Shown here: piece after piece, positions 1 through 64,000 of the stretch
How positions within the stretch are numbered: the stretch's first letter is position 1
Layout of the letters: each line of letters begins with the position of its first letter
Assembly: GCF_001677955.1 (NCBI RefSeq)
Contig: NZ_LELA01000079.1
Location: forward strand, 1-64,000
DNA: 64,000 bases
Direction: 5' to 3'
Source of the DNA: Chryseobacterium sp. BGARF1
Lineage (GTDB): Bacteria > Bacteroidota > Bacteroidia > Flavobacteriales > Weeksellaceae
Program-made: the position numbers and the translations under genes
Notes under the pieces: generated by a model
Told to the model about the DNA's origin: nothing
Database searches by the model: none
Seen by the model: the letters and a program-made list of their open reading frames with translations, nothing else

Positions 1-103
1 AAATGTGTAGAATTTTGTTTTCTTCTTCAAATTTCAGAATATCAAAATAGTCAATCAAGAGTTCTGGTAGAAATAATTTAAGTAGTTCAGCATCATTTAA
101 CAT
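1..103 (-). mobile_element. 5' end of an IS transposase gene (ISAon1-like N-terminal protein), cut by window edge
   Basis: An ATG at 101-103 on the minus strand opens a frame that runs off the window start; 34 residues are visible, beginning MLNDAELLKLFLPELLIDYF. This opening resembles the small N-terminal-region protein of ISAon1-type transposases common in Flavobacteriia, judged from memory. It starts only 12 bp after the stop of the 148-residue gene. The element end probably lies inside that gene, near position 154. The frame is too short to be certain of the family. Confidence 0.45.
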
Positions 104-115
104 ACTACAAAAATA

Positions 116-562
116 TCATTTATTATTTTTCTCCCCAACTTTTGAGACTGAGCCGATAAAGTCTAAAAATTTTATCAGTTTTTTCTTATTAACACTTGTA
201 ATCTTACACCAAGAAATGCCATCCTCTATATCTTTTTCTTTTAAATGAATATTTGTAATGAGAAAATAATAATGAGTTAATTTTTTATTATCATGCAACC
301 ATCCTTCTTTATGTAGACCATCTTTATAATAGCTTATTTCAAAAGTGAAAGTCGGTAAGTCAGAATTTAAATAGTCCAACTGTGCTTTTTCATCAATATT
401 GTAAATAATAGATTTGTATTCAGCTATTAAGTCAATACCTAACATTTGAGAATTATAATCATCAATTCTGGTGAGCTTATACCCGAATTGGTCATATATC
501 TTGTCAAGATATTTACCAAGTATTTCTTCTTTAAGCTTGTCTGTATTATAGCTTGATTCCAT
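116..562 (-). CDS. PD-(D/E)XK-like protein, 3' end probably truncated by an IS
   Basis: 148 residues, family not named with certainty. Around residues 42-59 there is GID (D44) followed 13 residues later by DEK (D57-K59), inside predicted beta strands. This is the D...(D/E)xK spacing of restriction-endonuclease-like nucleases. It then has a TFTFE strand and a GWL turn. The gene lies 8 bp downstream of a BglII-like endonuclease gene on the same strand, so the two are probably co-transcribed. The last 12 codons, from GSVS onward, look like the end of an insertion sequence read in frame; the natural C-terminus is probably lost. Activity is inferred from the motif only. Confidence 0.6.
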   Translation of the reverse strand: MESSYNTDKLKEEILGKYLDKIYDQFGYKLTRIDDYNSQMLGIDLIAEYKSIIYNIDEKAQLDYLNSDLPTFTFEISYYKDGLHKEGWLHDNKKLTHYYFLITNIHLKEKDIEDGISWCKITSVNKKKLIKFLDFIGSVSKVGEKNNK

Positions 563-570
563 TACACCTA

Positions 571-1194
571 TTATTCATTATTATCATAGCGAATTACCTG
601 CCCAATTGTTTTTCGAAGTTCAGGCTGACAATGGGTAATTTTAAAGCTCGTAGGTGGCTCAAGCCCATTTATCAACAAAGGAACCGTGAGGAGATTTTGT
701 AAAGGAGGGAGATAATCTACAAACTTTTCGAATGTTCCCACAGCACCATCAAAACCACCCAAAACTTTCATATTTTGTGTAGCAGTAATTACAATTCCTA
801 TTTTAGTCTGAATTGCTTTTTGAACATGATTTAATTCACTTGCAAGAACAGGTTTAATAAGATTCCAAGCAATAACTGTAGAGTGATTAAAAGCGACTTC
901 AATAGATAGGTCTGCTTTTGCAAAATCTAACCTCCATGTTTCACCAGTATAGTCAGAATGTTGAAATATTGGAGATTCAGAACTCCAATTTAAGGCCAAA
1001 AATCTTTCTTTTAAAAGATCATTAATTACTCTAGAAATACTTTTAGGAGTATTACTGTAAGATTCGTGTTTAGTGATAATATCATCATCGGTGATACCAG
1101 TAAGAACTGCCGTAATCTCATTATATTGTGCTGAGAATCTAGGCTCTTGGAGTATAATTTCGGCATGCCTAAAAGAACAAGTCGTATAATTCAT
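571..1194 (-). CDS. BglII/BstYI-family type II restriction endonuclease (probable)
   Basis: 207 residues, close to BglII in length. The N-terminal HAEIIL segment, a WRLDF strand (D90), IEVAFNH (E99) and the following SELNHVQKAI helix match the order of elements I recall for BglII, in which the active-site segment is EVQFSN. The late FEKFVDYLPP...VPLLINGLEPP block fits the family's C-terminal part. BglII uses Asp, Glu and Gln here; this protein has Ala (A101) where BglII has Gln95, so cleavage activity is not assured. No DNA methyltransferase is visible in the window; one could lie beyond the left edge. The gene heads a short minus-strand unit with the PD-(D/E)XK-like gene. Confidence 0.65.
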   Translation of the reverse strand: MNYTTCSFRHAEIILQEPRFSAQYNEITAVLTGITDDDIITKHESYSNTPKSISRVINDLLKERFLALNWSSESPIFQHSDYTGETWRLDFAKADLSIEVAFNHSTVIAWNLIKPVLASELNHVQKAIQTKIGIVITATQNMKVLGGFDGAVGTFEKFVDYLPPLQNLLTVPLLINGLEPPTSFKITHCQPELRKTIGQVIRYDNNE

Positions 1195-1354
1195 TTGAGT
1201 TTATCCTTTTCTTAATTTATACTAATTTAAGAAAAAATACATTACCCAATAAGTTTTTATACCCTTAATGTACTGAATGAGATTTTCGTTTTTATTGGCG
1301 GAAATTTTGAAGATACAACATCTTGTTTTCCTGACTTTACTTCACCAATTTTAA

Positions 1355-2242
1355 TTATCTCATTTTTTTTACAAGCAAATCTAATTTGTAAACATCCAAA
1401 TATTTTACATTCGGATTCTCTGAAAGTAAATTTTTGAGAATTATATTTTTAGCTAACCCTTCATATAAAAAAATAAAAAGTTTGGAAAAACCAAGATTTT
1501 TTATTTTTCTTGCCATCCTCAAAACTTTAATATCCTTAATATAATTTTCATTTTCCACATCTTGTGAAAGCTGAAATAAGGAATTCATCGCCGTTTCTGT
1601 TTTAGCTAAGAAAACCTCATTAGAAGTATCATCAACATGTATTACAGGATTATTTATTGCAGAAAACCTTACTTTATTCAATTCCATTTTCTTTGCAAAA
1701 ACATAATCTTCATAGCCATAATTGGCTAAAGTTTCATTAAATGGAAATTTGATAAAAGTCTCTCTCTTAATAATAAAATTAACCGTTTTAAAAACAGAAA
1801 AATCTGAGGTTCGGTCACCTGAAAAAATTTCCCTTTCTACAGAATATCTGTTTCGTAACGTTTTTGAATAAGCGGAATCGATTTTGAAATTACCATAAAT
1901 AACCTCTACTCCACTATCCTTTTCTATTTTTTGTAGATAATTTTCAAGAAAATCAGAGCTATCGATTTTAGCATCGCAGTCCAAAAAAAGCAGATACTCT
2001 CCTTTTGTCTGTTTTAAAAATAAATTTCTGATCTTAGACCTTCCAATATTTTTCTCAAGGAAAATAAACTGATCTGCATAAACTGAAGCTTCTTGATAAA
2101 TTTCATTGAAACAATTGTCTGAAGCGTCATCAATAAGGATAATTTCGGCTTCTGTTTGATGCGTTTGAATTTCTTTTCGAAGAGCAGCAACCAGATTCCT
2201 TATATCAAAATTATAAACCGGAATACACACAGAAATCTTCAT
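1355..2242 (-). CDS. Family 2 glycosyltransferase
   Basis: 295 residues. The N-terminus (ISVCIPVYNF) and the downstream IILIDDASDN and FLDCDAKI segments are the nucleotide-sugar and metal-binding parts of a GT-A fold, the last giving the DxD motif. No transmembrane anchor is evident, so it should be a cytoplasmic or peripheral enzyme transferring a sugar to a cell-surface glycan or lipid acceptor; donor and acceptor cannot be read. Its start lies 4 bp downstream of the family 9 glycosyltransferase stop on the same strand. Together with the family 4 enzyme at 3.9-5.0 kb it suggests surface-polysaccharide or LPS assembly. Confidence 0.88.
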   Translation of the reverse strand: MKISVCIPVYNFDIRNLVAALRKEIQTHQTEAEIILIDDASDNCFNEIYQEASVYADQFIFLEKNIGRSKIRNLFLKQTKGEYLLFLDCDAKIDSSDFLENYLQKIEKDSGVEVIYGNFKIDSAYSKTLRNRYSVEREIFSGDRTSDFSVFKTVNFIIKRETFIKFPFNETLANYGYEDYVFAKKMELNKVRFSAINNPVIHVDDTSNEVFLAKTETAMNSLFQLSQDVENENYIKDIKVLRMARKIKNLGFSKLFIFLYEGLAKNIILKNLLSENPNVKYLDVYKLDLLVKKMR

Positions 2243-2246
2243 TCTG

Positions 2247-3212
2247 CTAAATTTTCTCTATGACCTGTTGTACATTAATTTCTTCCAGACACGCCCAATC
2301 CCCACGGTAACATTCTTTATCACCAAAAACCGAACAAGGCCTACACGTAAGGTCATTGATCTGAACAACATCATTTTCGCTTTGTCCGAAACCTAAAAAC
2401 CCGGCATACGGATGGGTAGCTCCCCAAATAGAAACACAACGAGTCCCTACAACACTGGCTAAATGCATATTGGCAGAATCCATCGAAATCATTACTTCAA
2501 GTTGAGAAATTCGATCCAATTCTTCTAAAAGATTAAGTTTTCCGGCTAAACTTTGGGTATTTGGAATTTGTTTTTCCCAGCTTTCGAGAGTTTCTGTCTC
2601 TTTCTTTCCACCTCCAAAAAAGTAAATCGTATGTTTTTCTGCTAAAATTTTTACAAGTTCAAAAGATTTTTCTAAAGGAAGCATTTTCCCTTTATGTTGG
2701 GCAAAAGGCGCAAAACCAATTCCTGATTTTTGATTCGATTTTGGTCTCAACTGATGTGAAAGCTCAACTTTAAAACCCATATCACGGAACACATCCGCAT
2801 AGCGCTCTACCGTTTTTTTAAGCTGAATTTTGTCTAAATTCCAAACATCGGTCAGATTTTCTTTTTCCTCTTTTCCTTTGTTGATTTTAAAAACCTTCAA
2901 ACCTTTTCTTATATAAAATTTGTCTAATATTTTAGAACGTATAACATCATGTAAATCAGCAATATAATCTGGATGATATTGCTTTAATAATTCTTTTCCT
3001 AATCGTCTTATTCCAAAAAAACCTTTATAATCATCAAGATCGATTCCATGGAATATAACATTCGGAATATCAGCGAATAAGCTTTCAAAGTTATTCCGTG
3101 AAACCATTACAATTTCAACTTCAGGATTTTGTTCTAAAAACTCACGAAAAACAGGTACTGTCATTGCGACATCACCAAAAGCGGAAAAACGGTATGCTAA
3201 AATTCTGGTCAC
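2247..3212 (-). CDS. Family 9 glycosyltransferase (heptosyltransferase-like)
   Basis: 321 residues. The start (RILAYRFSAFGDVAMTVPV) is the usual opening of ADP-heptose:LPS heptosyltransferase-like proteins, which read hRxxxxGDh. The C-terminal half has GKLNLLEELDRI and an SMDSANMHLASVVGT block, where the GT-B donor-binding site recognises the nucleotide. It probably adds a sugar to the LPS core on the cytoplasmic face of the inner membrane; the sugar need not be heptose. It starts 2 bp after the sufE-like stop and is followed at 4 bp by the family 2 enzyme, so all three are probably read together. Confidence 0.88.
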   Translation of the reverse strand: MTRILAYRFSAFGDVAMTVPVFREFLEQNPEVEIVMVSRNNFESLFADIPNVIFHGIDLDDYKGFFGIRRLGKELLKQYHPDYIADLHDVIRSKILDKFYIRKGLKVFKINKGKEEKENLTDVWNLDKIQLKKTVERYADVFRDMGFKVELSHQLRPKSNQKSGIGFAPFAQHKGKMLPLEKSFELVKILAEKHTIYFFGGGKKETETLESWEKQIPNTQSLAGKLNLLEELDRISQLEVMISMDSANMHLASVVGTRCVSIWGATHPYAGFLGFGQSENDVVQINDLTCRPCSVFGDKECYRGDWACLEEINVQQVIEKI

Positions 3213-3214
3213 AA

Positions 3215-3634
3215 CTAAGATTTCAGTTGGTATGCGACTGCATAAAATTTGATTTGCTTCGTCATCGCCATCAAACCGTTGGCTCTGGAAGGCGATAAAA
3301 ACTCTTGTAATCCAATCTCAGAAATAAATTCAAAATCAGAATCGAGAATTTCCTGGGTAGAATGACCGCTATAGATACTTACAAGTAAAGAAACGATTCC
3401 TTTAGGAAGAATTCCGTCAGAATCTGCATTGAAAAACAGTTTTCCATCTTTAAATTCAGCATCGATCCACACTTTGCTTTGACAACCTTTGATAAGATTA
3501 TCATCAGTTTTTTTGTCATCTTCAAGACCTTTCAGTTCTTTACCCAAATCTATGATGTATTCATATTTCTGCTCCCAGTCTTCAAGAAATGCAAATTCTT
3601 CGATTATTTCCTGCTGTTTTTCTTTAATAGTCAT
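3215..3634 (-). CDS. sufE: SufE family Fe-S assembly protein
   Basis: 139 residues from the ATG at 3634. An upstream TTG at 3643 would add three residues (MFR) and is less likely. SufE accepts persulfide sulfur from the cysteine desulfurase SufS and passes it to the SUF scaffold. The family signature is visible: LEDWEQKYEYIIDLG near the N-terminus, then DDNLIKGCQSKVWI, whose cysteine is the sulfur acceptor, and later IFGF-type replacement LGLQEFLSPSRANGL. Length fits. The other suf genes are not nearby. It shares a strand with two glycosyltransferase genes, which is a positional rather than functional link. Confidence 0.92.
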   Translation of the reverse strand: MTIKEKQQEIIEEFAFLEDWEQKYEYIIDLGKELKGLEDDKKTDDNLIKGCQSKVWIDAEFKDGKLFFNADSDGILPKGIVSLLVSIYSGHSTQEILDSDFEFISEIGLQEFLSPSRANGLMAMTKQIKFYAVAYQLKS

Positions 3635-3857
3635 TCTAAACAATTAATTTCCGCAAAGATAACCAATTTTAAAAAGATGATTAATGGTGATGATTTATTT
3701 GTAATGATTTTAAACGCCAGACCAAACAAAGAGCTTTTTAAAAAATTTAAGATAATTTAGCCTCAAAAAGGTTGCATCCTCAATCTAAAACTAATTATTA
3801 TCATTACTTGGTTTAACTTAAAATCAGTATTTATAAATTCTCTGTTAGACTCTTCTA

Positions 3858-4955
3858 TTAAAAAGATACCTTTTCAAAAACATCCAGCAATTTCACTTCT
3901 TCATTTTCCCAACAAAGAACGTTTGCCGCCTTTTCAAGCTCATTTTGATAGTTTTTTCTGGTTTTATCTAAAACCTTCTGAATTGCTAAAGCTATATTTT
4001 CTGGTTGATGGTTTTCGATGATTTCGCCAACATCAAACTGATTTTTAATATTCAACATTTCCGGAAGATTCGACATGATTAAAGGAACTCTAGCCTGAAT
4101 ACAGTCTAAAACCTTATTTGGAAGCGAATAAAGATAACTTTCGCCTCCATTTTCTTCGATGCTCATACCGGCATCTGCTGTTAATGTGATTTTTCTCAAA
4201 TCTTCCGGAAGCAATTTTCCTAAAAACTGAACTTTATCCTGAAGACCTTTTTTTAAAACTAAATCCTCATATTCTTTCTTTTTGGGACCGTCGCCAGCAA
4301 TTTTAAAAATTACATTTTCGAGATGATGCATTGCCAAAATAGCCGTATCAATTCCCCGAAAAGGATTGAGCGCACCCTGATACAAAAGTATTTTTGGGCT
4401 GTTGTCTGGAATTTCTATTAAAAAATCAATTTTTCTTGGCGCATTCTGTATAATAACAGGTTTTATTCCATACTTATTCTGAAACCATTTTGCATAACTT
4501 CCACTTGCCGTAATCATGAATTTTAAATTCGGAACAATTTTATTCTGTAGATAACGCCATAATTTCTGAGACATTTTTCCCTGAACAGCCGGCATTTCTG
4601 AGAAAATTTCATGGCTGTCAAATACCAATGGAATATTTAATTTTTTAGCTAAAAGATAATTGGGCAGCAAAGCATCCAAATCATTGGCCAAAAGAATCGT
4701 ATGCTGATCTGCTTTTTCATAAAGCTGCCAATAAAGCAACCAATTAAACTCAAAATAAGCAGTTTTTAAAGTTTTAGAAATAATATTTATCCTCGAAAAA
4801 GGATACGGACGGGTCATTTCCTCTTTCCCACCCCAATCGTTACCTATTAACTCAATTTCATAGCCGTTTTCATGCAGCGTTTTACAAACTTTTTCAATTC
4901 TTTGGTCGGTATAAAGGTTACTGAATGCAGAAATTAATATTTTTTTTCGAGCCAT
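3858..4955 (-). CDS. Family 4 glycosyltransferase
   Basis: 365 residues from ATG 4955. A longer frame to 5030 exists, but it would overlap the upstream gene by 75 bp. The 4955 start overlaps that gene's stop by one base (TAATG), typical of coupled genes. The N-terminal half (KILISAFSNLYTDQR, LLANDLDALLP) is the GT-B acceptor domain. The C-terminal half has KILLYQGALNPFRGID, FKIAGDGPKK, VQFLGKL and the EENGGESYLYSLPNK segment that carries the family's E-x7-E-like donor site. It probably works in surface glycan synthesis with the two glycosyltransferases to the left; the substrate cannot be told. Confidence 0.88.
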   Translation of the reverse strand: MARKKILISAFSNLYTDQRIEKVCKTLHENGYEIELIGNDWGGKEEMTRPYPFSRINIISKTLKTAYFEFNWLLYWQLYEKADQHTILLANDLDALLPNYLLAKKLNIPLVFDSHEIFSEMPAVQGKMSQKLWRYLQNKIVPNLKFMITASGSYAKWFQNKYGIKPVIIQNAPRKIDFLIEIPDNSPKILLYQGALNPFRGIDTAILAMHHLENVIFKIAGDGPKKKEYEDLVLKKGLQDKVQFLGKLLPEDLRKITLTADAGMSIEENGGESYLYSLPNKVLDCIQARVPLIMSNLPEMLNIKNQFDVGEIIENHQPENIALAIQKVLDKTRKNYQNELEKAANVLCWENEEVKLLDVFEKVSF

Positions 4956-5179
4956 TATTTCTTCTTTGCAATGAGTAAATGATACACCTGCACAAAACAA
5001 ATAATTCCGTTGGGAATAATAACCGGCCAAAGCATTCCGCTAAAAATCCCGTAGATAACAAAACAGAAGCAACCTATAAAATTAACAATCCTAATTTTTC
5101 TTAAATCTTTAAGAATAAAACTCAAAACGATAAAAATTGAAGCGGCGTAACCAATGTATGTAGCAATCTCCGGACTCAT
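4955..5179 (-). CDS. Small SemiSWEET/YgjV-like membrane protein
   Basis: 74 residues with three hydrophobic segments, about 8-24, 31-48 and 52-70, separated by short loops (DLRKIR, LLIAKKK at the end). This three-helix layout and size resemble SemiSWEET sugar transporters and the YgjV family of small inner-membrane proteins. It has the GxxA...P pattern only loosely, so transport is not claimed. Its stop overlaps the ATG of the family 4 glycosyltransferase by one base, suggesting translational coupling. Flavobacterial members are sometimes mislabelled as uroporphyrinogen decarboxylase; nothing here supports that. Confidence 0.75.
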   Translation of the reverse strand: MSPEIATYIGYAASIFIVLSFILKDLRKIRIVNFIGCFCFVIYGIFSGMLWPVIIPNGIICFVQVYHLLIAKKK

Positions 5180-5330
5180 GAGGAAAATTTAATGATAACA
5201 AACTTAGTCATTTTCAATAAGATAAAAAATATTTTTCTGCCATAAAGTCATTAATTGTTTTTTGGTAAAATATTTGTAATTTAGATATTGAATATAAAGC
5301 AATTCTGCTTTTATTCTAACGAGATATATT

Positions 5331-7859
5331 ATGGATTATAAGTTTTCACAAGGTTTGAGCCAAGTGTTCAAGCAAAGCAAAAATGAAGCTAAGCGTCTGA
5401 AAAGTGAATTTCTCAATACAGAACATCTACTTTTAGGTATTATAAAAACAGAAAACTCTGCAAAAGAAATCCTTCAAGGGCTTAAGGCCGATTTAACACA
5501 GATCAGAAGAAAAATTGAAACTTTAAATACAGCAAGTCTAAATCCTATTTCTGAGGAAGTCACCAATATTTCATTCACCAAAATGGCAGATCATGCCATT
5601 AAACGTGCAGAATTAGAATGCAGACAATATAAAAGCAACGAGATCAATACCGTTCACTTGCTTTTGGGCATTTTATATAAATATGAAGACCCTACTTCTA
5701 ATATTTTAGGAGCTTACGATATTGACTATGAAGGAGTTTCAAGAGAATATCAAACAATGCTTAAAAATTCAGGGCAGGCGCCTCAAAATTCGGCTTACGA
5801 TGATGATGATGACAGAGAAGAATTTGAGCAGATGAGAAAGCCTACAGGAAATTTGGGTTCTTCAAAAAGTAAAACTCCTACCTTAGATAATTTTGGTAGA
5901 GACCTTACTTCTTTAGCAAGAGACGGAAAACTAGACCCTGTGATTGGTCGTGAGAAAGAAATTGAAAGAGTTTCTCAGATTTTATCAAGAAGAAAGAAAA
6001 ACAATCCGTTGTTGATTGGAGAACCAGGAGTTGGTAAATCTGCCATCGCTGAAGGTTTGGCTTTAAGAATTCAGCAGAAAAAAGTTTCAAGAGTTCTTTT
6101 TGGTAAAAGAGTAATTACTTTGGATCTTGCGAGTTTGGTTGCCGGAACAAAATACCGTGGTCAATTCGAAGAAAGAATGAAGGCGATCATGACGGAACTT
6201 GAAAAGAACCGTGACGTGATCTTATTCATTGACGAATTACACACCATTGTTGGAGCAGGAAGTTCTACAGGAAGTTTAGATGCTTCTAATATGTTCAAAC
6301 CAGCTTTAGCAAGAGGTGAAATTCAATGTATTGGTGCCACAACTTTAGATGAGTACCGTCAATATATTGAAAAAGATGGAGCTCTAGAAAGAAGATTCCA
6401 GAAAGTAATGGTGGAGCCAACTTCTATCGATGAAACGATTCAGATTTTGAATCAGATTAAAGATAAATATGAAGAGCACCACAATGTAATTTATACTGAA
6501 GAAGCTATTTTGGCGTGTGTCAATTTGACATCAAGATATATTACAGACCGATTTTTACCAGACAAAGCGATTGATGCGATGGATGAAGCGGGATCTCGTG
6601 TTTATATTAAAAACATGAAAGTTCCGACTGCCATTATCGATTTTGAACAGAAAATTGAAGACATCAAAGAATTAAAGCAAAAAGCCGTAAAAGCACAGGA
6701 TTATCTGGAAGCAAGAAAGCTGAAAGATGAAGAAGAGCGTTTACAAATGGAGCTTAATTCTGCTCAGGATCAATGGGATAAAGATGTAAAAGAGAAAAAA
6801 GAGATCGTTTCCGAAGAGAGTGTTGCCGAAGTAGTTTCGATGATGAGCGGCGTTCCTGTAACGAAAGTTGGGAAAAACGAACTTGATAAATTAGCCGGAA
6901 TGGATAATAACCTGAACGGAAAAGTTATCGGACAAGAAGATGCTGTAAAAAAGGTTGTGAAAGCAATCCAAAGAAACAGAGCCGGACTGAAAGACCCAAA
7001 CAGACCTATCGGAACATTTATTTTCTTAGGAACAACTGGTGTAGGTAAAACTGAGCTTGCAAAAGTAATGGCAAGAGAACTCTTCGATTCTGACGAAGCT
7101 TTGATCAGAATTGACATGAGTGAATATATGGAGAAATTCGCCGTTTCAAGATTGGTTGGTGCGCCTCCGGGATACGTTGGATACGAAGAAGGTGGACAAC
7201 TAACTGAAGCAGTAAGAAGAAAGCCTTATGCTGTAGTTCTTTTAGACGAAATCGAAAAAGCGCATCCTGATGTATTCAATATCTTGTTACAAATCTTAGA
7301 TGAAGGTCACGTAACCGACAGTTTAGGTAGAAAAATTGACTTTAGAAATACAATTATCATTCTTACTTCAAACATCGGAACAAGAGATATTAAAGACTTT
7401 GGTGATGGTGTAGGTTTTGGAACGAATGCGAAGAAAACATCTTCAGATTCTAGAACAAGAAGTACGATCGAAAATGCTCTTAAAAAGGCCTTTGCTCCGG
7501 AATTCTTAAACAGAATTGACGATATTGTTATCTTCAACTCTCTTGAAAGAAATGATATTTCTAAAATCATCGATATTGAATTGGCTAAACTGTATTCTAG
7601 ACTTGAAAAATTAGGTTACAAAGTAGATTTAACTACCGAAGCCAAAGATTTCATCTCTGAAAAAGGTTGGGACAAAGATTTTGGTGCAAGACCATTGAAG
7701 AGAGCTATCCAGAAGTATATTGAAGATTTATTGGCAGAAATGCTGGTCAACAAACAATTAACTGAAGGTGAGACAGTAACTTTAGATGTAAATGAAGCTA
7801 AAGACGGATTAGAAGGAAAAACTCAGAAGACAAAAAAGTCTGCTGCAGAAAAATCTTAA
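5331..7859 (+). CDS. clpC: ClpC-type AAA+ chaperone/protease ATPase subunit
   Basis: 842 residues. Two N-terminal Clp repeats (about 1-145) are followed by AAA-1 with Walker A GEPGVGKS near 230, Walker B VILFIDELH, a UVR-like coiled middle (about 440-480), and AAA-2 with Walker A GTTGVGKT near 567 and VVLLDEIEKAHPDVF. The C-terminal D2-small domain holds GARPLKRAI. The middle domain is short, as in ClpC/ClpA rather than ClpB. It unfolds substrates for the ClpP peptidase in the cytoplasm. It stands alone, with a hairpin terminator just downstream. An acidic DDDDDREE patch links the N-domain to AAA-1. Confidence 0.95.
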   Translation: MDYKFSQGLSQVFKQSKNEAKRLKSEFLNTEHLLLGIIKTENSAKEILQGLKADLTQIRRKIETLNTASLNPISEEVTNISFTKMADHAIKRAELECRQYKSNEINTVHLLLGILYKYEDPTSNILGAYDIDYEGVSREYQTMLKNSGQAPQNSAYDDDDDREEFEQMRKPTGNLGSSKSKTPTLDNFGRDLTSLARDGKLDPVIGREKEIERVSQILSRRKKNNPLLIGEPGVGKSAIAEGLALRIQQKKVSRVLFGKRVITLDLASLVAGTKYRGQFEERMKAIMTELEKNRDVILFIDELHTIVGAGSSTGSLDASNMFKPALARGEIQCIGATTLDEYRQYIEKDGALERRFQKVMVEPTSIDETIQILNQIKDKYEEHHNVIYTEEAILACVNLTSRYITDRFLPDKAIDAMDEAGSRVYIKNMKVPTAIIDFEQKIEDIKELKQKAVKAQDYLEARKLKDEEERLQMELNSAQDQWDKDVKEKKEIVSEESVAEVVSMMSGVPVTKVGKNELDKLAGMDNNLNGKVIGQEDAVKKVVKAIQRNRAGLKDPNRPIGTFIFLGTTGVGKTELAKVMARELFDSDEALIRIDMSEYMEKFAVSRLVGAPPGYVGYEEGGQLTEAVRRKPYAVVLLDEIEKAHPDVFNILLQILDEGHVTDSLGRKIDFRNTIIILTSNIGTRDIKDFGDGVGFGTNAKKTSSDSRTRSTIENALKKAFAPEFLNRIDDIVIFNSLERNDISKIIDIELAKLYSRLEKLGYKVDLTTEAKDFISEKGWDKDFGARPLKRAIQKYIEDLLAEMLVNKQLTEGETVTLDVNEAKDGLEGKTQKTKKSAAEKS

Positions 7860-7883
7860 CAATCAATTTTAAAATAAATAATG

Positions 7884-7918
7884 AAAGCATCGGGAATTTT
7901 CTGGTGCTTTTTCTTTTT
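7884..7918 (+). terminator. Rho-independent terminator after clpC
   Basis: The arms AAAGCATCG (7884-7892) and TGGTGCTTT (7902-7910) pair, with wobbles, around a short AT-rich loop. They are followed by a T-rich run (TTCTTTTT), starting about 25 bp after the clpC stop. Confidence 0.75.
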
Positions 7919-7998
7919 AAAGCAATCCATTAGGATAATTCACAATTGTTTGTATTTTTGTATAAATCATTTATAATCATAAAAATATTAAATTGAAT

Positions 7999-9786
7999 AT
8001 GAGGTCAAAAAATCTATTTTTTCTGTTATTTTCTTCAAGTCTGTTTGCTCAAGGTTTTAACTATGAAAGAGATTGGGCCACTTATTTCGGAGGAACAAAT
8101 ACTTATCTTACGGGGATTTATGAGGACAGCTCATCTAATATCTCGGTAGATGCTATCACTACTTATCTAAATCCTACGGGAGGAAGTACTCCTATTTCAT
8201 ATTATAATCAATTTATAACTCCTGGAAATCAAACATATGTAGGAAACAATGCTAATAATTTATATGGAAAATTTTCATCTTCAGGAAATCTCTTACAAGC
8301 AGAATATAAAACATATTATTTACCTACATCAAGGCAAGCCACTTATTTCAGAGATAACTTAGGAAACCGGTATGATATAGAGAATAATATTACAACTTAT
8401 ACGACACTAACTTCCGGAGTTTGGTTACCAAACAATAACGAGTCAACAGATGTAATTTTTGCTAAATATGATGTCAATAATAATCTCTTATGGAAAACCT
8501 ACATTCCAAATACCGGAGAGTATCATAATTTTGAGGTAGATAATAATGGGAATATTTACATAACAGGTCATACTAAATGGCAGAATTTAGGAGATCCTGG
8601 TACTTTCCAACAGAATTTTGAGCATGTTTATGATGTCCTCGGATTACTTTTATCCAATACATATATCATAAAATTAAACCCACAAGGTCAAAAATTATGG
8701 GCAACATACACTCCCTCCAGCTCAATAAACGGAATCACAGTATATGAAAATAATCTTTACATTTTTGGAAATAATGATTTAAAAACAACACAATCGGCAT
8801 TATCATCTTCCAATACTTTTCAGACTGCAAAAGGAGGACAGTTTATTTCGAAAATTGATGGAATGACAGGACAAAGAATATGGGGAACTTATTATGGTAC
8901 CCCAGGAAATACGCTTGATGCAAGCATTTCTGATATAAAAGCAGACGAAACCGGAGTCTATGTAACAGGAATGACTTTTGGTATAATGGGTGGTATTTAT
9001 TATGCCATGGAAGGTGCTTATAAACCCCAAACAGCCGATGGTTTTGATATGTTTATTACAAAATTCAATCTTTCGGGAAACAGGGTTTGGAGTACTTATA
9101 TAGGAACTGATGGTTACGATTCTTATACGGGAGACAGAGGTCTTGATATAAAAAATGGAAAATTACTTTTCACAGGATTAAATCAGGGGAATTATAATAT
9201 TTCAACTCCTGGAGCTTTTTTAAGCACAAAACCTAACCCAAATAATGAGGATTTATTTTTTGGTATATTGAATACTACTACCGGATCTCCGGATTTCATT
9301 TCATATTACGGTGGTATTTCTAATAGCCCTTTGGAAGGTGTTGATGGAAGGTGTAGTTTTTCAAAATCATCCGATGGATTTTATCTGTTTGGAGCAACAT
9401 ATCGAAACAATGGTTTTACATCAGCAAATGGTTATCAGCAGGCAATTATTTATCCACAGGGAGTTACAATGGGGCGTTCTGGATACATTTCCAAATTCAA
9501 CCCTAAAAACCTATCTACCAATGAAACAAACTCTATTGAAGAGTTTGTTCTCTACAACAATCCCAATAATGGAAACTTTAGTTTAAAAGGATCTGCATTA
9601 AATAAAGAACCGCATATTATCAATATTAATGATATGTCCGGAAAGTTAATTTATTCAAGAAGCATTCAAAAAAGCAAAGAAGAACACTTTAATCTTGAAA
9701 ATCAACTTTCAAAAGGAAATTATATTCTATCAATTAAAAAATCAGATAAAACCGTAGTAAAAAGTTTTAAATTAATTATTAAATAA
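7999..9786 (+). CDS. Secreted protein with type A T9SS sorting domain (beta-propeller-like repeats)
   Basis: 595 residues from ATG 7999; a TTG at 7993 is less likely. A short signal peptide (SKNLFFLLFSSSLFAQ) is followed by repeated blade-like segments of the form DNNGNIYITGHT, ENNLYIFGN, ETGVYVTGMT and FYLFGATY, each before a turn and a WxTYxGT block. This is an SBBP-type propeller pattern. The last 80 residues (EEFVLYNNPNNGNF...KLIYSRSI...GNYILSIK...KSFKLIIK) are a type A C-terminal sorting signal, so the protein should cross the outer membrane through the type IX system. Its binding partner is not readable. SprE of that system lies at 57-59.6 kb. Confidence 0.88.
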   Translation: MRSKNLFFLLFSSSLFAQGFNYERDWATYFGGTNTYLTGIYEDSSSNISVDAITTYLNPTGGSTPISYYNQFITPGNQTYVGNNANNLYGKFSSSGNLLQAEYKTYYLPTSRQATYFRDNLGNRYDIENNITTYTTLTSGVWLPNNNESTDVIFAKYDVNNNLLWKTYIPNTGEYHNFEVDNNGNIYITGHTKWQNLGDPGTFQQNFEHVYDVLGLLLSNTYIIKLNPQGQKLWATYTPSSSINGITVYENNLYIFGNNDLKTTQSALSSSNTFQTAKGGQFISKIDGMTGQRIWGTYYGTPGNTLDASISDIKADETGVYVTGMTFGIMGGIYYAMEGAYKPQTADGFDMFITKFNLSGNRVWSTYIGTDGYDSYTGDRGLDIKNGKLLFTGLNQGNYNISTPGAFLSTKPNPNNEDLFFGILNTTTGSPDFISYYGGISNSPLEGVDGRCSFSKSSDGFYLFGATYRNNGFTSANGYQQAIIYPQGVTMGRSGYISKFNPKNLSTNETNSIEEFVLYNNPNNGNFSLKGSALNKEPHIININDMSGKLIYSRSIQKSKEEHFNLENQLSKGNYILSIKKSDKTVVKSFKLIIK

Positions 9787-9792
9787 TAAAGT

Positions 9793-9826
9793 AAAAAGCA
9801 TCAGAAAAATCTGATGCTTTTTTATA
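9793..9826. terminator. Bidirectional terminator between convergent genes
   Basis: A perfect stem AAAAAGCATCAG (9793-9804) pairs with CTGATGCTTTTT (9811-9822) around a 6-base loop. The A-run and T-run on the two sides let it serve both the secreted protein gene (plus) and the beta-barrel gene (minus). Confidence 0.85.
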
Positions 9827-9834
9827 TAAATCTT

Positions 9835-10362
9835 TTAAAGTCCCACCACAAAGCCAACACTAGGGATTAATCCGCCAGAAAAGACACTGCTGTTTTCTTT
9901 ATACAAAACATTGTACATCAAACCGATTTGCATAAAAGAATTATTCCCAATCTGCTGCATATAACCACCACCTAAATACAATGCCGTTTCTTGCTGATTG
10001 TTTTCAAAATTGTAATACTTATCTTCATAATTAATAAAAAAATGCTGCAAATTACCACTCACAAAGAAAGATCGTGCAAAATAATAATTGACAAAAGGGC
10101 CAAAGCCAAACATCGTCGATTTATAAAAATCTGAAGTCTGCCAGGAAACGCTTCCGATTAAACCGGCTTCCAAATCATTTGTTAATCGGTAACCTACTCT
10201 CGGTGCAACTTGTAAATTAAAGTAAGAATTGCTTCCGAAGCCAACACCTAAACCGCCTCCGAAAGTCCATTTATTAGGTTCAGCGGTTGGTGTTCCTACC
10301 GCAACCTGAGAAAGTGATAATCCGGAAATAAGGATCACTGAAGAAATAAATAGTTTTTTCAT
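9835..10362 (-). CDS. Outer-membrane beta-barrel protein, small
   Basis: 175 residues. A signal peptide (MKKLFISSVILISGLSLSQ) precedes alternating short strands such as WTFGGGLGVGFG, VAPRVGYRL, LEAGLIGSVSW, FGFGPFVNYYF and ALYLGGGYMQQI, ending SVGFVVGL. About eight amphipathic strands of 8-12 residues fit an OmpW/OmpX-like eight-stranded barrel in the outer membrane. No specific ligand or enzyme motif is seen. It stands alone, converging on the secreted protein gene and sharing its terminator, and is divergent from mnmA. Confidence 0.75.
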   Translation of the reverse strand: MKKLFISSVILISGLSLSQVAVGTPTAEPNKWTFGGGLGVGFGSNSYFNLQVAPRVGYRLTNDLEAGLIGSVSWQTSDFYKSTMFGFGPFVNYYFARSFFVSGNLQHFFINYEDKYYNFENNQQETALYLGGGYMQQIGNNSFMQIGLMYNVLYKENSSVFSGGLIPSVGFVVGL

Positions 10363-10448
10363 ATTAAATATTTTTTATTTTGTGAAATATATCAGATACC
10401 ACCTGAGTGGTACTATCGTTTTTATCGATGTATAAAATTATCATTTTT

Positions 10449-10475
10449 TTTGTGAATAGGATTATTGTAATTTTG
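10449..10475 (+). promoter_or_regulatory. Candidate promoter of mnmA
   Basis: TTTG at 10449-10452 and TAATTTTG at 10468-10475 match the Bacteroidetes -33 and -7 boxes (TTTG, TAnnTTTG). The spacer is 15 bp, a little short. A start near 10482 would give a leader of about 40 nt containing a weak AACTC/GAGTT hairpin (10489-10505). Confidence 0.45.
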
Positions 10476-10521
10476 CGGCTCAACTAAGAACTCCCGTTAA
10501 GAGTTTCGTAAAATTGAATAT

Positions 10522-11709
10522 ATGAAAGTAGTAGTAGGTCTCTCCGGAGGCGTAGATTCGAGTGTTACGGCGTATTTGCTGCAGCAACAAGGGCACGAAG
10601 TAGTTGCTCTTTTTATGAGAAACTGGAATGATGCTTCGGTAACTTTGGAAGATGAATGTCCATGGATTGAGGACAGTAATGATGCTTTAATGGTTGCCCA
10701 GAAGTTGGGAATTCCGTTTCAGGTAATCGACATGAGCGAACTTTATAAAGAACGCATCGTTGATTATATGTTTGATGAATATCAGAAAGGACGAACTCCG
10801 AATCCTGATGTTTTGTGCAATAGAGAAGTGAAGTTTGATGTTTTTATGAAAACCGCAATGTCTTTAGGTGCTGATAAAGTGGCTACAGGACATTACGCAA
10901 GAGTAGATTCTACTTTTGATGAAAACGGAAAGGAAATCTTTCATTTGTTGGCAGGAAAAGACAACAACAAAGACCAATCTTATTTTCTTTGTCAGCTAAA
11001 CCAAGATCAATTGTCTAAAGCATTGTTCCCGATTGGAGAACTGACGAAGCCTGAAGTAAGAGAAATTGCCAAAGAAATTGGTTTGGTAACTGCAGATAAA
11101 AAAGATTCTCAGGGACTTTGTTTTATCGGAAAAGTAAGTTTACCACAGTTTTTACAACAGCAATTGGTTCCTAAAGAAGGTGAAATTGTAGAGATTTTCA
11201 AAGATTCTCCCCTTTTCGCACAAGAAATGCCAATTTTTTCATCTAAAGAGGAAGAATTAGAATTTTTAAGCCAAAAAATTAATTATAAAAAAGCTGACGG
11301 AAAAGTGATCGGAAAGCATCAAGGTGCTCAATTTTTCACAATCGGACAGAGCAAAGGATTAGGAATCGGCGGACACAAAGAAAGCTGTTTTATCGTATCG
11401 AGAGACATGGAAAACAATATTATTTTCGTTGGCGAAGGTCACAGTTTTCCGGGATTGCATAAAAAAGCACTTAAAATTGATAATTCTGAGTTACATTGGG
11501 TTCGCGAAGATTTAAGATTGAAAAATGGAGAATCGATGGAAGTGATGGCGAGATTCCGTTACAGACAAGAGCTTCAGAAAGCTACGATTTATCAGTTTGA
11601 AAACAGTTTTTTTGTAGAATTTGGGAATCCTCAATCTGCGATTGCTGAAGGACAATTTGCTGCTTGGTACATTGATGATGAGTTGATTGGAAGTGGCGTG
11701 ATTTCGTAA
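10522..11709 (+). CDS. mnmA: tRNA-specific 2-thiouridylase MnmA
   Basis: 395 residues. It makes the 2-thio group of the wobble uridine in tRNA Lys, Glu and Gln. The PP-loop SGGVDSS (residues 8-14) binds ATP. The catalytic pair is visible as the cysteine of [13 protein letters not shown] and the cysteine of DSQGLCFIG. The tRNA-binding lid follows TGHYAR and DQSYFL. The C-terminal beta-barrel domain ends [15 protein letters not shown]. Length is at the upper end of the family because of an insertion near [12 protein letters not shown], common in Bacteroidetes. MnmG, which modifies the same base, is encoded at 40.8 kb. Confidence 0.96.
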
Positions 11710-11734
11710 TTTAACACTCAAATTGAAGAGATTA

Positions 11735-11850
11735 TTTTTAACGCAAAGGTTTTAATTTTTAAGCTTATTATTTTAGGGAGCTAAGAATGGCGACAAATCG
11801 CTGATGAAGCTTGAATAAAACTTACGAAAATCAAGCTTTATGTTAAGAAA
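11735..11850. repeat. MITE-like inverted-repeat element, copy A (shortened)
   Basis: Starts TTTTTAACGCAAAG and contains the conserved core GGAGCTAAGAATGGCGAC and AAGCTTGAATAA found in copies at 14.25 and 17.68 kb. The right part is shorter and ends TTATGTTAAGAAA instead of TTTGCGTTAAAA. It fills most of the gap after mnmA. Confidence 0.7.
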
Positions 11851-11947
11851 TTTATTATTACTTAATTCAGGTTAATGTAAAAAGTTTTCTGTAACATATT
11901 TCAGATTGTGATACTTACTCAGTAAATAACAATTAAAAATATTTATC

Positions 11948-12151
11948 ATGAAAACGACTTTAAAAAATCAGTACGCTTACGTAAACCAAATTTTAATTGC
12001 GGTAGTTTCTGCAACTTTAGGTTACAATCTTTATCAGGAGATCGTACATCCAGAAAATTCAAGATTAACGATAAGCATTATCTTGGTGGTTTTAACTTAT
12101 ATTATGGTTGAAAAATATGGTTATAAACCTGAAAAAGAAATTCAGAAATAA
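11948..12151 (+). CDS. Small hypothetical membrane protein
   Basis: 67 residues, not recognised. Two hydrophobic segments, about 13-27 (QILIAVVSATLGYNLY) and 42-56 (ISIILVVLTYIMV), flank a short polar loop with HPENSR. The C-terminus is charged (KYGYKPEKEIQK). This suggests a two-helix inner-membrane hairpin. It stands alone, preceded by an inverted-repeat element and followed by its own terminator hairpin, so it appears to be an independent transcription unit. No function can be assigned. Confidence 0.6.
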   Translation: MKTTLKNQYAYVNQILIAVVSATLGYNLYQEIVHPENSRLTISIILVVLTYIMVEKYGYKPEKEIQK

Positions 12152-12161
12152 TTTAAAATAG

Positions 12162-12190
12162 AGGTTTGAAGAAATTCAAGCCTTTTATTT
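12162..12190. terminator. Terminator between convergent small membrane-protein genes
   Basis: AGGTTTGAA (12162-12170) pairs with TTCAAGCCT (12175-12183) around GAAA, followed by TTTATTTTT on the plus strand. It overlaps the end of the gene at 12191. Confidence 0.7.
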
Positions 12191-12565
12191 TTAATCGGTT
12201 TTAGCAGCCGCTATCACAGCCAAAAATGAGACGAACATTACAGCGCATGCAGAAATTAGAAACAAAAGCATGTAAAGAAAATAATCTTTTTTAAGTTTTC
12301 GGGGAATCAATTTATGGATGATGTACAGCAAAATCGGAAATAATAAATTCGACCCCAAATTGGCCAGTCTGCCAGAAAAACTAATTATTCTTGTCTTATC
12401 ATTAAAGGAATGTACCGCTGTAAACCAACATACAGCCAAAAGAATAACCATAAATATCGTTTGATAGGCAGTACGGTGATTTTCACGCTTTTCTGTATTA
12501 ATTAAATAAAAAATACTCCCAATTACAAACAGTATAATAAAAAGGATTATAAATACTTCAAACAT
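12191..12565 (-). CDS. Hypothetical four-helix membrane protein
   Basis: 124 residues, not recognised. Four hydrophobic stretches are seen at about 3-22, 35-51, 68-86 and 95-119, joined by short polar loops (TEKRENHR, NDKTRI, PRKLKKD). It begins 12 bp after the stop of the LytTR response regulator on the same strand and is probably co-transcribed with it. A role in the same signalling unit is inference from position only. No catalytic residue pattern is evident. Confidence 0.6.
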   Translation of the reverse strand: MFEVFIILFIILFVIGSIFYLINTEKRENHRTAYQTIFMVILLAVCWFTAVHSFNDKTRIISFSGRLANLGSNLLFPILLYIIHKLIPRKLKKDYFLYMLLFLISACAVMFVSFLAVIAAAKTD

Positions 12566-12577
12566 TCTGCAAAACTA

Positions 12578-13321
12578 CTAATTAACCAACCAATCCTTAA
12601 AATCTTTTACCCTTTCTCGGCTTACTGTAATTTCTTCTTTGGGTTGAAAATTGAGTTCCACTTTATAATTGGGCGAAGTATGAATATTTTTGATGTAATC
12701 TGAATTGATAATAAACTGTCTGTTAACGCGGAAAAACTTCTTATCATCAAGCACATCCGTTAATTCATCTAAAGTAAATTCTGAAGGATAAACCCTGTCC
12801 TGAGTCTGCAGATAAACAATTTTATTTTCACTAAAAAAACAACTTATTTCCGGAGTCTGTACAATTTTCAGATTATAGCCGATCTTTACCAAAATCCTCG
12901 ATAGTGTCGTTTTTTCCTTTTTAATTAATTGCTTAATTTCGTGTGAATTAACCGACTCACTTGAAGGAATAAATGATTTAAATTTTTCAATCGCACCCGA
13001 AAGATCTTCTTCCATAATAGGTTTCAAAAGATAATCGATGCTGTTGAGTTTAAAAGCCTTCAACGTATACTGATCAAAAGCCGTGGTATAAATAATGAAA
13101 GCTTTTGTAGAAATTTTTTCAAAAATATCAAACGAAAGACCGTCTCCCAAAACAATGTCTGAAAAAATAAGTTGTGGATGCTCATTCTCGGCAAACCAGT
13201 TTACCGCTTCTTCTACAGACCCTAAATTGGCAACCAACTGCAAATCAGGAAAAAGACTCAACATTCTTTCGAGTTTTCGTGCTGCAGGCTTTTCGTCTTC
13301 GATGATGACTGTTTTGATCAT
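12578..13321 (-). CDS. LytTR family response regulator
   Basis: 247 residues. The receiver domain opens with IKTVIIEDEKPA (acidic pocket near residue 8-10), has the phospho-acceptor D55 in LIFSDIVLGDG, the IIYTTAFDQYTLKAF strand and the SIDYLLKPI lysine. After a linker (130-150) the LytTR DNA-binding domain follows, with YLQTQDRVYP, LDELTDVLD and FFRVNRQFIINSDYIKNI. Such regulators bind direct repeats upstream of targets. The probable partner is the LytS-type kinase at 15.4-16.7 kb; regulator and kinase are separated by 2TM genes on the same strand. Confidence 0.93.
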   Translation of the reverse strand: MIKTVIIEDEKPAARKLERMLSLFPDLQLVANLGSVEEAVNWFAENEHPQLIFSDIVLGDGLSFDIFEKISTKAFIIYTTAFDQYTLKAFKLNSIDYLLKPIMEEDLSGAIEKFKSFIPSSESVNSHEIKQLIKKEKTTLSRILVKIGYNLKIVQTPEISCFFSENKIVYLQTQDRVYPSEFTLDELTDVLDDKKFFRVNRQFIINSDYIKNIHTSPNYKVELNFQPKEEITVSRERVKDFKDWLVN

Positions 13322-13372
13322 TACTTGGCTTTTAGTTTAATTTTTAATAAAAATAATTAAATCTTTTTAGTT

Positions 13373-13654
13373 TTAAAAATTAATTGACTTTTTAGATTTT
13401 TTAAGTTCTTCTTCCAGAATCTGATTTTCCCATTCAGAGGTAAAAATAAACAGGTTTACAGCCTTTACACCTAAAATTATTGCCCATACTGTCAGAATAA
13501 ACCATCCGTGAAAATTGTGGTCTGTTCCGGAATACTTCATAAAATTTCTAATCAGAATAAATCCGGCGACGATAGAAAACCACATACAGTTTTTATAAAA
13601 TGATTTCAGCTTTTTTACTCTTTGTTGCGCGCTATTATAGTCCATTGTATTCAT
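13373..13654 (-). CDS. 2TM domain protein
   Basis: 93 residues made up almost entirely of one 2TM domain (Pfam 2TM type). An amphipathic basic segment (AQQRVKKLKSFYKN) leads into helix 1 (CMWFSIVAGFILIRNFM). A loop with DHNFHGW follows, then helix 2 (FILTVWAIILGVKAVNLFIF) and a charged tail starting SEWENQILEEE. This is the pattern seen at the C-terminus of the nearby histidine kinase. The function of 2TM domains is unknown. It lies 14 bp downstream of another 2TM gene and just upstream of the LytTR regulator. Confidence 0.8.
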   Translation of the reverse strand: MNTMDYNSAQQRVKKLKSFYKNCMWFSIVAGFILIRNFMKYSGTDHNFHGWFILTVWAIILGVKAVNLFIFTSEWENQILEEELKKSKKSINF

Positions 13655-13668
13655 TTTAAAAAAGGTTA

Positions 13669-13965
13669 TTACAGTGATTTTGCATTTTTTCTCTCTTCAT
13701 CCATCAATTCTCTAATTTTTCTTTCTTCCCAATCTCTTCCAATCCCAAAAGTTCCGATGGCATGCAATACAACACCAAAACCCCACCCCAACATTGGCCA
13801 GTAAAACCATAAATAATCAGGTGACGTTAATAAATTGATCACCAATAAAAAAGGAATAATTAAACAGTACGAAGTAAGATTTCCGTAAAATCCTTTTAAG
13901 TCTTTTACTCTCTTTGCTGCTTTTATGTATGCAAAATTGTCTTTGTTTAATGATAAATTTTCCAT
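13669..13965 (-). CDS. 2TM domain protein, closest to the kinase C-terminus
   Basis: 98 residues. It matches the kinase's C-terminal 2TM segment nearly position by position: AAKRVKDLKGFYGNLTSYC versus AKKRVKEIKGFYGNLTSYC, and later FYWPMLGWGFGV and FGIGRDWEERKIRELMD. The conservation suggests a recent duplication or a shared interaction surface. The two helices are around 32-48 and 58-75. It is the first gene of the left 2TM pair and follows a 512 bp gap that carries an inverted-repeat element and a hairpin. Confidence 0.82.
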   Translation of the reverse strand: MENLSLNKDNFAYIKAAKRVKDLKGFYGNLTSYCLIIPFLLVINLLTSPDYLWFYWPMLGWGFGVVLHAIGTFGIGRDWEERKIRELMDEERKNAKSL

Positions 13966-14085
13966 GATTTTTTATTTTTAAATAAGTATTTGTTTGTTTT
14001 TCTTGAGTCAAATTTAGGTTAAGAATAAGCCTCAAATCAACTTTATCTAACCGAATGGTAGAAAACAACGACTGAACAGCAAAAA

Positions 14086-14116
14086 TCCCGACTTAATTGA
14101 AATCGGGAGTTTATTT
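14086..14116. terminator. Hairpin in the 2TM gap
   Basis: TCCCGA (14086-14091) pairs with TCGGGA (14103-14108) around an AT-rich loop that can extend the stem. A-run on the left and TTTATTTT on the right allow termination on either strand. Confidence 0.5.
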
Positions 14117-14251
14117 TATCTGATAAAAAGATTTTTAACCGCAAAAGTGGCAGAAGGAATGATTGAAAAAAAAGCATTTCAAAAGTTCATAAAAGACAGA
14201 GCTTTCATTTCTCGTTTTACTAGTATTTGAATAGCTTTTAACTCGGTAAAA

Positions 14252-14423
14252 TTTTTAACACGCAAAGATTTAAGTTTTAAGCTTATTATTTTAAGGAGCA
14301 AAGAATGGCGACAAAGTCGCTGGTGAAGCTTGAATAAGACGAAAGCTTCATAAAAATCAATTTATTGATTCATCTTTGCTTCTTAAAAATAAGGTTTATG
14401 AAAATCAAACTTTGCGTTAAAAA
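14252..14423. repeat. MITE-like inverted-repeat element, copy B (full length)
   Basis: About 172 bp. Outer arms are TTTTTAACACGCAAAG and CTTTGCGTTAAAAA. A nested pair TTAAGGAGCAAAGAATG and CATCTTTGCTTCTTAA can also fold, and an inner GCGAC-AAA-GTCGC hairpin sits at about 14308-14320. It lies in the 512 bp gap (13966-14476) between 2TM genes; besides this and the hairpin at 14086 I see nothing else there. Confidence 0.75.
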
Positions 14424-14476
14424 TATAAAACACTTATAATAAATTACTTATACTTATTATTTAATCTACATTGAAG

Positions 14477-15043
14477 TTAGTAAATAAACGGAATCAGCTT
14501 TTTTGTTTTCCGTTTATATTCCACATATTCACATCCAAACTGCCCTGTTAATGCTTTTTCTTCAACTTTAATTCGGTATAAAAATGCTGAAAATACCGGT
14601 ACAAAAGCTATAAACAGAGAAAACCAGTTATTTAGAAATAATCCTAAACCCAAGAAAGTAAGAAGCACAAAAGAATAAGAAGGATGCCTTACCAATCTAT
14701 AAAAACCACTTTTTTTGATTTGATGATTTTCTCGAATTGAAACATCTACTGTAAAAAAATTCCCTAAAGATTTAATGATAATCCAACGGAAGACTATTCC
14801 GATGATAATTAAAAATTCTCCTAAATATAAAATCCAGTATTGGTTTCTGATAGGAAAAGAAGTCAGTTTAGAAACCGTCACCGCAATAAAAACAGATGGA
14901 ATAATCACAACCCACAAAATGTTGAGTGTCGACTGATCTTTTTTTTGATCCTTTTCTTCTGACTTAAATTTTTGCTTATAATAAATTTCACTTAAAAACC
15001 ATGCAGCCATAGAAACGTAAAAAAGTAGATACAAAGCATTCAT
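14477..15043 (-). CDS. Isoprenylcysteine carboxyl methyltransferase family membrane protein
   Basis: 188 residues. Five hydrophobic segments and a C-terminal signature typical of the ICMT/PEMT-like fold are seen: RWIIIKSLGNFFTVDVSI, then the KSGFYRLVRHPSYSF block with the RHPxY motif, and finally an EEKALTGQFGCEYVEYKRKTKKLIPF segment with the E...Y patch. These proteins methylate small or lipid substrates at the membrane face using SAM. The bacterial substrate is unknown. It overlaps the upstream 2TM gene by 4 bp (ATGA), so the two are coupled and the locus links it to the kinase unit. Confidence 0.85.
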   Translation of the reverse strand: MNALYLLFYVSMAAWFLSEIYYKQKFKSEEKDQKKDQSTLNILWVVIIPSVFIAVTVSKLTSFPIRNQYWILYLGEFLIIIGIVFRWIIIKSLGNFFTVDVSIRENHQIKKSGFYRLVRHPSYSFVLLTFLGLGLFLNNWFSLFIAFVPVFSAFLYRIKVEEKALTGQFGCEYVEYKRKTKKLIPFIY

Positions 15044-15345
15044 TCCAGTTTATTTTTATCCATTAATTCTCTGATTTTCTTTTCTTCCCATCGTTTGGCA
15101 AAGTCGAATCTAGGCAGAAAAATAAATAAAGCATGAGCCAAAAGACCTATTCCCCAAAATATGGCTGTAAAGAAGTTTTTAACCTGAAAATAGCTTTCAT
15201 TTGGTTTTAAATTGATATAGTTAAAATAAGCAAATAAAAGATTGACCGCAACATATGAAAAAAGATGCCCGTAGAAACCTCTCAATCGTTCTACCTGTCG
15301 TTTAGCCTGTTGATAATTGATATCATTTTCGTCAAATTTTTCCAT
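15040..15345 (-). CDS. 2TM domain protein
   Basis: 101 residues. The basic amphipathic lead AKRQVERLRGFYGHLFSYV is followed by two hydrophobic segments (about 30-45 and 64-82) and the RWEEKKIRELMDKNK tail shared by all 2TM copies here. It starts 5 bp after the kinase stop and its stop overlaps the start of the methyltransferase-like gene by 4 bp, so kinase, 2TM protein and methyltransferase-like protein form a tight unit. Function unknown; it may modulate the kinase through like-with-like 2TM contacts, which is inference. Confidence 0.82.
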   Translation of the reverse strand: MEKFDENDINYQQAKRQVERLRGFYGHLFSYVAVNLLFAYFNYINLKPNESYFQVKNFFTAIFWGIGLLAHALFIFLPRFDFAKRWEEKKIRELMDKNKLE

Positions 15346-15350
15346 GATTT

Positions 15351-16664
15351 CTATTTTTTCTGTTTATCCATAATTTCCTGAATCTTTTTTTCCTGCCAAG
15401 ATGTCCCAATCCCAAATACCTGAAATGCATGAGAAGCGACCCCTACACCCCACCCTAAAAGTGGCCACCAAAACCAATGATAGCGGTTTTGCGTATAGAG
15501 ATTAATGAAAATTAAAAATGGGATAATTATACAATAAGAAGTAAGGTTTCCATAAAATCCTTTGATTTCTTTTACACGCTTTTTAGCTCTTTGGTAAGCT
15601 TTATCATCATTTTTCTCACTTACTTTTTCGACAGTTGGCCTATCATTGAGCATAGGAAGTCTTACTTTAAAATAATCTTCTGATTTTTCTATAAAAACAT
15701 TCTTTTTCGTCAATAAAGAATAGCGTTGTACAATATTTGCGAGGCCAATTCCGGCGCTTTCTTTGAGCTGCTCTCTCACCTGCAAATTATTTTCTATGCA
15801 CAATGTATCGTTTTCAGAAAAAACTTTGATTAATAAAGGCTTTGAGGATGTGGCGAAGTTATGTTTGATACTATTTTCTAAAAGCAATTGAAGCGAAAGA
15901 GGAACGACAAATTTTCTCATATCTTCTTTTCTTACATTAAACTCAAAATCTACGCTATCTTCAAACCGTGTTTTCAATAAGTCACAATATATTTTTGCAA
16001 ATTCGATTTCATCTTCTACGGTAACCATTTCTTTATCTTTTTGCTCCAAAACATATCGGTAAATCTTTGACATTGAAGCCGTAAACTTCTGAGCCTGACC
16101 TGGATTTTCATCTATTAAAGAGCTTAAAACATTCAGAGAATTAAACAAAAAATGTGGGTCGAGTTGGTTTTTAAGACTTTCAAACTGTGCATTGGCAGAT
16201 TTTGCGATTAGTTTTTGCTCTACAACCTCTTTTTTGTTTGCTTTTTTGAGCTCTTCCATAAAGCTTTTAGCGTGCAGAAAAGCAGAAATCAGCAATGCCA
16301 AATTAATCATAAACCAATTGCTAAAATTGTATTTCCCAGCCAGAAATTCTTCTAAAGTTCCATCTTTCTGAATGACCACAAAATTGATATAATTGCACAA
16401 ATAAACCAATACAAAATTAGCGATAAGAATAGCCACCACACTTGTTATAGCTCGTTTTCTTGTAACTTCTATCCATGGCATTTTTTTGTTGAGATAGTCG
16501 TTTATAAATCCGTTCCCTACTCCTATAAAAAACGTATAGAGAGAAGAAATAAGAATGCTTAAAACAAAAGTTTTAATTGTTTTATGCTCTATAAAAACCA
16601 AAAACTGGAAAATCCCAATTCCTAAAGACACCCAAAATAATATGATAAAATCTTTACGTTTCAT
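15351..16664 (-). CDS. LytS-type sensor histidine kinase with C-terminal 2TM domain
   Basis: 437 residues. Four N-terminal membrane segments (about 5-24, 31-50, 72-98, 115-131) are followed by a coiled linker. The kinase domain has LDPHFLFNSLN with H171 as phospho-acceptor, an N-box LLLENSIKHN and a G-box GIGLANIVQRYSLL. Unusually a second membrane module, a full 2TM domain, follows the ATPase (about 355-437: AKKRVKEIKGFYGNLTSYC to the EKKIQEIMDK tail). The whole kinase core thus sits between two membrane anchors. It heads the minus-strand unit with two or three 2TM proteins and pairs logically with the LytTR regulator at 12.6 kb. Confidence 0.92.
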   Translation of the reverse strand: MKRKDFIILFWVSLGIGIFQFLVFIEHKTIKTFVLSILISSLYTFFIGVGNGFINDYLNKKMPWIEVTRKRAITSVVAILIANFVLVYLCNYINFVVIQKDGTLEEFLAGKYNFSNWFMINLALLISAFLHAKSFMEELKKANKKEVVEQKLIAKSANAQFESLKNQLDPHFLFNSLNVLSSLIDENPGQAQKFTASMSKIYRYVLEQKDKEMVTVEDEIEFAKIYCDLLKTRFEDSVDFEFNVRKEDMRKFVVPLSLQLLLENSIKHNFATSSKPLLIKVFSENDTLCIENNLQVREQLKESAGIGLANIVQRYSLLTKKNVFIEKSEDYFKVRLPMLNDRPTVEKVSEKNDDKAYQRAKKRVKEIKGFYGNLTSYCIIIPFLIFINLYTQNRYHWFWWPLLGWGVGVASHAFQVFGIGTSWQEKKIQEIMDKQKK

Positions 16665-16817
16665 TGTATCGTTTATACTTCAAAATTAGTTCTTATTATA
16701 TTCTGTGAAAATTTTTTCTCGCTGAGTGGTTGCTTTTCTGTTCCGAACAGTAATAAAAAGTTCTGCAATCTTAAAAACCCTTTCAACATTTTAAATGCAG
16801 AAAGGGCTGATTTAATA

Positions 16818-16891
16818 TCTCGCAGATTAGGCAAATTTTGCAGATTTTTTCTCTTTATTTATCTGCTTAATCTGTAAAATCTGCGAGAGAA
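16818..16891. repeat. CGCAGATT-type long inverted repeat
   Basis: Left arm ATCTCGCAGATTAGGCAAAT (from 16819) and right arm ending AAAATCTGCGAGA (to 16888) form an imperfect hairpin of about 70 nt. It lies just after the TPR-like gene (minus strand) and may end its transcript. Related hairpins occur at 24.55 and 27.06 kb. Confidence 0.65.
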
Positions 16892-16926
16892 ATATAACAT
16901 TTAATTGTAAGTTAAAAGATTCGCAA

Positions 16927-17574
16927 TTACTTTGTCGGTTGATTGATAAAATATTCCGCTTCTCCTTTTCCCCAATTCGGACTCAAGCTTGTCTTTGGTT
17001 TAAACGAATTAAATTTTTCTAGAGCCGTTTTAAACATTTCCATTCCTTTTGTTTTGCTTCCGCCGTATTGTTCCGGTGTGAAATAGGTGTCTTCAGCCTT
17101 TATAAGTGTTACTCTTGGATTATTCGGGTCAAACTTTTCAGCTTTCGTAAGTTCTTCCTGAGCTTTCATTCCAAAAGTCATGTATCTTTCCTGAGGATTG
17201 ACCATCATTTTTAAAGAATACACCATTTTTTGAAGCAAATGAATCTCTGAATTTTCTTTCTCTAAATTTTCTGCAGCATCAATATATTTTTGAGCCTGAT
17301 CTGCAACAGCATCCATATCTTGCATCTTCCCCTCTCTCATCAATACCCTTCCTTTTTGGATGTAAGAAAAAGCAGCATAATAATTCGGTAGCCATTTTGT
17401 GGTTTCTTTATCTGCAATTCTCTGAAAATCGTTGGCTAAGATCTGAAAGTCTTCCGGTGTTTTGCAGGTTTCTATTGTAGCGATTTTATCAGCCATTATT
17501 TTTTCATAATTAGCCTGAGCAAAAGATAATAAGCTCATACAAGCTAAAGCAAAACTTAAAATGTATTTTTTCAT
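16927..17574 (-). CDS. Secreted TPR-like protein
   Basis: 215 residues. The signal peptide MKKYILSFALACMSLLSFAQ ends at an AQ-type cleavage site. The rest is helical, with TPR-like features: FQILANDFQRIADK, WLPNYYAAFSYIQKGR, MTFGMKAQEELTKAEKFDPNNPRVTLIKA. The FDPNNPR turn and following YFTPEQYGG are often seen in flavobacterial periplasmic TPR proteins next to TonB-dependent receptors. It lies downstream of such a receptor on the same strand, with an inverted-repeat element between. It is probably periplasmic; no partner is proven. Confidence 0.75.
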   Translation of the reverse strand: MKKYILSFALACMSLLSFAQANYEKIMADKIATIETCKTPEDFQILANDFQRIADKETTKWLPNYYAAFSYIQKGRVLMREGKMQDMDAVADQAQKYIDAAENLEKENSEIHLLQKMVYSLKMMVNPQERYMTFGMKAQEELTKAEKFDPNNPRVTLIKAEDTYFTPEQYGGSKTKGMEMFKTALEKFNSFKPKTSLSPNWGKGEAEYFINQPTK

Positions 17575-17675
17575 AGTTTCTAAATTGTTTAATGTTATTT
17601 TTTTTATTTAAAGATATTTTTTCTAAATGATTATACGTGTTTTAAAAATGTTAAAATCATTAAATCCGGAATTAC

Positions 17676-17828
17676 TTTTTAACGCAAAGATTTTAATTTC
17701 AAACGTATTATTTAAAGGAGCAAAGAATGACGACAATATCGCTGACAAAGCTTGAATAAAATCAATTTATTAATCCATCGTTGCTTCTTAAATATAAATT
17801 TTATGAAGGTTAAACTTTGTGTTAAATT
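17676..17828. repeat. MITE-like inverted-repeat element, copy C
   Basis: About 153 bp with outer arms CTTTTTAACGCAAAGATTTT and AAACTTTGTGTTAAA. The core GGAGCAAAGAATGACGACAA and AAGCTTGAATAAA matches copies A and B. It sits between the TonB-dependent receptor stop and the TPR-like gene start. Confidence 0.72.
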
Positions 17829-17835
17829 AATTTTA

Positions 17836-20058
17836 TTAAAGATTATTATTGATCGCATCCTGCGTTTTATCTACCCCAAAACTGATAAACATTCCTACAA
17901 AAACAAAAGTATTGACGGGTGGAACGACTGCTGAACTTCTGCTTCCGTTTTGTGAAAAATTGTATCCGTAAACATTTTTATTTCCTAAAACATTTGAAAT
18001 ACTTAAAACGAAAATAGTAAATGCTTTGGCATCTTTTTTACCAATATTCGGAAGATAATTAAAACTTAAATTCAGCGCATTGTAATCTTTCAGTCTTCCT
18101 TCATTTCTTATAATATTGATGTCATTTTGGGTAACGATGTCGTAATAAGGTCGTCCTTTTGCGTAAGTGTAAGAAAGATTGACTCCGGTCTTCCATTCCG
18201 GGATAAATCTTTTGGCGACCACAGAAAGCGTGTGTTCAGCAGCAAAATTGGGCTTTAAACTTACCGGATAATTCAGGAAATCTCTTTTAGAATCCAGGAA
18301 CGAATAACTGATCCAGTAATCGATGTTTTCAAATGTTTTTTTGTCCCTCCAAAATACTTCAAGCCCTTTTGCAAAACCATTTCCGTTGTTATTAAAAGCG
18401 GTTTGCACTTGCTGATTCTGGCTAGAATTTGGAACAATATTCTGAGTTTTGATCAATTCATCATATTTCTTATAAAAAGCTTCAAACCTCAAACTTCTTC
18501 CATCTGTCGACCTTTGAACCTGAAAAATATAATGTTGTGACTTTTGAAAACCTAAATCTGCAGAAGAGTTAATATATTTACTTTCAGGATTTTGGAAGAA
18601 CAATCCGTAAGCGAAAGAGGTTGTCCAGTCTTTTGCCAGACGATAAGCCAAAGCAAAACGCGGTGCCAAATTATTTTTATTCAGATAAGAAGAATTTTCA
18701 GCTCTTACTCCAATTTTCGCTGATAAATTGTTGCTGAAACCTAAATCTGTTTCCACAAAACCTGAAGAAACCAAATCACGATAGTTTTTATTGACCTCAC
18801 CGAAATTTAGTTTTTCATTGGCATAATTCAATTCAAATCCGCCTCGTAAAGCGCTTATTTTATTGATCTTTCTGTCGATAACTGCTTTAAAATTGATATA
18901 ATTTCCATCATTTAATAATTCTGTTTTCTCCGATTCAGTTTGATTGGTTTCCGTAGAAAAATTTAAATCCGACTGATTGTAAGAATACGAAGCACTTGTA
19001 TTGAAAAGATACTTCCCGAATTTTTGCTTGAAAGACAAGTTATGGTAAGTATTTTCACCTTTTAATCTCACTAATGCAAAATTATATCCTGGCTCTAAAC
19101 TTTCGGTTTTTACGCCCATTTTATTAGTGTCAAACATTCCGTAGTATTTTAAAAATCCTCCGGTTTTTGTTTTGATCCTAAAATTTGCATCGCCATTAAA
19201 ACCTCTTGGAGCATCAATAAAATCAGTATTAAAATTAAAAACTTCCTGCATCAAACCTAAATTTGAATATCCTAAACTTGCTCCATAAGAATGATTTTTA
19301 TTTTCACCTAATTTCTGGAAACTTCCACTTAAAAATATGGGAGAAACACCGAAATCATAAGAACTCTGGTCTGGAAGATCTACACTTTCGAGCATCAAAG
19401 CTCCGGAAAGAGCCTGTCCGTACAAAGCAGAATATCCACCGCTCGAAAAAATATTTCCTTTGAAAAGAGATGTGTTAAAACGGTCTCTTCCAGCAATTCC
19501 GGGAACCGAACTGGAAAAATAATTGTTGATCAAACTTCCGTCCATAAAAATTTTGGTTTCAGTTCCTGTTCCGCCACGAACGAATAAACCTTCGGTTTCC
19601 CCCACTTTCTGAACTCCGGGAAGATAAGTTAAAGCGGAAGAAATTTGTCCATCGGCTCCTGCTGTTGTGTAAATATCAATCGGCGTCAATAAAGCAGTTG
19701 CTCTTTTTCTGTCGCTCGCTTCGATAGAACCTGCAGAAATCACGACTGCATCGATCTCGTTGATCTGTTCTTTTAATTCGGCATTTACGGAAATATCTTT
19801 ATCTTCAATTAAAATCGGTTTTTGAATTTCGTTGTATTTCGGATGAACAAAAGTCAGGATATGATTACCTTTTTCGGAAGTTTCGAAAGAGAAATTCCCG
19901 TCGGGATCTGTTGTTGCACCATCGTAAGTTTCTTTTAAAGTCACATTGATCTGGCCTATTCCTTTATTTTTAAAAGTCACCTTTCCTGTAATTTTTGTCT
20001 GAGAAAAACTCAGAGCAAAAGAGAAAAAAGAGATGAGAAATAATAGTTTTGTTTTCAT
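17836..20058 (-). CDS. TonB-dependent outer-membrane receptor
   Basis: 740 residues from ATG 20058, which starts a good signal peptide (MKTKLLFLISFFSFALSFSQ). A TTG at 20079 is less likely. A carboxypeptidase-regulatory-like domain (about 22-105: ITGKVTFKNKGIGQINVTL, DGNFSFET) precedes the plug (LTPIDIYTTAGADGQISSAL, GLFVRGGTGTETKIFMDG, LYGQALSGAL) and a long barrel. It imports an unknown ligand, using energy from TonB. No SusD partner is adjacent, so glycan import of the Sus type is not supported. The downstream TPR-like gene on the same strand may belong with it. Confidence 0.92.
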   Translation of the reverse strand: MKTKLLFLISFFSFALSFSQTKITGKVTFKNKGIGQINVTLKETYDGATTDPDGNFSFETSEKGNHILTFVHPKYNEIQKPILIEDKDISVNAELKEQINEIDAVVISAGSIEASDRKRATALLTPIDIYTTAGADGQISSALTYLPGVQKVGETEGLFVRGGTGTETKIFMDGSLINNYFSSSVPGIAGRDRFNTSLFKGNIFSSGGYSALYGQALSGALMLESVDLPDQSSYDFGVSPIFLSGSFQKLGENKNHSYGASLGYSNLGLMQEVFNFNTDFIDAPRGFNGDANFRIKTKTGGFLKYYGMFDTNKMGVKTESLEPGYNFALVRLKGENTYHNLSFKQKFGKYLFNTSASYSYNQSDLNFSTETNQTESEKTELLNDGNYINFKAVIDRKINKISALRGGFELNYANEKLNFGEVNKNYRDLVSSGFVETDLGFSNNLSAKIGVRAENSSYLNKNNLAPRFALAYRLAKDWTTSFAYGLFFQNPESKYINSSADLGFQKSQHYIFQVQRSTDGRSLRFEAFYKKYDELIKTQNIVPNSSQNQQVQTAFNNNGNGFAKGLEVFWRDKKTFENIDYWISYSFLDSKRDFLNYPVSLKPNFAAEHTLSVVAKRFIPEWKTGVNLSYTYAKGRPYYDIVTQNDINIIRNEGRLKDYNALNLSFNYLPNIGKKDAKAFTIFVLSISNVLGNKNVYGYNFSQNGSRSSAVVPPVNTFVFVGMFISFGVDKTQDAINNNL

Positions 20059-20236
20059 AGCTGTTTTAATTCGAATCAAAAATAGGATGAATTTTAATGT
20101 CTTTAAACTTTTTGTTACTGAGCTGTAGAATTTGGAAACTGAATCGCTTTTTTGGGTTTAGAAATTTATTCTAAACTAATTTCGGTATCAAGATTGTTAC
20201 TCTGTAATTATCATCACAACCTTTAAATATTAATTT

Positions 20237-20740
20237 ATGAAACTACAAAAATTAACATTATTAGCCAGTTGCGCTTTATTTGCAGCATCATGCAGTTCTA
20301 GTAAAACTTACAACGTTTTAGCAAAAAGTGGAACAAAAACTGGCGGAACAGCAAAATTTACTCAAAATGGTAACGAAGTGGTTATGAATCTCGAAGTAAC
20401 GAATCTTACGCCGGGAACTCATGCAGTACACATTCATGAAAAAGGTGACTGCTCTGCTCCGGATGCAACTTCTGCAGGCGGACATTGGAATCCCGGTAAA
20501 AATGACCACGGAAAATGGGGATCTGAACACTTCCACATGGGAGATATCGGAAATCTGGAAGCCGGAACAGATGGAAAAGCGAAACTGACCTTTAAAACTG
20601 ATAAATGGTGTTTAGACTGTGTAGACGAGTCTAAAAACATTATCGGTAAAGGAATCATCATTCATGCTGATAAAGACGATTTTATGACGCAGCCAACAGG
20701 AAATGCAGGCGGAAGAGTGGGTTGTATAGAAATTAAATAA
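20237..20740 (+). CDS. sodC: Cu/Zn superoxide dismutase-family lipoprotein
   Basis: 167 residues. The N-terminus ends in a lipobox-like ASCSSSKT, so it is probably a membrane-anchored periplasmic or surface lipoprotein. Metal ligands follow the family order: GTHAVHIHEKGDC (HVH), AGGHWNP, the bridging His in NDHGKWGSEHFHMGD, then an aspartate. The active-site arginine region is TGNAGGRVGCIEI, with the disulfide pair GDC...VGC. It converts superoxide to peroxide and oxygen. A CLDC loop between strands is unusual. It is monocistronic with a strong terminator and diverges from the TonB receptor. Confidence 0.9.
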   Translation: MKLQKLTLLASCALFAASCSSSKTYNVLAKSGTKTGGTAKFTQNGNEVVMNLEVTNLTPGTHAVHIHEKGDCSAPDATSAGGHWNPGKNDHGKWGSEHFHMGDIGNLEAGTDGKAKLTFKTDKWCLDCVDESKNIIGKGIIIHADKDDFMTQPTGNAGGRVGCIEIK

Positions 20741-20758
20741 CTTCTTCTATTCTTAACA

Positions 20759-20799
20759 AAAAAAGCGGCGTTAATCGAAGATTAGCGCCGCTTTTTTAT
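20759..20799. terminator. Strong bidirectional terminator (sodC / prc)
   Basis: AAGCGGCGTTAATC (20763-20776) pairs with GATTAGCGCCGCTT (20780-20793), with one G-T pair, around GAA. It is flanked by an A-run and a T-run and lies between convergent genes. Confidence 0.9.
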
Positions 20800-20808
20800 A
20801 ATATTATC

Positions 20809-22938
20809 TTAAACTTTAGCCTTCATGTCTGCAACGATATTCATTGCTTCCTGAAGGTAAGAATCTTTTCTAAGGTTCTTGATCCACATTTCAGATTTCT
20901 TCTTGAAAACCTCATCCTTCTTCTCTCTTTCGATCTCTGCAGGATACATTTCAAATTTTAATCCATTATCAAATTTCGTAAGCTTTTTAAACTTTTCAAT
21001 TTGAGACTTTCTGTGTTTCATCAAGTCATTGAACTTATTAATATTTAAAGTAATGGTCTCTTCTTTGTCTAATTGCTCTCTCCATTGAGCAGACTCAAGC
21101 AACAATTGGTAGTTTGCATTTTTTGCCATTCTGTCGTTGCTCGCTTTTTCTAAAGCTTTCACATCAAAATAGCTCAGCTTTTGGAAAGTAGCACTCGGAA
21201 TTTTGTCCCAAGCCAAAGCAAAATCATCATATCTTTCCCCAATTTCTGCATAAGTAAAGAAGTCTTTCATCTGAATGTCAGAAACAATCCCTTTTCTCTG
21301 ATTAGATTCTCCGGTAATTCTGTAGAACTTCTGAATCGTCAGTTTTAAAGATCCGAAATCGTCTTCACTATTTAAAAATCTATTTAGATCTACGAAAGTT
21401 TGTACCGTTCCTTTACCATAAGATTGAGGTGAACCTACAATAATTGCTCTTCCGTAATCCTGCATTACACCAGCTAAAATCTCTGAAGCCGAAGCTGAAA
21501 TTTCATTCTGCATAATTACTAAAGGACCTGTCCAGATCGGAGTTTCCTGCTTATTTTTTAGCGTTTGAATTTTTCCGTTTCCGTCTTTTACCTGAACGTA
21601 AGGACCTGCATTCATAAATAATCCCATGATGTCTCCAACTTCCGTTAATGAACCACCACCGTTATTCCTAAGGTCTAAAACAATTCCTTCAATATTTTGA
21701 GCTTTCAGCTTAATGATCTCGTTTTTGATGTCATCAGAAGCATTTCTTCCTTTTTCATCTTCGAAATCTGCATTAAAGCTAGGAAGATTGATAAATCCGT
21801 ATTTTTTACCGTTTGGAGAATTTACAATAATACTTTTCGCAAAAGTGTCTTCAATAGCCACTTCTTCACGAATCATCGTTACTTCTACAATCGTTTTATC
21901 TTTTTTCTGAACCGTCAAAGTAACCGGAGTTCCTTTTTCACCTCTGATCAATCGTACCGCCTCATCAGAAAGCATTCCTACGACATTGACGTGGTCTTCT
22001 TTAGGATTAGATTTTACTTTTAAGATTTTATCGCCGTCAGACAATTTTTTAGATTTCCAAGCCGGCGCACCGATCGTTAAAGCACCCAAATAAAGATTTC
22101 CTTTTTTCTCCTGAATAATAGCACCGATTCCGATTACTTTACCTTTAAACTGGGTATCAAAATCTTCTTTATCTTTTGGAGAGTAATAATTGGTATGCGG
22201 ATCAAAAACTTCTGTATAAGCGTTCATATACACCGAAAACCAATCCATTTTCTTTCTTTTTTTGAATCTGGTAAATGTTTCTTTTACCAAATCTTTCACC
22301 TCATCCGTTGCTTTTGTAAGCTTCTGTTGTGGAGAAAGAATTTCAAGTTTGATGGTATCTTTCAGCTTAAACTTCTGTACAGAATCTTTCTTTTCTTTTT
22401 GAGCTTCTTCTTTGCTGTTCATCGATTCAATTTCCTGAAGGATATTGTATTTGATGAATTTTTTCCACTCGTTATACTGCTCCTTTTGATCTACAGGAAC
22501 TTTTTTCAATTTAGATTCCAAAGTAAGCGTTTCATCTTCTTCAAGATTAATTGGCTTGCTAAAAATTTCCTGAGTAATCTTATCAATTTCATCTACTCTT
22601 TGGTACAATCTGTCAATTGTAAGCTTATAAAACTGCAGATCTCCCTGATTGATATAATCGTCAAGCTTTGTTTCATGCTTGGCAAATTCGTTCATATCAG
22701 ACTGAAGAAAGTATCTTTTCCCAGGATCAATCATTTCAAAATAATGTTTGTAAACATCTTTTGAATAGGCATCGTTAATCGGTTTTGGGCTGTAGTGTAA
22801 ATAAGAAAGAGTATTTTTAACACTCACCATTATCGTCTGCATTTTCTCATCGTCATTTTTTGGCGAGTTGAAACAAAACATAAGACTTGTTAATGGAATA
22901 AAGAGTAGAAATTTATTTAGCTTAAAATTTTTCCACAT
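20809..22938 (-). CDS. prc: Carboxy-terminal processing protease (S41, Prc/Tsp type)
   Basis: 709 residues. A hydrophobic N-terminal segment (KFLLFIPLTSLMFCF) exports it to the periplasm. An N-terminal helical domain is followed by a PDZ domain (about 245-330, GIGAIIQEKKGNLYLGALTIGAPAW). The S41 core contains GIVLDLRNNGGGSLTE, the nucleophile region NEISASASEILAG and the lysine of QSYGKGTVQ. The DUF3340-type C-terminal part follows. Tsp proteases trim or degrade exported proteins at their C-termini; in Bacteroidetes the substrates are unknown. It diverges from surE with 140 bp between them. Confidence 0.93.
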   Translation of the reverse strand: MWKNFKLNKFLLFIPLTSLMFCFNSPKNDDEKMQTIMVSVKNTLSYLHYSPKPINDAYSKDVYKHYFEMIDPGKRYFLQSDMNEFAKHETKLDDYINQGDLQFYKLTIDRLYQRVDEIDKITQEIFSKPINLEEDETLTLESKLKKVPVDQKEQYNEWKKFIKYNILQEIESMNSKEEAQKEKKDSVQKFKLKDTIKLEILSPQQKLTKATDEVKDLVKETFTRFKKRKKMDWFSVYMNAYTEVFDPHTNYYSPKDKEDFDTQFKGKVIGIGAIIQEKKGNLYLGALTIGAPAWKSKKLSDGDKILKVKSNPKEDHVNVVGMLSDEAVRLIRGEKGTPVTLTVQKKDKTIVEVTMIREEVAIEDTFAKSIIVNSPNGKKYGFINLPSFNADFEDEKGRNASDDIKNEIIKLKAQNIEGIVLDLRNNGGGSLTEVGDIMGLFMNAGPYVQVKDGNGKIQTLKNKQETPIWTGPLVIMQNEISASASEILAGVMQDYGRAIIVGSPQSYGKGTVQTFVDLNRFLNSEDDFGSLKLTIQKFYRITGESNQRKGIVSDIQMKDFFTYAEIGERYDDFALAWDKIPSATFQKLSYFDVKALEKASNDRMAKNANYQLLLESAQWREQLDKEETITLNINKFNDLMKHRKSQIEKFKKLTKFDNGLKFEMYPAEIEREKKDEVFKKKSEMWIKNLRKDSYLQEAMNIVADMKAKV

Positions 22939-23032
22939 AAATCTGTAATATATTTTTATTAAATTCTATTAAATCATCCAATAAGTAGCATTTATTAAAT
23001 GACTGTTACAAACTATCAAATTTAATACCTTA

Positions 23033-23065
23033 TTTACAATTATCAATTAGTTTTAAGTAATTTTG
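23033..23065 (+). promoter_or_regulatory. Candidate promoter of surE
   Basis: TAATTTTG (23058-23065) fits the TAnnTTTG -7 box. TTTA (23033-23036) lies 21 bp upstream as a -33 box with one mismatch. It would give a very short leader before ATG 23082. Confidence 0.5.
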
Positions 23066-23081
23066 TTAAAATTAAATTTTT

Positions 23082-23852
23082 ATGGAAAAACCACTTATTC
23101 TGGTAACAAATGACGACGGTATTACAGCTCCGGGTATCAGAAATCTTGTAGAATTTATGAATGAAATAGGAGACGTAATTGTGGTTGCTCCCAACTCGCC
23201 ACAAAGCGGAAAAGGCCATGCAATCACGATAAACTCTACATTAAGCTATGAAGAAGTCCAGCTTGAAGGGCCACAAACCGATTATTCGTGCAGCGGAACT
23301 CCTGTTGACTGTGTGAAAATGGCTTTAGATAAAATACTTCCCAGAAGACCAGATCTTGTAGTATCGGGAATTAATCATGGTGCCAACTCTTCAATTAATG
23401 TAATTTATTCTGGTACCATGTCTGCAGCAGTAGAAGGCGGTGTAGAAGGTCTGCCTTCAATCGGATTTTCACTTTTAGACTTCAGTTGGGAAGCAGATTT
23501 TACACAGGCAAAAGAATACATTCAAAATATTGTCAGAAAAACTTTAGAAAACCCAATGCCTAAAGGTGTTGTTCTTAATGTAAATATTCCTAAGCTTTTA
23601 AAAGAAGAAATAAAAGGCGTGAAAATCTGCAAGCAGGCTCATGCAAAATGGGAAGAAAGTTTTGACGAAAGAATCAATCCACATGGTAAAAAATACTACT
23701 GGTTGACCGGATATTTCAACAATATGGATGAATCTGAAGATGCAGACGAAACAGCTTTGGCAAACGGATATATCTCAATTGTACCGGTAAAGTTTGATAT
23801 GACCGCTTATGAATATATGAATACCCTTCGTGAAGTAATGGATTTTGAATAA
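23082..23852 (+). CDS. surE: 5'/3'-nucleotidase SurE
   Basis: 256 residues. The metal-binding NDDG is in ILVTNDDGITAPG (residues 6-18). Other signature blocks are APNSPQSGKGHAIT, YSCSGTPVDCVKMAL and SGINHGANSSINVIYSGTMSAA. SurE removes phosphate from nucleoside monophosphates and is a cytoplasmic dimer or tetramer. Its stop overlaps the start of the following acetyltransferase gene by one base (TAATG), so the two are coupled. Length is normal for the family. Confidence 0.95.
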   Translation: MEKPLILVTNDDGITAPGIRNLVEFMNEIGDVIVVAPNSPQSGKGHAITINSTLSYEEVQLEGPQTDYSCSGTPVDCVKMALDKILPRRPDLVVSGINHGANSSINVIYSGTMSAAVEGGVEGLPSIGFSLLDFSWEADFTQAKEYIQNIVRKTLENPMPKGVVLNVNIPKLLKEEIKGVKICKQAHAKWEESFDERINPHGKKYYWLTGYFNNMDESEDADETALANGYISIVPVKFDMTAYEYMNTLREVMDFE

Positions 23853-24517
23853 TGTACGAAAAATTAGATAACCCTGTCTATCATTCACTTAATGAATATC
23901 ACAAAAAGTTTTGCTTAAACTTCGGTGATTCTAAATTTTACAATCCTGAAGTCGCCGCTTTTGGAGGTTCATTAAACGTTGCAAAAGGAAATGACATCAC
24001 AGACTATGCAAAGATCTGTGATGATTTTCTCATTTTCGGATTTAAACCAGATTTAGGAGAACTTAAAACAGAAATATCTCAACTTGTTTGTGATCAATAT
24101 ATTTTAGAAAACAAAATTGAACTCGATTATACCGAAGAAATCATCGAGCTTCAGGATGAAAATCATGACGAGTTATTGGCTTTTGTTAGGAAGTTTTATC
24201 CTCATTATTTTAAAAACAGAACTCCGGAATTAGGAAAATATTTCGGTATTTTTAAAGATAACAAACTTGTTACTATAACTGGGCAGAGAATGCAGATGAA
24301 TGATATGACGGAAGTAAGCGCCGTTATTACAGACACAGATTATCTGGGAAAAGGCTTTGCCAAACAGTTGGTCGCATTTGTTTCCAATACAATATTTGAA
24401 GATGGTAAAACACCCTTTCTTCATGTTGCTGAAAACAATCTCGGAGCAAAGAAACTCTATGAAAAATTAGGTTTTGATCTGAGAGGTAAAATAAATTTAT
24501 GGGGTGTGAAAATTTAA
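23852..24517 (+). CDS. GNAT family N-acetyltransferase
   Basis: 221 residues. The first 90 residues form an unrelated lead domain; the GNAT fold follows. FGIFKDNKLVTITGQRM is a beta2-3 hairpin, AVITDTDYLGKGFAKQLVAFV is the acetyl-CoA pyrophosphate loop, with GKGFA in place of Q/RxxGxG/A. PFLHVAENNLGAKKLYEKLGFDLRG is the late helix-strand pair with the N-x-A-x-x-x-Y pattern. The substrate cannot be told. It overlaps surE by one base. A terminator hairpin follows. Confidence 0.88.
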   Translation: MYEKLDNPVYHSLNEYHKKFCLNFGDSKFYNPEVAAFGGSLNVAKGNDITDYAKICDDFLIFGFKPDLGELKTEISQLVCDQYILENKIELDYTEEIIELQDENHDELLAFVRKFYPHYFKNRTPELGKYFGIFKDNKLVTITGQRMQMNDMTEVSAVITDTDYLGKGFAKQLVAFVSNTIFEDGKTPFLHVAENNLGAKKLYEKLGFDLRGKINLWGVKI

Positions 24518-24549
24518 AATTAATTGATCCCACAGATCTCACAAATCAG

Positions 24550-24602
24550 CACAGATTTTACAAACATTCATCCGAGTAATTTGTAGAATCTGTGTTTTTT
24601 TT
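24550..24602. terminator. Terminator hairpin, CACAGATT type
   Basis: CACAGATTTTACAAA (24550-24564) pairs with TTTGTAGAATCTGTG (24580-24594), followed by eight T. It separates the convergent acetyltransferase and radical SAM genes and is related in sequence to hairpins at 16.8 and 27.06 kb. Confidence 0.85.
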
Positions 24603-24604
24603 AT

Positions 24605-26008
24605 TTAAAATAAAACCTTATCCTCTTTTCTCAGTTCTTCCAGATATTTACTTTTATCATCTCTGTAGAAGAGATTCATCGTCTCAAAAGGGATCATTTT
24701 TAAATCTTTATTGACAATGTGAACACAAGATTTTTTTACGGCGCGAACATCAAAATCATGGGCATCCATAAAATTCATGATAATAATTCTGAACAGATTA
24801 TCATAATCTAAATTTGGAGCCGAAACTTCTGGAAGACAGCAAAGTAATTGGTTTACTTTAGGCTGTACTTTATCAACAGAAATTCCTGTACTGAAAATAT
24901 CTAAAAGCTGCATTTGCAAACCCTCATCCTGTTCGTAGACAATGGTATTTTTAGTTTCATTATTCAATAAATCGGCAGGATTGATGTATCGTGTTAAAGG
25001 AATCGTTTCGCCTTCCAGTTTTAAAATATAACCCATTGCCAATGCATCCGGATTACACGGAACAGGAATAATATCATCTCCATTTAAAAGTGGGAACTGG
25101 TTTAAAATTTCCTGTCGTACTTCCGTCAACGTAATTTTTTCGTGTGCAGAATCTTCTCTGTTTCTTCCGGCAACTTCTACAGGCTGAAAAGTGATTCCGC
25201 GAACGCATTTTTGTTTTAAAGCAAAGTCAATTAATTTTCCAATTTCATCAATATTTTTTCCTTTTTGTAAGACAATAACCAACGTTGTAGAAAGGTTTAA
25301 GACATTTAGTTTTTCCAAAGCTTTCATCCGAACATTTGTAAGATCTTTCCCTCGAAAATCTTTCAAAACTTCCGGTTTAAAAGAATCAAACTGAAGATAA
25401 ATTTCAAATTCGGGAGCATAAGTTGCCAATTTTTCAGCAAAACCAGGATCATTCGCAATACGAATTCCGTTGGTATTAAGCATTAAATGTTTAATCGGTT
25501 TGGACTTCGCAATATCCATAATTTTAAAAAACTCAGGATGAATCGTCGGTTCTCCGCCACTGATTTGTACAACATCGGGTTGTCCCTCATTTTTGACAAT
25601 GATATCAAACATTGCCTCAATTTCCTCTAAGCTTCTGTGACTTCCGTAATGTGGCGAAGACATCGCATAACAAGTCGGGCAAGTCAGATTACAGCGATCT
25701 GTAACTTCTACAATCGAAAGACAGCTATGCTGCTCATGATCAACACACAAACCACAATCGTAGGGACAACCATATTCAACATCAGTTCCGAAATGAACAG
25801 GCATTTCAGAAGCTTTATTATAATTTCTGATGTTTTTATAATATTGAACGTCAGAAGCAATCATTGTCTTAAAGAAACCATGATCGGGGCATCTTTTGGT
25901 CATAAAAACAGATTCATCTTCGATGATAATCTTAGCTCCTACCCTTTTCAGACATTCCGGGCAAAGACTGATCGTATAATCGTAATAAGTATAATTTCTT
26001 ACCGGCAT
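24605..26008 (-). CDS. Radical SAM enzyme of the MJ0619/Tes type
   Basis: 467 residues from ATG 26008; a GTG at 26047 would overlap the upstream gene. The N-terminus has a zinc-ribbon-like LCPECLKRV...RCPDHGFF pair, then YGCPYDCGLCVDHEQHSC, and the radical SAM cluster CNLTCPTCYA (CxxxCxxC), followed by QISGGEPTIHPEF. This order is that of archaeal MJ0619 and its relatives, linked to pterin methylation and to tetraether lipid synthesis (Tes). C-terminal cysteines (LLCCLPE, KKSCVHI) may hold further clusters. It follows an Lgt-like gene and a small membrane protein in one unit, which hints at a lipid substrate; that is inference. Confidence 0.85.
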   Translation of the reverse strand: MPVRNYTYYDYTISLCPECLKRVGAKIIIEDESVFMTKRCPDHGFFKTMIASDVQYYKNIRNYNKASEMPVHFGTDVEYGCPYDCGLCVDHEQHSCLSIVEVTDRCNLTCPTCYAMSSPHYGSHRSLEEIEAMFDIIVKNEGQPDVVQISGGEPTIHPEFFKIMDIAKSKPIKHLMLNTNGIRIANDPGFAEKLATYAPEFEIYLQFDSFKPEVLKDFRGKDLTNVRMKALEKLNVLNLSTTLVIVLQKGKNIDEIGKLIDFALKQKCVRGITFQPVEVAGRNREDSAHEKITLTEVRQEILNQFPLLNGDDIIPVPCNPDALAMGYILKLEGETIPLTRYINPADLLNNETKNTIVYEQDEGLQMQLLDIFSTGISVDKVQPKVNQLLCCLPEVSAPNLDYDNLFRIIIMNFMDAHDFDVRAVKKSCVHIVNKDLKMIPFETMNLFYRDDKSKYLEELRKEDKVLF

Positions 26009-26021
26009 AATATTCAATGTA

Positions 26022-26255
26022 TTACATTCCTCCACATACAAAACCACTGATCAAACCACAGATCAGCAATGAGATCAACATGGTCTGCCAAAAATGTTTC
26101 TGGGTAAATTTTTTATCATTATTCCATTCATAAATTACCTTTGCAATTCCCGAAATAATAAGTGAAACCACTAAAGAAACAACGATGATTATTCCTATAA
26201 TCATGGCGACCAATCCGCCTAAACCGCCAACTTCCAGAAACGTGAGGATATTCAT
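26022..26255 (-). CDS. Small two-helix membrane protein in the Lgt-like/radical SAM unit
   Basis: 77 residues, not recognised. It has a long first hydrophobic helix (about 13-40, rich in Ile and Val), a polar middle (IYEWNNDKKFTQKHFW) and a second helix (about 58-73), ending CGGM with two cysteines near the C-terminus. Its start is 3 bp after the Lgt-like stop and its own stop is 13 bp before the radical SAM start, so the three genes are surely co-transcribed. It could be a membrane partner of either neighbour. Confidence 0.7.
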   Translation of the reverse strand: MNILTFLEVGGLGGLVAMIIGIIIVVSLVVSLIISGIAKVIYEWNNDKKFTQKHFWQTMLISLLICGLISGFVCGGM

Positions 26256-26258
26256 GTT

Positions 26259-26993
26259 TTAATATTTTGATGTTTTGATCTTATAAATGTAATAAATAAT
26301 CACAGAAAGACATACCAATTGAATGGTTCCCAAATTTCCGATGATATCAATTTTAGGTTTGATAAAATCTAAAAAGAATCTGAAACTAAAGTAACTCAGC
26401 ATAAACAGCTGAAAAACAAAACCTGAAGGATATTTATTTTTTTTCTGAATCATTGTTAAAACAATCCACAAAACAATAAGAAAAGCGATTTCATACAACG
26501 CAACAGGATGCCTTAAATATTCATCACCAAGATGCATTCCGAAAATAGAATCTGTCGGTAATCCGTAAGTTTCTTCATGAATTCCTGTGAGAAAACAGCC
26601 TATCCGCCCGATAATCATTGCTAAAATCAAAGGATAAACGATCAAATCTCCGGTGCTTTCTTTATGACCTACTATTTTTTTTGCCAGTTCTACTCCGATA
26701 AGCCCGAAAGCCAATCCGCCAACAATGGTATTATTTGTCCAGAATCGTTTTAAATTGAAATCATTAAAAAAAACATAGGGATTTTCTAGATTTCCAATGA
26801 GTTTTGAACCAATCAAAGCTCCTGCTGTAGCACCGATAAGAACTGCTGCAGAAGTATTGAAAGACAATTTTTCTTTTGATTTTCGTTTCAAATAAAAATA
26901 AAAACGCATGCCGAGAAATATTCCCAAAGTTTCAAACACAGGATGTGCAAGAATCGTTTTACCAAAAATCTGAAATGTAACAGGAAAATCCAT
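26259..26993 (-). CDS. Divergent prolipoprotein diacylglyceryl transferase (Lgt) family protein
   Basis: 244 residues from ATG 26993; a TTG start at 27032 would add 13 residues. Lgt moves diacylglycerol from phosphatidylglycerol to the lipobox cysteine of prolipoproteins. Seven hydrophobic segments, the signature region MIIGRIGCFLTGIHEETYGLP and the RHPVALYE block support the family. The strict Lgt signature is GRxGNFxNxE; here the two Asn are Cys and Thr, so the catalytic details differ. It could be a second, non-canonical Lgt. It opens an operon with a small membrane protein and an MJ0619/Tes-type radical SAM enzyme. Confidence 0.82.
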   Translation of the reverse strand: MDFPVTFQIFGKTILAHPVFETLGIFLGMRFYFYLKRKSKEKLSFNTSAAVLIGATAGALIGSKLIGNLENPYVFFNDFNLKRFWTNNTIVGGLAFGLIGVELAKKIVGHKESTGDLIVYPLILAMIIGRIGCFLTGIHEETYGLPTDSIFGMHLGDEYLRHPVALYEIAFLIVLWIVLTMIQKKNKYPSGFVFQLFMLSYFSFRFFLDFIKPKIDIIGNLGTIQLVCLSVIIYYIYKIKTSKY

Positions 26994-27056
26994 TGACTCA
27001 AAAGTAAGATATTTCAAAATATGATGATGCAATTCTTTTTTTCAAAAATTTATTCT

Positions 27057-27128
27057 CTCACAGATTACGCTTATTTTAAAGGATGATTACATCAAAAATT
27101 TTGTACTACTCTGTGGAATCTGTGAAAA
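27057..27128. repeat. CACAGATT inverted repeat upstream of guaC
   Basis: CACAGATT (27059-27066) and AATCTGTG (27117-27124) flank a 50 bp AT-rich middle with further partial complementarity. It lies between the divergent Lgt-like and guaC genes, so it is a repeat rather than a terminator. Confidence 0.55.
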
Positions 27129-27221
27129 AATTAAAACTCTCATAAATAAACCATAAAATCATTTATTTTAAGCTTTTCTATCAATCTTTTCCCTAATTTT
27201 ATTTAAAATAATTTCCAAATT

Positions 27222-28262
27222 ATGCGAATAGAAAATGATATAAAGCTTGGTTTTAAAGATGTGATGTTCAGACCAAAACGTTCTACCTTAAAATCACGCT
27301 CAGAAGTAGATTTAAACAGAGAGTTTACCTTTCTTCACACCAAAAAAAAATGGAAAGGTACACCGATCATTGCAGCCAATATGGATACGGTGGGAACTTT
27401 TGAAATGGCTCTTGAACTTTCCAAAGAAAATATTATTACAGCCATTCATAAACATTACACCATTGAAGAATGGAGCCAATTTCTCAATAATCAACCCGAA
27501 AGTATTTATCAATATATCGCTTTAAGCACAGGAACCGGAAAAGCAGATGAAGAAAAGTTAAAAACGATTCTCGAAAACCACCCAAAAATTGAGTTTCTCT
27601 GTATTGATGTTGCCAATGGTTATTCTGAGCATTTTGTAGAATTTGTGAAGAGAGCAAGAGCTAATTTTCCCGATAAAATTATTATTGCGGGCAATGTGGT
27701 AACCGGAGAAATGGTAGAAGAGCTTCTTTTAGCAGGTGCAGACATTATCAAAGTGGGTATTGGCCCCGGTTCTGTGTGTACAACTAGGGTAAAAACGGGT
27801 GTTGGTTATCCGCAGTTATCTGCAATTATTGAAAGTTCTGATGCCGCTCATGGTTTGAAGGGTCACATTATTGCCGATGGAGGCTGCAAAGTTCCAGGCG
27901 ATGTAGCCAAAGCTTTTGGCGGCGGAGCAGATTTTGTAATGCTCGGTGGAATGTTTGCAGGTCATGATGAAAGTGGTGGCGAAATGGTGGAAGAAAACGG
28001 TAAAAAATTCAAACTATTTTACGGAATGAGCTCAAAGACAGCAATGGATAAACATTCAGGCGGTGTTGCAGAATACAGAGCTTCGGAAGGCAAAACGGTG
28101 AAAGTTCCATACAAAGGCGCAGTCATAGAAACGGTGAAAGATATTTTGGGCGGAGTACGCTCTACCTGTACTTACGTGGGTGCTTCTACCCTGAAAGAAC
28201 TTTCTAAAAGAACGACTTTTATAAGAGTACAGGAGCAGGAAAATCAAGTTTATAATGAATAA
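27222..28262 (+). CDS. guaC: GMP reductase
   Basis: 346 residues. It reduces GMP to IMP with NADPH. The IMPDH/GMPR barrel has [23 protein letters not shown], the catalytic-loop cysteine in [17 protein letters not shown] and the phosphate site [32 protein letters not shown]. No CBS pair is present and the length matches GMP reductase rather than IMP dehydrogenase. The late [13 protein letters not shown] segment is also typical of GMP reductase. It is a single gene between an inverted repeat and a long gap with a terminator. Confidence 0.95.
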
Positions 28263-28448
28263 TTATTATCTAAATTTTTGGAAAATAAAATAAAAATATC
28301 AATATAAAACTTATTCTAAAACCCTATAAATAAAAGATTTATTTAAATAGAGGGCAAATTGAGGGGTAGATATTTTGCTCTTTTTCCTAGTTTTTCTTCT
28401 ATTTGTACCGTTCAAAAAAAACTAGAATCCGAATGATGGAGGAAAATT

Positions 28449-28503
28449 AATCTCCGGAGATTTTTAAACCTATTGAGTTTAAAATCTTCGGGGATTTTTT
28501 ATT
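28449..28503 (+). terminator. Long terminator-like hairpin after guaC, possible sRNA end
   Basis: The arm from 28449 (AATCTCCGGAGATTTTTAAA) pairs with the arm ending at 28495 (GTTTAAAATCTTCGGGGATT) with two G-T pairs and one bulge, followed by TTTTTT. It starts 187 bp after guaC. Weak promoter-like TTTG boxes at 28373 and 28402 suggest it could end a separate short RNA. Confidence 0.6.
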
Positions 28504-28880
28504 TATTAAACCTAATTTTATAATAAAATATGACTCCTTTCCTACTCCTCGTTTATCAAAAATTCAATAGTTTTTGAGATTACAATAAATAATTTATTAT
28601 GCATCGGTTTTAATTTATAACAAATTTCAAAACCATATATCTTATGATGTATTTAATGCAAACAGCAAACTTCTCTTATTTTTAAGTAAAAAAGGAGAAT
28701 TATATTTTATTAATTTATTGAAATTAAGCTGGCTGGCACCTTTTATTTTTCAATAAATCACTTTATAATGGCACAATAGTTGTGCAAAAAATATTTCGTC
28801 AAAAAAAGACAGAAACACCCATGGATAGGGCATTTTGTTCATTTTTAGATTTAATAAATTAATAATACCAAATTATTTAA
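28504..28880. other. AT-rich gap, nothing identified except a small hairpin
   Basis: No coding frame or RNA gene is seen. GCACAATAGTTGTGC near 28771 can form a short hairpin ahead of the TPR-HTH gene; it may be regulatory, but there is no second copy in the window to compare. Confidence 0.4.
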
Positions 28881-30377
28881 ATGGGTTACTTCCATTCTTT
28901 CAAATATCTATTTAGTTTTATTCTTTTGAGCAATTGTTTTTATGCTCAAAGCCAGCCTGATGTTGATTTTTTGGTGAAACAAATCAACACCATCCATTTG
29001 TCCGGACAATCTGACCAAGTTTTGGAAGCTACACAGAAACTTATTAAATTATCTCATATTTCAAAAAATGATAAGGGTTTATCGTATGGCAATTATTTTT
29101 TAGCATCCTATCATTACGATCATGCCAATTTCAAACAAAGTATTGATTATGCAAAGAAAGCACAACAATATTCTTCCTATTTAGAGCGTGATCAAACCCA
29201 TGCAGCTAATATTTCGTCATTATTAGCCGGAAACTATCTACTTCTCGAGCTCTATACCCTATCTTTTAAGAATTACAGAAAATCGCTTGAAATCTTAAAA
29301 AACAAGGCAAACAAAACAACTTCAGATGCTCTTATAGAATGTAGTGTTTATTCTCATATGAGTTACATCTATGATAATATAAATAAGCCGGATTCTACTC
29401 TTTATTATTTGCAGAAAGAAGCTAAAATTCTTAAAAAAATCGACTTAAAATATGCTTATATTCAAAAAGGGTGTTCGTCTTTAGGATTTGGAAATTATTA
29501 TTTGAATAAAAATAATACAGATTCTGCCCAATATTATTATAACAAATCATTAAATCATTTTAAAAATAAGATACATCCTTGCAAAATAGAATCTCTAATT
29601 GGCCTCGGAAATCTATATACTTTTCAAAAAAACTATCCCAAAGCTCAAGCTTTCTATGATTTGGCTTTAAAGAGTTTTAATCAGCATCATTTCCCTGATA
29701 TTCTGAGCGAATTATACAAAAAAATTGCAGAGTTGAAAGTCTCCCAAGGAGCTATTACAGAAGCAAAATATTATCAAGATCTTTACCTTAACATTCAGAA
29801 GAAACTTGATGACAAAATGAAGAAGGAAAGAGATTTTGCACTAAATGAGGTAATGAAAGAAGAAAAAATAAAGAACAATCTTGAAGTAAAAAAAACTCAG
29901 AGAACGACTTTTATTATTATTTCTTTATTGGTTTTAATGACTGTATTTATTATTATTTATCTTCTTAAAAAAACGAAATCTAAGAATCTGGAATCTATTG
30001 AAATTACAAAAAAACTGATTAAAGAAAAAGAAATTACAGAACAGGAAACGCATAAACTGAAACTACAGGTAAATGAAGCCTTTGAAGAGATTATACAACT
30101 TGCAAAAGATAATAGCCCTTCATTTTACACAAGATTTCAGGAGGTTTATCCCAAATTTCAGTCTAAAATGCTTCTGCTTAATGAAAATCTGAAACCGAGT
30201 GAACTCACCTTTGCAGCCTATGTCTATCTTGGTTTTACAACAAAAGAAATTGCAGATTATACTTTTAAAGCAATAAAAACAATAGAAAATAATCGTTATA
30301 ATTTTAGAAAAAAGATTAATCTTTCTCCGGAAAAAGACTTTCAGGTATGGCTTAGAAATTACATCGATACAGAATAA
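28881..30377 (+). CDS. TPR sensor with transmembrane helix and C-terminal LuxR-like HTH
   Basis: 498 residues. A signal peptide (about 1-22, ending FYAQ) leads into periplasmic TPR repeats to about residue 310, for example KQSIDYAKKAQQYS and YPKAQAFYDLALKSF. A single membrane helix follows (TTFIIISLLVLMTVFIIIYLL), then a cytoplasmic coiled coil. The C-terminal helix-turn-helix reads LKPSELTFAAYVYLGFTTKEIADY. This layout lets a periplasmic cue control DNA binding directly and is frequent in Chryseobacterium. Targets are unknown. The gene is monocistronic. Confidence 0.88.
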   Translation: MGYFHSFKYLFSFILLSNCFYAQSQPDVDFLVKQINTIHLSGQSDQVLEATQKLIKLSHISKNDKGLSYGNYFLASYHYDHANFKQSIDYAKKAQQYSSYLERDQTHAANISSLLAGNYLLLELYTLSFKNYRKSLEILKNKANKTTSDALIECSVYSHMSYIYDNINKPDSTLYYLQKEAKILKKIDLKYAYIQKGCSSLGFGNYYLNKNNTDSAQYYYNKSLNHFKNKIHPCKIESLIGLGNLYTFQKNYPKAQAFYDLALKSFNQHHFPDILSELYKKIAELKVSQGAITEAKYYQDLYLNIQKKLDDKMKKERDFALNEVMKEEKIKNNLEVKKTQRTTFIIISLLVLMTVFIIIYLLKKTKSKNLESIEITKKLIKEKEITEQETHKLKLQVNEAFEEIIQLAKDNSPSFYTRFQEVYPKFQSKMLLLNENLKPSELTFAAYVYLGFTTKEIADYTFKAIKTIENNRYNFRKKINLSPEKDFQVWLRNYIDTE

Positions 30378-30383
30378 CAAAAA

Positions 30384-30420
30384 AATCCCTTTCATAAAAA
30401 TTATGAAAGGGATTATATAT
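30384..30420. terminator. Bidirectional terminator (TPR-HTH / fabG)
   Basis: AATCCCTTTCATAA (30384-30397) pairs perfectly with TTATGAAAGGGATT (30401-30414) around a 3-base loop, with A-rich and T-rich flanks between convergent genes. Confidence 0.85.
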
Positions 30421-30437
30421 TTTAGAATAAAATTTTC

Positions 30438-31181
30438 TTACGTCAACATTCCGCCGTCAACGTTTAAAACCTGACCGGAAATATAAGAAGACATCTCGCT
30501 ACCAAAGAAAACGCAAGCATTCGCTACATCTTCTGGTTGTCCTCCTCTTTTCAAAGGAATTCCTTCTCTCCATCCCTGAACTGTTTTTTCGTCTAAAGCA
30601 GCTGTCATTTCAGTTTCAATAAATCCTGGAGCGATTGCGTTGCAACGGATGTTTCTTGAACCTAACTCCAAAGCAATAGATTTTGTAAATCCGATAACTC
30701 CAGCTTTAGAAGCAGCATAATTTGCCTGTCCTGCATTTCCTTTTACACCCACAACAGAAGTCATATTGATGATAGAGCCCGATTTAGCCTTCATCATTGG
30801 CTTAATTACAGCCTTCGTAAGGTTGAATACAGAATCTAAATTTACTTTGATAATCGTATCCCAATCGTCTTTTGACATTCTCATCAAAAGATTGTCTTTG
30901 GTAATTCCTGCATTGTTTACCAAAATATCAATTTTACCAAACTCAGCCATTACATCATCTACCAATTTTTGTGCAGCATCGTAATCTGATGCATCAGACT
31001 GATAACCTTTAATCTGAGTAACAGAACTTAAAGCAGTTTCCAATTCTTTCGCTTTTTCTACAGAACCGGCATATGTAAATGCTACTTTTGCACCTTGTTG
31101 AGCAAAAATTTCAGCAATTCCTTTTCCGATTCCTCTTGTAGCTCCGGTAATTAGCGCTACTTTTCCTTCTAATAGTTTCAT
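30438..31181 (-). CDS. fabG: 3-oxoacyl-ACP reductase FabG
   Basis: 247 residues, the usual FabG length. It reduces 3-oxoacyl-ACP with NADPH in fatty-acid elongation. The Rossmann motif is ITGATRGIGKG (residues 11-21), NNAG is in ILVNNAGITKDN, and the catalytic set is the serine of INMTSVVG with YAASK. IRCNAIAPGFIETEMT and the C-terminal SGQVLNVDGGMLT are typical of FabG proper rather than other SDRs. It stands alone on the minus strand; other fab genes are not in the window. Confidence 0.93.
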   Translation of the reverse strand: MKLLEGKVALITGATRGIGKGIAEIFAQQGAKVAFTYAGSVEKAKELETALSSVTQIKGYQSDASDYDAAQKLVDDVMAEFGKIDILVNNAGITKDNLLMRMSKDDWDTIIKVNLDSVFNLTKAVIKPMMKAKSGSIINMTSVVGVKGNAGQANYAASKAGVIGFTKSIALELGSRNIRCNAIAPGFIETEMTAALDEKTVQGWREGIPLKRGGQPEDVANACVFFGSEMSSYISGQVLNVDGGMLT

Positions 31182-31288
31182 ATAATGATTATTTATTTAA
31201 AAAATCTAAATAACTTGAGTGGTTTAAAATTATTCAGTTTGCAAATATATATATTTTGTTTTTGCGAGTTTTAAATCAAATTGATATT

Positions 31289-32761
31289 CTAAAACATCAA
31301 TTTGTCTTCTGAAGAACTAAAATTAAGCACTTCTGATTCTTTATCTTTGGTAAGCGTAAGCTTTTTGTTGTCTGCAGAATATTTATCGTAAATTACCTCT
31401 TTAAGAGGTTCATTCTTAAGATTGGTGACCCCAAATTTATCTCCTTTCTGTACCACAACTTCATTTCCTGAAACAAAACTTATAATATCATCGTAGATAA
31501 AAGGAACAATCTCTTTTCCTTCTTCATCAAGCATTCCGTAAAGGTTTTCTTTATTTTTACAGATGATCGCAGGATAAAATTGAAACGGTTTTATAGAAAC
31601 AATATCTTTAATGGGCGTATAAGATTTATCTTGTGGTGAAAACTTATAATAAACGTCGTCTTTTTTAACGATTACATTATTAAAGAAGATTTTTTCAATC
31701 TGAAATCCTTCATCCAAAACACTTTCAAAGTTTTTATCTAAAAGTCTTTCTTCGCCATCCGTGCTTACAAAAACATAATCTTCATTCTTTATTTTAAAAC
31801 CTTCTACTACATCATATTCTTTAGGCAAAATAATTTCTCCACTAATTTTAACAACCGCAATTTTAGGATTTTTAGAGTCTTTGAGCGTTTTAAAAATACC
31901 ATTAAACAAATGATTTACATAATGATATTCGGTAGGGAAAACCGTTCTTTCTGCTTTAGAAAAAACGCTTACTTTGTTGTCTTTAATAAGGTAAATATAA
32001 TTCCTGCCTACAAAGGCCTGTTCGTAGATATTTTCTGCCAAAACCTTCTCATTTTCATCTACAATTCCATACTTATTTTTAGCAATGTTTTTCGTGATTA
32101 AAAATGGATAACCATTAATGTCTTCGATATAATGATTTGAAAATTGACTCACCGTTTTACCATCGATATCAATCACATCTCCTGTTTTTGTTCCGGTTTG
32201 TAAGTAAACTTTTCCCTTATAAAACTTCAAGTTTTCCTTAAATTCTCTATCAGAAACTTGTTGACCGTCAAAATTATAAATAAACCAAAGTTTATCTTTT
32301 TTAACAAAAAATCTGCTGTCGTTTGCGAATTCTATTTTATCCTGATCCTGAATAATTTGTTTTCCATTGTAATCATAAACACCATCTTTTCCATCTTTTG
32401 ATATAATCAAACGGTCTTTATTTTCCCAGGTTTTATATTTAAACTTGTCTAATGGGATTAACTGATTTCCTTTTCCGTCAATTAAAGCCATTTTCCCGTT
32501 CGATTCTCCCTCTTTTACTTTCAAAATAAATCGATCTTTCGAAAGACGAAGAATTTCACTTTTATAAGGATATGTAAAAGAAATAGTTCCTAGAGAATCT
32601 ATTATAGAGATACTTCCGGTATCAGAATCGTTAATGATTCCGTAACCGTTGGTATAAAAGCGTACTTCTTTCCCAACTTGTTTAGACAATAATATCTCTT
32701 TGTACTGATTGGTCTGTGCTGAAAAAATGCCTGAAAAAAGAATGAAAACTATTTTTTTCAC
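31289..32761 (-). CDS. WG-repeat containing secreted protein
   Basis: 490 residues. A short signal (MKKIVFILFSGIFSAQ) is followed by about ten repeats of the WG (KWG/Wxhhd) type: GYGIINDSDTGSISIID, GKMALIDGKGNQLIPL, KYGIVDENEKVLAENIY, LYGMLDEEGKEIVPFIYDDI, KFGVTNLKNEPLKEVIYDKY. Each unit is a beta-hairpin pattern in which a G.hd..g..hhp.hYd follows. WG proteins in Bacteroidetes are exported and of unknown function. It begins 5 bp after the rsmI stop and is probably co-transcribed. Confidence 0.85.
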   Translation of the reverse strand: MKKIVFILFSGIFSAQTNQYKEILLSKQVGKEVRFYTNGYGIINDSDTGSISIIDSLGTISFTYPYKSEILRLSKDRFILKVKEGESNGKMALIDGKGNQLIPLDKFKYKTWENKDRLIISKDGKDGVYDYNGKQIIQDQDKIEFANDSRFFVKKDKLWFIYNFDGQQVSDREFKENLKFYKGKVYLQTGTKTGDVIDIDGKTVSQFSNHYIEDINGYPFLITKNIAKNKYGIVDENEKVLAENIYEQAFVGRNYIYLIKDNKVSVFSKAERTVFPTEYHYVNHLFNGIFKTLKDSKNPKIAVVKISGEIILPKEYDVVEGFKIKNEDYVFVSTDGEERLLDKNFESVLDEGFQIEKIFFNNVIVKKDDVYYKFSPQDKSYTPIKDIVSIKPFQFYPAIICKNKENLYGMLDEEGKEIVPFIYDDIISFVSGNEVVVQKGDKFGVTNLKNEPLKEVIYDKYSADNKKLTLTKDKESEVLNFSSSEDKLMF

Positions 32762-32766
32762 TGAAA

Positions 32767-33444
32767 TTACTTTAAAGAATTATTAACGATTAAAACAATT
32801 TCACCTTTTAAAGTTTTGCTTTTAGAAAATTCAATTAATTCATTGATTGTCCCTCTTTTAGTCTCTTCAAATTTTTTCGAGATTTCACGGCTTAAACTCG
32901 CTCTGGTCTCTTCACCAAAAAATTCTTTGATTTGTTCTAAAGTCGTATTTATTTTATGTGGACTTTCGTATAAAACGATTGTTCTTTTCTCTTCAGCAAG
33001 CTGTTTTAGCTTCGTTTGTCTTCCTTTTTTCGGTGGAAGAAATCCAGCAAAAAGAAATTCATTATTGGGCAAACCCGAGACCACCAAAGCCGGAATTAAT
33101 GCCGTTGCACCAGGAAGGCAAATCATTTGAATATTATGATCCGTCCCTGCTTTCGCCAATAAATAACCGGGATCTGAAATTCCGGGGGTTCCTGCATCGG
33201 TAATAATGGCAATGTTTTGACCGTTTTTAAGGTCTGCAATTACTTTTTCAGTGGCTTGATGCTCATTATGAAGATGATAAGACCTTAAAGGTTTTGAAAT
33301 CTCATAATGCTTCAATAAAACTCCCGAAGTTCGGGTATCTTCACACAAAATATAATCTACTTCTTTCAGCGTATTAATCGCTCTGAAAGTCATGTCTTCA
33401 AGATTTCCGACCGGTGTCGGAACAAAATATAAAATACCGCTCAA
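32767..33444 (-). CDS. rsmI: 16S rRNA (cytidine1402-2'-O)-methyltransferase RsmI
   Basis: 225 residues. The tetrapyrrole-methylase fold is clear: LYFVPTPVGNLEDMTFRAI at the start, YILCEDTRTSGVLLKHY, IITDAGTPGISDPGYLL, the CLPGATALIPALVVSGLP block and VLYESPHKINTTLEQI. It methylates C1402 of 16S rRNA. It is shorter at the C-terminus than E. coli RsmI, as is usual for Bacteroidetes. It starts 3 bp after the acidic repeat protein's stop and precedes the WG gene at 5 bp, so the three form one unit. Confidence 0.95.
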   Translation of the reverse strand: MSGILYFVPTPVGNLEDMTFRAINTLKEVDYILCEDTRTSGVLLKHYEISKPLRSYHLHNEHQATEKVIADLKNGQNIAIITDAGTPGISDPGYLLAKAGTDHNIQMICLPGATALIPALVVSGLPNNEFLFAGFLPPKKGRQTKLKQLAEEKRTIVLYESPHKINTTLEQIKEFFGEETRASLSREISKKFEETKRGTINELIEFSKSKTLKGEIVLIVNNSLK

Positions 33445-33447
33445 AAT

Positions 33448-34872
33448 TTATAAAAATTTATTTTCTACCAATACCCAAAGTCTTTGGGCATATTCATCTA
33501 CTTTATCCCATTTTCTGTCATAATACAGCTCGCTGAGAAACTCTTTTGCCTCTTCTAAGTCTTTACATTTGTTAAGCTCAGAAATCGACAAATTCAAATC
33601 TGTCTGGCTTCCGTTAAAAAGAACCTTTGTAAAAGCAATTCTGTCATTCAAATCAAGTTTGAACTCTGGTCTTTGCTTTTCTGCTTCCATAAATTGAGTC
33701 GGAATATTTGTTTTTATTAAACTTCCGGTATCTTCTTTTACAACAGGGATTTCAACTTTTTCATGTGGAGTTTCTCTTTCCAAAGGATCATCATCAAATA
33801 AGGTTTGAATTGATTTTAAGCCTCTTATACTAGCAAGCTTTATTTTCTGTTTCTGATGATAGTCATCCAGATCTTCAAAACTTTCGTCAGATCTCGGAAC
33901 TTCGGTTACTTTATCAGATTGAGGTTTATCAATATCTACAATCTTTCTTCTGTCAGGATCTTCCGTTTTAAACTCAGTTTTTTCTTCATCAGAAATTTCA
34001 GAGTCTTTTTTAATTTCACTTAAAATAGATTCTACATTAGAGTTCTCAGTGATGATCTCATCATTTTCATGATCAAAGGTTGAAACATATTCTGTTTCTT
34101 CAATCAACATTTCACCTTCGTTGCTTTCTGTTTCAAAACCTTCGGTATTTATTTGATCTTCTAAAGATCCTTTCTCAGAATTAGCGTTTTCTTCTTCAAT
34201 AATTTCATTGAGCTGATTGCTGAAAACAACTTCTTCCTCTGTAACCGAGTCATTAAAAATATCTTCATTAAAATCATCATCACTTTCTGGCTGAGAATCT
34301 TCCAGAATTCGGTCTTCATCTACAAAACTCAAAACATGGTCAGGATTTTCTGATTCTTCATCAATTTCATTTAATTGATTATTAAAAATCGCTTCCTCTT
34401 CTAATTCTAAATGATCCGAAATCTCATCTGAAACAAAATTTTCATTAGCTTCAGGATGATTTTCTTCGGCAAGGTTGACGATATTCTCGTAGAAATCATT
34501 TTCAATAATTTCATTGAGCTGATTATTAAAAATAGCTTCCTCTTCCTCCACTTGATACTTAGTTTCGGATTCAGAAAAAGAATCTTTTCCTATTTCGTTC
34601 AGTTCATTATTAAAAATTGCTTCTTCTTCGGTCACCAAATAACTTGAAACCGAAGAATCATCATTCCTATAATCCGAAAAATTCAAATTTTCACGTTGAT
34701 AATCTCCCAGATTTTTATCCAACAACTTCAAAAAAGCAATTTTTTCCACAAGATCATTCAAGAGATCATGTTTAGAAATCAGTTCGTCAACATTGTTTAT
34801 TCTGTCCAAAATATCAATGATATTCTTGGATTCAAAAAAAATCTTATCCTTTAAATCTTGAATGTTCTGCAT
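33448..34872 (-). CDS. Acidic protein with fourfold EEEAIFNNQLNEI motif
   Basis: 474 residues, no named family. A coiled N-terminus (1-60) is followed by a highly acidic, low-complexity stretch (about 70-330). A 13-residue motif, EEEAIFNNQLNEI with small changes, occurs at about 82, 110, 158 and 212. The C-terminal 70 residues (FKLDLNDRIAFTKVLFNG, LSELYYDRKWDK) are a compact conserved-looking domain that I believe recurs in flavobacterial proteins. No signal peptide or membrane segment is seen, so it should be cytoplasmic. It heads a unit with rsmI and diverges from tdk. Confidence 0.7.
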   Translation of the reverse strand: MQNIQDLKDKIFFESKNIIDILDRINNVDELISKHDLLNDLVEKIAFLKLLDKNLGDYQRENLNFSDYRNDDSSVSSYLVTEEEAIFNNELNEIGKDSFSESETKYQVEEEEAIFNNQLNEIIENDFYENIVNLAEENHPEANENFVSDEISDHLELEEEAIFNNQLNEIDEESENPDHVLSFVDEDRILEDSQPESDDDFNEDIFNDSVTEEEVVFSNQLNEIIEEENANSEKGSLEDQINTEGFETESNEGEMLIEETEYVSTFDHENDEIITENSNVESILSEIKKDSEISDEEKTEFKTEDPDRRKIVDIDKPQSDKVTEVPRSDESFEDLDDYHQKQKIKLASIRGLKSIQTLFDDDPLERETPHEKVEIPVVKEDTGSLIKTNIPTQFMEAEKQRPEFKLDLNDRIAFTKVLFNGSQTDLNLSISELNKCKDLEEAKEFLSELYYDRKWDKVDEYAQRLWVLVENKFL

Positions 34873-34932
34873 TGTAGATTCTTATTAAAATTGCTTACTT
34901 TTGATGTTAAAATATTACGGCTAATTTAACAA

Positions 34933-35523
34933 ATGTTTTTAGAAAATACAATTAATCATTCCAAACAAAGTGGTTGGATGGAAGTTATTTGTGGCTCAAT
35001 GTTTTCCGGAAAAACCGAAGAGTTGATCCGAAGACTGAGGAGGGCAGAAATGGCGGGGCAAAATGTGGAGATTTTTAAACCTAAAACCGATACGAGATAT
35101 TCTGATGAAGATGTCGTTTCGCACAACAAAAACAAGATCCGCAGTACTGCGGTAGAAAATCCTGATGAAATTATTTTATTGGGGTCAAATTGTGATGTCG
35201 TGGGAATTGATGAAGCACAGTTTTTTGACGAAAGTATCGTTGATGTAGCCAATCATTTGGCAAATAATGGAATTCGCGTGGTCATAGCTGGTTTGGATAT
35301 GGATTTTCTGGGACGACCTTTCGGCCCTATGCCCTATTTGATGGCGACTGCAGAATATGTAACAAAAGTACACGCGATTTGCAGAAGAACAGGAAATCTG
35401 GCTAATTATTCTATGAGAACTTCTGAAGGAAAAGATTTGGTAGAACTTGGAGAAACAGAAGCTTATGATGCGGTAAGCCGAAGAGTTTTTGTAGATGAAG
35501 TTTTGAATAAAGAAAATAATTAA
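34933..35523 (+). CDS. tdk: Thymidine kinase
   Basis: 196 residues. It phosphorylates thymidine with ATP in the pyrimidine salvage pathway. The P-loop is GSMFSGKTEELIRR (about residues 21-34), Walker-B-like VVGIDEAQFFDES follows, then the lasso region AICRRTGNLANYSMR. Bacterial type II Tdk usually carries a four-cysteine zinc site; here I see only one clear cysteine at AICRR, as in many Bacteroidetes. Start 34933 could be replaced by the internal ATG at residue 16. It diverges from the acidic protein gene and is 49 bp ahead of murF-alr. Confidence 0.93.
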   Translation: MFLENTINHSKQSGWMEVICGSMFSGKTEELIRRLRRAEMAGQNVEIFKPKTDTRYSDEDVVSHNKNKIRSTAVENPDEIILLGSNCDVVGIDEAQFFDESIVDVANHLANNGIRVVIAGLDMDFLGRPFGPMPYLMATAEYVTKVHAICRRTGNLANYSMRTSEGKDLVELGETEAYDAVSRRVFVDEVLNKENN

Positions 35524-35572
35524 ATTAGCATACAAGCCAAGGAAGGCAAAAAAATAAAGCAGAAAGGCACCA

Positions 35573-38020
35573 ATGAATTACACAGTAAATCAAATTGCAA
35601 ATATCACCAATGCAAATGTTATTGGAGACGGAAGTTTAATGATTAAAAACATTGCTTTTGATAGCCGAATTATTTATTCAACAAAAAATACGGCGTTTAT
35701 TGCCATCAATACTTCAAAAAATTCTGGAGAAAAATTTATAGAATCAGCTATCGACAGAGGAATTACGATTGTTATTTCTGAACATCATTTTCAGCAGTTT
35801 GAAAATATCACGTGGATCATTATCGAAAATTCGGTAGAATTTCTTCAAAAATTATCCAAATATCATTTTGAAAATTCTCATTTAAGATCAATAGGAATTA
35901 CAGGAAGCAACGGAAAAACTATTTTAAAAGAATGGTTATATCAATGTCTCTGGAACGAATTTCCAACGGTAAAAAGCCCCAAAAGTTTTAATTCTCAAAT
36001 CGGTCTTCCTCTTTCTTTGCTACAGATAAATGAGGCTCACAAACTGGGAATTTTTGAAGTAGGAATTTCCAAACCCAATGAAATGGAAAAACTGGAAGGT
36101 ATCTTCCAGCCACAAATTGGTTTATTAACGCATATCGGAACTGCACACCTGGCGAATTTTAGATCTGAGGAAGAGCTGGTTGATGAAAAAATAAAGCTTT
36201 TCAAAGATTCTGAAGTGATCATTTATAACGGAGATAATATATTGGTCCATAAAAAGATAAACGATCTATATTCAAGTAAAAAATTAATTTCTTACGGATT
36301 TAAAAATACGAATGAAGTTTACTTTAAAAATAATATTTCTAAAGACGAAATTGTCATTGTAAAATATTTTGACGAAGAAATATCCTTCCCCGTTCATCAA
36401 AAAGATGAAGCGACTTTAACGAATGCTTTGGCACTTGTAACGGTTTTAAAAGAATTGGATATTAAAAATGAAAAGATCATCGAAAAGATCAACGCTTTAA
36501 AGGCAGTTGAAATGAGATTGGAAGCCATTGAAGGACAAAAAAACAATATCGTCATCAATGATTCTTTTAATCTTGATCTGGACTCTCTTAAGACTGCTCT
36601 TCAGTTTTTAAACGAATATAAAAAGTCTAAAAGATCATTGGTCTTAACAGATATTGTCGGAGTTAATTCAAATTCGAAAGAGCTGTACGAAGAAGTTTCA
36701 GAGTTGGTAAACGAGCAGAACTTTGATTCTGTTTTCTTAATCGGTGACGAAATATCTAAATTCAATGCTTTATTTAAAGCTAAAACTCATACTTTCATTC
36801 ATACTCAAGAATTAATTGACAGTAAATATCTTACAGAAATTGAAAATCAAATTATTTTGCTGAAAGGAGCAAGAAAGTTTGAAATTGAAAAACTAAAAGA
36901 TTTGCTTGAACTAAGAAAGCATGATACGGTTTTAGAGATTAATCTTAATGCACTTCTTCATAATATTAACTATCATAAATCTTTGCTTAAACCCGCCACA
37001 AAGATGATGGCAATGGTAAAAGCAAATTCTTATGGATTAGGAAGCTATGAAATCTCAGAATTCCTTCAGCATCACCACATCGATTATTTAGGAGTTGCCT
37101 TCGTAGATGAAGGTGTCGAATTACGTAAAAAAGGAATTACTGTTCCTATTATTGTAATGAACCCTGAGCAACACAGCTACGAAACGGTAATTGAATATAA
37201 TTTGGAGCCTGAAATATACAGTTTACGAGTTTTGGAATTATTTTATCAGGTAGTTCAGAAATCAGGATACGATAAAAAATATCCTATCCATATCAAATTA
37301 GAAACCGGAATGCATAGACTTGGTTTTAAAGATTTTGAATTGGATCAGTTAAGTGAAATTCTAAGTGATAAAAATTTAAAAGTTCAAAGTATTTTCAGTC
37401 ATCTTTCGTCTGCAGATATACCAGCTGAGAAAGAATTTACTTTAAATCAGCTAAAAACATTTGAAAAGAATTCTTCTTATTTAATAGAAAAACTGGGCTA
37501 CTCTCCTATCCGACATATTTTAAACTCCTCAGGAATTACAAGCTATACCGATTATCAATATGACATGGTAAGAATTGGGATCGGGATGCTCGGAGAATCA
37601 CCAAATAAAGAAGTGCAAAAACAATTGCATTCTGTAGTAAGCTTTAAAACCGTGATCTCACAAATTTCTTTAGTCGAAGATGGAGAATCTGTAGGTTACA
37701 GCAGAAGATTTAAAGCAGATCATCCGACTAAAATTGCCACTATTCCTGTAGGCTATGCAGACGGAATACCAAGATCTATTGGAAACCAAATTGGAAATGT
37801 AGGTATCAATAAAACCTTTGCGCCTATTGTCGGAAGTATTTGCATGGATATGATGATGATTAATATCGACCATATTCCCAATGTAAAAGAAGGTGATACG
37901 GTAACTGTTTTTAATGCAAAACCTAGCCTTAAAGAATTTGCAGAATATTGCAAAACCATAACTTATGAAGTATTAACCTCCATTTCACCACGTGTAAAAC
38001 GGATTTATGTAAAAGATTAA
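35573..38020 (+). CDS. Bifunctional MurF ligase / alanine racemase
   Basis: 815 residues. The N-terminal half (about 1-450) is a MurF-type ligase with P-loop GSNGKT near 112, adding D-Ala-D-Ala to the UDP-MurNAc-tripeptide. The C-terminal half (about 455-815) is an alanine racemase, with the PLP lysine in MVKANSYGLG, HRLGF, SSGITSY and the second-strand CMDMMMINID. The fusion joins D-Ala production with its use. This is a standard arrangement in Bacteroidetes. The MurF half has lost some typical spacing (GSNGKTILKEW). It is in line with tdk and the patatin gene (3 bp apart). Confidence 0.94.
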   Translation: MNYTVNQIANITNANVIGDGSLMIKNIAFDSRIIYSTKNTAFIAINTSKNSGEKFIESAIDRGITIVISEHHFQQFENITWIIIENSVEFLQKLSKYHFENSHLRSIGITGSNGKTILKEWLYQCLWNEFPTVKSPKSFNSQIGLPLSLLQINEAHKLGIFEVGISKPNEMEKLEGIFQPQIGLLTHIGTAHLANFRSEEELVDEKIKLFKDSEVIIYNGDNILVHKKINDLYSSKKLISYGFKNTNEVYFKNNISKDEIVIVKYFDEEISFPVHQKDEATLTNALALVTVLKELDIKNEKIIEKINALKAVEMRLEAIEGQKNNIVINDSFNLDLDSLKTALQFLNEYKKSKRSLVLTDIVGVNSNSKELYEEVSELVNEQNFDSVFLIGDEISKFNALFKAKTHTFIHTQELIDSKYLTEIENQIILLKGARKFEIEKLKDLLELRKHDTVLEINLNALLHNINYHKSLLKPATKMMAMVKANSYGLGSYEISEFLQHHHIDYLGVAFVDEGVELRKKGITVPIIVMNPEQHSYETVIEYNLEPEIYSLRVLELFYQVVQKSGYDKKYPIHIKLETGMHRLGFKDFELDQLSEILSDKNLKVQSIFSHLSSADIPAEKEFTLNQLKTFEKNSSYLIEKLGYSPIRHILNSSGITSYTDYQYDMVRIGIGMLGESPNKEVQKQLHSVVSFKTVISQISLVEDGESVGYSRRFKADHPTKIATIPVGYADGIPRSIGNQIGNVGINKTFAPIVGSICMDMMMINIDHIPNVKEGDTVTVFNAKPSLKEFAEYCKTITYEVLTSISPRVKRIYVKD

Positions 38021-38022
38021 CT

Positions 38023-40179
38023 ATGAAAAAGCTCCTTACTTTTCTGTTCATATTTCAACTCCTTTTGATACAGTCTCAGGTAAAGAAAGATTTGGTAATT
38101 CCTAAAAATCCTAAAATAGGACTCTCACTTGCGGGAGGTGGAGCAAAAGGTTTTTCTCATGTAGGTGTTCTTAAAGTGTTAGATTCTTTAGGCGTAAAAG
38201 TAGATTATATTTCCGGCACAAGTATGGGAGCCATCGTGGGAGGTTTGTATGCTTCCGGATATTCTGGTAAAGAGATTGAAAAAATTGTGATGGATACCGA
38301 TTTTTATTCCTTAATCAGAGATCCAAAATCGAGAAAAGAAAGTTCATTTTTCAATAAATCTGTCGATAAATATCTTTTTTCTATTCCATTAAAAAACGGA
38401 AAAATCACCCTTCCCTCTTCAATCAGCTCTGGACAAAAAAATGTCTATCTCCTGAAAGAATTATTCAAAAACGTTTCCAGCGTTAATGATTTCTCAAAAC
38501 TTCCTATTCCTTTTATGTGTGTTGCCACCAATCTTGAAAGCGGAAATATGCAGATATTTGAAAGCGGCGACTTGGTACAGTCTATCATGGCAAGCTCGGC
38601 ATTTCCTTCATTAATGGATCCCGTAAAGATTGGAGACAGCATTTATATTGACGGAGCAATGACAGTCAATTATCCTTCAAAACCTCTAAAAGATAAGGGC
38701 ATTGATATTGTAATTGGTGTAGATCTAAATCAGGATTTATCTAAAAGAGAAGATTTGAATAATATTATTTCAATTCTAAACCAAGTCATAGATTTTGGCA
38801 TTCAAAAAGACACCAGAAGACAGTATAAACATACCGATATCAATATTAAACCTAATCTTACCGGAATGACTGCTACAAGCTACGACGATAAGAAAAAAAT
38901 TCTTGATAGCGGATACGTGGAAGGTTTAAAATACGCTGCAATATTAGACCAGTTACCAAAAAGAGAGTTCGGCCGTCTCAGACAGGCTGTAAATCCTATT
39001 TATTCTAATGTTTATAAGATTGACAGCATTTCTATAGATGGTGGTAAAATTTACGGGAAAAACTATGTTCTCGGAAAAATGGGACTTCGTCTCCCATCAA
39101 TGCAGACGTATGGAAGCATCAATAAAGGTCTAGACAAATTGGTAGCGACCAATAATTACAGTTTTATTAATTACGATATCGTTACAGAAAACAACTTCAA
39201 CTATCTGAAATTATATGTAACCGAAGATGAAGCAAGACACTTTCTGAAAGTAGGACTTCATTATGATGAAATTTTCAAAACCGGACTTTTATTAAATTAT
39301 TCAGCTAAGAGGCTTTTATTTAAAAATTCGAATCTATCATTCGATGTGGTTGTGGGGGATAAACCTAGATATTATTTAAATTATTTTATAGACAACGGAT
39401 ATATTCCCGGTTTTGGTATCTATTCTTCAGGAATGAGTTTTGATATAAAAAATAACTTAAATATCAATACCGACAAATGGAACTGGCTTCGCAATGAAGC
39501 GTATATACAATCTGTTTGGAAAGATAAATTCGCAATAGGAACAGGAATGAGCCATGACTATTTTGAAGCCGAAATAAACGGTTTAAACAAGCGATACAAC
39601 CGCTTTTTAAACCCTTACGTCTTTGTGAAAAGTGACACTCAAAATGACCGCGACTTCCCTACCAAAGGCTTTTACCTTTATGCTGAAGGAAAGGTTATAG
39701 ACTTAATGAAATCTGAAGTTGAAAAAAGACTTATTCAAGTAAAAGCCGATGTAAAAATCAATCTTCCCATTACAAAACAACTAAGCTACCACCTTAATCT
39801 TTATGGAGGTATTACCATCGGAGACAATCTCCCAGAATATTATCAATACAGATTAGGAGGAATATTTGAACAAAATATTATGAATTTCAAAAACTTTTCA
39901 GGTTTTTATTTCGCACAGCTTAATACCAATAATGTAGTTTTTGTTTCAAATGATCTTCAGTTTAAATTTTATAAAAATCTATTTTTGAGCGGAAATTTTT
40001 CTTTCGCCAATCTCTCTGATGACATCAGTTTTGAAGACGCTGTAAAAGTAAATTACAGCTCCGTGGGAGCTACATTAGGTTACAAATCACCATTTGGACA
40101 AATAAAACTGAACTTCAGTCACTCACTAAAAAATAACCAAAAAGGCATATTCAGTGTTATATTAGGGCACTGGTTTTAA
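38023..40179 (+). CDS. Patatin-like phospholipase with outer-membrane barrel
   Basis: 718 residues. A signal peptide (about 1-18) leads into a patatin domain with GLSLAGGGAKGFSH (oxyanion loop), nucleophile GTSMG near 65-69 and the DGA aspartate near 210. A POTRA-like segment (about 320-390) and a C-terminal 16-strand-type BamA/surface-antigen barrel ending SVILGHWF follow. Patatin, POTRA and barrel in one chain match the PlpD-type (type Vd) layout. It should be an outer-membrane lipid hydrolase. It starts 2 bp after murF-alr and is followed at 4 bp by ybeY. Confidence 0.9.
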   Translation: MKKLLTFLFIFQLLLIQSQVKKDLVIPKNPKIGLSLAGGGAKGFSHVGVLKVLDSLGVKVDYISGTSMGAIVGGLYASGYSGKEIEKIVMDTDFYSLIRDPKSRKESSFFNKSVDKYLFSIPLKNGKITLPSSISSGQKNVYLLKELFKNVSSVNDFSKLPIPFMCVATNLESGNMQIFESGDLVQSIMASSAFPSLMDPVKIGDSIYIDGAMTVNYPSKPLKDKGIDIVIGVDLNQDLSKREDLNNIISILNQVIDFGIQKDTRRQYKHTDINIKPNLTGMTATSYDDKKKILDSGYVEGLKYAAILDQLPKREFGRLRQAVNPIYSNVYKIDSISIDGGKIYGKNYVLGKMGLRLPSMQTYGSINKGLDKLVATNNYSFINYDIVTENNFNYLKLYVTEDEARHFLKVGLHYDEIFKTGLLLNYSAKRLLFKNSNLSFDVVVGDKPRYYLNYFIDNGYIPGFGIYSSGMSFDIKNNLNINTDKWNWLRNEAYIQSVWKDKFAIGTGMSHDYFEAEINGLNKRYNRFLNPYVFVKSDTQNDRDFPTKGFYLYAEGKVIDLMKSEVEKRLIQVKADVKINLPITKQLSYHLNLYGGITIGDNLPEYYQYRLGGIFEQNIMNFKNFSGFYFAQLNTNNVVFVSNDLQFKFYKNLFLSGNFSFANLSDDISFEDAVKVNYSSVGATLGYKSPFGQIKLNFSHSLKNNQKGIFSVILGHWF

Positions 40180-40183
40180 AAAA

Positions 40184-40591
40184 ATGATACAATTCTTTTA
40201 CGAAAATTTACCAGAATCGGTAAATACAGAATACACAAAATGGTTGAAAGACATCATTCTTTCAGAAGACAAAAAATTAGGAGAAATCAATTATATCTTC
40301 TGTAACGATGAGTATTTATTGAAAGTAAACCAAGATTATCTTCAGCACGATTACTACACAGACATCATCACTTTCGACTATGTGAAAGGCAAAACAATAA
40401 GCGGAGAGATTTTTGTATCTTTGCAGCGCATTTTAGACAACGCTTCTACCCTATCCAAAAATTATGAAGAAGAACTTAGAAGAGTCTTAGCTCACGGAAT
40501 TCTTCATCTTTCAGGATACAAAGATAAAACCGAGGAAGAAGAACAGTTAATGCGAAGCAAAGAAGATTATTATTTAGCAAAATACAAATAA
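40184..40591 (+). CDS. ybeY: Endoribonuclease YbeY, rRNA maturation
   Basis: 135 residues. YbeY matures the 16S rRNA 3' end and works in ribosome quality control. The family core is present: YTDIITFDY, ISGEIFVSL and AHGILHLSGYKDKTEEEE. The classical zinc motif is HGxLHLxGxDH; here the first two His are kept and the third is replaced by Asp in GYKD. I believe this is usual for Bacteroidetes. It begins 4 bp after the patatin gene stop and is the last gene before the first parS site. Confidence 0.93.
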   Translation: MIQFFYENLPESVNTEYTKWLKDIILSEDKKLGEINYIFCNDEYLLKVNQDYLQHDYYTDIITFDYVKGKTISGEIFVSLQRILDNASTLSKNYEEELRRVLAHGILHLSGYKDKTEEEEQLMRSKEDYYLAKYK

Positions 40592-40594
40592 GCT

Positions 40595-40683
40595 TTTTTA
40601 GGAGCTTTTTCCCGCTCTCCGCACTCGCTATTTTCTTTAAAAAAAAGAAAATGAGCTCAAACAAATGCTACGATCGGGGCTAA
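40595..40683. repeat. Degenerate intergenic repeat element
   Basis: Begins AGGAGCTTTTTCCCGCTCTC and ends ACGATCGGGGCTA, a pattern I recognise as a short dispersed element of flavobacterial genomes with complementary ends. A TTTTCTTT and AAAGAAAA pair lies in the middle. It sits between ybeY and the first parS. Confidence 0.5.
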
Positions 40684-40726
40684 ATAAAACACTTTACAAG
40701 CAGTTTTCACTTGTAAATTCGAAAAA

Positions 40727-40742
40727 TGTTTCACGTGAAACA
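40727..40742. promoter_or_regulatory. parS site 1 (ParB binding)
   Basis: TGTTTCACGTGAAACA is an exact match to the general bacterial parS palindrome, TGTTNCACGTGAAACA. The dyad extends to 24 bp (40723-40746). It lies 46 bp upstream of mnmG. ParB spreads from such sites to organise chromosome origins. Confidence 0.93.
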
Positions 40743-40787
40743 TTTTATAAAAAGATTAAAATTTAAGGCTTAAAACAAGCAATAAAA

Positions 40788-42650
40788 ATGATTTCAGAAA
40801 TATACGATGTAATTGTAGTAGGTGCAGGTCACGCAGGTTGCGAAGCTGCTGCTGCTGCTGCCAATTTAGGGTCAAAAACTTTATTGGTTACAATGAATAT
40901 GCAAACCATTGGGCAAATGAGTTGCAACCCAGCCATGGGTGGAATTGCCAAAGGACAAATCGTAAGAGAAATCGATGCGATGGGAGGTTATTCAGGAATT
41001 ATTGCAGACAAATCTGCAATCCAGTTTAAGATGCTCAACCTTTCAAAAGGTCCTGCAATGTGGTCTCCAAGAACACAAAATGACAGAATGCTTTTCGCAG
41101 AAGAATGGCGTTTTGCCTTAGAGAATACCCCGAATCTTGATTTCTTTCAAGACATGGTAAAAAGCTTAATTATAGAAAATAATAAAGCTGTAGGTGTTAT
41201 AACTTCTTTAGGTATAAAAATAAGATCCAAATCAGTTGTATTAACAAACGGTACTTTCTTGAATGGCTTAATTCATGTTGGAGATAAACAATTAGGAGGC
41301 GGAAGAATGGGTGAGCCAAGAGCTTTTGGAATCACCGAACAATTGGTTTCTTTAGGTTTTGAAGCTGGAAGAATGAAGACCGGTACTCCACCCAGAGTAG
41401 ATGGAAGAAGCCTCGATTATTCTAAAATGGAAGAACAAAGAGGTGATCAAAATCCTCAAAAGTTCAGTTACTTAGATAGTCCTAAATTAACCAAACAATT
41501 AAGTTGTCATATTGTTTATACCAATGAAGCAGTACATGATATTTTACGTGAAGGTTTTGATAGAAGTCCAATGTTTAATGGTACAATTCAAAGTTTAGGC
41601 CCAAGATATTGCCCAAGTATTGAAGATAAAATCAATCGTTTTGCAGAAAGAAACAGACATCAACTATTTGTAGAACCTGAAGGTTGGAAGACTGTAGAAA
41701 TCTATGTTAATGGTTTTAGTTCTTCTCTTCCAGAAGATGTACAAATTAAAGCAATGAAGCACATCCCAGGATTTGAAAATGTAAAAGTATTCAGACCAGG
41801 CTATGCTATTGAGTATGATTACTTCCCCCCTACTCAGTTAAAGCATACTTTAGAAACAAAATTAGTAGATAATTTATATTTTGCTGGGCAAATCAACGGT
41901 ACAACTGGTTATGAAGAAGCTGCCGGACAAGGATTAATGGCAGGTATTAATGCACATAATAAAGTTCATGAAAAAGATGAATTTATTCTAAACAGAGATG
42001 AAGCTTATATAGGTGTTCTTATTGATGATCTTATTACAAAAGGAACAGAGGAACCTTATAGAATGTTTACCTCAAGAGCTGAATACCGACTTCTTTTAAG
42101 ACAAGATAATGCAGATATCCGACTTACTGAAAAAGCATATCATTTAGGTTTAGCAAAAGAAGAAAGGCTAAAAAGAGTTGAAGAGAAAATCGCTAAAAGT
42201 CAGGAACTTGAAACGTTTTTACGAGAAACTTCTTTAAAGCCAGGAATTATCAATCCTGTTCTTGAAAGCATGGAAAGTAATCCTGTAGATCAAGCCTACA
42301 GAGCTGCACAATTTCTTACAAGACCTAATATTACCCTTGAAAAACTGGAAGAAATTGATTTTATAAAAGAAGTTTCTTCAAAATACAATGATGAAGTAAG
42401 AGAACAAGCGGAAGTAAACATCAAGTATAAAGGTTATATCGAAAAGGAAAAAGAAAATGTTGCAAAGCTTAATCGTTTAGAAAATGTAAAAATTCCTGAA
42501 GATTTTGATTATTTAAAAATATCTAGTCTTTCTGCAGAAGCTAAACAAAAGATGAACAAAGTAAGACCTAAAACAGTAGCTCAAGCAGGTAGAATAAGCG
42601 GTGTTTCACCAGCCGATATAAACGTTTTACTAATCTATTTAGGGCGTTAA
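40788..42650 (+). CDS. mnmG: tRNA uridine-5-carboxymethylaminomethyl modification enzyme MnmG
   Basis: 620 residues, standard length. With MnmE it puts the carboxymethylaminomethyl group on wobble uridines. The FAD-binding VVGAGHAGCEAA is at residues 10-21; SCNPAMGGIAKGQ, GRMKTGTPPRVDG, CPSIEDK and the FAGQINGTTGYEEAAGQG block are all present. The C-terminal helical domain that meets MnmE ends with INVLLIYLGR. It is flanked on both sides by parS palindromes, and in many bacteria this gene lies near the origin. MnmA, for the same base, is at 10.5 kb. Confidence 0.97.
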   Translation: MISEIYDVIVVGAGHAGCEAAAAAANLGSKTLLVTMNMQTIGQMSCNPAMGGIAKGQIVREIDAMGGYSGIIADKSAIQFKMLNLSKGPAMWSPRTQNDRMLFAEEWRFALENTPNLDFFQDMVKSLIIENNKAVGVITSLGIKIRSKSVVLTNGTFLNGLIHVGDKQLGGGRMGEPRAFGITEQLVSLGFEAGRMKTGTPPRVDGRSLDYSKMEEQRGDQNPQKFSYLDSPKLTKQLSCHIVYTNEAVHDILREGFDRSPMFNGTIQSLGPRYCPSIEDKINRFAERNRHQLFVEPEGWKTVEIYVNGFSSSLPEDVQIKAMKHIPGFENVKVFRPGYAIEYDYFPPTQLKHTLETKLVDNLYFAGQINGTTGYEEAAGQGLMAGINAHNKVHEKDEFILNRDEAYIGVLIDDLITKGTEEPYRMFTSRAEYRLLLRQDNADIRLTEKAYHLGLAKEERLKRVEEKIAKSQELETFLRETSLKPGIINPVLESMESNPVDQAYRAAQFLTRPNITLEKLEEIDFIKEVSSKYNDEVREQAEVNIKYKGYIEKEKENVAKLNRLENVKIPEDFDYLKISSLSAEAKQKMNKVRPKTVAQAGRISGVSPADINVLLIYLGR

Positions 42651-42658
42651 ACATAAAA

Positions 42659-42674
42659 TGTTTCACGTGAAACA
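42659..42674. promoter_or_regulatory. parS site 2 (ParB binding)
   Basis: A second exact TGTTTCACGTGAAACA, with an extended dyad from 42656 to 42677, lies 9 bp after mnmG. Sites 1 and 2 are 1.93 kb apart. Confidence 0.93.
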
Positions 42675-42764
42675 TTTGTAAAATAAAAACAAAAATTAAG
42701 GTGTTTATGAGCTTATTTTATTAACTCTGAATATCTTAATTTTTAATTTAAAAGAACATACTCA

Positions 42765-43586
42765 ATGAAAATAAAAGATTATTTTCTTTCTCAGGAAATA
42801 TTTGAAATAAAAGAAACAGAAACAAAAGGAGTTTTTAAGACCTCTCCTATTCCATCGAATATTTCTAAATACTATGAAAGTGAAGATTACATTTCTCATC
42901 ATCAGGATTCTGGAAGTTTGAAAGAAAAACTTTATAAATTTTTACAGTCTTTTAATTTACAGTATAAAAAAACAATCCTTTTAGACCGAATTAAAAAAGG
43001 TTCAAGAGTATTAGATTATGGTTGTGGTGCAGGACAGTTTGTAAAATTCATAGAAAATGATTTTGAAACTTTTGGGTTTGAGCCCAATTCAGATGCTTTA
43101 AAAGCAGTTCATAATAAAATTACAAAAGCAACAATTTTAGATTCTATAAATTCCATTGAAGACCAAAGTTTAGATGCTATAACACTTTGGCATGTTTTCG
43201 AGCACGTGGAAAATCAAGATGAGATGCTAGAAATTTTTAATAAAAAATTAAAAGATAAAGGTTTACTCATTATTGCTGTTCCCAACCCAACTTCTTACGA
43301 TGCAAAACATTATAAAGAATTTTGGGCAGCCTACGACGTACCGAGACATATTTATCATTTTTCTAAAAATGGAATGGAAAATTTAATTTCTAAAAAACCA
43401 AATTGGAAATTGAGAAAAATAAAACCTTTGGTATTAGATTCCTACTACATCTCAATGTTGAGCGAAAAATACAAAAAATCACCATTTTTTTGGCTAAAAG
43501 CAGTAATTCACGGAACTATTTCTAACATAAAGGCTCTTTTTTCAAACGAATTTTCAAGTTTGATATACATTATCGAAAAAAGATAG
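42765..43586 (+). CDS. Class I SAM-dependent methyltransferase
   Basis: 273 residues. The methyltransferase fold is marked by motif I (VLDYGCGAGQFV), motif II (TFGFEPNSDALKA) and the post-II strand DAITLWHVFEHV, ending with the LLIIAVPNPTSYDAKHYKEFW region. This is the pattern of small-molecule, lipid or glycan methyltransferases (UbiG-like). No N-terminal partner domain is visible, and the substrate cannot be read. The first 50 residues (FLSQEIFEIKETETKGVF) resemble the lead of methyltransferases in surface-glycan loci. It follows the second parS and is closed by its own terminator. Confidence 0.88.
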   Translation: MKIKDYFLSQEIFEIKETETKGVFKTSPIPSNISKYYESEDYISHHQDSGSLKEKLYKFLQSFNLQYKKTILLDRIKKGSRVLDYGCGAGQFVKFIENDFETFGFEPNSDALKAVHNKITKATILDSINSIEDQSLDAITLWHVFEHVENQDEMLEIFNKKLKDKGLLIIAVPNPTSYDAKHYKEFWAAYDVPRHIYHFSKNGMENLISKKPNWKLRKIKPLVLDSYYISMLSEKYKKSPFFWLKAVIHGTISNIKALFSNEFSSLIYIIEKR

Positions 43587-43645
43587 AAAATCGATTTTTA
43601 ACCTATTTATAAAGGTTGATTTTTGATAATTTTCACTAAAAAAAT

Positions 43646-43680
43646 AAAAACTCGAGATACAATCTCGAGTTTTTTATTTT
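43646..43680 (+). terminator. Terminator after the methyltransferase gene
   Basis: AAAAACTCGAGAT pairs with ATCTCGAGTTTTT around ACA (loop 43659-43661), with T-runs after it. Confidence 0.9.
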
Positions 43681-43794
43681 TATTCAACCACTCCCCTACT
43701 CTATTTATTCATCATTGATTTTTCTAAAAATTAGAATTTTAAAAATTAAATATTCTATTTTTAAAAATATTAGCAATGCGTTAATAAATTAAAT

Positions 43795-44560
43795 CATTAA
43801 TCAAGATTAAAAATAAATTCCAGCTAGAACTAACTGGTTGAGAATCTCACAGAATTTTTTAATTTATGATAAGCACAGTACAGAAGAGTGAAAACAGCAG
43901 AGCATGAAAAAAAAATACTAAGAATTATATATTTTATTTTTTGGGATTAATTTTAGAAATAATTATAAAACTAAAGATTCAAACTAAGGCTCTGAGAATC
44001 TCATAAAATTTTTAAAATAAACACAAGTACAGTACAGGAGATTTAAAATAGGACTAAATGAAACCAAAAAAATCAAGAATTGTAAATTTTACTTTACTGA
44101 ATCAAGTTTGATAATTTAGAAATAATTACAAACTCAAATTAAGCCGCTGAGAATCTCATATAATTTTTTAAGCCAACACAAGTACAGTACAGGAGATTCA
44201 AAATGGCATTAACTGAAAAAAGAAGATATCAAGAATTATATATTTTTCTTCTTGGGATTACAATAATGGAGATTTGAAAATATAGAAATAATTGCGAGTT
44301 CAAATAAAGCCCTTGAGAATCTCATAGAATTTTTTAAACTAAGATAAGTACAGTATAAGAGATTCAAAACAACACTAAATGAAAAAGAAAATACTAAGAA
44401 TTAAATACATTATATTTTTTCTATTAGGTTATGAAGATTTGAAAATCTAGAAATACTTACGAGTTCAATTAAAGCCTCTGAGAATCTTATATAATTTATT
44501 TGATTGGTGCTAATACAGTATAGCAGCAGGAGAAAGCAGTAAAATTTTCTAAAATACAGT
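43795..44560. repeat. Tandem array of about five degenerate 155-166 bp units
   Basis: Each unit carries GAGAATCTCA (starts 43840, 43994, 44149, 44315; GAGAATCTTA at 44480), an AT run, AAGTACAGTACAGGAGATT or a variant, then an AT-rich tail and a TAGAAATAATTxC block before AAAGCC and the next unit. Spacings are 154, 155, 166 and 165 bp. In the third and fourth units GAATCTC can pair with the following GAGATTC, and in the second by a G-T pair; the first and last are more decayed. No coding frame covers it. It fills most of the 1.08 kb gap between the methyltransferase gene and pgk; I can name no function. Confidence 0.85.
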
Positions 44561-44615
44561 TTGTAACTTGGGCAGGAATGCAAATAATATTTATCCTCGT
44601 AAGAAATTATATTAA

Positions 44616-44662
44616 AATTGAAAGTCGGTTGTAATATATAGCCGACTTTCAATTATTTTTAT
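44616..44662. terminator. Bidirectional terminator after pgk and the repeat array
   Basis: AATTGAAAGTCGG (44616-44628) pairs perfectly with CCGACTTTCAATT (44642-44654). Plus-strand ATTTTTAT follows, minus-strand TTTAATAT follows. It ends pgk and would also stop any rightward transcript of the array. Confidence 0.85.
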
Positions 44663-44666
44663 AAAT

Positions 44667-45857
44667 TTAGTTGTTTATCGCAGCAACACCTGGAAGTTCC
44701 AGACCTTCTAAACTTTCTAGCATAGCACCGCCTCCAGTAGAAACATAGCTCACCTTATCAGCGTAACCAAACTGCTTTACAAAAGCAACACTATCCCCTC
44801 CTCCTACAAGAGAAAAAGCGCCTAATTTAGTAGCTTCAGCTATACTTTCACCAAGAGCAACCGTTCCTGCAGCAAAGTTTGACATTTCAAAAACTCCGAT
44901 AGGCCCGTTCCATAAAATAGTTCTAGAATTTAAAAGCACATCATTAAACTGATCTCTTGATTTTACACCTGCATCAAGTCCCATCCATCCTTCAGGAATT
45001 TCGTAGATATCAACTTCTCTCCTATCAGCATCATTACTAAAGCTTTCAGCAATAATTGTATCTGAAGGAAGATAAACTCTTACATTGTGTTCTTTAGCTT
45101 TTCCTAAAATTTCTAGAGCCAAAGGTAATTTATCTTCTTCAACTAGTGAATTCCCAATTTTACCTCCCAAAGCTTTAATAAATGTGAAAGCCATACCTCC
45201 ACCAATGATTAAATTGTCAACTGCAGGCAGGATATTTTCAATAATTGTAATCTTAGTTGAAACTTTAGAGCCTCCAAGTATAGCAGTAATCGGTTTTTCA
45301 CCACTTTTCAAAACTTTATCAATTGCTTTTAGTTCATTAGCCATCAATGAACCGAAGAATTTAGTTGAATTAAAGAACTTAGCAATCACAGCTGTAGATG
45401 CATGAGCCCTGTGTGCAGTACCAAAAGCATCGTTTACATAAGCATCTCCCAACTTAGAAAGTTGCTCGGCAAAGCCTTCGTCACCTTTTTCTTCCTCATT
45501 ATGAAAACGTAAGTTCTCTAATAATAAAATTTCACCAGGTTGAAGTTCAGCAGCAGCTTTTTCAGCTTTCCCACCTATCGACTCTTCTACAAACTTTACT
45601 TCTTGCCCTAAAACAGCAGAAACCTCGTCTAAAATATTTTTAAGAGAAAATTCATTTTTTACTTCTCCTTTGGGTCTCCCAAGGTGCGTCATCAAAATTA
45701 CAGAACCTCCATCTTTTAGAATTTTTTCAACAGTTGGTTTCACCGCAACAATTCTTGTATTGTCTGTAACTTTCAGTTGATCATCTTGTGGAACATTGAA
45801 ATCAACTCTTACCAGAGCTTTCTTATCTTTAAAATTGAAATCGTTGATTGTTTTCAT
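44667..45857 (-). CDS. pgk: Phosphoglycerate kinase
   Basis: 396 residues from ATG 45857; an ATG at 45881 would add eight residues not seen in relatives. It converts 1,3-bisphosphoglycerate and ADP to 3-phosphoglycerate and ATP in glycolysis. The signature [11 protein letters not shown] is at the start, [10 protein letters not shown] follows, then AHRAHAST, the hinge GGSKVSTKI and the nucleotide loop [10 protein letters not shown] with STGGGAMLE. Length is normal. It reads leftward away from the candidate oriC and ends in a strong terminator. No other glycolytic gene is in the window. Confidence 0.96.
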
Positions 45858-45959
45858 ACTTAAAATTATATTTTTTGCCATGAGAAATTGTCTATCTGAG
45901 TAGAAATTTTAAATTTTCATTCGTCAGAACAATTTCACGAATTATTTTGAATTTTAGTT

Positions 45960-46470
45960 TTACAAATGTATGATTTTAAAGTCTCGCAAAAAATCGAATC
46001 TTTTAAAAGTTTTCAAAAATTTCCCCACAGAGCTTCATCCACCATTCACCACTATCATCTTTTTTTTTTAAAAGAAAGAATGAATACTGTTGTTGAGTAT
46101 TGTGAGTTTCGGGGATAACTTTAATGATAAAACTTGATAACATCTAATTTAGAAGTAATTCAGAAGTAATTCACATTTTAAAATGCTGAAAATCTGATTT
46201 TTCACATACTTACTAACAATTATGGATAACTTTTCCACTATTCCGATCCTGAATAACTGAATTATGGAAAAGCTAAGGATTACCCTGAAAAAAGATTTTA
46301 AAAATTTTGAAAGAAATATTTGGAAGGAACTTTCATTAGTGATTTTCTGTTAAAAAAAAAAACTTATTTTTAACAAAGTTTTCAACAGTTATTAACAATC
46401 ATATTAACAAATTGTTAGTTAGTTTCTAACAATTGTTGAAAATCAAAAAAAACTAAAAATAAAAAATTTA
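45960..46470. other. Candidate chromosomal replication origin (oriC)
   Basis: A 0.6 kb gene-free, AT-rich gap. DnaA-box-like sites with one or two changes from TTATCCACA appear: TATGGATAA (46221-46229), TTTTCCACT (46231-46239), CGGGGATAA (46110-46118), TTCCCCACA (46021-46029). A cluster at 46379-46442 reads TTTTCAACA, TTATTAACA, ATATTAACA, TTTCTAACA and TGTTGAAAA, an inverted array. Two parS sites lie 3.3-5.3 kb away, as expected near an origin, and genes point outward from the gap on both sides. Assignment is inference; no DnaA gene is adjacent. Confidence 0.5.
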
Positions 46471-46473
46471 AAA

Positions 46474-48045
46474 ATGCTGAAAATCAATTTATTGTCTTTT
46501 GTATTAATTGTTTTTAACTGTTTTGGACAGGAAAACTATACTACAACCTCCTCTAAAATTAAAGAAGTAAAAATCTACTCAAGTGGTGGAATCATTAAAC
46601 ATTCTTTCTCTGCAGATGTAGCTCAAGGAAAGAATTTCATCATCATCAAAGAATTCGGTAGAAACAATGGTATAGATATTTCGTCTTTTAGACCAGATAA
46701 AAAGATTAACCTTTTACGTTACGAAACATATAATAGCAACTACGCAGAAAAACTTGGTAAAAATAAAAACATTGTTGCTATAAATGACAGTATTGAGTTT
46801 TATAAAAATGCTAACAAAAAAATTGAACAAGAGCTGGCTCTGACTAAAAATTCTATAGGAATTGTTCAGAAAAACCAAACATTGGGAAGCCCTTCTTCTG
46901 GAGAAATTTTAAAAATGATTGATTTTAATCAAACCACTCTTAAAAATTTATACAAAGAGGAAACCGATTTTCAAGGGAAAATTGCAAAAAATCAATCAAG
47001 AATCTCAATTTTAGAGAATAAAAGATACGTATCGTCCAAAGATGACGAAATCTCAAATAATAATATTATTGTTCTTCAAATTACAAGTGATAAAAGACAA
47101 AAGGTTAATTTTGAAGTGAATCAGCAAATTCAAAATGCTAATTGGAGACCCTACTATGTGATAAAATCTAACGGAATAAAATCACCACTTAAGATTTCTT
47201 ACAAAGCAAAAATTCAACAAAATACAGGTTTGGAATTTAAAAATGTTCCTATAAAACTAATCAACGGAAGTTTTAGTTTAGAAGATAAACCTTATGAACT
47301 AGATCGTTGGTTCCTGAGAACAGAGCGAGATTATTATATTTCCAATCAAGCATTTCAAAGACCGAAGAGTAATGAAAAAACTTCAAGCGTAGCTGAATAC
47401 GCAGTACTGGGAGACTCTAAATCAAGAATTTCTCAAAGAACGATGAAAACAGAAATTTCTTTAGATAAAAATGTAATGCTTCCCTCAGATGTTGAAGTAA
47501 CAGAAGATTTGAATGAGTTTGAGGTAACAACTAATTATAAATATTTTACAACACCTAAACTAGAAAACAAAACTTTCCTTCTGGCTTCTATAAAAGACTA
47601 TTCACAATATAATTTTCTGCCTGGAAATGCAGATATTTTCATGGAAGATGTACAAATTGGTACGGTGAATATTGATACTAATCAATTGACGAGTGAAATG
47701 CTGATTAGTCTAGGAGAAGATTCTAATATTCTTACCAAAAGAGAATTGGTGAAAAAAGAAACTAAAAGTTTAGGTGAAAAAGAAAAACTTGAAAATTATC
47801 TCTACGAAATCACTATTAAAAATAATAAAGATACCTCTGTGAAACTTGAAATGAAAGATCAGATTCCACTTTCAATGGCTGAAAATATAAAAATTGAAGC
47901 TATTAATCCAGATAATGCAGACTATGATAAAAACTCAGGTTTCTTGATTTGGAATTTTGAGATAAAACCTAATGAAACTAAGAAGATTAAATTTGGATTT
48001 AACGTAACTTTGCCAAAAGATTTAATGACTGCAGATATAAAATAA
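46474..48045 (+). CDS. DUF4139 (MuiA-like) domain secreted protein
   Basis: 523 residues. A signal peptide (about 1-18, ending CFG) is followed by a DUF4140-type N-terminal strand domain (KIKEVKIYSSGGIIKHSFSA), a coiled coil (about 100-170) and the DUF4139 C-terminal domain, with NANWRPYYVIKS near 230 and the terminal WNFEIKPNETKKIKFGF. Such proteins include the mucoidy-inhibitor MuiA of Bacteroidetes; their function is not established. It is exported. It is the first gene to the right of the candidate oriC and is followed at 27 bp by rpiB, which may be co-transcribed. Confidence 0.88.
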   Translation: MLKINLLSFVLIVFNCFGQENYTTTSSKIKEVKIYSSGGIIKHSFSADVAQGKNFIIIKEFGRNNGIDISSFRPDKKINLLRYETYNSNYAEKLGKNKNIVAINDSIEFYKNANKKIEQELALTKNSIGIVQKNQTLGSPSSGEILKMIDFNQTTLKNLYKEETDFQGKIAKNQSRISILENKRYVSSKDDEISNNNIIVLQITSDKRQKVNFEVNQQIQNANWRPYYVIKSNGIKSPLKISYKAKIQQNTGLEFKNVPIKLINGSFSLEDKPYELDRWFLRTERDYYISNQAFQRPKSNEKTSSVAEYAVLGDSKSRISQRTMKTEISLDKNVMLPSDVEVTEDLNEFEVTTNYKYFTTPKLENKTFLLASIKDYSQYNFLPGNADIFMEDVQIGTVNIDTNQLTSEMLISLGEDSNILTKRELVKKETKSLGEKEKLENYLYEITIKNNKDTSVKLEMKDQIPLSMAENIKIEAINPDNADYDKNSGFLIWNFEIKPNETKKIKFGFNVTLPKDLMTADIK

Positions 48046-48072
48046 AAGTAAAAATAAATTTAAAAGAAAAAA

Positions 48073-48507
48073 ATGAAAAGAAAAATTGCTATTGCAGCGG
48101 ATCATGCAGGTTTTGAGTATAAAGAATATTTGAAACAGCAGTTACAAGACGAATTTGAAATTCAGGATTTTGGAACTCATTCTCTAGAAAGTGTAGACTA
48201 TCCTGATTTTGTACATCCTGCAGCTTCTTCTGTTGAAAATGGAGAAAATGAACTAGGAATTTTAGTTTGTGGAAGTGGACAAGGCGTACAGCTTTCTGCT
48301 AATAAACACCAAGGAATTCGTTGCGCACTTTCTTGGATGCCGGAAATTTCGGCTTTATCTAAGCAACACAATAATGCCAATATGGTTGCATTACCTGCAA
48401 GATTTGTAGCTAAAGAATATGCTTTGGAAATTGTTAAAACTTTTTTGAATACAGAATTTGAAGGAGGAAGACACCAAAATAGAGTAGACAAAATCGCATT
48501 CTGCTAA
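48073..48507 (+). CDS. rpiB: Ribose-5-phosphate isomerase B
   Basis: 144 residues, standard length. It interconverts ribose-5-phosphate and ribulose-5-phosphate in the pentose phosphate pathway. The start IAIAADHAGFEYKEYLK, the DYPDFVHPA block, LGILVCGSGQGVQLSANK with the catalytic cysteine, and NNANMVALPARFVA all fit RpiB. The C-terminal region FEGGRHQNRVDKI carries the phosphate-binding H and R. It follows the DUF4139 gene at 27 bp and has its own terminator. Confidence 0.96.
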   Translation: MKRKIAIAADHAGFEYKEYLKQQLQDEFEIQDFGTHSLESVDYPDFVHPAASSVENGENELGILVCGSGQGVQLSANKHQGIRCALSWMPEISALSKQHNNANMVALPARFVAKEYALEIVKTFLNTEFEGGRHQNRVDKIAFC

Positions 48508-48514
48508 ATTGATA

Positions 48515-48550
48515 AAGGCTTGTAAATCAAATTACAAGCCTTATTTATTT
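48515..48550 (+). terminator. Terminator after rpiB
   Basis: AAGGCTTGTAA (48515-48525) pairs perfectly with TTACAAGCCTT (48532-48542), followed by a T-rich stretch. Confidence 0.9.
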
Positions 48551-48751
48551 TTTATTTTATATATTTGTACTGTCCAACAAGATTTACCAAGCTGTTGATT
48601 CCTCCTAAATTTTAGATTCTTTTACAAAAGTTATCGGAAAATTTTTCTTCCTTCTTCTCCATTTTTGTTTTAAATTTAACTGAAACTTCCATTTTAGATT
48701 TTTCAAGTGGAAACTAATGTCTTTTTTGGATTAACGAATTTTAGATTTTTG

Positions 48752-49549
48752 ATGAAATTTTTATTTTCATTTTTATTGTTGTTGAACTTTCTATGTTTTC
48801 AAGCACAGGAAAAAGATTCTGTAAACAATGAAGAAATTGAAGATGTTGTAATTTTAGGTCGTCCAAAAGTAGATTGTCAAAAAATCTATGATAATGAAAA
48901 AGTACTCTATGAAAAGCAGTCCGAGGAGCTTAAAAAACTTAATTTTGAAAGACTATTTGATGAGCTCTTAAAATTGAAAGAATTTCGGAAAATAAAGTCT
49001 GATGAAAGAAAAATAGTTATTCTTAATCCTGATTACATTACAATAATATCTTCTTGCGGAAATGATGATTTTTTTAAATGCAAACATTATGAAAAATATA
49101 TTAAAAAAGATGTTTTCGAAAAGGTATGGAATAAAAATAGTTATTTAAAAATTGTAAATTTCTTTGATAATAAAATAATTATTCCTTTGATTGAGATACC
49201 ATTTTGGTCTTTTGAACAAAATATGAAGGATGAAAATAATTATCTTAAAACACGAAATATTGAACCTTCTTACAAAGGGGTTTACAGAGATCTAAATAAT
49301 AAAAACAAAGAATTTTATTATTCTTCCCATCAAAAATTGACCGAAAAATTAGAAATTCATCTCGAAAAAAATAAAATAATCGCTGAAAATTTTCTTCAAT
49401 TGGATATGAAAATATTTCCGGTTGCGAATGAAAGCAGTAATGTTTACACGGTTATAGTTATTTTTAAAAATGAAGGACAAGAAATGAGTAGAACTGATAA
49501 TCAATATCAATTTAAAGATGGAAAGTGGAAGCTTTTAAAGAATAAATAA
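48752..49549 (+). CDS. Hypothetical secreted protein
   Basis: 265 residues from ATG 48752; a GTG at 48707 lies in a frame with no signal peptide and is less likely. The signal peptide (KFLFSFLLLLNFLCFQAQ) is followed by a basic, aromatic-rich mixed domain with two cysteines (SSCGNDDFFKCKHY). Several NNK-rich segments and a late strand pattern VYTVIVIFKNEGQE suggest a globular periplasmic protein. No family recognised. It lies 9 bp before the calcium-binding repeat gene, so the two are probably co-transcribed. Confidence 0.7.
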   Translation: MKFLFSFLLLLNFLCFQAQEKDSVNNEEIEDVVILGRPKVDCQKIYDNEKVLYEKQSEELKKLNFERLFDELLKLKEFRKIKSDERKIVILNPDYITIISSCGNDDFFKCKHYEKYIKKDVFEKVWNKNSYLKIVNFFDNKIIIPLIEIPFWSFEQNMKDENNYLKTRNIEPSYKGVYRDLNNKNKEFYYSSHQKLTEKLEIHLEKNKIIAENFLQLDMKIFPVANESSNVYTVIVIFKNEGQEMSRTDNQYQFKDGKWKLLKNK

Positions 49550-49558
49550 AGCATAGTT

Positions 49559-50521
49559 ATGAAATTATATTATACCTTCTTTTTTATTTTTGTTTTTCTG
49601 TGTTGTAGTTCGCAGGAAATCATCGACAAAGAATCTTTCAAGAAATGCAAAAAGGAGTTCAGTAAAAAAATATGCCTTTCTGATGAAGATGGAGATGGCG
49701 TTTTATTTTATTTAGACCATTGTCCGAAAGACGCTGGGGCTGCAGAAAATAATGGTTGTCCTTGGCCAGATATTGATGGCGATGGAGTAATCGATAAAGA
49801 TGATATATGTCCTTCAGTTGCAGGACCTCAGGAAAATAGGGGTTGCCCGTGGTCGGATATAGATGGGGATGGCATTTTAGATAAAGATGATGCTTGCCCT
49901 ACTGTTCCAGGAGTACCAGAAGAAGATGGCTGTCCCAAGAAAAATATTTATCAATCTCATAGGTATTCTCAAGAAGAATTAGACGAAGTAAAGAATAAAT
50001 TTTTAGACAAAACAAAAAATATTAATTACGGAAAACTGGCAGATCTTATCTTTAGTAAAATTGATTTAAAAGGATATAAATCAAAAATGATAACCTTAGA
50101 AATTGCGAGTTTTTCACAAATGGGAGGTTGTGGACAAGATAGAACAGATTATTCACCAACAAATCTAAGAGTAAATTTGGCTTCAGAATTGTTTTGGAAT
50201 GAAAATAACTTCAAAAAATTTGTAAATAAATTTCCATCAAAGATTGTTTTTCCATACAGTGAAAATGAAGATGTAAATAAAAAATTACAAGCTTTTAAAA
50301 AGATTTATTCTAAAAAAAGTAACGGAATGACCTTTTACAACGCAAAAAATAACTTTAAAGAATTAAATAGTAAAGAAAATAGTCCATACAGAAACTTTCA
50401 TATTTACATTTTCTTTGAAGAAAATGATGAAATTTTCATCAAAATAAATGAATATTCACATTTAGAACGAAATTATTTCCGATTACAAGCTAAAGGAAAT
50501 ACCTTTATACAATTAAATTAA
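49559..50521 (+). CDS. Secreted protein with thrombospondin type 3-like calcium repeats
   Basis: 320 residues. After a signal peptide (about 1-20), three calcium-binding repeats follow with DxDGDGxxDxxDxCP: DEDGDGVLFYLDHCP, DIDGDGVIDKDDICP and DIDGDGILDKDDACP. Cys and Pro pairs (NGCPWP, RGCPWS, DGCPKK) match TSP3 repeats, which occur in OmpA-type and adhesive proteins. The remaining 190 residues are a basic domain I do not recognise; no OmpA peptidoglycan-binding motif is visible. It is exported. It ends 2 bp before rnr, so read-through is likely. Confidence 0.85.
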   Translation: MKLYYTFFFIFVFLCCSSQEIIDKESFKKCKKEFSKKICLSDEDGDGVLFYLDHCPKDAGAAENNGCPWPDIDGDGVIDKDDICPSVAGPQENRGCPWSDIDGDGILDKDDACPTVPGVPEEDGCPKKNIYQSHRYSQEELDEVKNKFLDKTKNINYGKLADLIFSKIDLKGYKSKMITLEIASFSQMGGCGQDRTDYSPTNLRVNLASELFWNENNFKKFVNKFPSKIVFPYSENEDVNKKLQAFKKIYSKKSNGMTFYNAKNNFKELNSKENSPYRNFHIYIFFEENDEIFIKINEYSHLERNYFRLQAKGNTFIQLN

Positions 50522-50523
50522 AA

Positions 50524-52671
50524 ATGGCAAAAAAGAAAAAATATATAAGTCAGAAAAACGATCATAAATTAATGGAAATCGGAAGATTGATCATGAGATT
50601 TATGAATCAAAACCAAACCAAATTATACAATTACAAACAAATCTCAGACGGGATAGACCACAAAAACCCCAGACAAAGGGAAATGGTTATTCAGGCTTTG
50701 CACAAGCTTTTATCAAGCCAGAGAATCAAAGAAACCGAAAAAGGAAAATTCAGTATTAACTTAAAAATTGAAGGAACTTTAACGGGAACAATCGATTTTA
50801 ACCAATCTGGAAATGCTTACGTTACCGTAGAAAATCTGAAAGAGGATATTTTCATCCACTCGAAAAACGTAAAAGATGCATTACAGGGCGACAAAGTTCT
50901 TATCGTTACCTATAATTTTAAAGGTAAAAAACTGGAAGGTTCTGTTTTGGAAGTTTTAGAAAGAAAAAGATCAGAATTTGTAGGAACTTTTCAATTGGTT
51001 GCCCATAAAGAATTTGGTTTTGTAGTTTGTGATAAAAAAACAATAAACACTGATATTTTTATTCCGAAAGGGAAAATAAATGGTGCTGAAGATGGCAATA
51101 AAGTCGTTGTAAAAATGACTGAATGGAAACCTGGCGACAAAAATCCTGAAGGAGAAATTTTACAGGTTTTAGGAAATCCGGGTGATCATGAAACGGAGAT
51201 TCACTCTATTCTTGCAGAATACGGTTTACCTTACGAATTCCCTGAAGAAGTGGAAAGAGATGCCGATAAAATCGACCGTAGAATTACCGATGAAGAAGCT
51301 GCAAAGCGTTGGGATATGCGTGATGTTTTGACCTTTACGATTGACCCGAAAGATGCCAAGGATTTTGATGATGCTTTATCGATGCGCAAACTGGAAAACG
51401 GAAACTGGGAAGTTGGTGTTCACATTGCAGACGTTTCTCATTACGTGGTTCCCGGAACAATTCTGGATGATGAAGCCTATGAAAGAGCCACATCGGTTTA
51501 TTTGGTAGACCGTGTGGTACCGATGCTTCCGGAAGTTTTGAGTAACGATGTTTGCTCGCTTCGTCCAAATGAAGATAAATATACTTTCTCAGCTGTTTTT
51601 GAATTGAATGATAAAGCAGAAATTCAGAAAGAATGGTTTGGAAGAACGGTTATTCATTCCGACAGAAGATTTTCTTATGAAGAAGCTCAGGAAAGAATTG
51701 AGACCAAAGAGGGCGATTTGCAGGAAGAGATTAATATTCTCGACGATTTAGCAAAAATTATGCGTGCAGCACGTATTAAAAACGGTGCAATCACCTTTGA
51801 CAGAAGCGAGGTTCGATTTAATTTAGATGAAAACAATCAGCCGATTGGAGTTTACTTTAAAATCAGTAAAGATTCAAATCATTTGATCGAAGAATTTATG
51901 TTGCTTGCCAACAAGAAAGTTTCAGAATTTGTTTCGCTTAAAAAAGGAAGTCCAAATGGAAATACCTTTATTTACAGAATTCACGATGATCCGGATCCTG
52001 CGAAATTGGAAGCTTTAAGAGATTTTGTTTCTACTTTTGGATATAAAATAGACTTGGCAAATACCAAAAAAGTTGCTGAATCTTTAAACACTTTGTTGAA
52101 AGATGTAAAAGGAAAAGGCGAAGAAAATATGATTGAAACTTTGGCAATGCGAAGCATGAGCAAAGCAGTTTATTCTACCGAGCCAATTGGTCACTACGGT
52201 TTAGGATTTGATTATTACTCGCACTTCACCTCTCCTATTCGTCGTTATCCCGATTTGCTTGCCCACAGATTGTTGCAGCATTATTTGGATGGAGGAAAAT
52301 CTCCAGACAGACATGAGCTGGAAGAAAAAGCAAAACATTGCAGTGCAATGGAACGTTTGGCAGCCGATGCAGAAAGAGATTCTATCAAATTTATGCAGGT
52401 AAAATTCATGGAGAAACATTTGGGAGAAACTTTTACGGGAGTTATTTCGGGGGTAGCAGAATTTGGTTTCTGGGTTCAAATTCCTGAAAATGGTGCAGAA
52501 GGTTTAATTAAATTACGAGATTTAATGGATGATTCTTACACTTACGACAAAGCAACTCATGCCGTTTATGGTTCCCGAACAGGAAACAGATACCAATTGG
52601 GAGATCAGCTTCAGATTAAGGTTGTAAAAGCCAACTTAATCCAGAAACAGCTCGATTTTAAGATTGTATAA
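50524..52671 (+). CDS. rnr: Ribonuclease R
   Basis: 715 residues. A 3'-5' exoribonuclease that degrades structured RNA. An N-terminal helix-turn-helix and cold-shock-like domains (about 15-230) precede the RNB core. The catalytic aspartates are in the segment FTIDPKDAKDFDDALSM (near 270-286). RDLLAHRLL-type segments follow as YPDLLAHRLL. The C-terminal S1 domain starts GETFTGVISGVAEFGFWV near 636. It starts 2 bp after the calcium-repeat gene and ends in a terminator. The basic start (MAKKKKYIS) is usual. Confidence 0.96.
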   Translation: MAKKKKYISQKNDHKLMEIGRLIMRFMNQNQTKLYNYKQISDGIDHKNPRQREMVIQALHKLLSSQRIKETEKGKFSINLKIEGTLTGTIDFNQSGNAYVTVENLKEDIFIHSKNVKDALQGDKVLIVTYNFKGKKLEGSVLEVLERKRSEFVGTFQLVAHKEFGFVVCDKKTINTDIFIPKGKINGAEDGNKVVVKMTEWKPGDKNPEGEILQVLGNPGDHETEIHSILAEYGLPYEFPEEVERDADKIDRRITDEEAAKRWDMRDVLTFTIDPKDAKDFDDALSMRKLENGNWEVGVHIADVSHYVVPGTILDDEAYERATSVYLVDRVVPMLPEVLSNDVCSLRPNEDKYTFSAVFELNDKAEIQKEWFGRTVIHSDRRFSYEEAQERIETKEGDLQEEINILDDLAKIMRAARIKNGAITFDRSEVRFNLDENNQPIGVYFKISKDSNHLIEEFMLLANKKVSEFVSLKKGSPNGNTFIYRIHDDPDPAKLEALRDFVSTFGYKIDLANTKKVAESLNTLLKDVKGKGEENMIETLAMRSMSKAVYSTEPIGHYGLGFDYYSHFTSPIRRYPDLLAHRLLQHYLDGGKSPDRHELEEKAKHCSAMERLAADAERDSIKFMQVKFMEKHLGETFTGVISGVAEFGFWVQIPENGAEGLIKLRDLMDDSYTYDKATHAVYGSRTGNRYQLGDQLQIKVVKANLIQKQLDFKIV

Positions 52672-52693
52672 TATATTTTAAAGATAATTACAG

Positions 52694-52724
52694 AAGACTG
52701 TCCGAATGTGACAGTCTTTTTTGT
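52694..52724 (+). terminator. Terminator after rnr
   Basis: AAGACTGTC (52694-52702) pairs with GACAGTCTT (52710-52718), followed by TTTT. Confidence 0.88.
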
Positions 52725-52821
52725 CTTAAAAATTTTTTATGATACAATTCAGACTTAAAAAACTCATTTTTGCAGACAAATAGAAATATAATTTTTAAAT
52801 TTGGGATAGAAACAATTTTAA

Positions 52822-53502
52822 ATGTTTGAACTTATATTATCGGCCATTGGCCTGGGTTTTATGTTGAGCCTGGTTTTCATTGGTCCTATTTTTTTTCTTT
52901 TGATAGAAACCAGCTTCACAAGAGGTCCAAAACACGCCTTAGCGTTAGATTTTGGTGTTATTACAGCAGATCTATTGTGTATTATTGCAGCGTATTACGC
53001 CAGTGCAGATATTGTTGATCTTATCGATAAGCATCCAGGATTTTACAGAATTACATCGATACTCATCCTTGCCTACGGAATTATCATGATGGTAACCAAA
53101 ACCAAAATGCATATGCCCGGAGAAGAAAAAATAATTAGTCAGAATTACTTTAGAACATTTATCAATGGTTTTTTATTAAACCTGCTTAATGTTGGAGTAA
53201 TTCTTTTTTGGTTAGTAACGGTTATTGGGGTAAGAAATCAATATCCAGATACAGAAACGCTGATTCTTTACTTAGCAATTGTCATCGCAACCTATCTTTT
53301 AATAGATTTTGCTAAAATTTTTCTTTCGAAACAGTTTCACGACAGACTTACTCAAAAACTGGCAAATAATATCAGAAAAGGTGTTGGTGTTGTTTTAATT
53401 ATTTTCAGTTTTTTCATATTTCTTCAGAGCTTTAAAATGTTTAATCAGTTTGATAAACAATTGGAAGAAGCTGAAAAAAAGGAATTAAAATATAAAAAAT
53501 AA
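52822..53502 (+). CDS. LysE-family translocator
   Basis: 226 residues with six hydrophobic segments (about 5-28, 37-58, 70-90, 110-135, 145-166, 185-203). LysE/RhtB exporters begin with a helix like this (IGLGFMLSLVFIGPIFFLLIE), then the characteristic GPKHALALDFGVITADLL, where the family has GxxxG(L) and D. The loop and last helix fit. These proteins export amino acids or related small molecules across the inner membrane; the substrate is not known. It is monocistronic, followed by a degenerate inverted-repeat element. Confidence 0.86.
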   Translation: MFELILSAIGLGFMLSLVFIGPIFFLLIETSFTRGPKHALALDFGVITADLLCIIAAYYASADIVDLIDKHPGFYRITSILILAYGIIMMVTKTKMHMPGEEKIISQNYFRTFINGFLLNLLNVGVILFWLVTVIGVRNQYPDTETLILYLAIVIATYLLIDFAKIFLSKQFHDRLTQKLANNIRKGVGVVLIIFSFFIFLQSFKMFNQFDKQLEEAEKKELKYKK

Positions 53503-53534
53503 TTAAAATCTTAATCATTTTTCAATTGAGTTAT

Positions 53535-53632
53535 CTTGGGTTTCTTTGCTAAGTAGAACGCCTTTGCAAACAAAAAATATGCAGAATAATAATAAAGAAA
53601 CCTTTGCGAACTTTGCGTTAAATTTAAGAATC
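53535..53632. repeat. Imperfect inverted repeat ending in CTTTGCGTTAA
   Basis: GGTTTCTTTGCTAAG (about 53549-53563) is complementary to AAAGAAACC near 53607, and the right part ends ACTTTGCGTTAAATTTAAG, the same end as the MITE-like copies. The middle differs, so it may be a relative rather than a copy. Confidence 0.5.
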
Positions 53633-53669
53633 ACTAAAATAATCCTATTAAAAAAACAACAGCTGATTA

Positions 53670-54593
53670 ATGAAAATATTTCCCAAATCACTTAAAAAAG
53701 GAGACAAAATAGGCATCATTTCTCCTGCAGGTTCTGTAGAACCTACTCAACTGAAAAAAGGAATTGAAATGATTAGATCTAAAGGTTTTGAACCTATTTT
53801 AGGAGAAAATCTTTATACCAAATTTTCTAATGGCTATAATTACGCAGGAACTGAGAAACAAAGACTGAAAGATATAAATTGGGCTTTAAATGACAGTGAA
53901 ATTTCCGCAGTTTGGGCTTCGAGAGGAGGTTATGGTTGTCAACACTTAATTCATGGTTTAAACTTAAAAAAATTTACCAAAAACCCGAAATGGTATATCG
54001 GTTATTCTGATAACACGGTGATACAAAGTTATTTGTTTAAAAAAGGTTTTGCATCCATTCATGGGCAGACTATTAAGACTTCGAGTTTTGGGGTGACTGA
54101 GGAAAGCTATGATTTACTTTTTGATATTTTAAAAGGAAAAAATCCAACATACAGCTTAAAATCGAATCAATATAATAAACAAGGAAATACTGAAGGAGAG
54201 TTGGTTGGAGGGAATTTAGCGCTTATTTATGCGCTTCTCGGAACTAAATATTCTTTTGATTTTAAAGATAAAATATTATTTATCGAAGATATTGGCGAAA
54301 ATTTTTACGCACTCGACAGAATGATGATGAGTCTTGAATTAGCCGGAGTTTTTACAAAAATAAAAGGTTTAATTGTTGGCGGAATGACAAACATGGGAGA
54401 CGAAAAAGACAATAAACAATACGAAGAAAGCTTTGATGAATTTGCAAACCAACTTATTGCTGAAAGAATCTCAAAGTATAATTTCCCGGTTGTTTTTGAT
54501 TTTCCAAATGGACACATTAAAGACAATCGACCTTTGATTATTGGTAGTCAGGTTAAAATAAAGGTTAATGATAAGGTGAAGGTTGAATTTTAA
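53670..54593 (+). CDS. LD-carboxypeptidase (peptidase S66)
   Basis: 307 residues. The S66 family cleaves the tetrapeptide of murein between L and D residues during recycling. The start has KIGIISPAGSV, WASRGGYGCQHLI precedes the nucleophile serine in WYIGYSDNTVIQ, then ASIHGQT, LVGGNLALIYALLGT and the late FIEDIGENFYALDRMM, carrying the Glu. The C-terminal His region is near FPNGHIKDNRPLIIGSQ. No signal peptide is seen, as usual for the cytoplasmic LdcA. It precedes yraN. Confidence 0.92.
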   Translation: MKIFPKSLKKGDKIGIISPAGSVEPTQLKKGIEMIRSKGFEPILGENLYTKFSNGYNYAGTEKQRLKDINWALNDSEISAVWASRGGYGCQHLIHGLNLKKFTKNPKWYIGYSDNTVIQSYLFKKGFASIHGQTIKTSSFGVTEESYDLLFDILKGKNPTYSLKSNQYNKQGNTEGELVGGNLALIYALLGTKYSFDFKDKILFIEDIGENFYALDRMMMSLELAGVFTKIKGLIVGGMTNMGDEKDNKQYEESFDEFANQLIAERISKYNFPVVFDFPNGHIKDNRPLIIGSQVKIKVNDKVKVEF

Positions 54594-54635
54594 ACAAACT
54601 CTAAAACTCTCCTACTCACAAACACTCCAACTCAA

Positions 54636-55007
54636 ATGGCAGATCACAACGAATTAGGTAAAGAAGCAGAAGACCTTGCTGCAGAGTTTCTATTAAAAAA
54701 CGGCTATAAAATTCTTGTGCGAAACTTTCGTTATCAAAAAGCCGAGATTGATATTATCGCTGAAAAGGATAACTTAATTATTGTAGCAGAAGTAAAAGCA
54801 AGATCGACTGATTTCTTTATTCTTCCACAGGAAGCTGTTACAAAAGGAAAAATAAAATTGATTGTTATGGCAGCCAATCACTTTATGGAAAAGTTTAATA
54901 AAGATCAGGAAGTAAGATTTGACATTATTTCAGTACTCCCCGATTCTACTGAAAAATTTAATATAGAACATATTGAAGATGCTTTTGAAGCATTTGATGC
55001 AAATTAA
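54636..55007 (+). CDS. yraN: YraN family protein
   Basis: 123 residues. The UPF0102 family has a PD-(D/E)XK nuclease-like fold; function is unproven. Typical elements are HNELGKEAEDLAAEFLLKNGYKIL, the D of KAEIDIIAEKDN and the E/K of IIVAEVKARST, followed by VTKGKIKLIVMAANHF and VRFDIISV. Length is normal. It lies 42 bp after the LD-carboxypeptidase gene and 75 bp before the SDR gene. A palindromic element lies between. Confidence 0.93.
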   Translation: MADHNELGKEAEDLAAEFLLKNGYKILVRNFRYQKAEIDIIAEKDNLIIVAEVKARSTDFFILPQEAVTKGKIKLIVMAANHFMEKFNKDQEVRFDIISVLPDSTEKFNIEHIEDAFEAFDAN

Positions 55008-55012
55008 TCAAT

Positions 55013-55063
55013 GTAACAATGTACCAATCATTGGTAAACTGTTATATTGATACATTGCTAAAT
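55013..55063. repeat. CAATGTA palindromic repeat
   Basis: CAATGTAACAATGTACCAAT near the left is complementary to ATTGATACATTG at the right, with an ATCATTGGT centre. Such runs of AATGTA/TACATT are common between flavobacterial genes. It sits in the yraN-SDR gap. Confidence 0.5.
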
Positions 55064-55082
55064 TTAAAAATTGAAAATTTTT

Positions 55083-55835
55083 ATGAAAACAATACTCATC
55101 ACCGGAGCAACTTCCGGAATAGGAAAATCTACCGCCGAGCTTTTAGCTAAACAAGGAAACAGAATAATTATCTGCGGAAGAAGACCGAAGGTTTTAGATC
55201 AAGTAAAAACAGAGTTGTCAATATTTACCGATGTTTTTAGTTTAGAATTTGATGTCCGAAATCTTAAGGAAGTTGAACAGGCAATTTCATCCTTACCAGA
55301 AGAATGGAAAAACATTGATGTGTTAATCAATAATGCAGGAAATGCTCATGGTTTAGAACCTCTTTCAGCAGGAAGTACTGACGATTGGGATTCTATGATC
55401 GATGGAAATGTAAAAGGACTTTTATATGTTTCTAAAACATTAATCCCGATGATGAAAGAAAGAAATTCCGGACAGATCATTAATATAAGTTCGGTTGCAG
55501 CAAGACAAACTTATGCAAATGGTGTGGTGTATTGCGCGACCAAAAAAGCTGTTGATGTGATCTCTGAAGGAATGAGAATAGAATTGACCGAATTTGGAAT
55601 TCGTGTGACCAATATTCAGCCGGGAGCAGTGGAGACCGATTTTTCTCTGATCAGATTTAAAGGAGATCAGGAAAGAGCAGCGACCGTTTATGCGGGTTAT
55701 GAAGCTCTAAAAGCTGAAGATATTGCCGATGCAATTGCATACTGTATCAATGCTCCACAACACGTCACAGTTTCTGATATGACGATTTATCCGAGTGCTC
55801 AAAGCGAACCAAGGACGATTTATAGAAAAGGATAA
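55083..55835 (+). CDS. Short-chain dehydrogenase (YdfG-like)
   Basis: 250 residues from ATG 55083; a TTG at 55071 is less likely. Rossmann motif ITGATSGIGKS is near the start; the NNAG is in VLINNAGNAHG, the catalytic serine in NISSVAARQT and the pair YCATKK. The VTNIQPGAVETDFSL region and the C-terminal HVTVSDMTIYPSAQ resemble YdfG-type NADP-dependent 3-hydroxy acid dehydrogenases. Substrate is not proven. The end slightly precedes the following secreted-protein start with 13 bp between, so they may be transcribed together. Confidence 0.88.
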   Translation: MKTILITGATSGIGKSTAELLAKQGNRIIICGRRPKVLDQVKTELSIFTDVFSLEFDVRNLKEVEQAISSLPEEWKNIDVLINNAGNAHGLEPLSAGSTDDWDSMIDGNVKGLLYVSKTLIPMMKERNSGQIINISSVAARQTYANGVVYCATKKAVDVISEGMRIELTEFGIRVTNIQPGAVETDFSLIRFKGDQERAATVYAGYEALKAEDIADAIAYCINAPQHVTVSDMTIYPSAQSEPRTIYRKG

Positions 55836-55848
55836 TTCAAATTTGAAA

Positions 55849-56280
55849 ATGAGATTCTACCCTATTCTATTCCTTTTTTGCTTTGCTTTTGGGTTTTCTC
55901 AGAATTATTCAAAAAAAGAAAAACAAGTGCTTTATCAAGCTTTTAAACTGGATTCATTGATGCAGAATAATGATTCTAAAATCTTGGATCTGTTTGAATC
56001 GAATGTTTCTTTCGGTCATTCTAACGGATGGATTCAGAATTTAGGAGATTTTAAGAAAGATTTTTCTTCTAAAAAAGTGGTTTATAAAGAGATCAAACAA
56101 ACAGAAGTTTCAGAAATCAAGAAATTCAAAAATACATTCAGTATTAGAAGGAAAATAAAAGTTTCAGGTTTGTATAAAAATCAAGATTTTGAAATGAAAC
56201 TGGCTTTACTTGAAATCTGGATAAAAAAGAAATCTAATTGGAAATTATGGAGCCGGCAAAGTGTAGAAATAAAGCCATAA
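55849..56280 (+). CDS. Small secreted NTF2-like protein
   Basis: 143 residues from ATG 55849, which opens a signal peptide (MRFYPILFLFCFAFGFSQ). A longer frame from 55795 would overlap the SDR and has no signal. The mature part has LYQAFKLDSLMQNNDSKILDLF, SFGHSNGWIQNLGDF and the late WIKKKSNWKLWSRQSVEI; this helix-strand pattern is that of SnoaL/NTF2-like proteins (DUF4440 type). Enzymes of that fold are diverse, so no reaction is given. It is exported, with tsaB 24 bp downstream. Confidence 0.75.
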   Translation: MRFYPILFLFCFAFGFSQNYSKKEKQVLYQAFKLDSLMQNNDSKILDLFESNVSFGHSNGWIQNLGDFKKDFSSKKVVYKEIKQTEVSEIKKFKNTFSIRRKIKVSGLYKNQDFEMKLALLEIWIKKKSNWKLWSRQSVEIKP

Positions 56281-56304
56281 ATTTGCATAAATTTTTAGAT
56301 TAAA

Positions 56305-56988
56305 ATGAAAATATTATATCTCGAAACGTCCTCAAAAAACTGTTCAGTAGCTATTTCAGACGGTGAAAAGTTGCTTTGCTCTACAGAAGAAGTTTCAGAA
56401 AACTATAAACAGAGCGAATCGCTTCACACTTTTGTAGAATGGGCTTTGGAAGGCGCTAAATTATCAATCAAAGATATTGATGCGGTTTGTTTAGGAAAAG
56501 GTCCAGGTTCATATACTGGTTTAAGAATTGGTGCGGCTTCTGCGAAAGGTTTTTGCTACGGACTAAAAATTCCTTTGATTGCGGTTAATTCCATGGAAAG
56601 CATGATAGAGCCTTTTTTAGGGCAAAACTATGAATTAGTTATCCCTTTGGTAGACGCAAGAAGAATGGAGGTTTATACTGCTGTATATGACGGAATTTCG
56701 GGGGAAGAGCTCAGCGCAACCGAGGCTAAAGTTTTAGATGAAAATTCTTTTGAAGAATTAAAAGACAAGAAAGTCCTTTTTGTAGGGGACGGAGCTGTAA
56801 AAGCAAAAGAAATACTGCAACTTCCAAATGCAGAATTTAATGCAGAGATATATCCTTCTGCTCAGTATTTAATAAAGAAAACTTTAGAAAAAATAAAGAA
56901 TGAAGATTTTGAAGATATTGCTTATTTCGAGCCTTTTTATCTGAAAGATTTTCATGGAGTAAAGAAAAAAACAAAAAGCGAAGAATAA
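56305..56988 (+). CDS. tsaB: tRNA threonylcarbamoyladenosine biosynthesis protein TsaB
   Basis: 227 residues. TsaB joins TsaD and TsaE to put the threonylcarbamoyl group on A37 of ANN-decoding tRNAs. The start KILYLETSSKNCSVAISDG and the GPGSYTGLRIGAASAKGFCYGL loop are diagnostic; PLIAVNSMESM and VIPLVDARRMEVYTAVY follow. The active-site residues of TsaD are absent, as in all TsaB. The last codons include a stem-loop, with the stop within the loop, so the gene's end doubles as terminator. Confidence 0.95.
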   Translation: MKILYLETSSKNCSVAISDGEKLLCSTEEVSENYKQSESLHTFVEWALEGAKLSIKDIDAVCLGKGPGSYTGLRIGAASAKGFCYGLKIPLIAVNSMESMIEPFLGQNYELVIPLVDARRMEVYTAVYDGISGEELSATEAKVLDENSFEELKDKKVLFVGDGAVKAKEILQLPNAEFNAEIYPSAQYLIKKTLEKIKNEDFEDIAYFEPFYLKDFHGVKKKTKSEE

Positions 56989-57000
56989 TCTTCGCTTTTT
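56973..57000. terminator. Terminator overlapping the tsaB stop
   Basis: AAAAAGCGAAGA (56973-56984) pairs with TCTTCGCTTTTT (56989-57000) around ATAA, in which the tsaB stop lies. It also precedes the minus-strand sprE end, giving a two-way terminator. Confidence 0.88.
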
Positions 57001-57002
57001 GT

Positions 57003-59570
57003 TTATTGTTTCATGGGCTTGGTTTCAACAGGAGCCTGGACTTGCTGAAGCTTCTGCATCGAGTTATTTCCTTGTTTTTTAGGAATATTATTATTATTAT
57101 TATTATTCTGTGGAACATTGTTGTTCATCGGCGTACCTGAAGTATTAGCTGGAACAAAATTACTGGTTTGAGATTGCATACTATTAGACTGTCCCGGTCC
57201 GTTAAAAGGACTATTAGGCGTTTTATTTCCTTTATTATCCGTTGCCTGGAATGCAATATCACTTTTCAAATAATTAAGCATTTCTTTAGCCTTAATTCCT
57301 TCCGGAGTTTTGGCATAATTCAAAACGATTTGTTCAAGCTGTAGTATCATTACTTCTTTTCCGCCAGTTTTTCCGGCATTAAATGCATTTAAAAGATTCA
57401 GTTTAGGAATTAGTGCATCTTTAGGAAATTTGAGAACTACTTGCTCAATTTTTCCCTGACTTTCTGTGAATTTTTCAGATTCATACAGCGCAAATGCCAT
57501 TTTATATTCGTTTTCAACTTCTTCAGAAGACTTTACAAAAGTACTGCTCTTGGGATTTCTTGCGAACTCTGCAAAAGAAGAATAAGGATAGTCGGTGAGT
57601 AAAATTTGCTTTGCTCTTGCCGAAGCTTGCGGATCTTTCTCATAATTCATGGCAAAAATTTCATATAGTGCCTGAAGCATTACTTTCTCTTCCGGTTTTA
57701 CATCTACCAAATCATAAAGCGTTTTTGTTGCTAAAGGTGTATTGGTAAAATAATTCTGATACATTACGCCAAGACCTAATGAAGCGGTATCTCTATCCTT
57801 TTTTAGCTGAGATAATTTACCGGCATCTGCAGGAATTTGCTCAATATAAAACGAAGGTTCAAAACGTCTCGGATTGGGTGCTGCTGTCACTCCCAAAGCG
57901 TCATTTTTCATGTCTTGAAGGGATGCCATTTTTTTAGAAAAACGCCAGTTGTCAACCAAGGCACGGTCTCCCCAAACCTGTTTAAAGGTAGATGTACCTT
58001 TACTTACGGTCCCTGTATTTCCAAAATAAAAGCCTTTTGCTGAAATTCCAAAATCTTCGAAAGAGTTTGAACTGTTGGCGAAAAGAGAATTGGCATTGTA
58101 ATCTCCGGTATCAAAACCTTTGCTTCTTTCAGCACGTCTTCTTTCGATTTCCTCTTTTTCTTCTTTGATTTTTAGTTTCTCAATATATTTCGCAAAATAA
58201 TCAGTTTTCTGTACATCGGTCATTTTCGCCAAAGAAAGAATACTGTCATTTTTCTTAATTAAATAATAGTTTTTAGAAATCTTTTTAATGTAACTTGATT
58301 GGTCTTGTAGCAAGATTCTCGAAGGTTCGTATGTCATAGAAGCTAACGCTGAATCATAATAAGCTCCAGCACCTATATAATCATTTTTATCTAAATAATT
58401 TTTACCAATCTCGTAATAAGCCAAACCTCTCACCTGTCCGTCAGAAACTTTTTCAAGTAGTGATTTTTTGAAAAACTCCTGCGCCTCTTTTTTCTTACCT
58501 GCTTTGTTGGCCATTAAGCCTAAAGCATAGTAAAACTCATTCTTTCTGGATGCGTATGTTCCTTTTTTGCTTATTTTTTCGAGATAGTCTTTTGCGCCTT
58601 CATAATTGCCTTTTCCATTGAATGTTTTGGCAATCTCGATTTGAGATTTTACTTCAAATTCAAAATCATTGGCATATTTGTAAGCAGCTAAAAAGCTTTC
58701 TCTTGCCAAATCTTGTTTTCCTTGTTCTTGTAAAACCTGACCTCGTAAAAATGCAATTCTGCTTTTTAATTTTCTGTTGCTATTCAGTTCAAAAGCACGG
58801 TCTAGTTCTTTAATCGATTCTTCTTTTTTTCCCGCATCCAAAAGTGATTCAGCGTAATAAATACTCAATAATTTATCGTGATCCTTGCTTAATTTTTCAC
58901 TTCTAAGTTTATTAAAGATTTCATCAGATTTATGGTAATTTTTAATCTGAGAATAAGCTAAAGCTTCATAGATATGAGCCAATGGAAGCCTTTTATCTTC
59001 TTTCATATGGGTGAAAACATAGTTTAAAGCATCTAAAGCTTTAATCGATTTTCCCTGATAAATTCTGGATTGAGCAAGAATAATATAAGCATCAAAAATA
59101 GTTTTGTTTTGCTCCTCTCCTTTTCTGATGACCGAATATTTATTAATGGCTTTTAAGGCTTTTGCTTCAGCAATTTCCAAAACACTGGCTCCTTTCTTCT
59201 CTTCCGGATTATTAGGGTCTTGAGGCTTATTTCCCTGCATTCCCAGTGCAGTTCTTCCGTTTTGTTGAGGGCGGTTTACTTCCGCCATTTTCATAGAATT
59301 TTCTGCAAACACTGAAGATTGTCCCAAATCACTTCCTAAAGGTTGTTCTTCGTAAGTTAATATAGGAATATAAGGCGCATAAAAATTGTCTTTATGAGCT
59401 TTGTCTCTTTCCGTAAATTCACTGTTTAAAGCATCTTTAGCGTTAAACAGAGTATTGTAATAGGTTGAAAATCCTTTTAAAAACTTTGATCTCGCTTCCG
59501 GTTTTTTCACTTTCGTGCCACAGGAAACGACGACAATCGCTACTAAAAGAAATACTATATTTTTTTTCAT
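57003..59570 (-). CDS. sprE: T9SS/gliding-associated TPR lipoprotein SprE (PorW)
   Basis: 855 residues. A lipoprotein signal (VAIVVVSCGTKVKK) anchors it. The opening after the cysteine (KFLKGFSTYYNTLFNAKDAL) and the many TPR repeats (about 130-480) are those of SprE/PorW, which is needed for type IX secretion and, in gliding species, surface motility. Late segments include YFTNTPLATKTLYDL, ILLTDYPYSSFAEFARNP and SESQGKIEQVVLKFP. The C-terminal 90 residues are low-complexity (N, Q, S, P) with an eight-residue polyAsn run. It reads toward tsaB; it stands alone. Confidence 0.9.
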   Translation of the reverse strand: MKKNIVFLLVAIVVVSCGTKVKKPEARSKFLKGFSTYYNTLFNAKDALNSEFTERDKAHKDNFYAPYIPILTYEEQPLGSDLGQSSVFAENSMKMAEVNRPQQNGRTALGMQGNKPQDPNNPEEKKGASVLEIAEAKALKAINKYSVIRKGEEQNKTIFDAYIILAQSRIYQGKSIKALDALNYVFTHMKEDKRLPLAHIYEALAYSQIKNYHKSDEIFNKLRSEKLSKDHDKLLSIYYAESLLDAGKKEESIKELDRAFELNSNRKLKSRIAFLRGQVLQEQGKQDLARESFLAAYKYANDFEFEVKSQIEIAKTFNGKGNYEGAKDYLEKISKKGTYASRKNEFYYALGLMANKAGKKKEAQEFFKKSLLEKVSDGQVRGLAYYEIGKNYLDKNDYIGAGAYYDSALASMTYEPSRILLQDQSSYIKKISKNYYLIKKNDSILSLAKMTDVQKTDYFAKYIEKLKIKEEKEEIERRRAERSKGFDTGDYNANSLFANSSNSFEDFGISAKGFYFGNTGTVSKGTSTFKQVWGDRALVDNWRFSKKMASLQDMKNDALGVTAAPNPRRFEPSFYIEQIPADAGKLSQLKKDRDTASLGLGVMYQNYFTNTPLATKTLYDLVDVKPEEKVMLQALYEIFAMNYEKDPQASARAKQILLTDYPYSSFAEFARNPKSSTFVKSSEEVENEYKMAFALYESEKFTESQGKIEQVVLKFPKDALIPKLNLLNAFNAGKTGGKEVMILQLEQIVLNYAKTPEGIKAKEMLNYLKSDIAFQATDNKGNKTPNSPFNGPGQSNSMQSQTSNFVPANTSGTPMNNNVPQNNNNNNNIPKKQGNNSMQKLQQVQAPVETKPMKQ

Positions 59571-59656
59571 TATTTCAATATAACTCGCTAATTTACTTTT
59601 TATTATCAGCAGTTTGATGATTTTGTAAAAATAATAAAATTTTATTTTGAAAATCT

Positions 59657-60211
59657 TTATAATTCCTTCAAAATTTTATAAACTAAATGCGTAGGAAGTC
59701 CCATTATGGTATAAAAACTTCCGTTGATATTTTTAATCTTTGCCATTCCTAGCCACTCTTGGATCCCGTAACTTCCTGCTTTGTCGAATGGTTTGTAGTT
59801 TTTAATATAAAAATCGATTTCTTCTGAAGTGATTTCATCAAATTCTACATCGGCAACATCGGTTTCGGTGATGATCTTATCTAAAGTTTTGATTGTAATT
59901 CCCGTATAGACCTGATGTATTTTTCCTGATAATGACTGAAGCATTTCTCTTGCTTCCATTTCATCTTTTGGTTTTCCTAAAACCTGGTTTTCATGGGCAA
60001 CGACCGTGTCTGCGGTCAATAAAACTTCATCTTTTTGAAGAATTCTGAATGCATTGGCTTTTAATTCAGATAAATAAGCTGCGGCCTCTCCTATTTTTAT
60101 ATGGTCAGGTAAAATCTCTTCACAGTCAATTTTTACGACTTCAAAATCAAAACCTAAACTTGATAGTAGCTCTTTCCTTCTCGGAGATTGTGATGCTAAA
60201 AGTATTTTCAT
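59657..60211 (-). CDS. maf: Maf-family nucleotide pyrophosphatase
   Basis: 184 residues. Maf proteins hydrolyse non-canonical or dTTP/UTP nucleotides. The start ILLASQSPRRKELLSSLG is diagnostic. ADTVVAHENQVLGKPKDE holds the substrate and metal loop, and YKPFDKAGSYGIQEWLG is the C-terminal signature (YxPxDKAGxYGIQ). This YhdE-type pattern favours dTTP/UTP pyrophosphatase. Length is normal. It follows the KdsC-like gene on the same strand and ends a run of four leftward genes. Confidence 0.95.
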   Translation of the reverse strand: MKILLASQSPRRKELLSSLGFDFEVVKIDCEEILPDHIKIGEAAAYLSELKANAFRILQKDEVLLTADTVVAHENQVLGKPKDEMEAREMLQSLSGKIHQVYTGITIKTLDKIITETDVADVEFDEITSEEIDFYIKNYKPFDKAGSYGIQEWLGMAKIKNINGSFYTIMGLPTHLVYKILKEL

Positions 60212-60258
60212 TAGTATTTATAAATGATGATTGATAAACGATAATTGCTATCTGATAA

Positions 60259-60777
60259 TTATACAGATTGCGTATTATCATCATGCCATTTTCCCTGAAC
60301 CTTCATTACCTGCTCAATGACATCACGCACTGCTCCACTTCCACCTTTGGTTTGCGAAATATAATCTGCAATTCCTTTGATTTCAGGAACAGCATTTTCA
60401 GGACAGGTGGCAATTGCCGAATTCTGCATCATATGAAAATCCGGAACATCGTCTCCCATTGTTAAAATTTCTTCGTTTTTAAGATCATATTTAGCTTTAA
60501 AATCTTCATAATCCACCATTTTATCATGAGACTTTGCATAATAATCCTGTATTCCCAAGTAATTAATCCTGTGTCTCACCATTTCATCATTTCCTCCGGT
60601 AATAACACCTATCAGATAATCATTTTTTAAAGCTTTTACAACTGCATAACCATCCAAAACATTCATTACTCGGCTCATATTTCCACCTGGCATCAAATAA
60701 ACACTTCCGTCTGTGAATACACCGTCTACATCAAATACAAATGCTTTTATGTCTTTTAGTTTCTCTTTATAACTCAT
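60259..60777 (-). CDS. KdsC-like HAD phosphatase (3-deoxy-D-manno-octulosonate 8-phosphate phosphatase family)
   Basis: 172 residues. HAD motif I is in FVFDVDGVFTDG (nucleophile D and acid D), motif II is VITGG (S/T position), and motif III/IV are SHDKM and LTMGDDVPDFHMM. The short cap-less layout and the KxSHDK segment match KdsC, which releases KDO for LPS. Other KDO genes are not in the window. It lies between the SIMPL gene and maf on the same strand (47 bp before maf). Confidence 0.88.
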   Translation of the reverse strand: MSYKEKLKDIKAFVFDVDGVFTDGSVYLMPGGNMSRVMNVLDGYAVVKALKNDYLIGVITGGNDEMVRHRINYLGIQDYYAKSHDKMVDYEDFKAKYDLKNEEILTMGDDVPDFHMMQNSAIATCPENAVPEIKGIADYISQTKGGSGAVRDVIEQVMKVQGKWHDDNTQSV

Positions 60778-60862
60778 TTTAATTAATGATTGATAAATGA
60801 TGATTGATAAAAAATTAAATCAATCGCATTTATTAATCCTTTGTTTTTTATTAATAAATATT

Positions 60863-61618
60863 TTAGTCGAGATTGTAAGTAAGTCTTACTGTAATTCTCG
60901 CTGATTTTTCCTTGCTTGAGGTATCAAAATTTCCACCATAACTATCCTCATCAGTAGAACCTTTTGCTGTGATCTGAAAGACTCCCATGGAGGCGTCTTT
61001 CAATTTCCCAAGATCTCCGTCTGCACTTTTTACAATTTTTTCAGCTCTTTGTTTGGCATCTTTTGAACCCGCTTCTATTAAACTGTGTTTCAATGAAGCA
61101 AGGTCAGAATAAGTATATTGTGCTGAAGATGGCTCAAACTGTACTCCTCTATTGATAAGTTCGGCCGTTTTGTCGATCACACTTTCGATTTTTTTCATCA
61201 AGACCGGATTCTTTTTAGCTCTGAAAAATACACTTTGAGTCGCTTTATATCCATCAAAAATATCTTCAGACTTTTCTGTTCCGTCTGCTTCTTTTGTCGT
61301 CACTGTACGGTAAGATCTTGAAAAATTAACTCCACCAAAAGCAAACTCTCCTGCTTTGAAACCTTTGCTGTAGAAAAAAGCCTTTACTTTTTCTTTGTCT
61401 TGCGAGATCAAATTATAAGCTTCTTTTGCATCCATTGCACTGGCGTCGAAACTTCCACCCCAACTTATTTCGTCTGAAATAAAATCTTTAGAACCAAGGC
61501 CAGTAACGGAAATTGTATCTTGTTTTAAATTTCTGTTTTTAAAACTTGAGCCCAAGACAAAAGCTGTAATAACGATAGATGCTCCAATGATGAGGGAACG
61601 GATAATGTTTGTATTCAT
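60863..61618 (-). CDS. SIMPL (DUF541) domain protein
   Basis: 251 residues from ATG 61618; a TTG at 61636 would add six. A single N-terminal hydrophobic helix (IIRSLIIGASIVITAFVLG) anchors or exports it. SIMPL domains form large periplasmic rings in some bacteria; role unknown. Family features are TISVTGLGSKDFISDEISW, LINRGVQFEPSSAQYTYSDL and the late KDAKQRAEKIVKSADGDLGKLKDASMGVF. It lies downstream of the DUF2520 gene by 28 bp and is probably in one unit with it. Confidence 0.88.
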   Translation of the reverse strand: MNTNIIRSLIIGASIVITAFVLGSSFKNRNLKQDTISVTGLGSKDFISDEISWGGSFDASAMDAKEAYNLISQDKEKVKAFFYSKGFKAGEFAFGGVNFSRSYRTVTTKEADGTEKSEDIFDGYKATQSVFFRAKKNPVLMKKIESVIDKTAELINRGVQFEPSSAQYTYSDLASLKHSLIEAGSKDAKQRAEKIVKSADGDLGKLKDASMGVFQITAKGSTDEDSYGGNFDTSSKEKSARITVRLTYNLD

Positions 61619-61646
61619 TTTTTTGGTTTTCCTCAAAGTTAAAAAT

Positions 61647-62399
61647 TTATGGCAATTGATACATCGTTTTAATCGATTGATTCATTGTTTTATAAATCTC
61701 AAGACTTTCGTCTTTTAATAACTGTTCGTGTAATTCCAAAACTCTTTGGTCGTTTCTCACTGCGGGTCCGGTTTGCGCTGATTTTGGCTCTATTTCAGAG
61801 ATTTTCTGAACGGTCTCATTAATCAATGGTAAAAAATAATCAAACGGAATTTCTTGAGCATCTGAAATTTCTTTAGCTCTTGCAAAAAGATGATTCACAA
61901 AATTGCAGGCAAAAACCGCCGTTAAATGAATGTATTTTCTCTTTTCATGAGTGCTTTCCATTACATTTTCTGAAATTTTGGAAGTTAGATCAGTTAAGAT
62001 TTTCTGGTCTTTTTCATTTTCAGTTTCAATAAAAAAAGGAATTTTCGTGTAATCTAAATCTTTAGTTTTTGAAAAAGTCTGTAAAGGGTAAAAGCTTGAT
62101 CTTCTGTACTCCCCTGTCAAAACTTCTTTAGGTAAAGAACCTGAAGTATGAGCAACTAAACAATCTTTTTTAGAGATAATTTTTGAAACATTTTCTATAG
62201 AATTATCACTTACACAAATAATATATAGATCTGCATCTTCCAGATTTTCTGTGGAATAGGAAATATTTAATTCAGAAGAAATTTTCTGAAGTTCTTTCTC
62301 ATTTCTTCCAAAAATTTGGGTTATAGAAATACCATTTTGAACGAAAGCTTTTGCCAAATGATAGGCAACATTCCCGGAACCGATAATGACTGTTTGCAT
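61647..62399 (-). CDS. DUF2520 / Rossmann-like NADP-binding protein
   Basis: 250 residues. The N-terminal Rossmann half begins TVIIGSGNVAYHLAKAF (GxGNVA), and the middle has DLYIICVSDNSIENVSK and VAHTSGSLPKEVL. The DUF2520 C-terminal helical half includes IHLTAVFACNFVNHLFARAKEIS and the late GPAVRNDQRVLELHEQLL. This family is related to F420 or NADP oxidoreductases and pyrroline-5-carboxylate reductase-like proteins, substrate unknown. The locus DUF2520, SIMPL, KdsC-like, maf is read on one strand. Confidence 0.88.
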   Translation of the reverse strand: MQTVIIGSGNVAYHLAKAFVQNGISITQIFGRNEKELQKISSELNISYSTENLEDADLYIICVSDNSIENVSKIISKKDCLVAHTSGSLPKEVLTGEYRRSSFYPLQTFSKTKDLDYTKIPFFIETENEKDQKILTDLTSKISENVMESTHEKRKYIHLTAVFACNFVNHLFARAKEISDAQEIPFDYFLPLINETVQKISEIEPKSAQTGPAVRNDQRVLELHEQLLKDESLEIYKTMNQSIKTMYQLP

Positions 62400-62508
62400 A
62401 AAACAAAGATAAGCGTTTTTAGTTTTGGAAGGAAAGTTGAATGATAACGGATGTTTTCAAATTAATATTATTGATATAAATCTTAAAAGTTAATATATTG
62501 GACTCAAA

Positions 62509-62542
62509 ATTGAATAAGTAATTTAACTTTTAGATATTTTTG
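62509..62542 (+). promoter_or_regulatory. Candidate promoter of the ECF sigma operon
   Basis: TATTTTTG (62535-62542) fits the TAnnTTTG -7 box and ATTG (62509-62512) lies 22 bp upstream as a weak -33 box. A seven-codon frame starting at 62555 (MKASYED) overlaps the sigma start at 62568 and is probably incidental. Confidence 0.5.
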
Positions 62543-62567
62543 TAATCCAAAACAATGAAAGCATCTT

Positions 62568-63119
62568 ATGAAGATTAAAGACGCAGAGATTATTGCGCTG
62601 ATGCAAAACCCACGAACGCTTGAAAAAGGTATTCGGGTGTTGATGGATGCTTATCAGAGTAGATTATATTGGCACATCAGACGTATTATTGTAGATGGAG
62701 ACCTTGCTCAGGATACTTTGCAGGAAACATTTATAAAAGCTTACCAAAATTTTCATCAGTTCAAGAATGACAGTCAGTTGTACACTTGGCTGTACAGAAT
62801 TGCCACCAATGAAGCACTGCAACAAATCAATAAACTGAAAAAAATGCAGAAAACTGATGAAGATCCGGAATATTATATGCAAAATCTGGTTGCCGATAAT
62901 ACACACAGTGATGCTGAAGAAATACAAGTTTTTTTGCAAAAAGCTATACAGAGCCTGCCTGAAAAGCAGAAACTGGTATTTATGATGCGGTATTATGATG
63001 ATTTACCTTACGAAGAGATATCTAAAATAGTTGATATGTCGGTAGGAACCTTAAAAACAAATTATCATTATGCCAAACAGAAAATAGAAGAATATATCAA
63101 AGAGAATTACGAGAGATAA
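62568..63119 (+). CDS. ECF-type RNA polymerase sigma factor
   Basis: 183 residues. Region 2 is seen in LYWHIRRIIVD...LAQDTLQETFIKAYQNFHQF and LYTWLYRIATNEALQQ, region 4 in LPEKQKLVFMMRYYDDLPYEEISKIVDMSVGTLKTNYHYAKQKI. Region 3 is missing, as in the ECF class. It would direct RNA polymerase to a set of stress or envelope genes. The next gene, 18 bp downstream on the same strand, is a likely membrane anti-sigma factor, in keeping with common operon order. Target promoters cannot be read here. Confidence 0.94.
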   Translation: MKIKDAEIIALMQNPRTLEKGIRVLMDAYQSRLYWHIRRIIVDGDLAQDTLQETFIKAYQNFHQFKNDSQLYTWLYRIATNEALQQINKLKKMQKTDEDPEYYMQNLVADNTHSDAEEIQVFLQKAIQSLPEKQKLVFMMRYYDDLPYEEISKIVDMSVGTLKTNYHYAKQKIEEYIKENYER

Positions 63120-63137
63120 TTTTTGAGAACCAACCAC

Positions 63138-63857
63138 ATGAAAGATTTTGATCTAGATAATTTAGAACGCCAAAACATTTACGCAGTACCTGAAAATATG
63201 TTTAAAAATATTCAGGATAAGGTGTTGAGTGGAGTAAAAGATTTTGATCTGGAGAATTTAGAACGTAAAAATATTTACAAAGTTTCTGAGAATATATTTG
63301 AAGATATTCAGGAAAAGGTTCTAAGCAGAGTTCAAGGTTTTGATCTGGAAAAATTAGAGCGCCAAAACATTTACGCAGTACCTGAAAATATGTTTGAAAA
63401 TATTCAGAACAGAGTGATGGGTGAAATAAAGACTGAGCGAAAAGCTCCAATTTTCAAAATGAATTGGGGATATGCAGCAGCAGCGTCTTTAGCTCTTATT
63501 TTTGGGTCGACTTTTGTTTATAATTTAAACTCAGATTCTTCAACCAATGGAGATTCAAACCTTAACTATACTGATAACAGAACTGCACCTAAGAAAGAAA
63601 GTCAACTTGCATATGAAACTTTGGAATCAGATTTAACTTCGATAGAAAATCCGAATCAAAGAACTGAAAAACAGATGAATATAAAGTCCATCGTTTCGAA
63701 AGTTGCTAATAATGATTCTGAAAAGAAGAATAAAAAAACGGTAAAAACGGTTAATGAAATCCATATGAACGAATATTTAGAATCGCTTAACAATTCGGAA
63801 ATAGCAGAATTGGCAAACAATTCTAGCCAAGATGTTTATTTAGATTTATATAATTAA
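63138..63857 (+). CDS. Probable membrane-bound anti-sigma factor with threefold 32-residue repeat
   Basis: 239 residues from ATG 63138; a TTG at 63123 is less likely. The N-terminus has three tandem 32-residue repeats (about 2-97) built on FDLDNLERQNIYAVPENMF and NIQDKVLSGV. One membrane helix follows (about 112-133, WGYAAAASLALIFGSTFVY). The periplasmic tail is low-complexity, with no known domain. The position after an ECF sigma gene and the single helix are those of an anti-sigma factor; the repeats could be sigma-binding. No classical zinc-binding motif is visible. A further secreted-protein gene follows. Confidence 0.7.
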   Translation: MKDFDLDNLERQNIYAVPENMFKNIQDKVLSGVKDFDLENLERKNIYKVSENIFEDIQEKVLSRVQGFDLEKLERQNIYAVPENMFENIQNRVMGEIKTERKAPIFKMNWGYAAAASLALIFGSTFVYNLNSDSSTNGDSNLNYTDNRTAPKKESQLAYETLESDLTSIENPNQRTEKQMNIKSIVSKVANNDSEKKNKKTVKTVNEIHMNEYLESLNNSEIAELANNSSQDVYLDLYN

Positions 63858-63864
63858 AAGAAAG

Positions 63865-64000
63865 ATGAAAAAATTATTATTTACACTTTTTATTATCTCA
63901 GGTTTGGGGCTCAGCGCACAAATCAAGGATTATGATTGGAAAAAAATGAATCCCGATCAAAGAAAAGAGGTAATAAACAATCTTTCGCCAGATGAAAGAA
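63865..64000 (+). CDS. Secreted protein, 5' part only (window edge)
   Basis: 45 codons are visible before the sequence ends. MKKLLFTLFIISGLGLSAQ is a clear signal peptide, followed by IKDYDWKKMNPDQRKEVINN. The WxxMxPDxRxE pattern looks like proteins of the Spy/DUF3106 kind, but too little is seen to be sure. It starts 7 bp after the anti-sigma gene and is probably the third gene of the ECF sigma operon, and so possibly a periplasmic sensor or effector of the same stress response. Confidence 0.6.
   Translation, partial: MKKLLFTLFIISGLGLSAQIKDYDWKKMNPDQRKEVINNLSPDER

Follow-up and report, generated by a model that had tools for sequence, protein, structure and literature searches.

Among the described signals that mark a position on a bacterial chromosome, parS is palindromic and KOPS are short and very frequent. 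The Ter macrodomain of the Enterobacterales is that of MatP and matS, and a passage of PMC3330122 describes matS as a 13-bp target with 23 repeats over 800 kb. Asymmetric terminus sites are found in Tus-Ter of Escherichia coli and RTP-Ter of Bacillus subtilis, where a DNA-binding protein gene encoded in the terminus itself holds the site; according to a section of PMC10331603, tus and rtp are autoregulated via a ter site in the promoter. The dif site of XerCD is likewise located at the terminus, and Kono and colleagues, in an excerpt of PMC3025954, predicted dif in all 19 Bacteroidetes examined, 14 of them via a Proteobacteria profile. XerD is in turn cited as an SMC unloader at the B. subtilis terminus in one part of PMC12322038. 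As far as our searches of the open-access literature went, the organisation and termination of Bacteroidota chromosomes are not described beyond dif prediction; a search by topic found there no description of an ori/ter site family like the one presented here, and no title on this subject stood among the matches listed for open-access papers containing CTGAGAATCG.

The site considered here is ~60-70 bp long and consists of box A, a T-tract and then box B (GTACAG/GTAT), which lies ~35-40 bp downstream. Each unit of a tandem array in the window, the 64,000-nucleotide stretch of Chryseobacterium DNA that was analysed, carries one copy of it, and in this family of Bacteroidota it is placed both in the pgk gap beside parS, in some genomes, and around dif at the opposite pole. 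As with matS, candidate recognition sites are concentrated in, and dispersed over, the terminus region. Where matS is a short palindromic site with many copies in Ter, however, this one is longer, asymmetric and few in number, a genome having 1-3 matches (E <= 0.01) at distances of up to 283 kb from dif, and has additional copies on the parS side. Asymmetric terminus sites, and a terminus-encoded DNA-binding protein gene holding the site (here of the XRE type), are shared with Tus-Ter and RTP-Ter; unlike in those systems, the site lies in the coding region and not in a promoter, in 20/20 genomes dif falls outside the interval between the XRE and radical-SAM copies that face each other, and the GC skew of two genomes shows no switch within that interval. 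The resemblance to dif lies in the location at the terminus and in a box A readable as an imperfect 11-6-11 palindrome, but dif in these genomes is TCCTATAATTTATATTATGTTAAAT, present in 41/41 genomes (<=3 mismatches) at another position. Like parS and KOPS, the site is a chromosome-position-specific DNA signal, and its array lies beside parS, which is nevertheless a separate sequence here. The likeness to SMC unloading by XerD is one of possible function, in that a terminus site class acting on parS-loaded SMC would explain copies at both poles.

The tandem array beside pgk

The sequence-only reading had placed five units at 43840, 43994, 44149, 44315 and 44480, and these starts agree with both Tandem Repeats Finder and the spacing, the five forming one tandem array (~43.8-44.6 kb). 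Run on the window, Tandem Repeats Finder gave three overlapping rows with periods 155 and 166 (array period 155-166, scores 432-472) and limits of 43839..44497 on the + strand; as ungapped copies, the units lie 154, 155, 166 and 165 bp apart. With up to three mismatches, GAGAATCTCATANAATTT has six matches in the window, five of which are the units, against 1.36 expected, and 0/100 shuffles reached six. All four window matches of AGTACAGTACAGGAGATT fall in the array (0.03 expected), and unit 5 carries this sequence only in degenerate form. R2, a sequence-only site model of 41 rows, matches the + strand core site of every unit: the degenerate 5'-most unit 1 (43825..43894, matched at 43828-43894 with E 3.2e-11 in its own genome), unit 2 (43979..44048, E 1.3e-12), unit 3 (44134..44203, E 2.6e-14), unit 4 (44300..44369, E 2.7e-13) and unit 5 (44465..44534, matched at 44465-44531, E 1.9e-11). 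Box A reads nnCTGAGAATCTCATAnA in the window array as opposed to TCTAATCGCTGAGAATCGnnTAnA in the terminus copies, from which the left (5') half of the array box has diverged.

The gap that holds the array measures 1080 bp from stop codon to stop codon, bearing out the 1.08 kb given earlier, and the genes on either side converge on it. These are ORFs whose names come from the earlier reading of the sequence, namely the methyltransferase-like gene as 5' neighbour (42765..43586, + strand) and pgk as 3' neighbour (44667..45881, - strand). Terminator-like hairpins, both inverted repeats, occur 3' of the methyltransferase-like gene (43646..43674, scoring on both strands) and on the pgk side (44616..44654, scoring on the + strand). 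The array had been said to end at a strong hairpin; the pgk-side hairpin is indeed present, but it lies ~80 bp past the last core, and the array therefore does not abut it. The origin marker mnmG (40788..42650, + strand; an ORF named in the same way, with one match in each of 40 genomes) is flanked by parS, as claimed, both copies (40727..40742 and 42659..42674, no strand assigned) being perfect in a pattern scan for TGTTTCACGTGAAACA, which we take to be the parS consensus; the second copy is ~1.2 kb from the array. Of the candidate oriC proposed nearby, what stands is a shallow cumulative GC-skew minimum at ~34-46 kb of the window, but a pattern scan of the whole window found a single TTATCCACA box and no cluster. 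Elsewhere in the window, an 87-bp tandem repeat (49745-49912) lies within an ORF having DxDGDG repeats, presumably thrombospondin type 3-like, and a coding 96-bp tandem repeat of 2.8 copies (63141-63407) opens the ORF after a gene that we assume from its sequence to be sigma-factor-like.

An array of structured RNAs had also been suggested, together with a covariation check on the aligned units, and this suggestion failed. By sequence, the GAATCTC/GAGATTC stem named in support of it can form in units 3 and 4, and in unit 2 with a G-U pair, but the MFE fold uses the stem in units 2 and 3 and not in unit 4. Over 27 units, 45.0% of cells in this stem pair, compared to 45.2% in shuffles (a level reached by 370/500 shuffles), and one pair is changed on both sides compared to 1.6 in shuffles. 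RNAalifold returned no consensus pairs in alignments of 27 or 37 units, and nothing in the window reached the gathering score of an Rfam family. Folded alone, units 2, 3 and 4 do fold a little better than shuffles (z of -1.21, -1.20 and -2.32), which would favour RNA genes, but unit 1 folds worse than shuffles (z of 1.73); the + strand of the units lacks a terminator-like site, and promoter-like matches showed no excess (10 against 8.0 in shuffles). On the Rfam, consensus-pair, stem-pairing, folding and terminator/promoter results, structured RNA was rejected, and it is extremely improbable that the units are an array of structured RNA genes. What the array core conserves is its sequence rather than an RNA structure.

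Copies in relatives and around dif

Loci with the same gap were fetched via the methyltransferase-like gene, as the best 80 of 161 named loci and 30 from genus genomes, of which five without pgk were left out; the 113 loci with both flanks, repeats and earlier loci included, reduced to 89 distinct gap sequences, the window's among them. The named relatives of the methyltransferase-like gene are mostly Chryseobacterium, which points to that genus for the window. A profile seeded on 33 units, and built from these same gaps, found 41 units in 22/89 distinct gaps at E <= 0.01, with 1-5 copies each and all 41 on the strand of the methyltransferase-like gene. The comparison of equivalent gaps that the sequence-only reading had recommended thus shows units that recur in a single orientation. 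The other 67/89 gaps are without a unit at this threshold, and the origin copy is therefore dispensable. Unit number is five in the window, four in C. tagetis, three in C. balustinum, C. taiwanense, C. gwangjuense, strain YIM B08800 and G096, two in G027 and G083, and one in 13 others, of which five belong to Epilithonimonas (lactis, caeni, mollis, hungarica and strain JDS). Between species, the 28 array units are 87% identical over a 10-nt stretch beginning at TGAGAAT; farther out, in windows spanning -80 to -21 or lying at +80 and beyond, identity is 30-47%, compared to the 33% that random letters would give. In the 13 single-copy gaps the core has 93% identity and the flanks outside it 43-65%, so the contrast between core and flank is weaker there. 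One locus (L029) has two adjacent 166-bp units that are nearly identical, which is a recent duplication.

The core pattern, with <=2 mismatches, has 54 matches in 36/98 genus genomes, 25 in the pgk gap and 29 elsewhere, compared to four for the reversed pattern. R2 matches 146/246 family genomes from 16/33 genera (E <= 0.001), and a DNA search of 23 genomes of the same order outside the family gave short matches in two. Copies lie upstream of a small lipoprotein gene, antisense in the XRE (HTH_3) gene, within a radical-SAM gene and inside a small number of further genes. At one lipoprotein locus near dif (L209, 3796-4161), three tandem copies lie 147-149 bp apart, in the pitch class of the origin array though the locus is unrelated. 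A further copy in the window's own genome, G000, at C55:112561 (L132), is surrounded by ORFs that appear mobile-element-like, and two IMG/VR contigs (L213 and L420) carry one core site each, that of L213 located ~45 bp upstream of a small phage gene. A plasmid or phage origin of the site was considered and rejected, as blastn gave only short and weak matches to 5 plasmid and 7 phage records.

The positions of the copies were compared in 40 single-contig genomes, 22 taken from the R1/R2 hit lists and 18 from the genus sample regardless of hits (G060, G068 and G085, single-contig genomes of that sample, were left out); 25/40 chromosome sizes were rounded to 0.1 Mb in the computation of dif distances. 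At E <= 0.01 these genomes have 85 site matches, of which the 10 at the mnmG/pgk locus (7 genomes) were set apart ahead of the dif count, leaving 75 elsewhere. Within 200 kb of dif lie 64/75, with 7.3 expected if placement were uniform, and within 1 kb 11/75, with 0.04 expected, counts that do not represent independent events because the loci are largely orthologous and the uniform expectation ignores shared ancestry. Between dif and mnmG lies 0.43-0.57 of the chromosome, G002 (0.68) being the one exception. Among the 17 copies <=10 kb from dif, 13 point toward it and 4 away.

The matches to dif itself number 43, one per genome except for a second, three-mismatch match in each of G000 and G115. 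In G000 a perfect classical dif at C106:33385 has a site copy (C106:33109, L257; upstream of a small lipoprotein gene) ~0.25 kb away. That the site might be dif had been suggested by the imperfect palindrome of box A and by a copy at the skew maximum of G289; this was refuted by the classical dif, which is separate in 41/41 genomes, and the site, with 1-5 matches per genome at E <= 0.01, is not a one-per-chromosome consensus match. The GC skew of G289, noisy over its 20 sampled places, is positive in 7/9 samples from 600 kb to 2.3 Mb and negative in 7/11 from 2.42 Mb round to 430 kb. Its cumulative minimum at ~605 kb (read over 560-660 kb) adjoins parS (608, 610 and 621 kb) and the pgk-gap copy (611 kb), and the XRE copy at 2427.5 kb is 2.5 kb from the cumulative maximum at 2425 kb (a stretch of 180 kb, 2320-2500 kb, was read). 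The cumulative maximum of G091 (1065 kb) is at dif (1066.3 kb) and not between the XRE and radical-SAM copies. In G002 the maximum, at 4405 kb, is the edge of the stretch read, the curve being nearly flat to ~4425 kb; dif is found at 4417.5 kb, and the XRE/radical-SAM pair occupies 4464-4505 kb. The sites of these two genomes lie 45-87 kb from dif. The maximum of G178 is at 815 kb, compared to dif at 759.9 kb. In G002 (4417-4515 kb) and G091 (1065-1160 kb), the skew is weak from dif as far as the radical-SAM site, past which its slope roughly triples, a change that may be chance in two genomes.

Codon-level constraint in the XRE and radical-SAM genes

Orthologues of the XRE gene were searched for with the protein sequence rather than the motif (E <= 1e-15), and there is exactly one in each of the 40 genomes, with an identity of 49-84%. 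All 40 carry CTAATCGCTGAGAATCG antisense (23 exact, 17 with one mismatch), including 18/18 genomes sampled regardless of hits. The codons of the site are TCT in 40/40, CAG in 40/40, CGA in 36/36 and TTA in 40/40, and the DSQRL stretch, sitting in a linker that is otherwise variable, shows the least synonymous variation of the 92 windows scored (-8.8; mean -1.98, s.d. 1.65). The site is thus kept at synonymous positions in a terminus-located, single-copy gene, and its copies occupy orthologous codon positions across 6 genera. The inverse word GATTCTC follows at a fixed distance, 47 bases start to start, in 35/40. Distances from this gene to dif range over 2.8-282 kb (median 96 kb). Although 30 genomes have it on one side of dif and 10 on the opposite side, its site is directed at dif in 40/40; symmetric inversions keep the direction of a gene relative to dif, however, so this orientation alone is no proof of polarity. 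Compared with NCBIfam, the XRE protein (e.g. L211:3705-4241) resembles phage RstR weakly and below the cut-off (31.4 of 80 bits), RstR being the repressor of a dif-integrating phage.

The radical-SAM loci, from 20 genomes and near the terminus, were chosen by motif match. There the site core again has the lowest value among 219 windows (-6.16; mean -2.54, s.d. 1.22) and the second-lowest is at box B (-6.11), with low windows running a few codons past it. These copies point away from dif in 20/20 and face the XRE copies in all 20 genomes that have both. In G229 a match lies in the expected region, outside any radical-SAM gene, none having been found there. The XRE codons, the radical-SAM codons and intergenic copies with the same core show the DNA conserved whatever its coding context, as would be expected of a protein-binding site.

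A candidate ori/ter system and its rivals

The earlier suggestion of a protein-binding array linked to origin organisation is in keeping with a core conserved as DNA, with the place beside parS and with a site family at ter and ori; the binding itself is a step that we infer. The reading preferred here, whose chances we consider evenly balanced, is that the array units represent a recognition site, multiplied next to parS in a single lineage, that belongs to a candidate ori/ter chromosome system. Each unit would represent one DNA recognition site of box A, T-tract and box B. A sequence-specific protein would bind it and so mark the two poles, ori and ter, for the organisation or segregation of the chromosome or for replication termination, and tandem duplication beside parS would raise local occupancy. 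Following the example of tus and rtp, the first candidate reader is the XRE protein, which is encoded at the terminus by a gene that itself contains the site, although the analogy is incomplete, given a site in the coding region and a dif outside the facing pair. An organising or SMC-related role at both poles would be just as conceivable. In its most specific form, the proposal is a family-specific system unrelated to MatP, Tus and RTP, in which XRE reads an asymmetric two-box site that is found within the XRE gene and around dif and that, in some lineages, also makes up an array next to parS; this we advance tentatively, as a minor expectation. Against the preferred reading stand the many gaps without a unit, the mixed orientation of the copies (all of those in radical-SAM genes and 4/17 of those within 10 kb of dif point away from it) and the altered left half of box A in the array, along with the origin of 22/40 genomes in hit lists and, for the radical-SAM loci, their choice by motif and a frozen stretch that extends past box B. 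The weakest link is that the array beside pgk is still working rather than a relic of amplification.

Such a relic is what a possible but doubtful alternative holds, namely that the terminus copies are functional and the pgk-side array is a neutral satellite, a copy that arrived or survived there, was duplicated by slippage or recombination and is now decaying. The dispensability of the origin copy, the twin units of L029, a unit number varying from 1 to 5 and the diverged 5' half of box A would all fit it, but a core at 87% identity between species amid outer windows at 30-47%, the shared orientation of 41/41 units and the retention of single copies in five Epilithonimonas loci and eight other loci argue against it. 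A polar trap for replication forks, like Tus-Ter or RTP, with XRE as the terminator protein and forks stopped from one side, was suggested by the facing pairs. It is consistent with a non-palindromic site having few copies around the terminus, with XRE sites directed at dif in 40/40 genomes and with a terminus gene for the candidate protein that holds the site, as tus and rtp hold theirs in autoregulated promoters. Because dif lies outside the facing pair, a clean trap was dropped and kept only as a rival, and an unlikely one: the GC-skew maximum is not between the pair in G091 and sits at the edge of the stretch read in G002, the orientation of copies within 10 kb of dif is mixed, and origin-side copies would have to be permissive.

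Repressors of the XRE type bind operators, and the site could be a mere operator of the XRE regulator, serving autoregulation or a small regulon, with its polar placement a by-product of gene positions. Several copies upstream of the small lipoprotein gene, and the one upstream of a phage gene, would suit an operator. That copies lie within XRE, radical-SAM and a few other coding sequences and not at promoters, that they cluster at dif far above the uniform expectation, and that the array is enclosed by two terminator-like hairpins and two genes converging on it, render this reading slightly more unlikely still than the fork trap. We judge it improbable that the copies are attachment sites of mobile elements or phages (Xer-dependent or MITE-like) accumulating near dif, an idea that the two IMG/VR contigs, the G000 copy in a mobile-element-like region and the ssDNA phages of Flavobacterium, inferred in a passage of PMC9719478 to integrate at dif, would favour. 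The true dif is a different sequence, however, and an exact reverse GATTCTC, which would have suggested the terminal inverted repeats of a MITE or IS, is absent from the window's gap; the XRE and radical-SAM copies are at orthologous codon positions and not at insertion junctions, and the plasmid and phage records matched only weakly.

Returning to the preferred reading of a candidate ori/ter chromosome system, a site class at both poles, together with codon-level constraint in an HTH gene of 40/40 sampled genomes, constitutes a testable handle, which comprises the site, a candidate protein, and genomes that either have or lack origin copies. An ori/ter site family would also account for an otherwise odd tandem array. 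If the reading is true, the system would tie the origin to the handling of the terminus, for example through a fork trap or through SMC loading and unloading at the two poles, and the conservation of the site, as read from sequence, points to what may be an undescribed chromosome-organising system.
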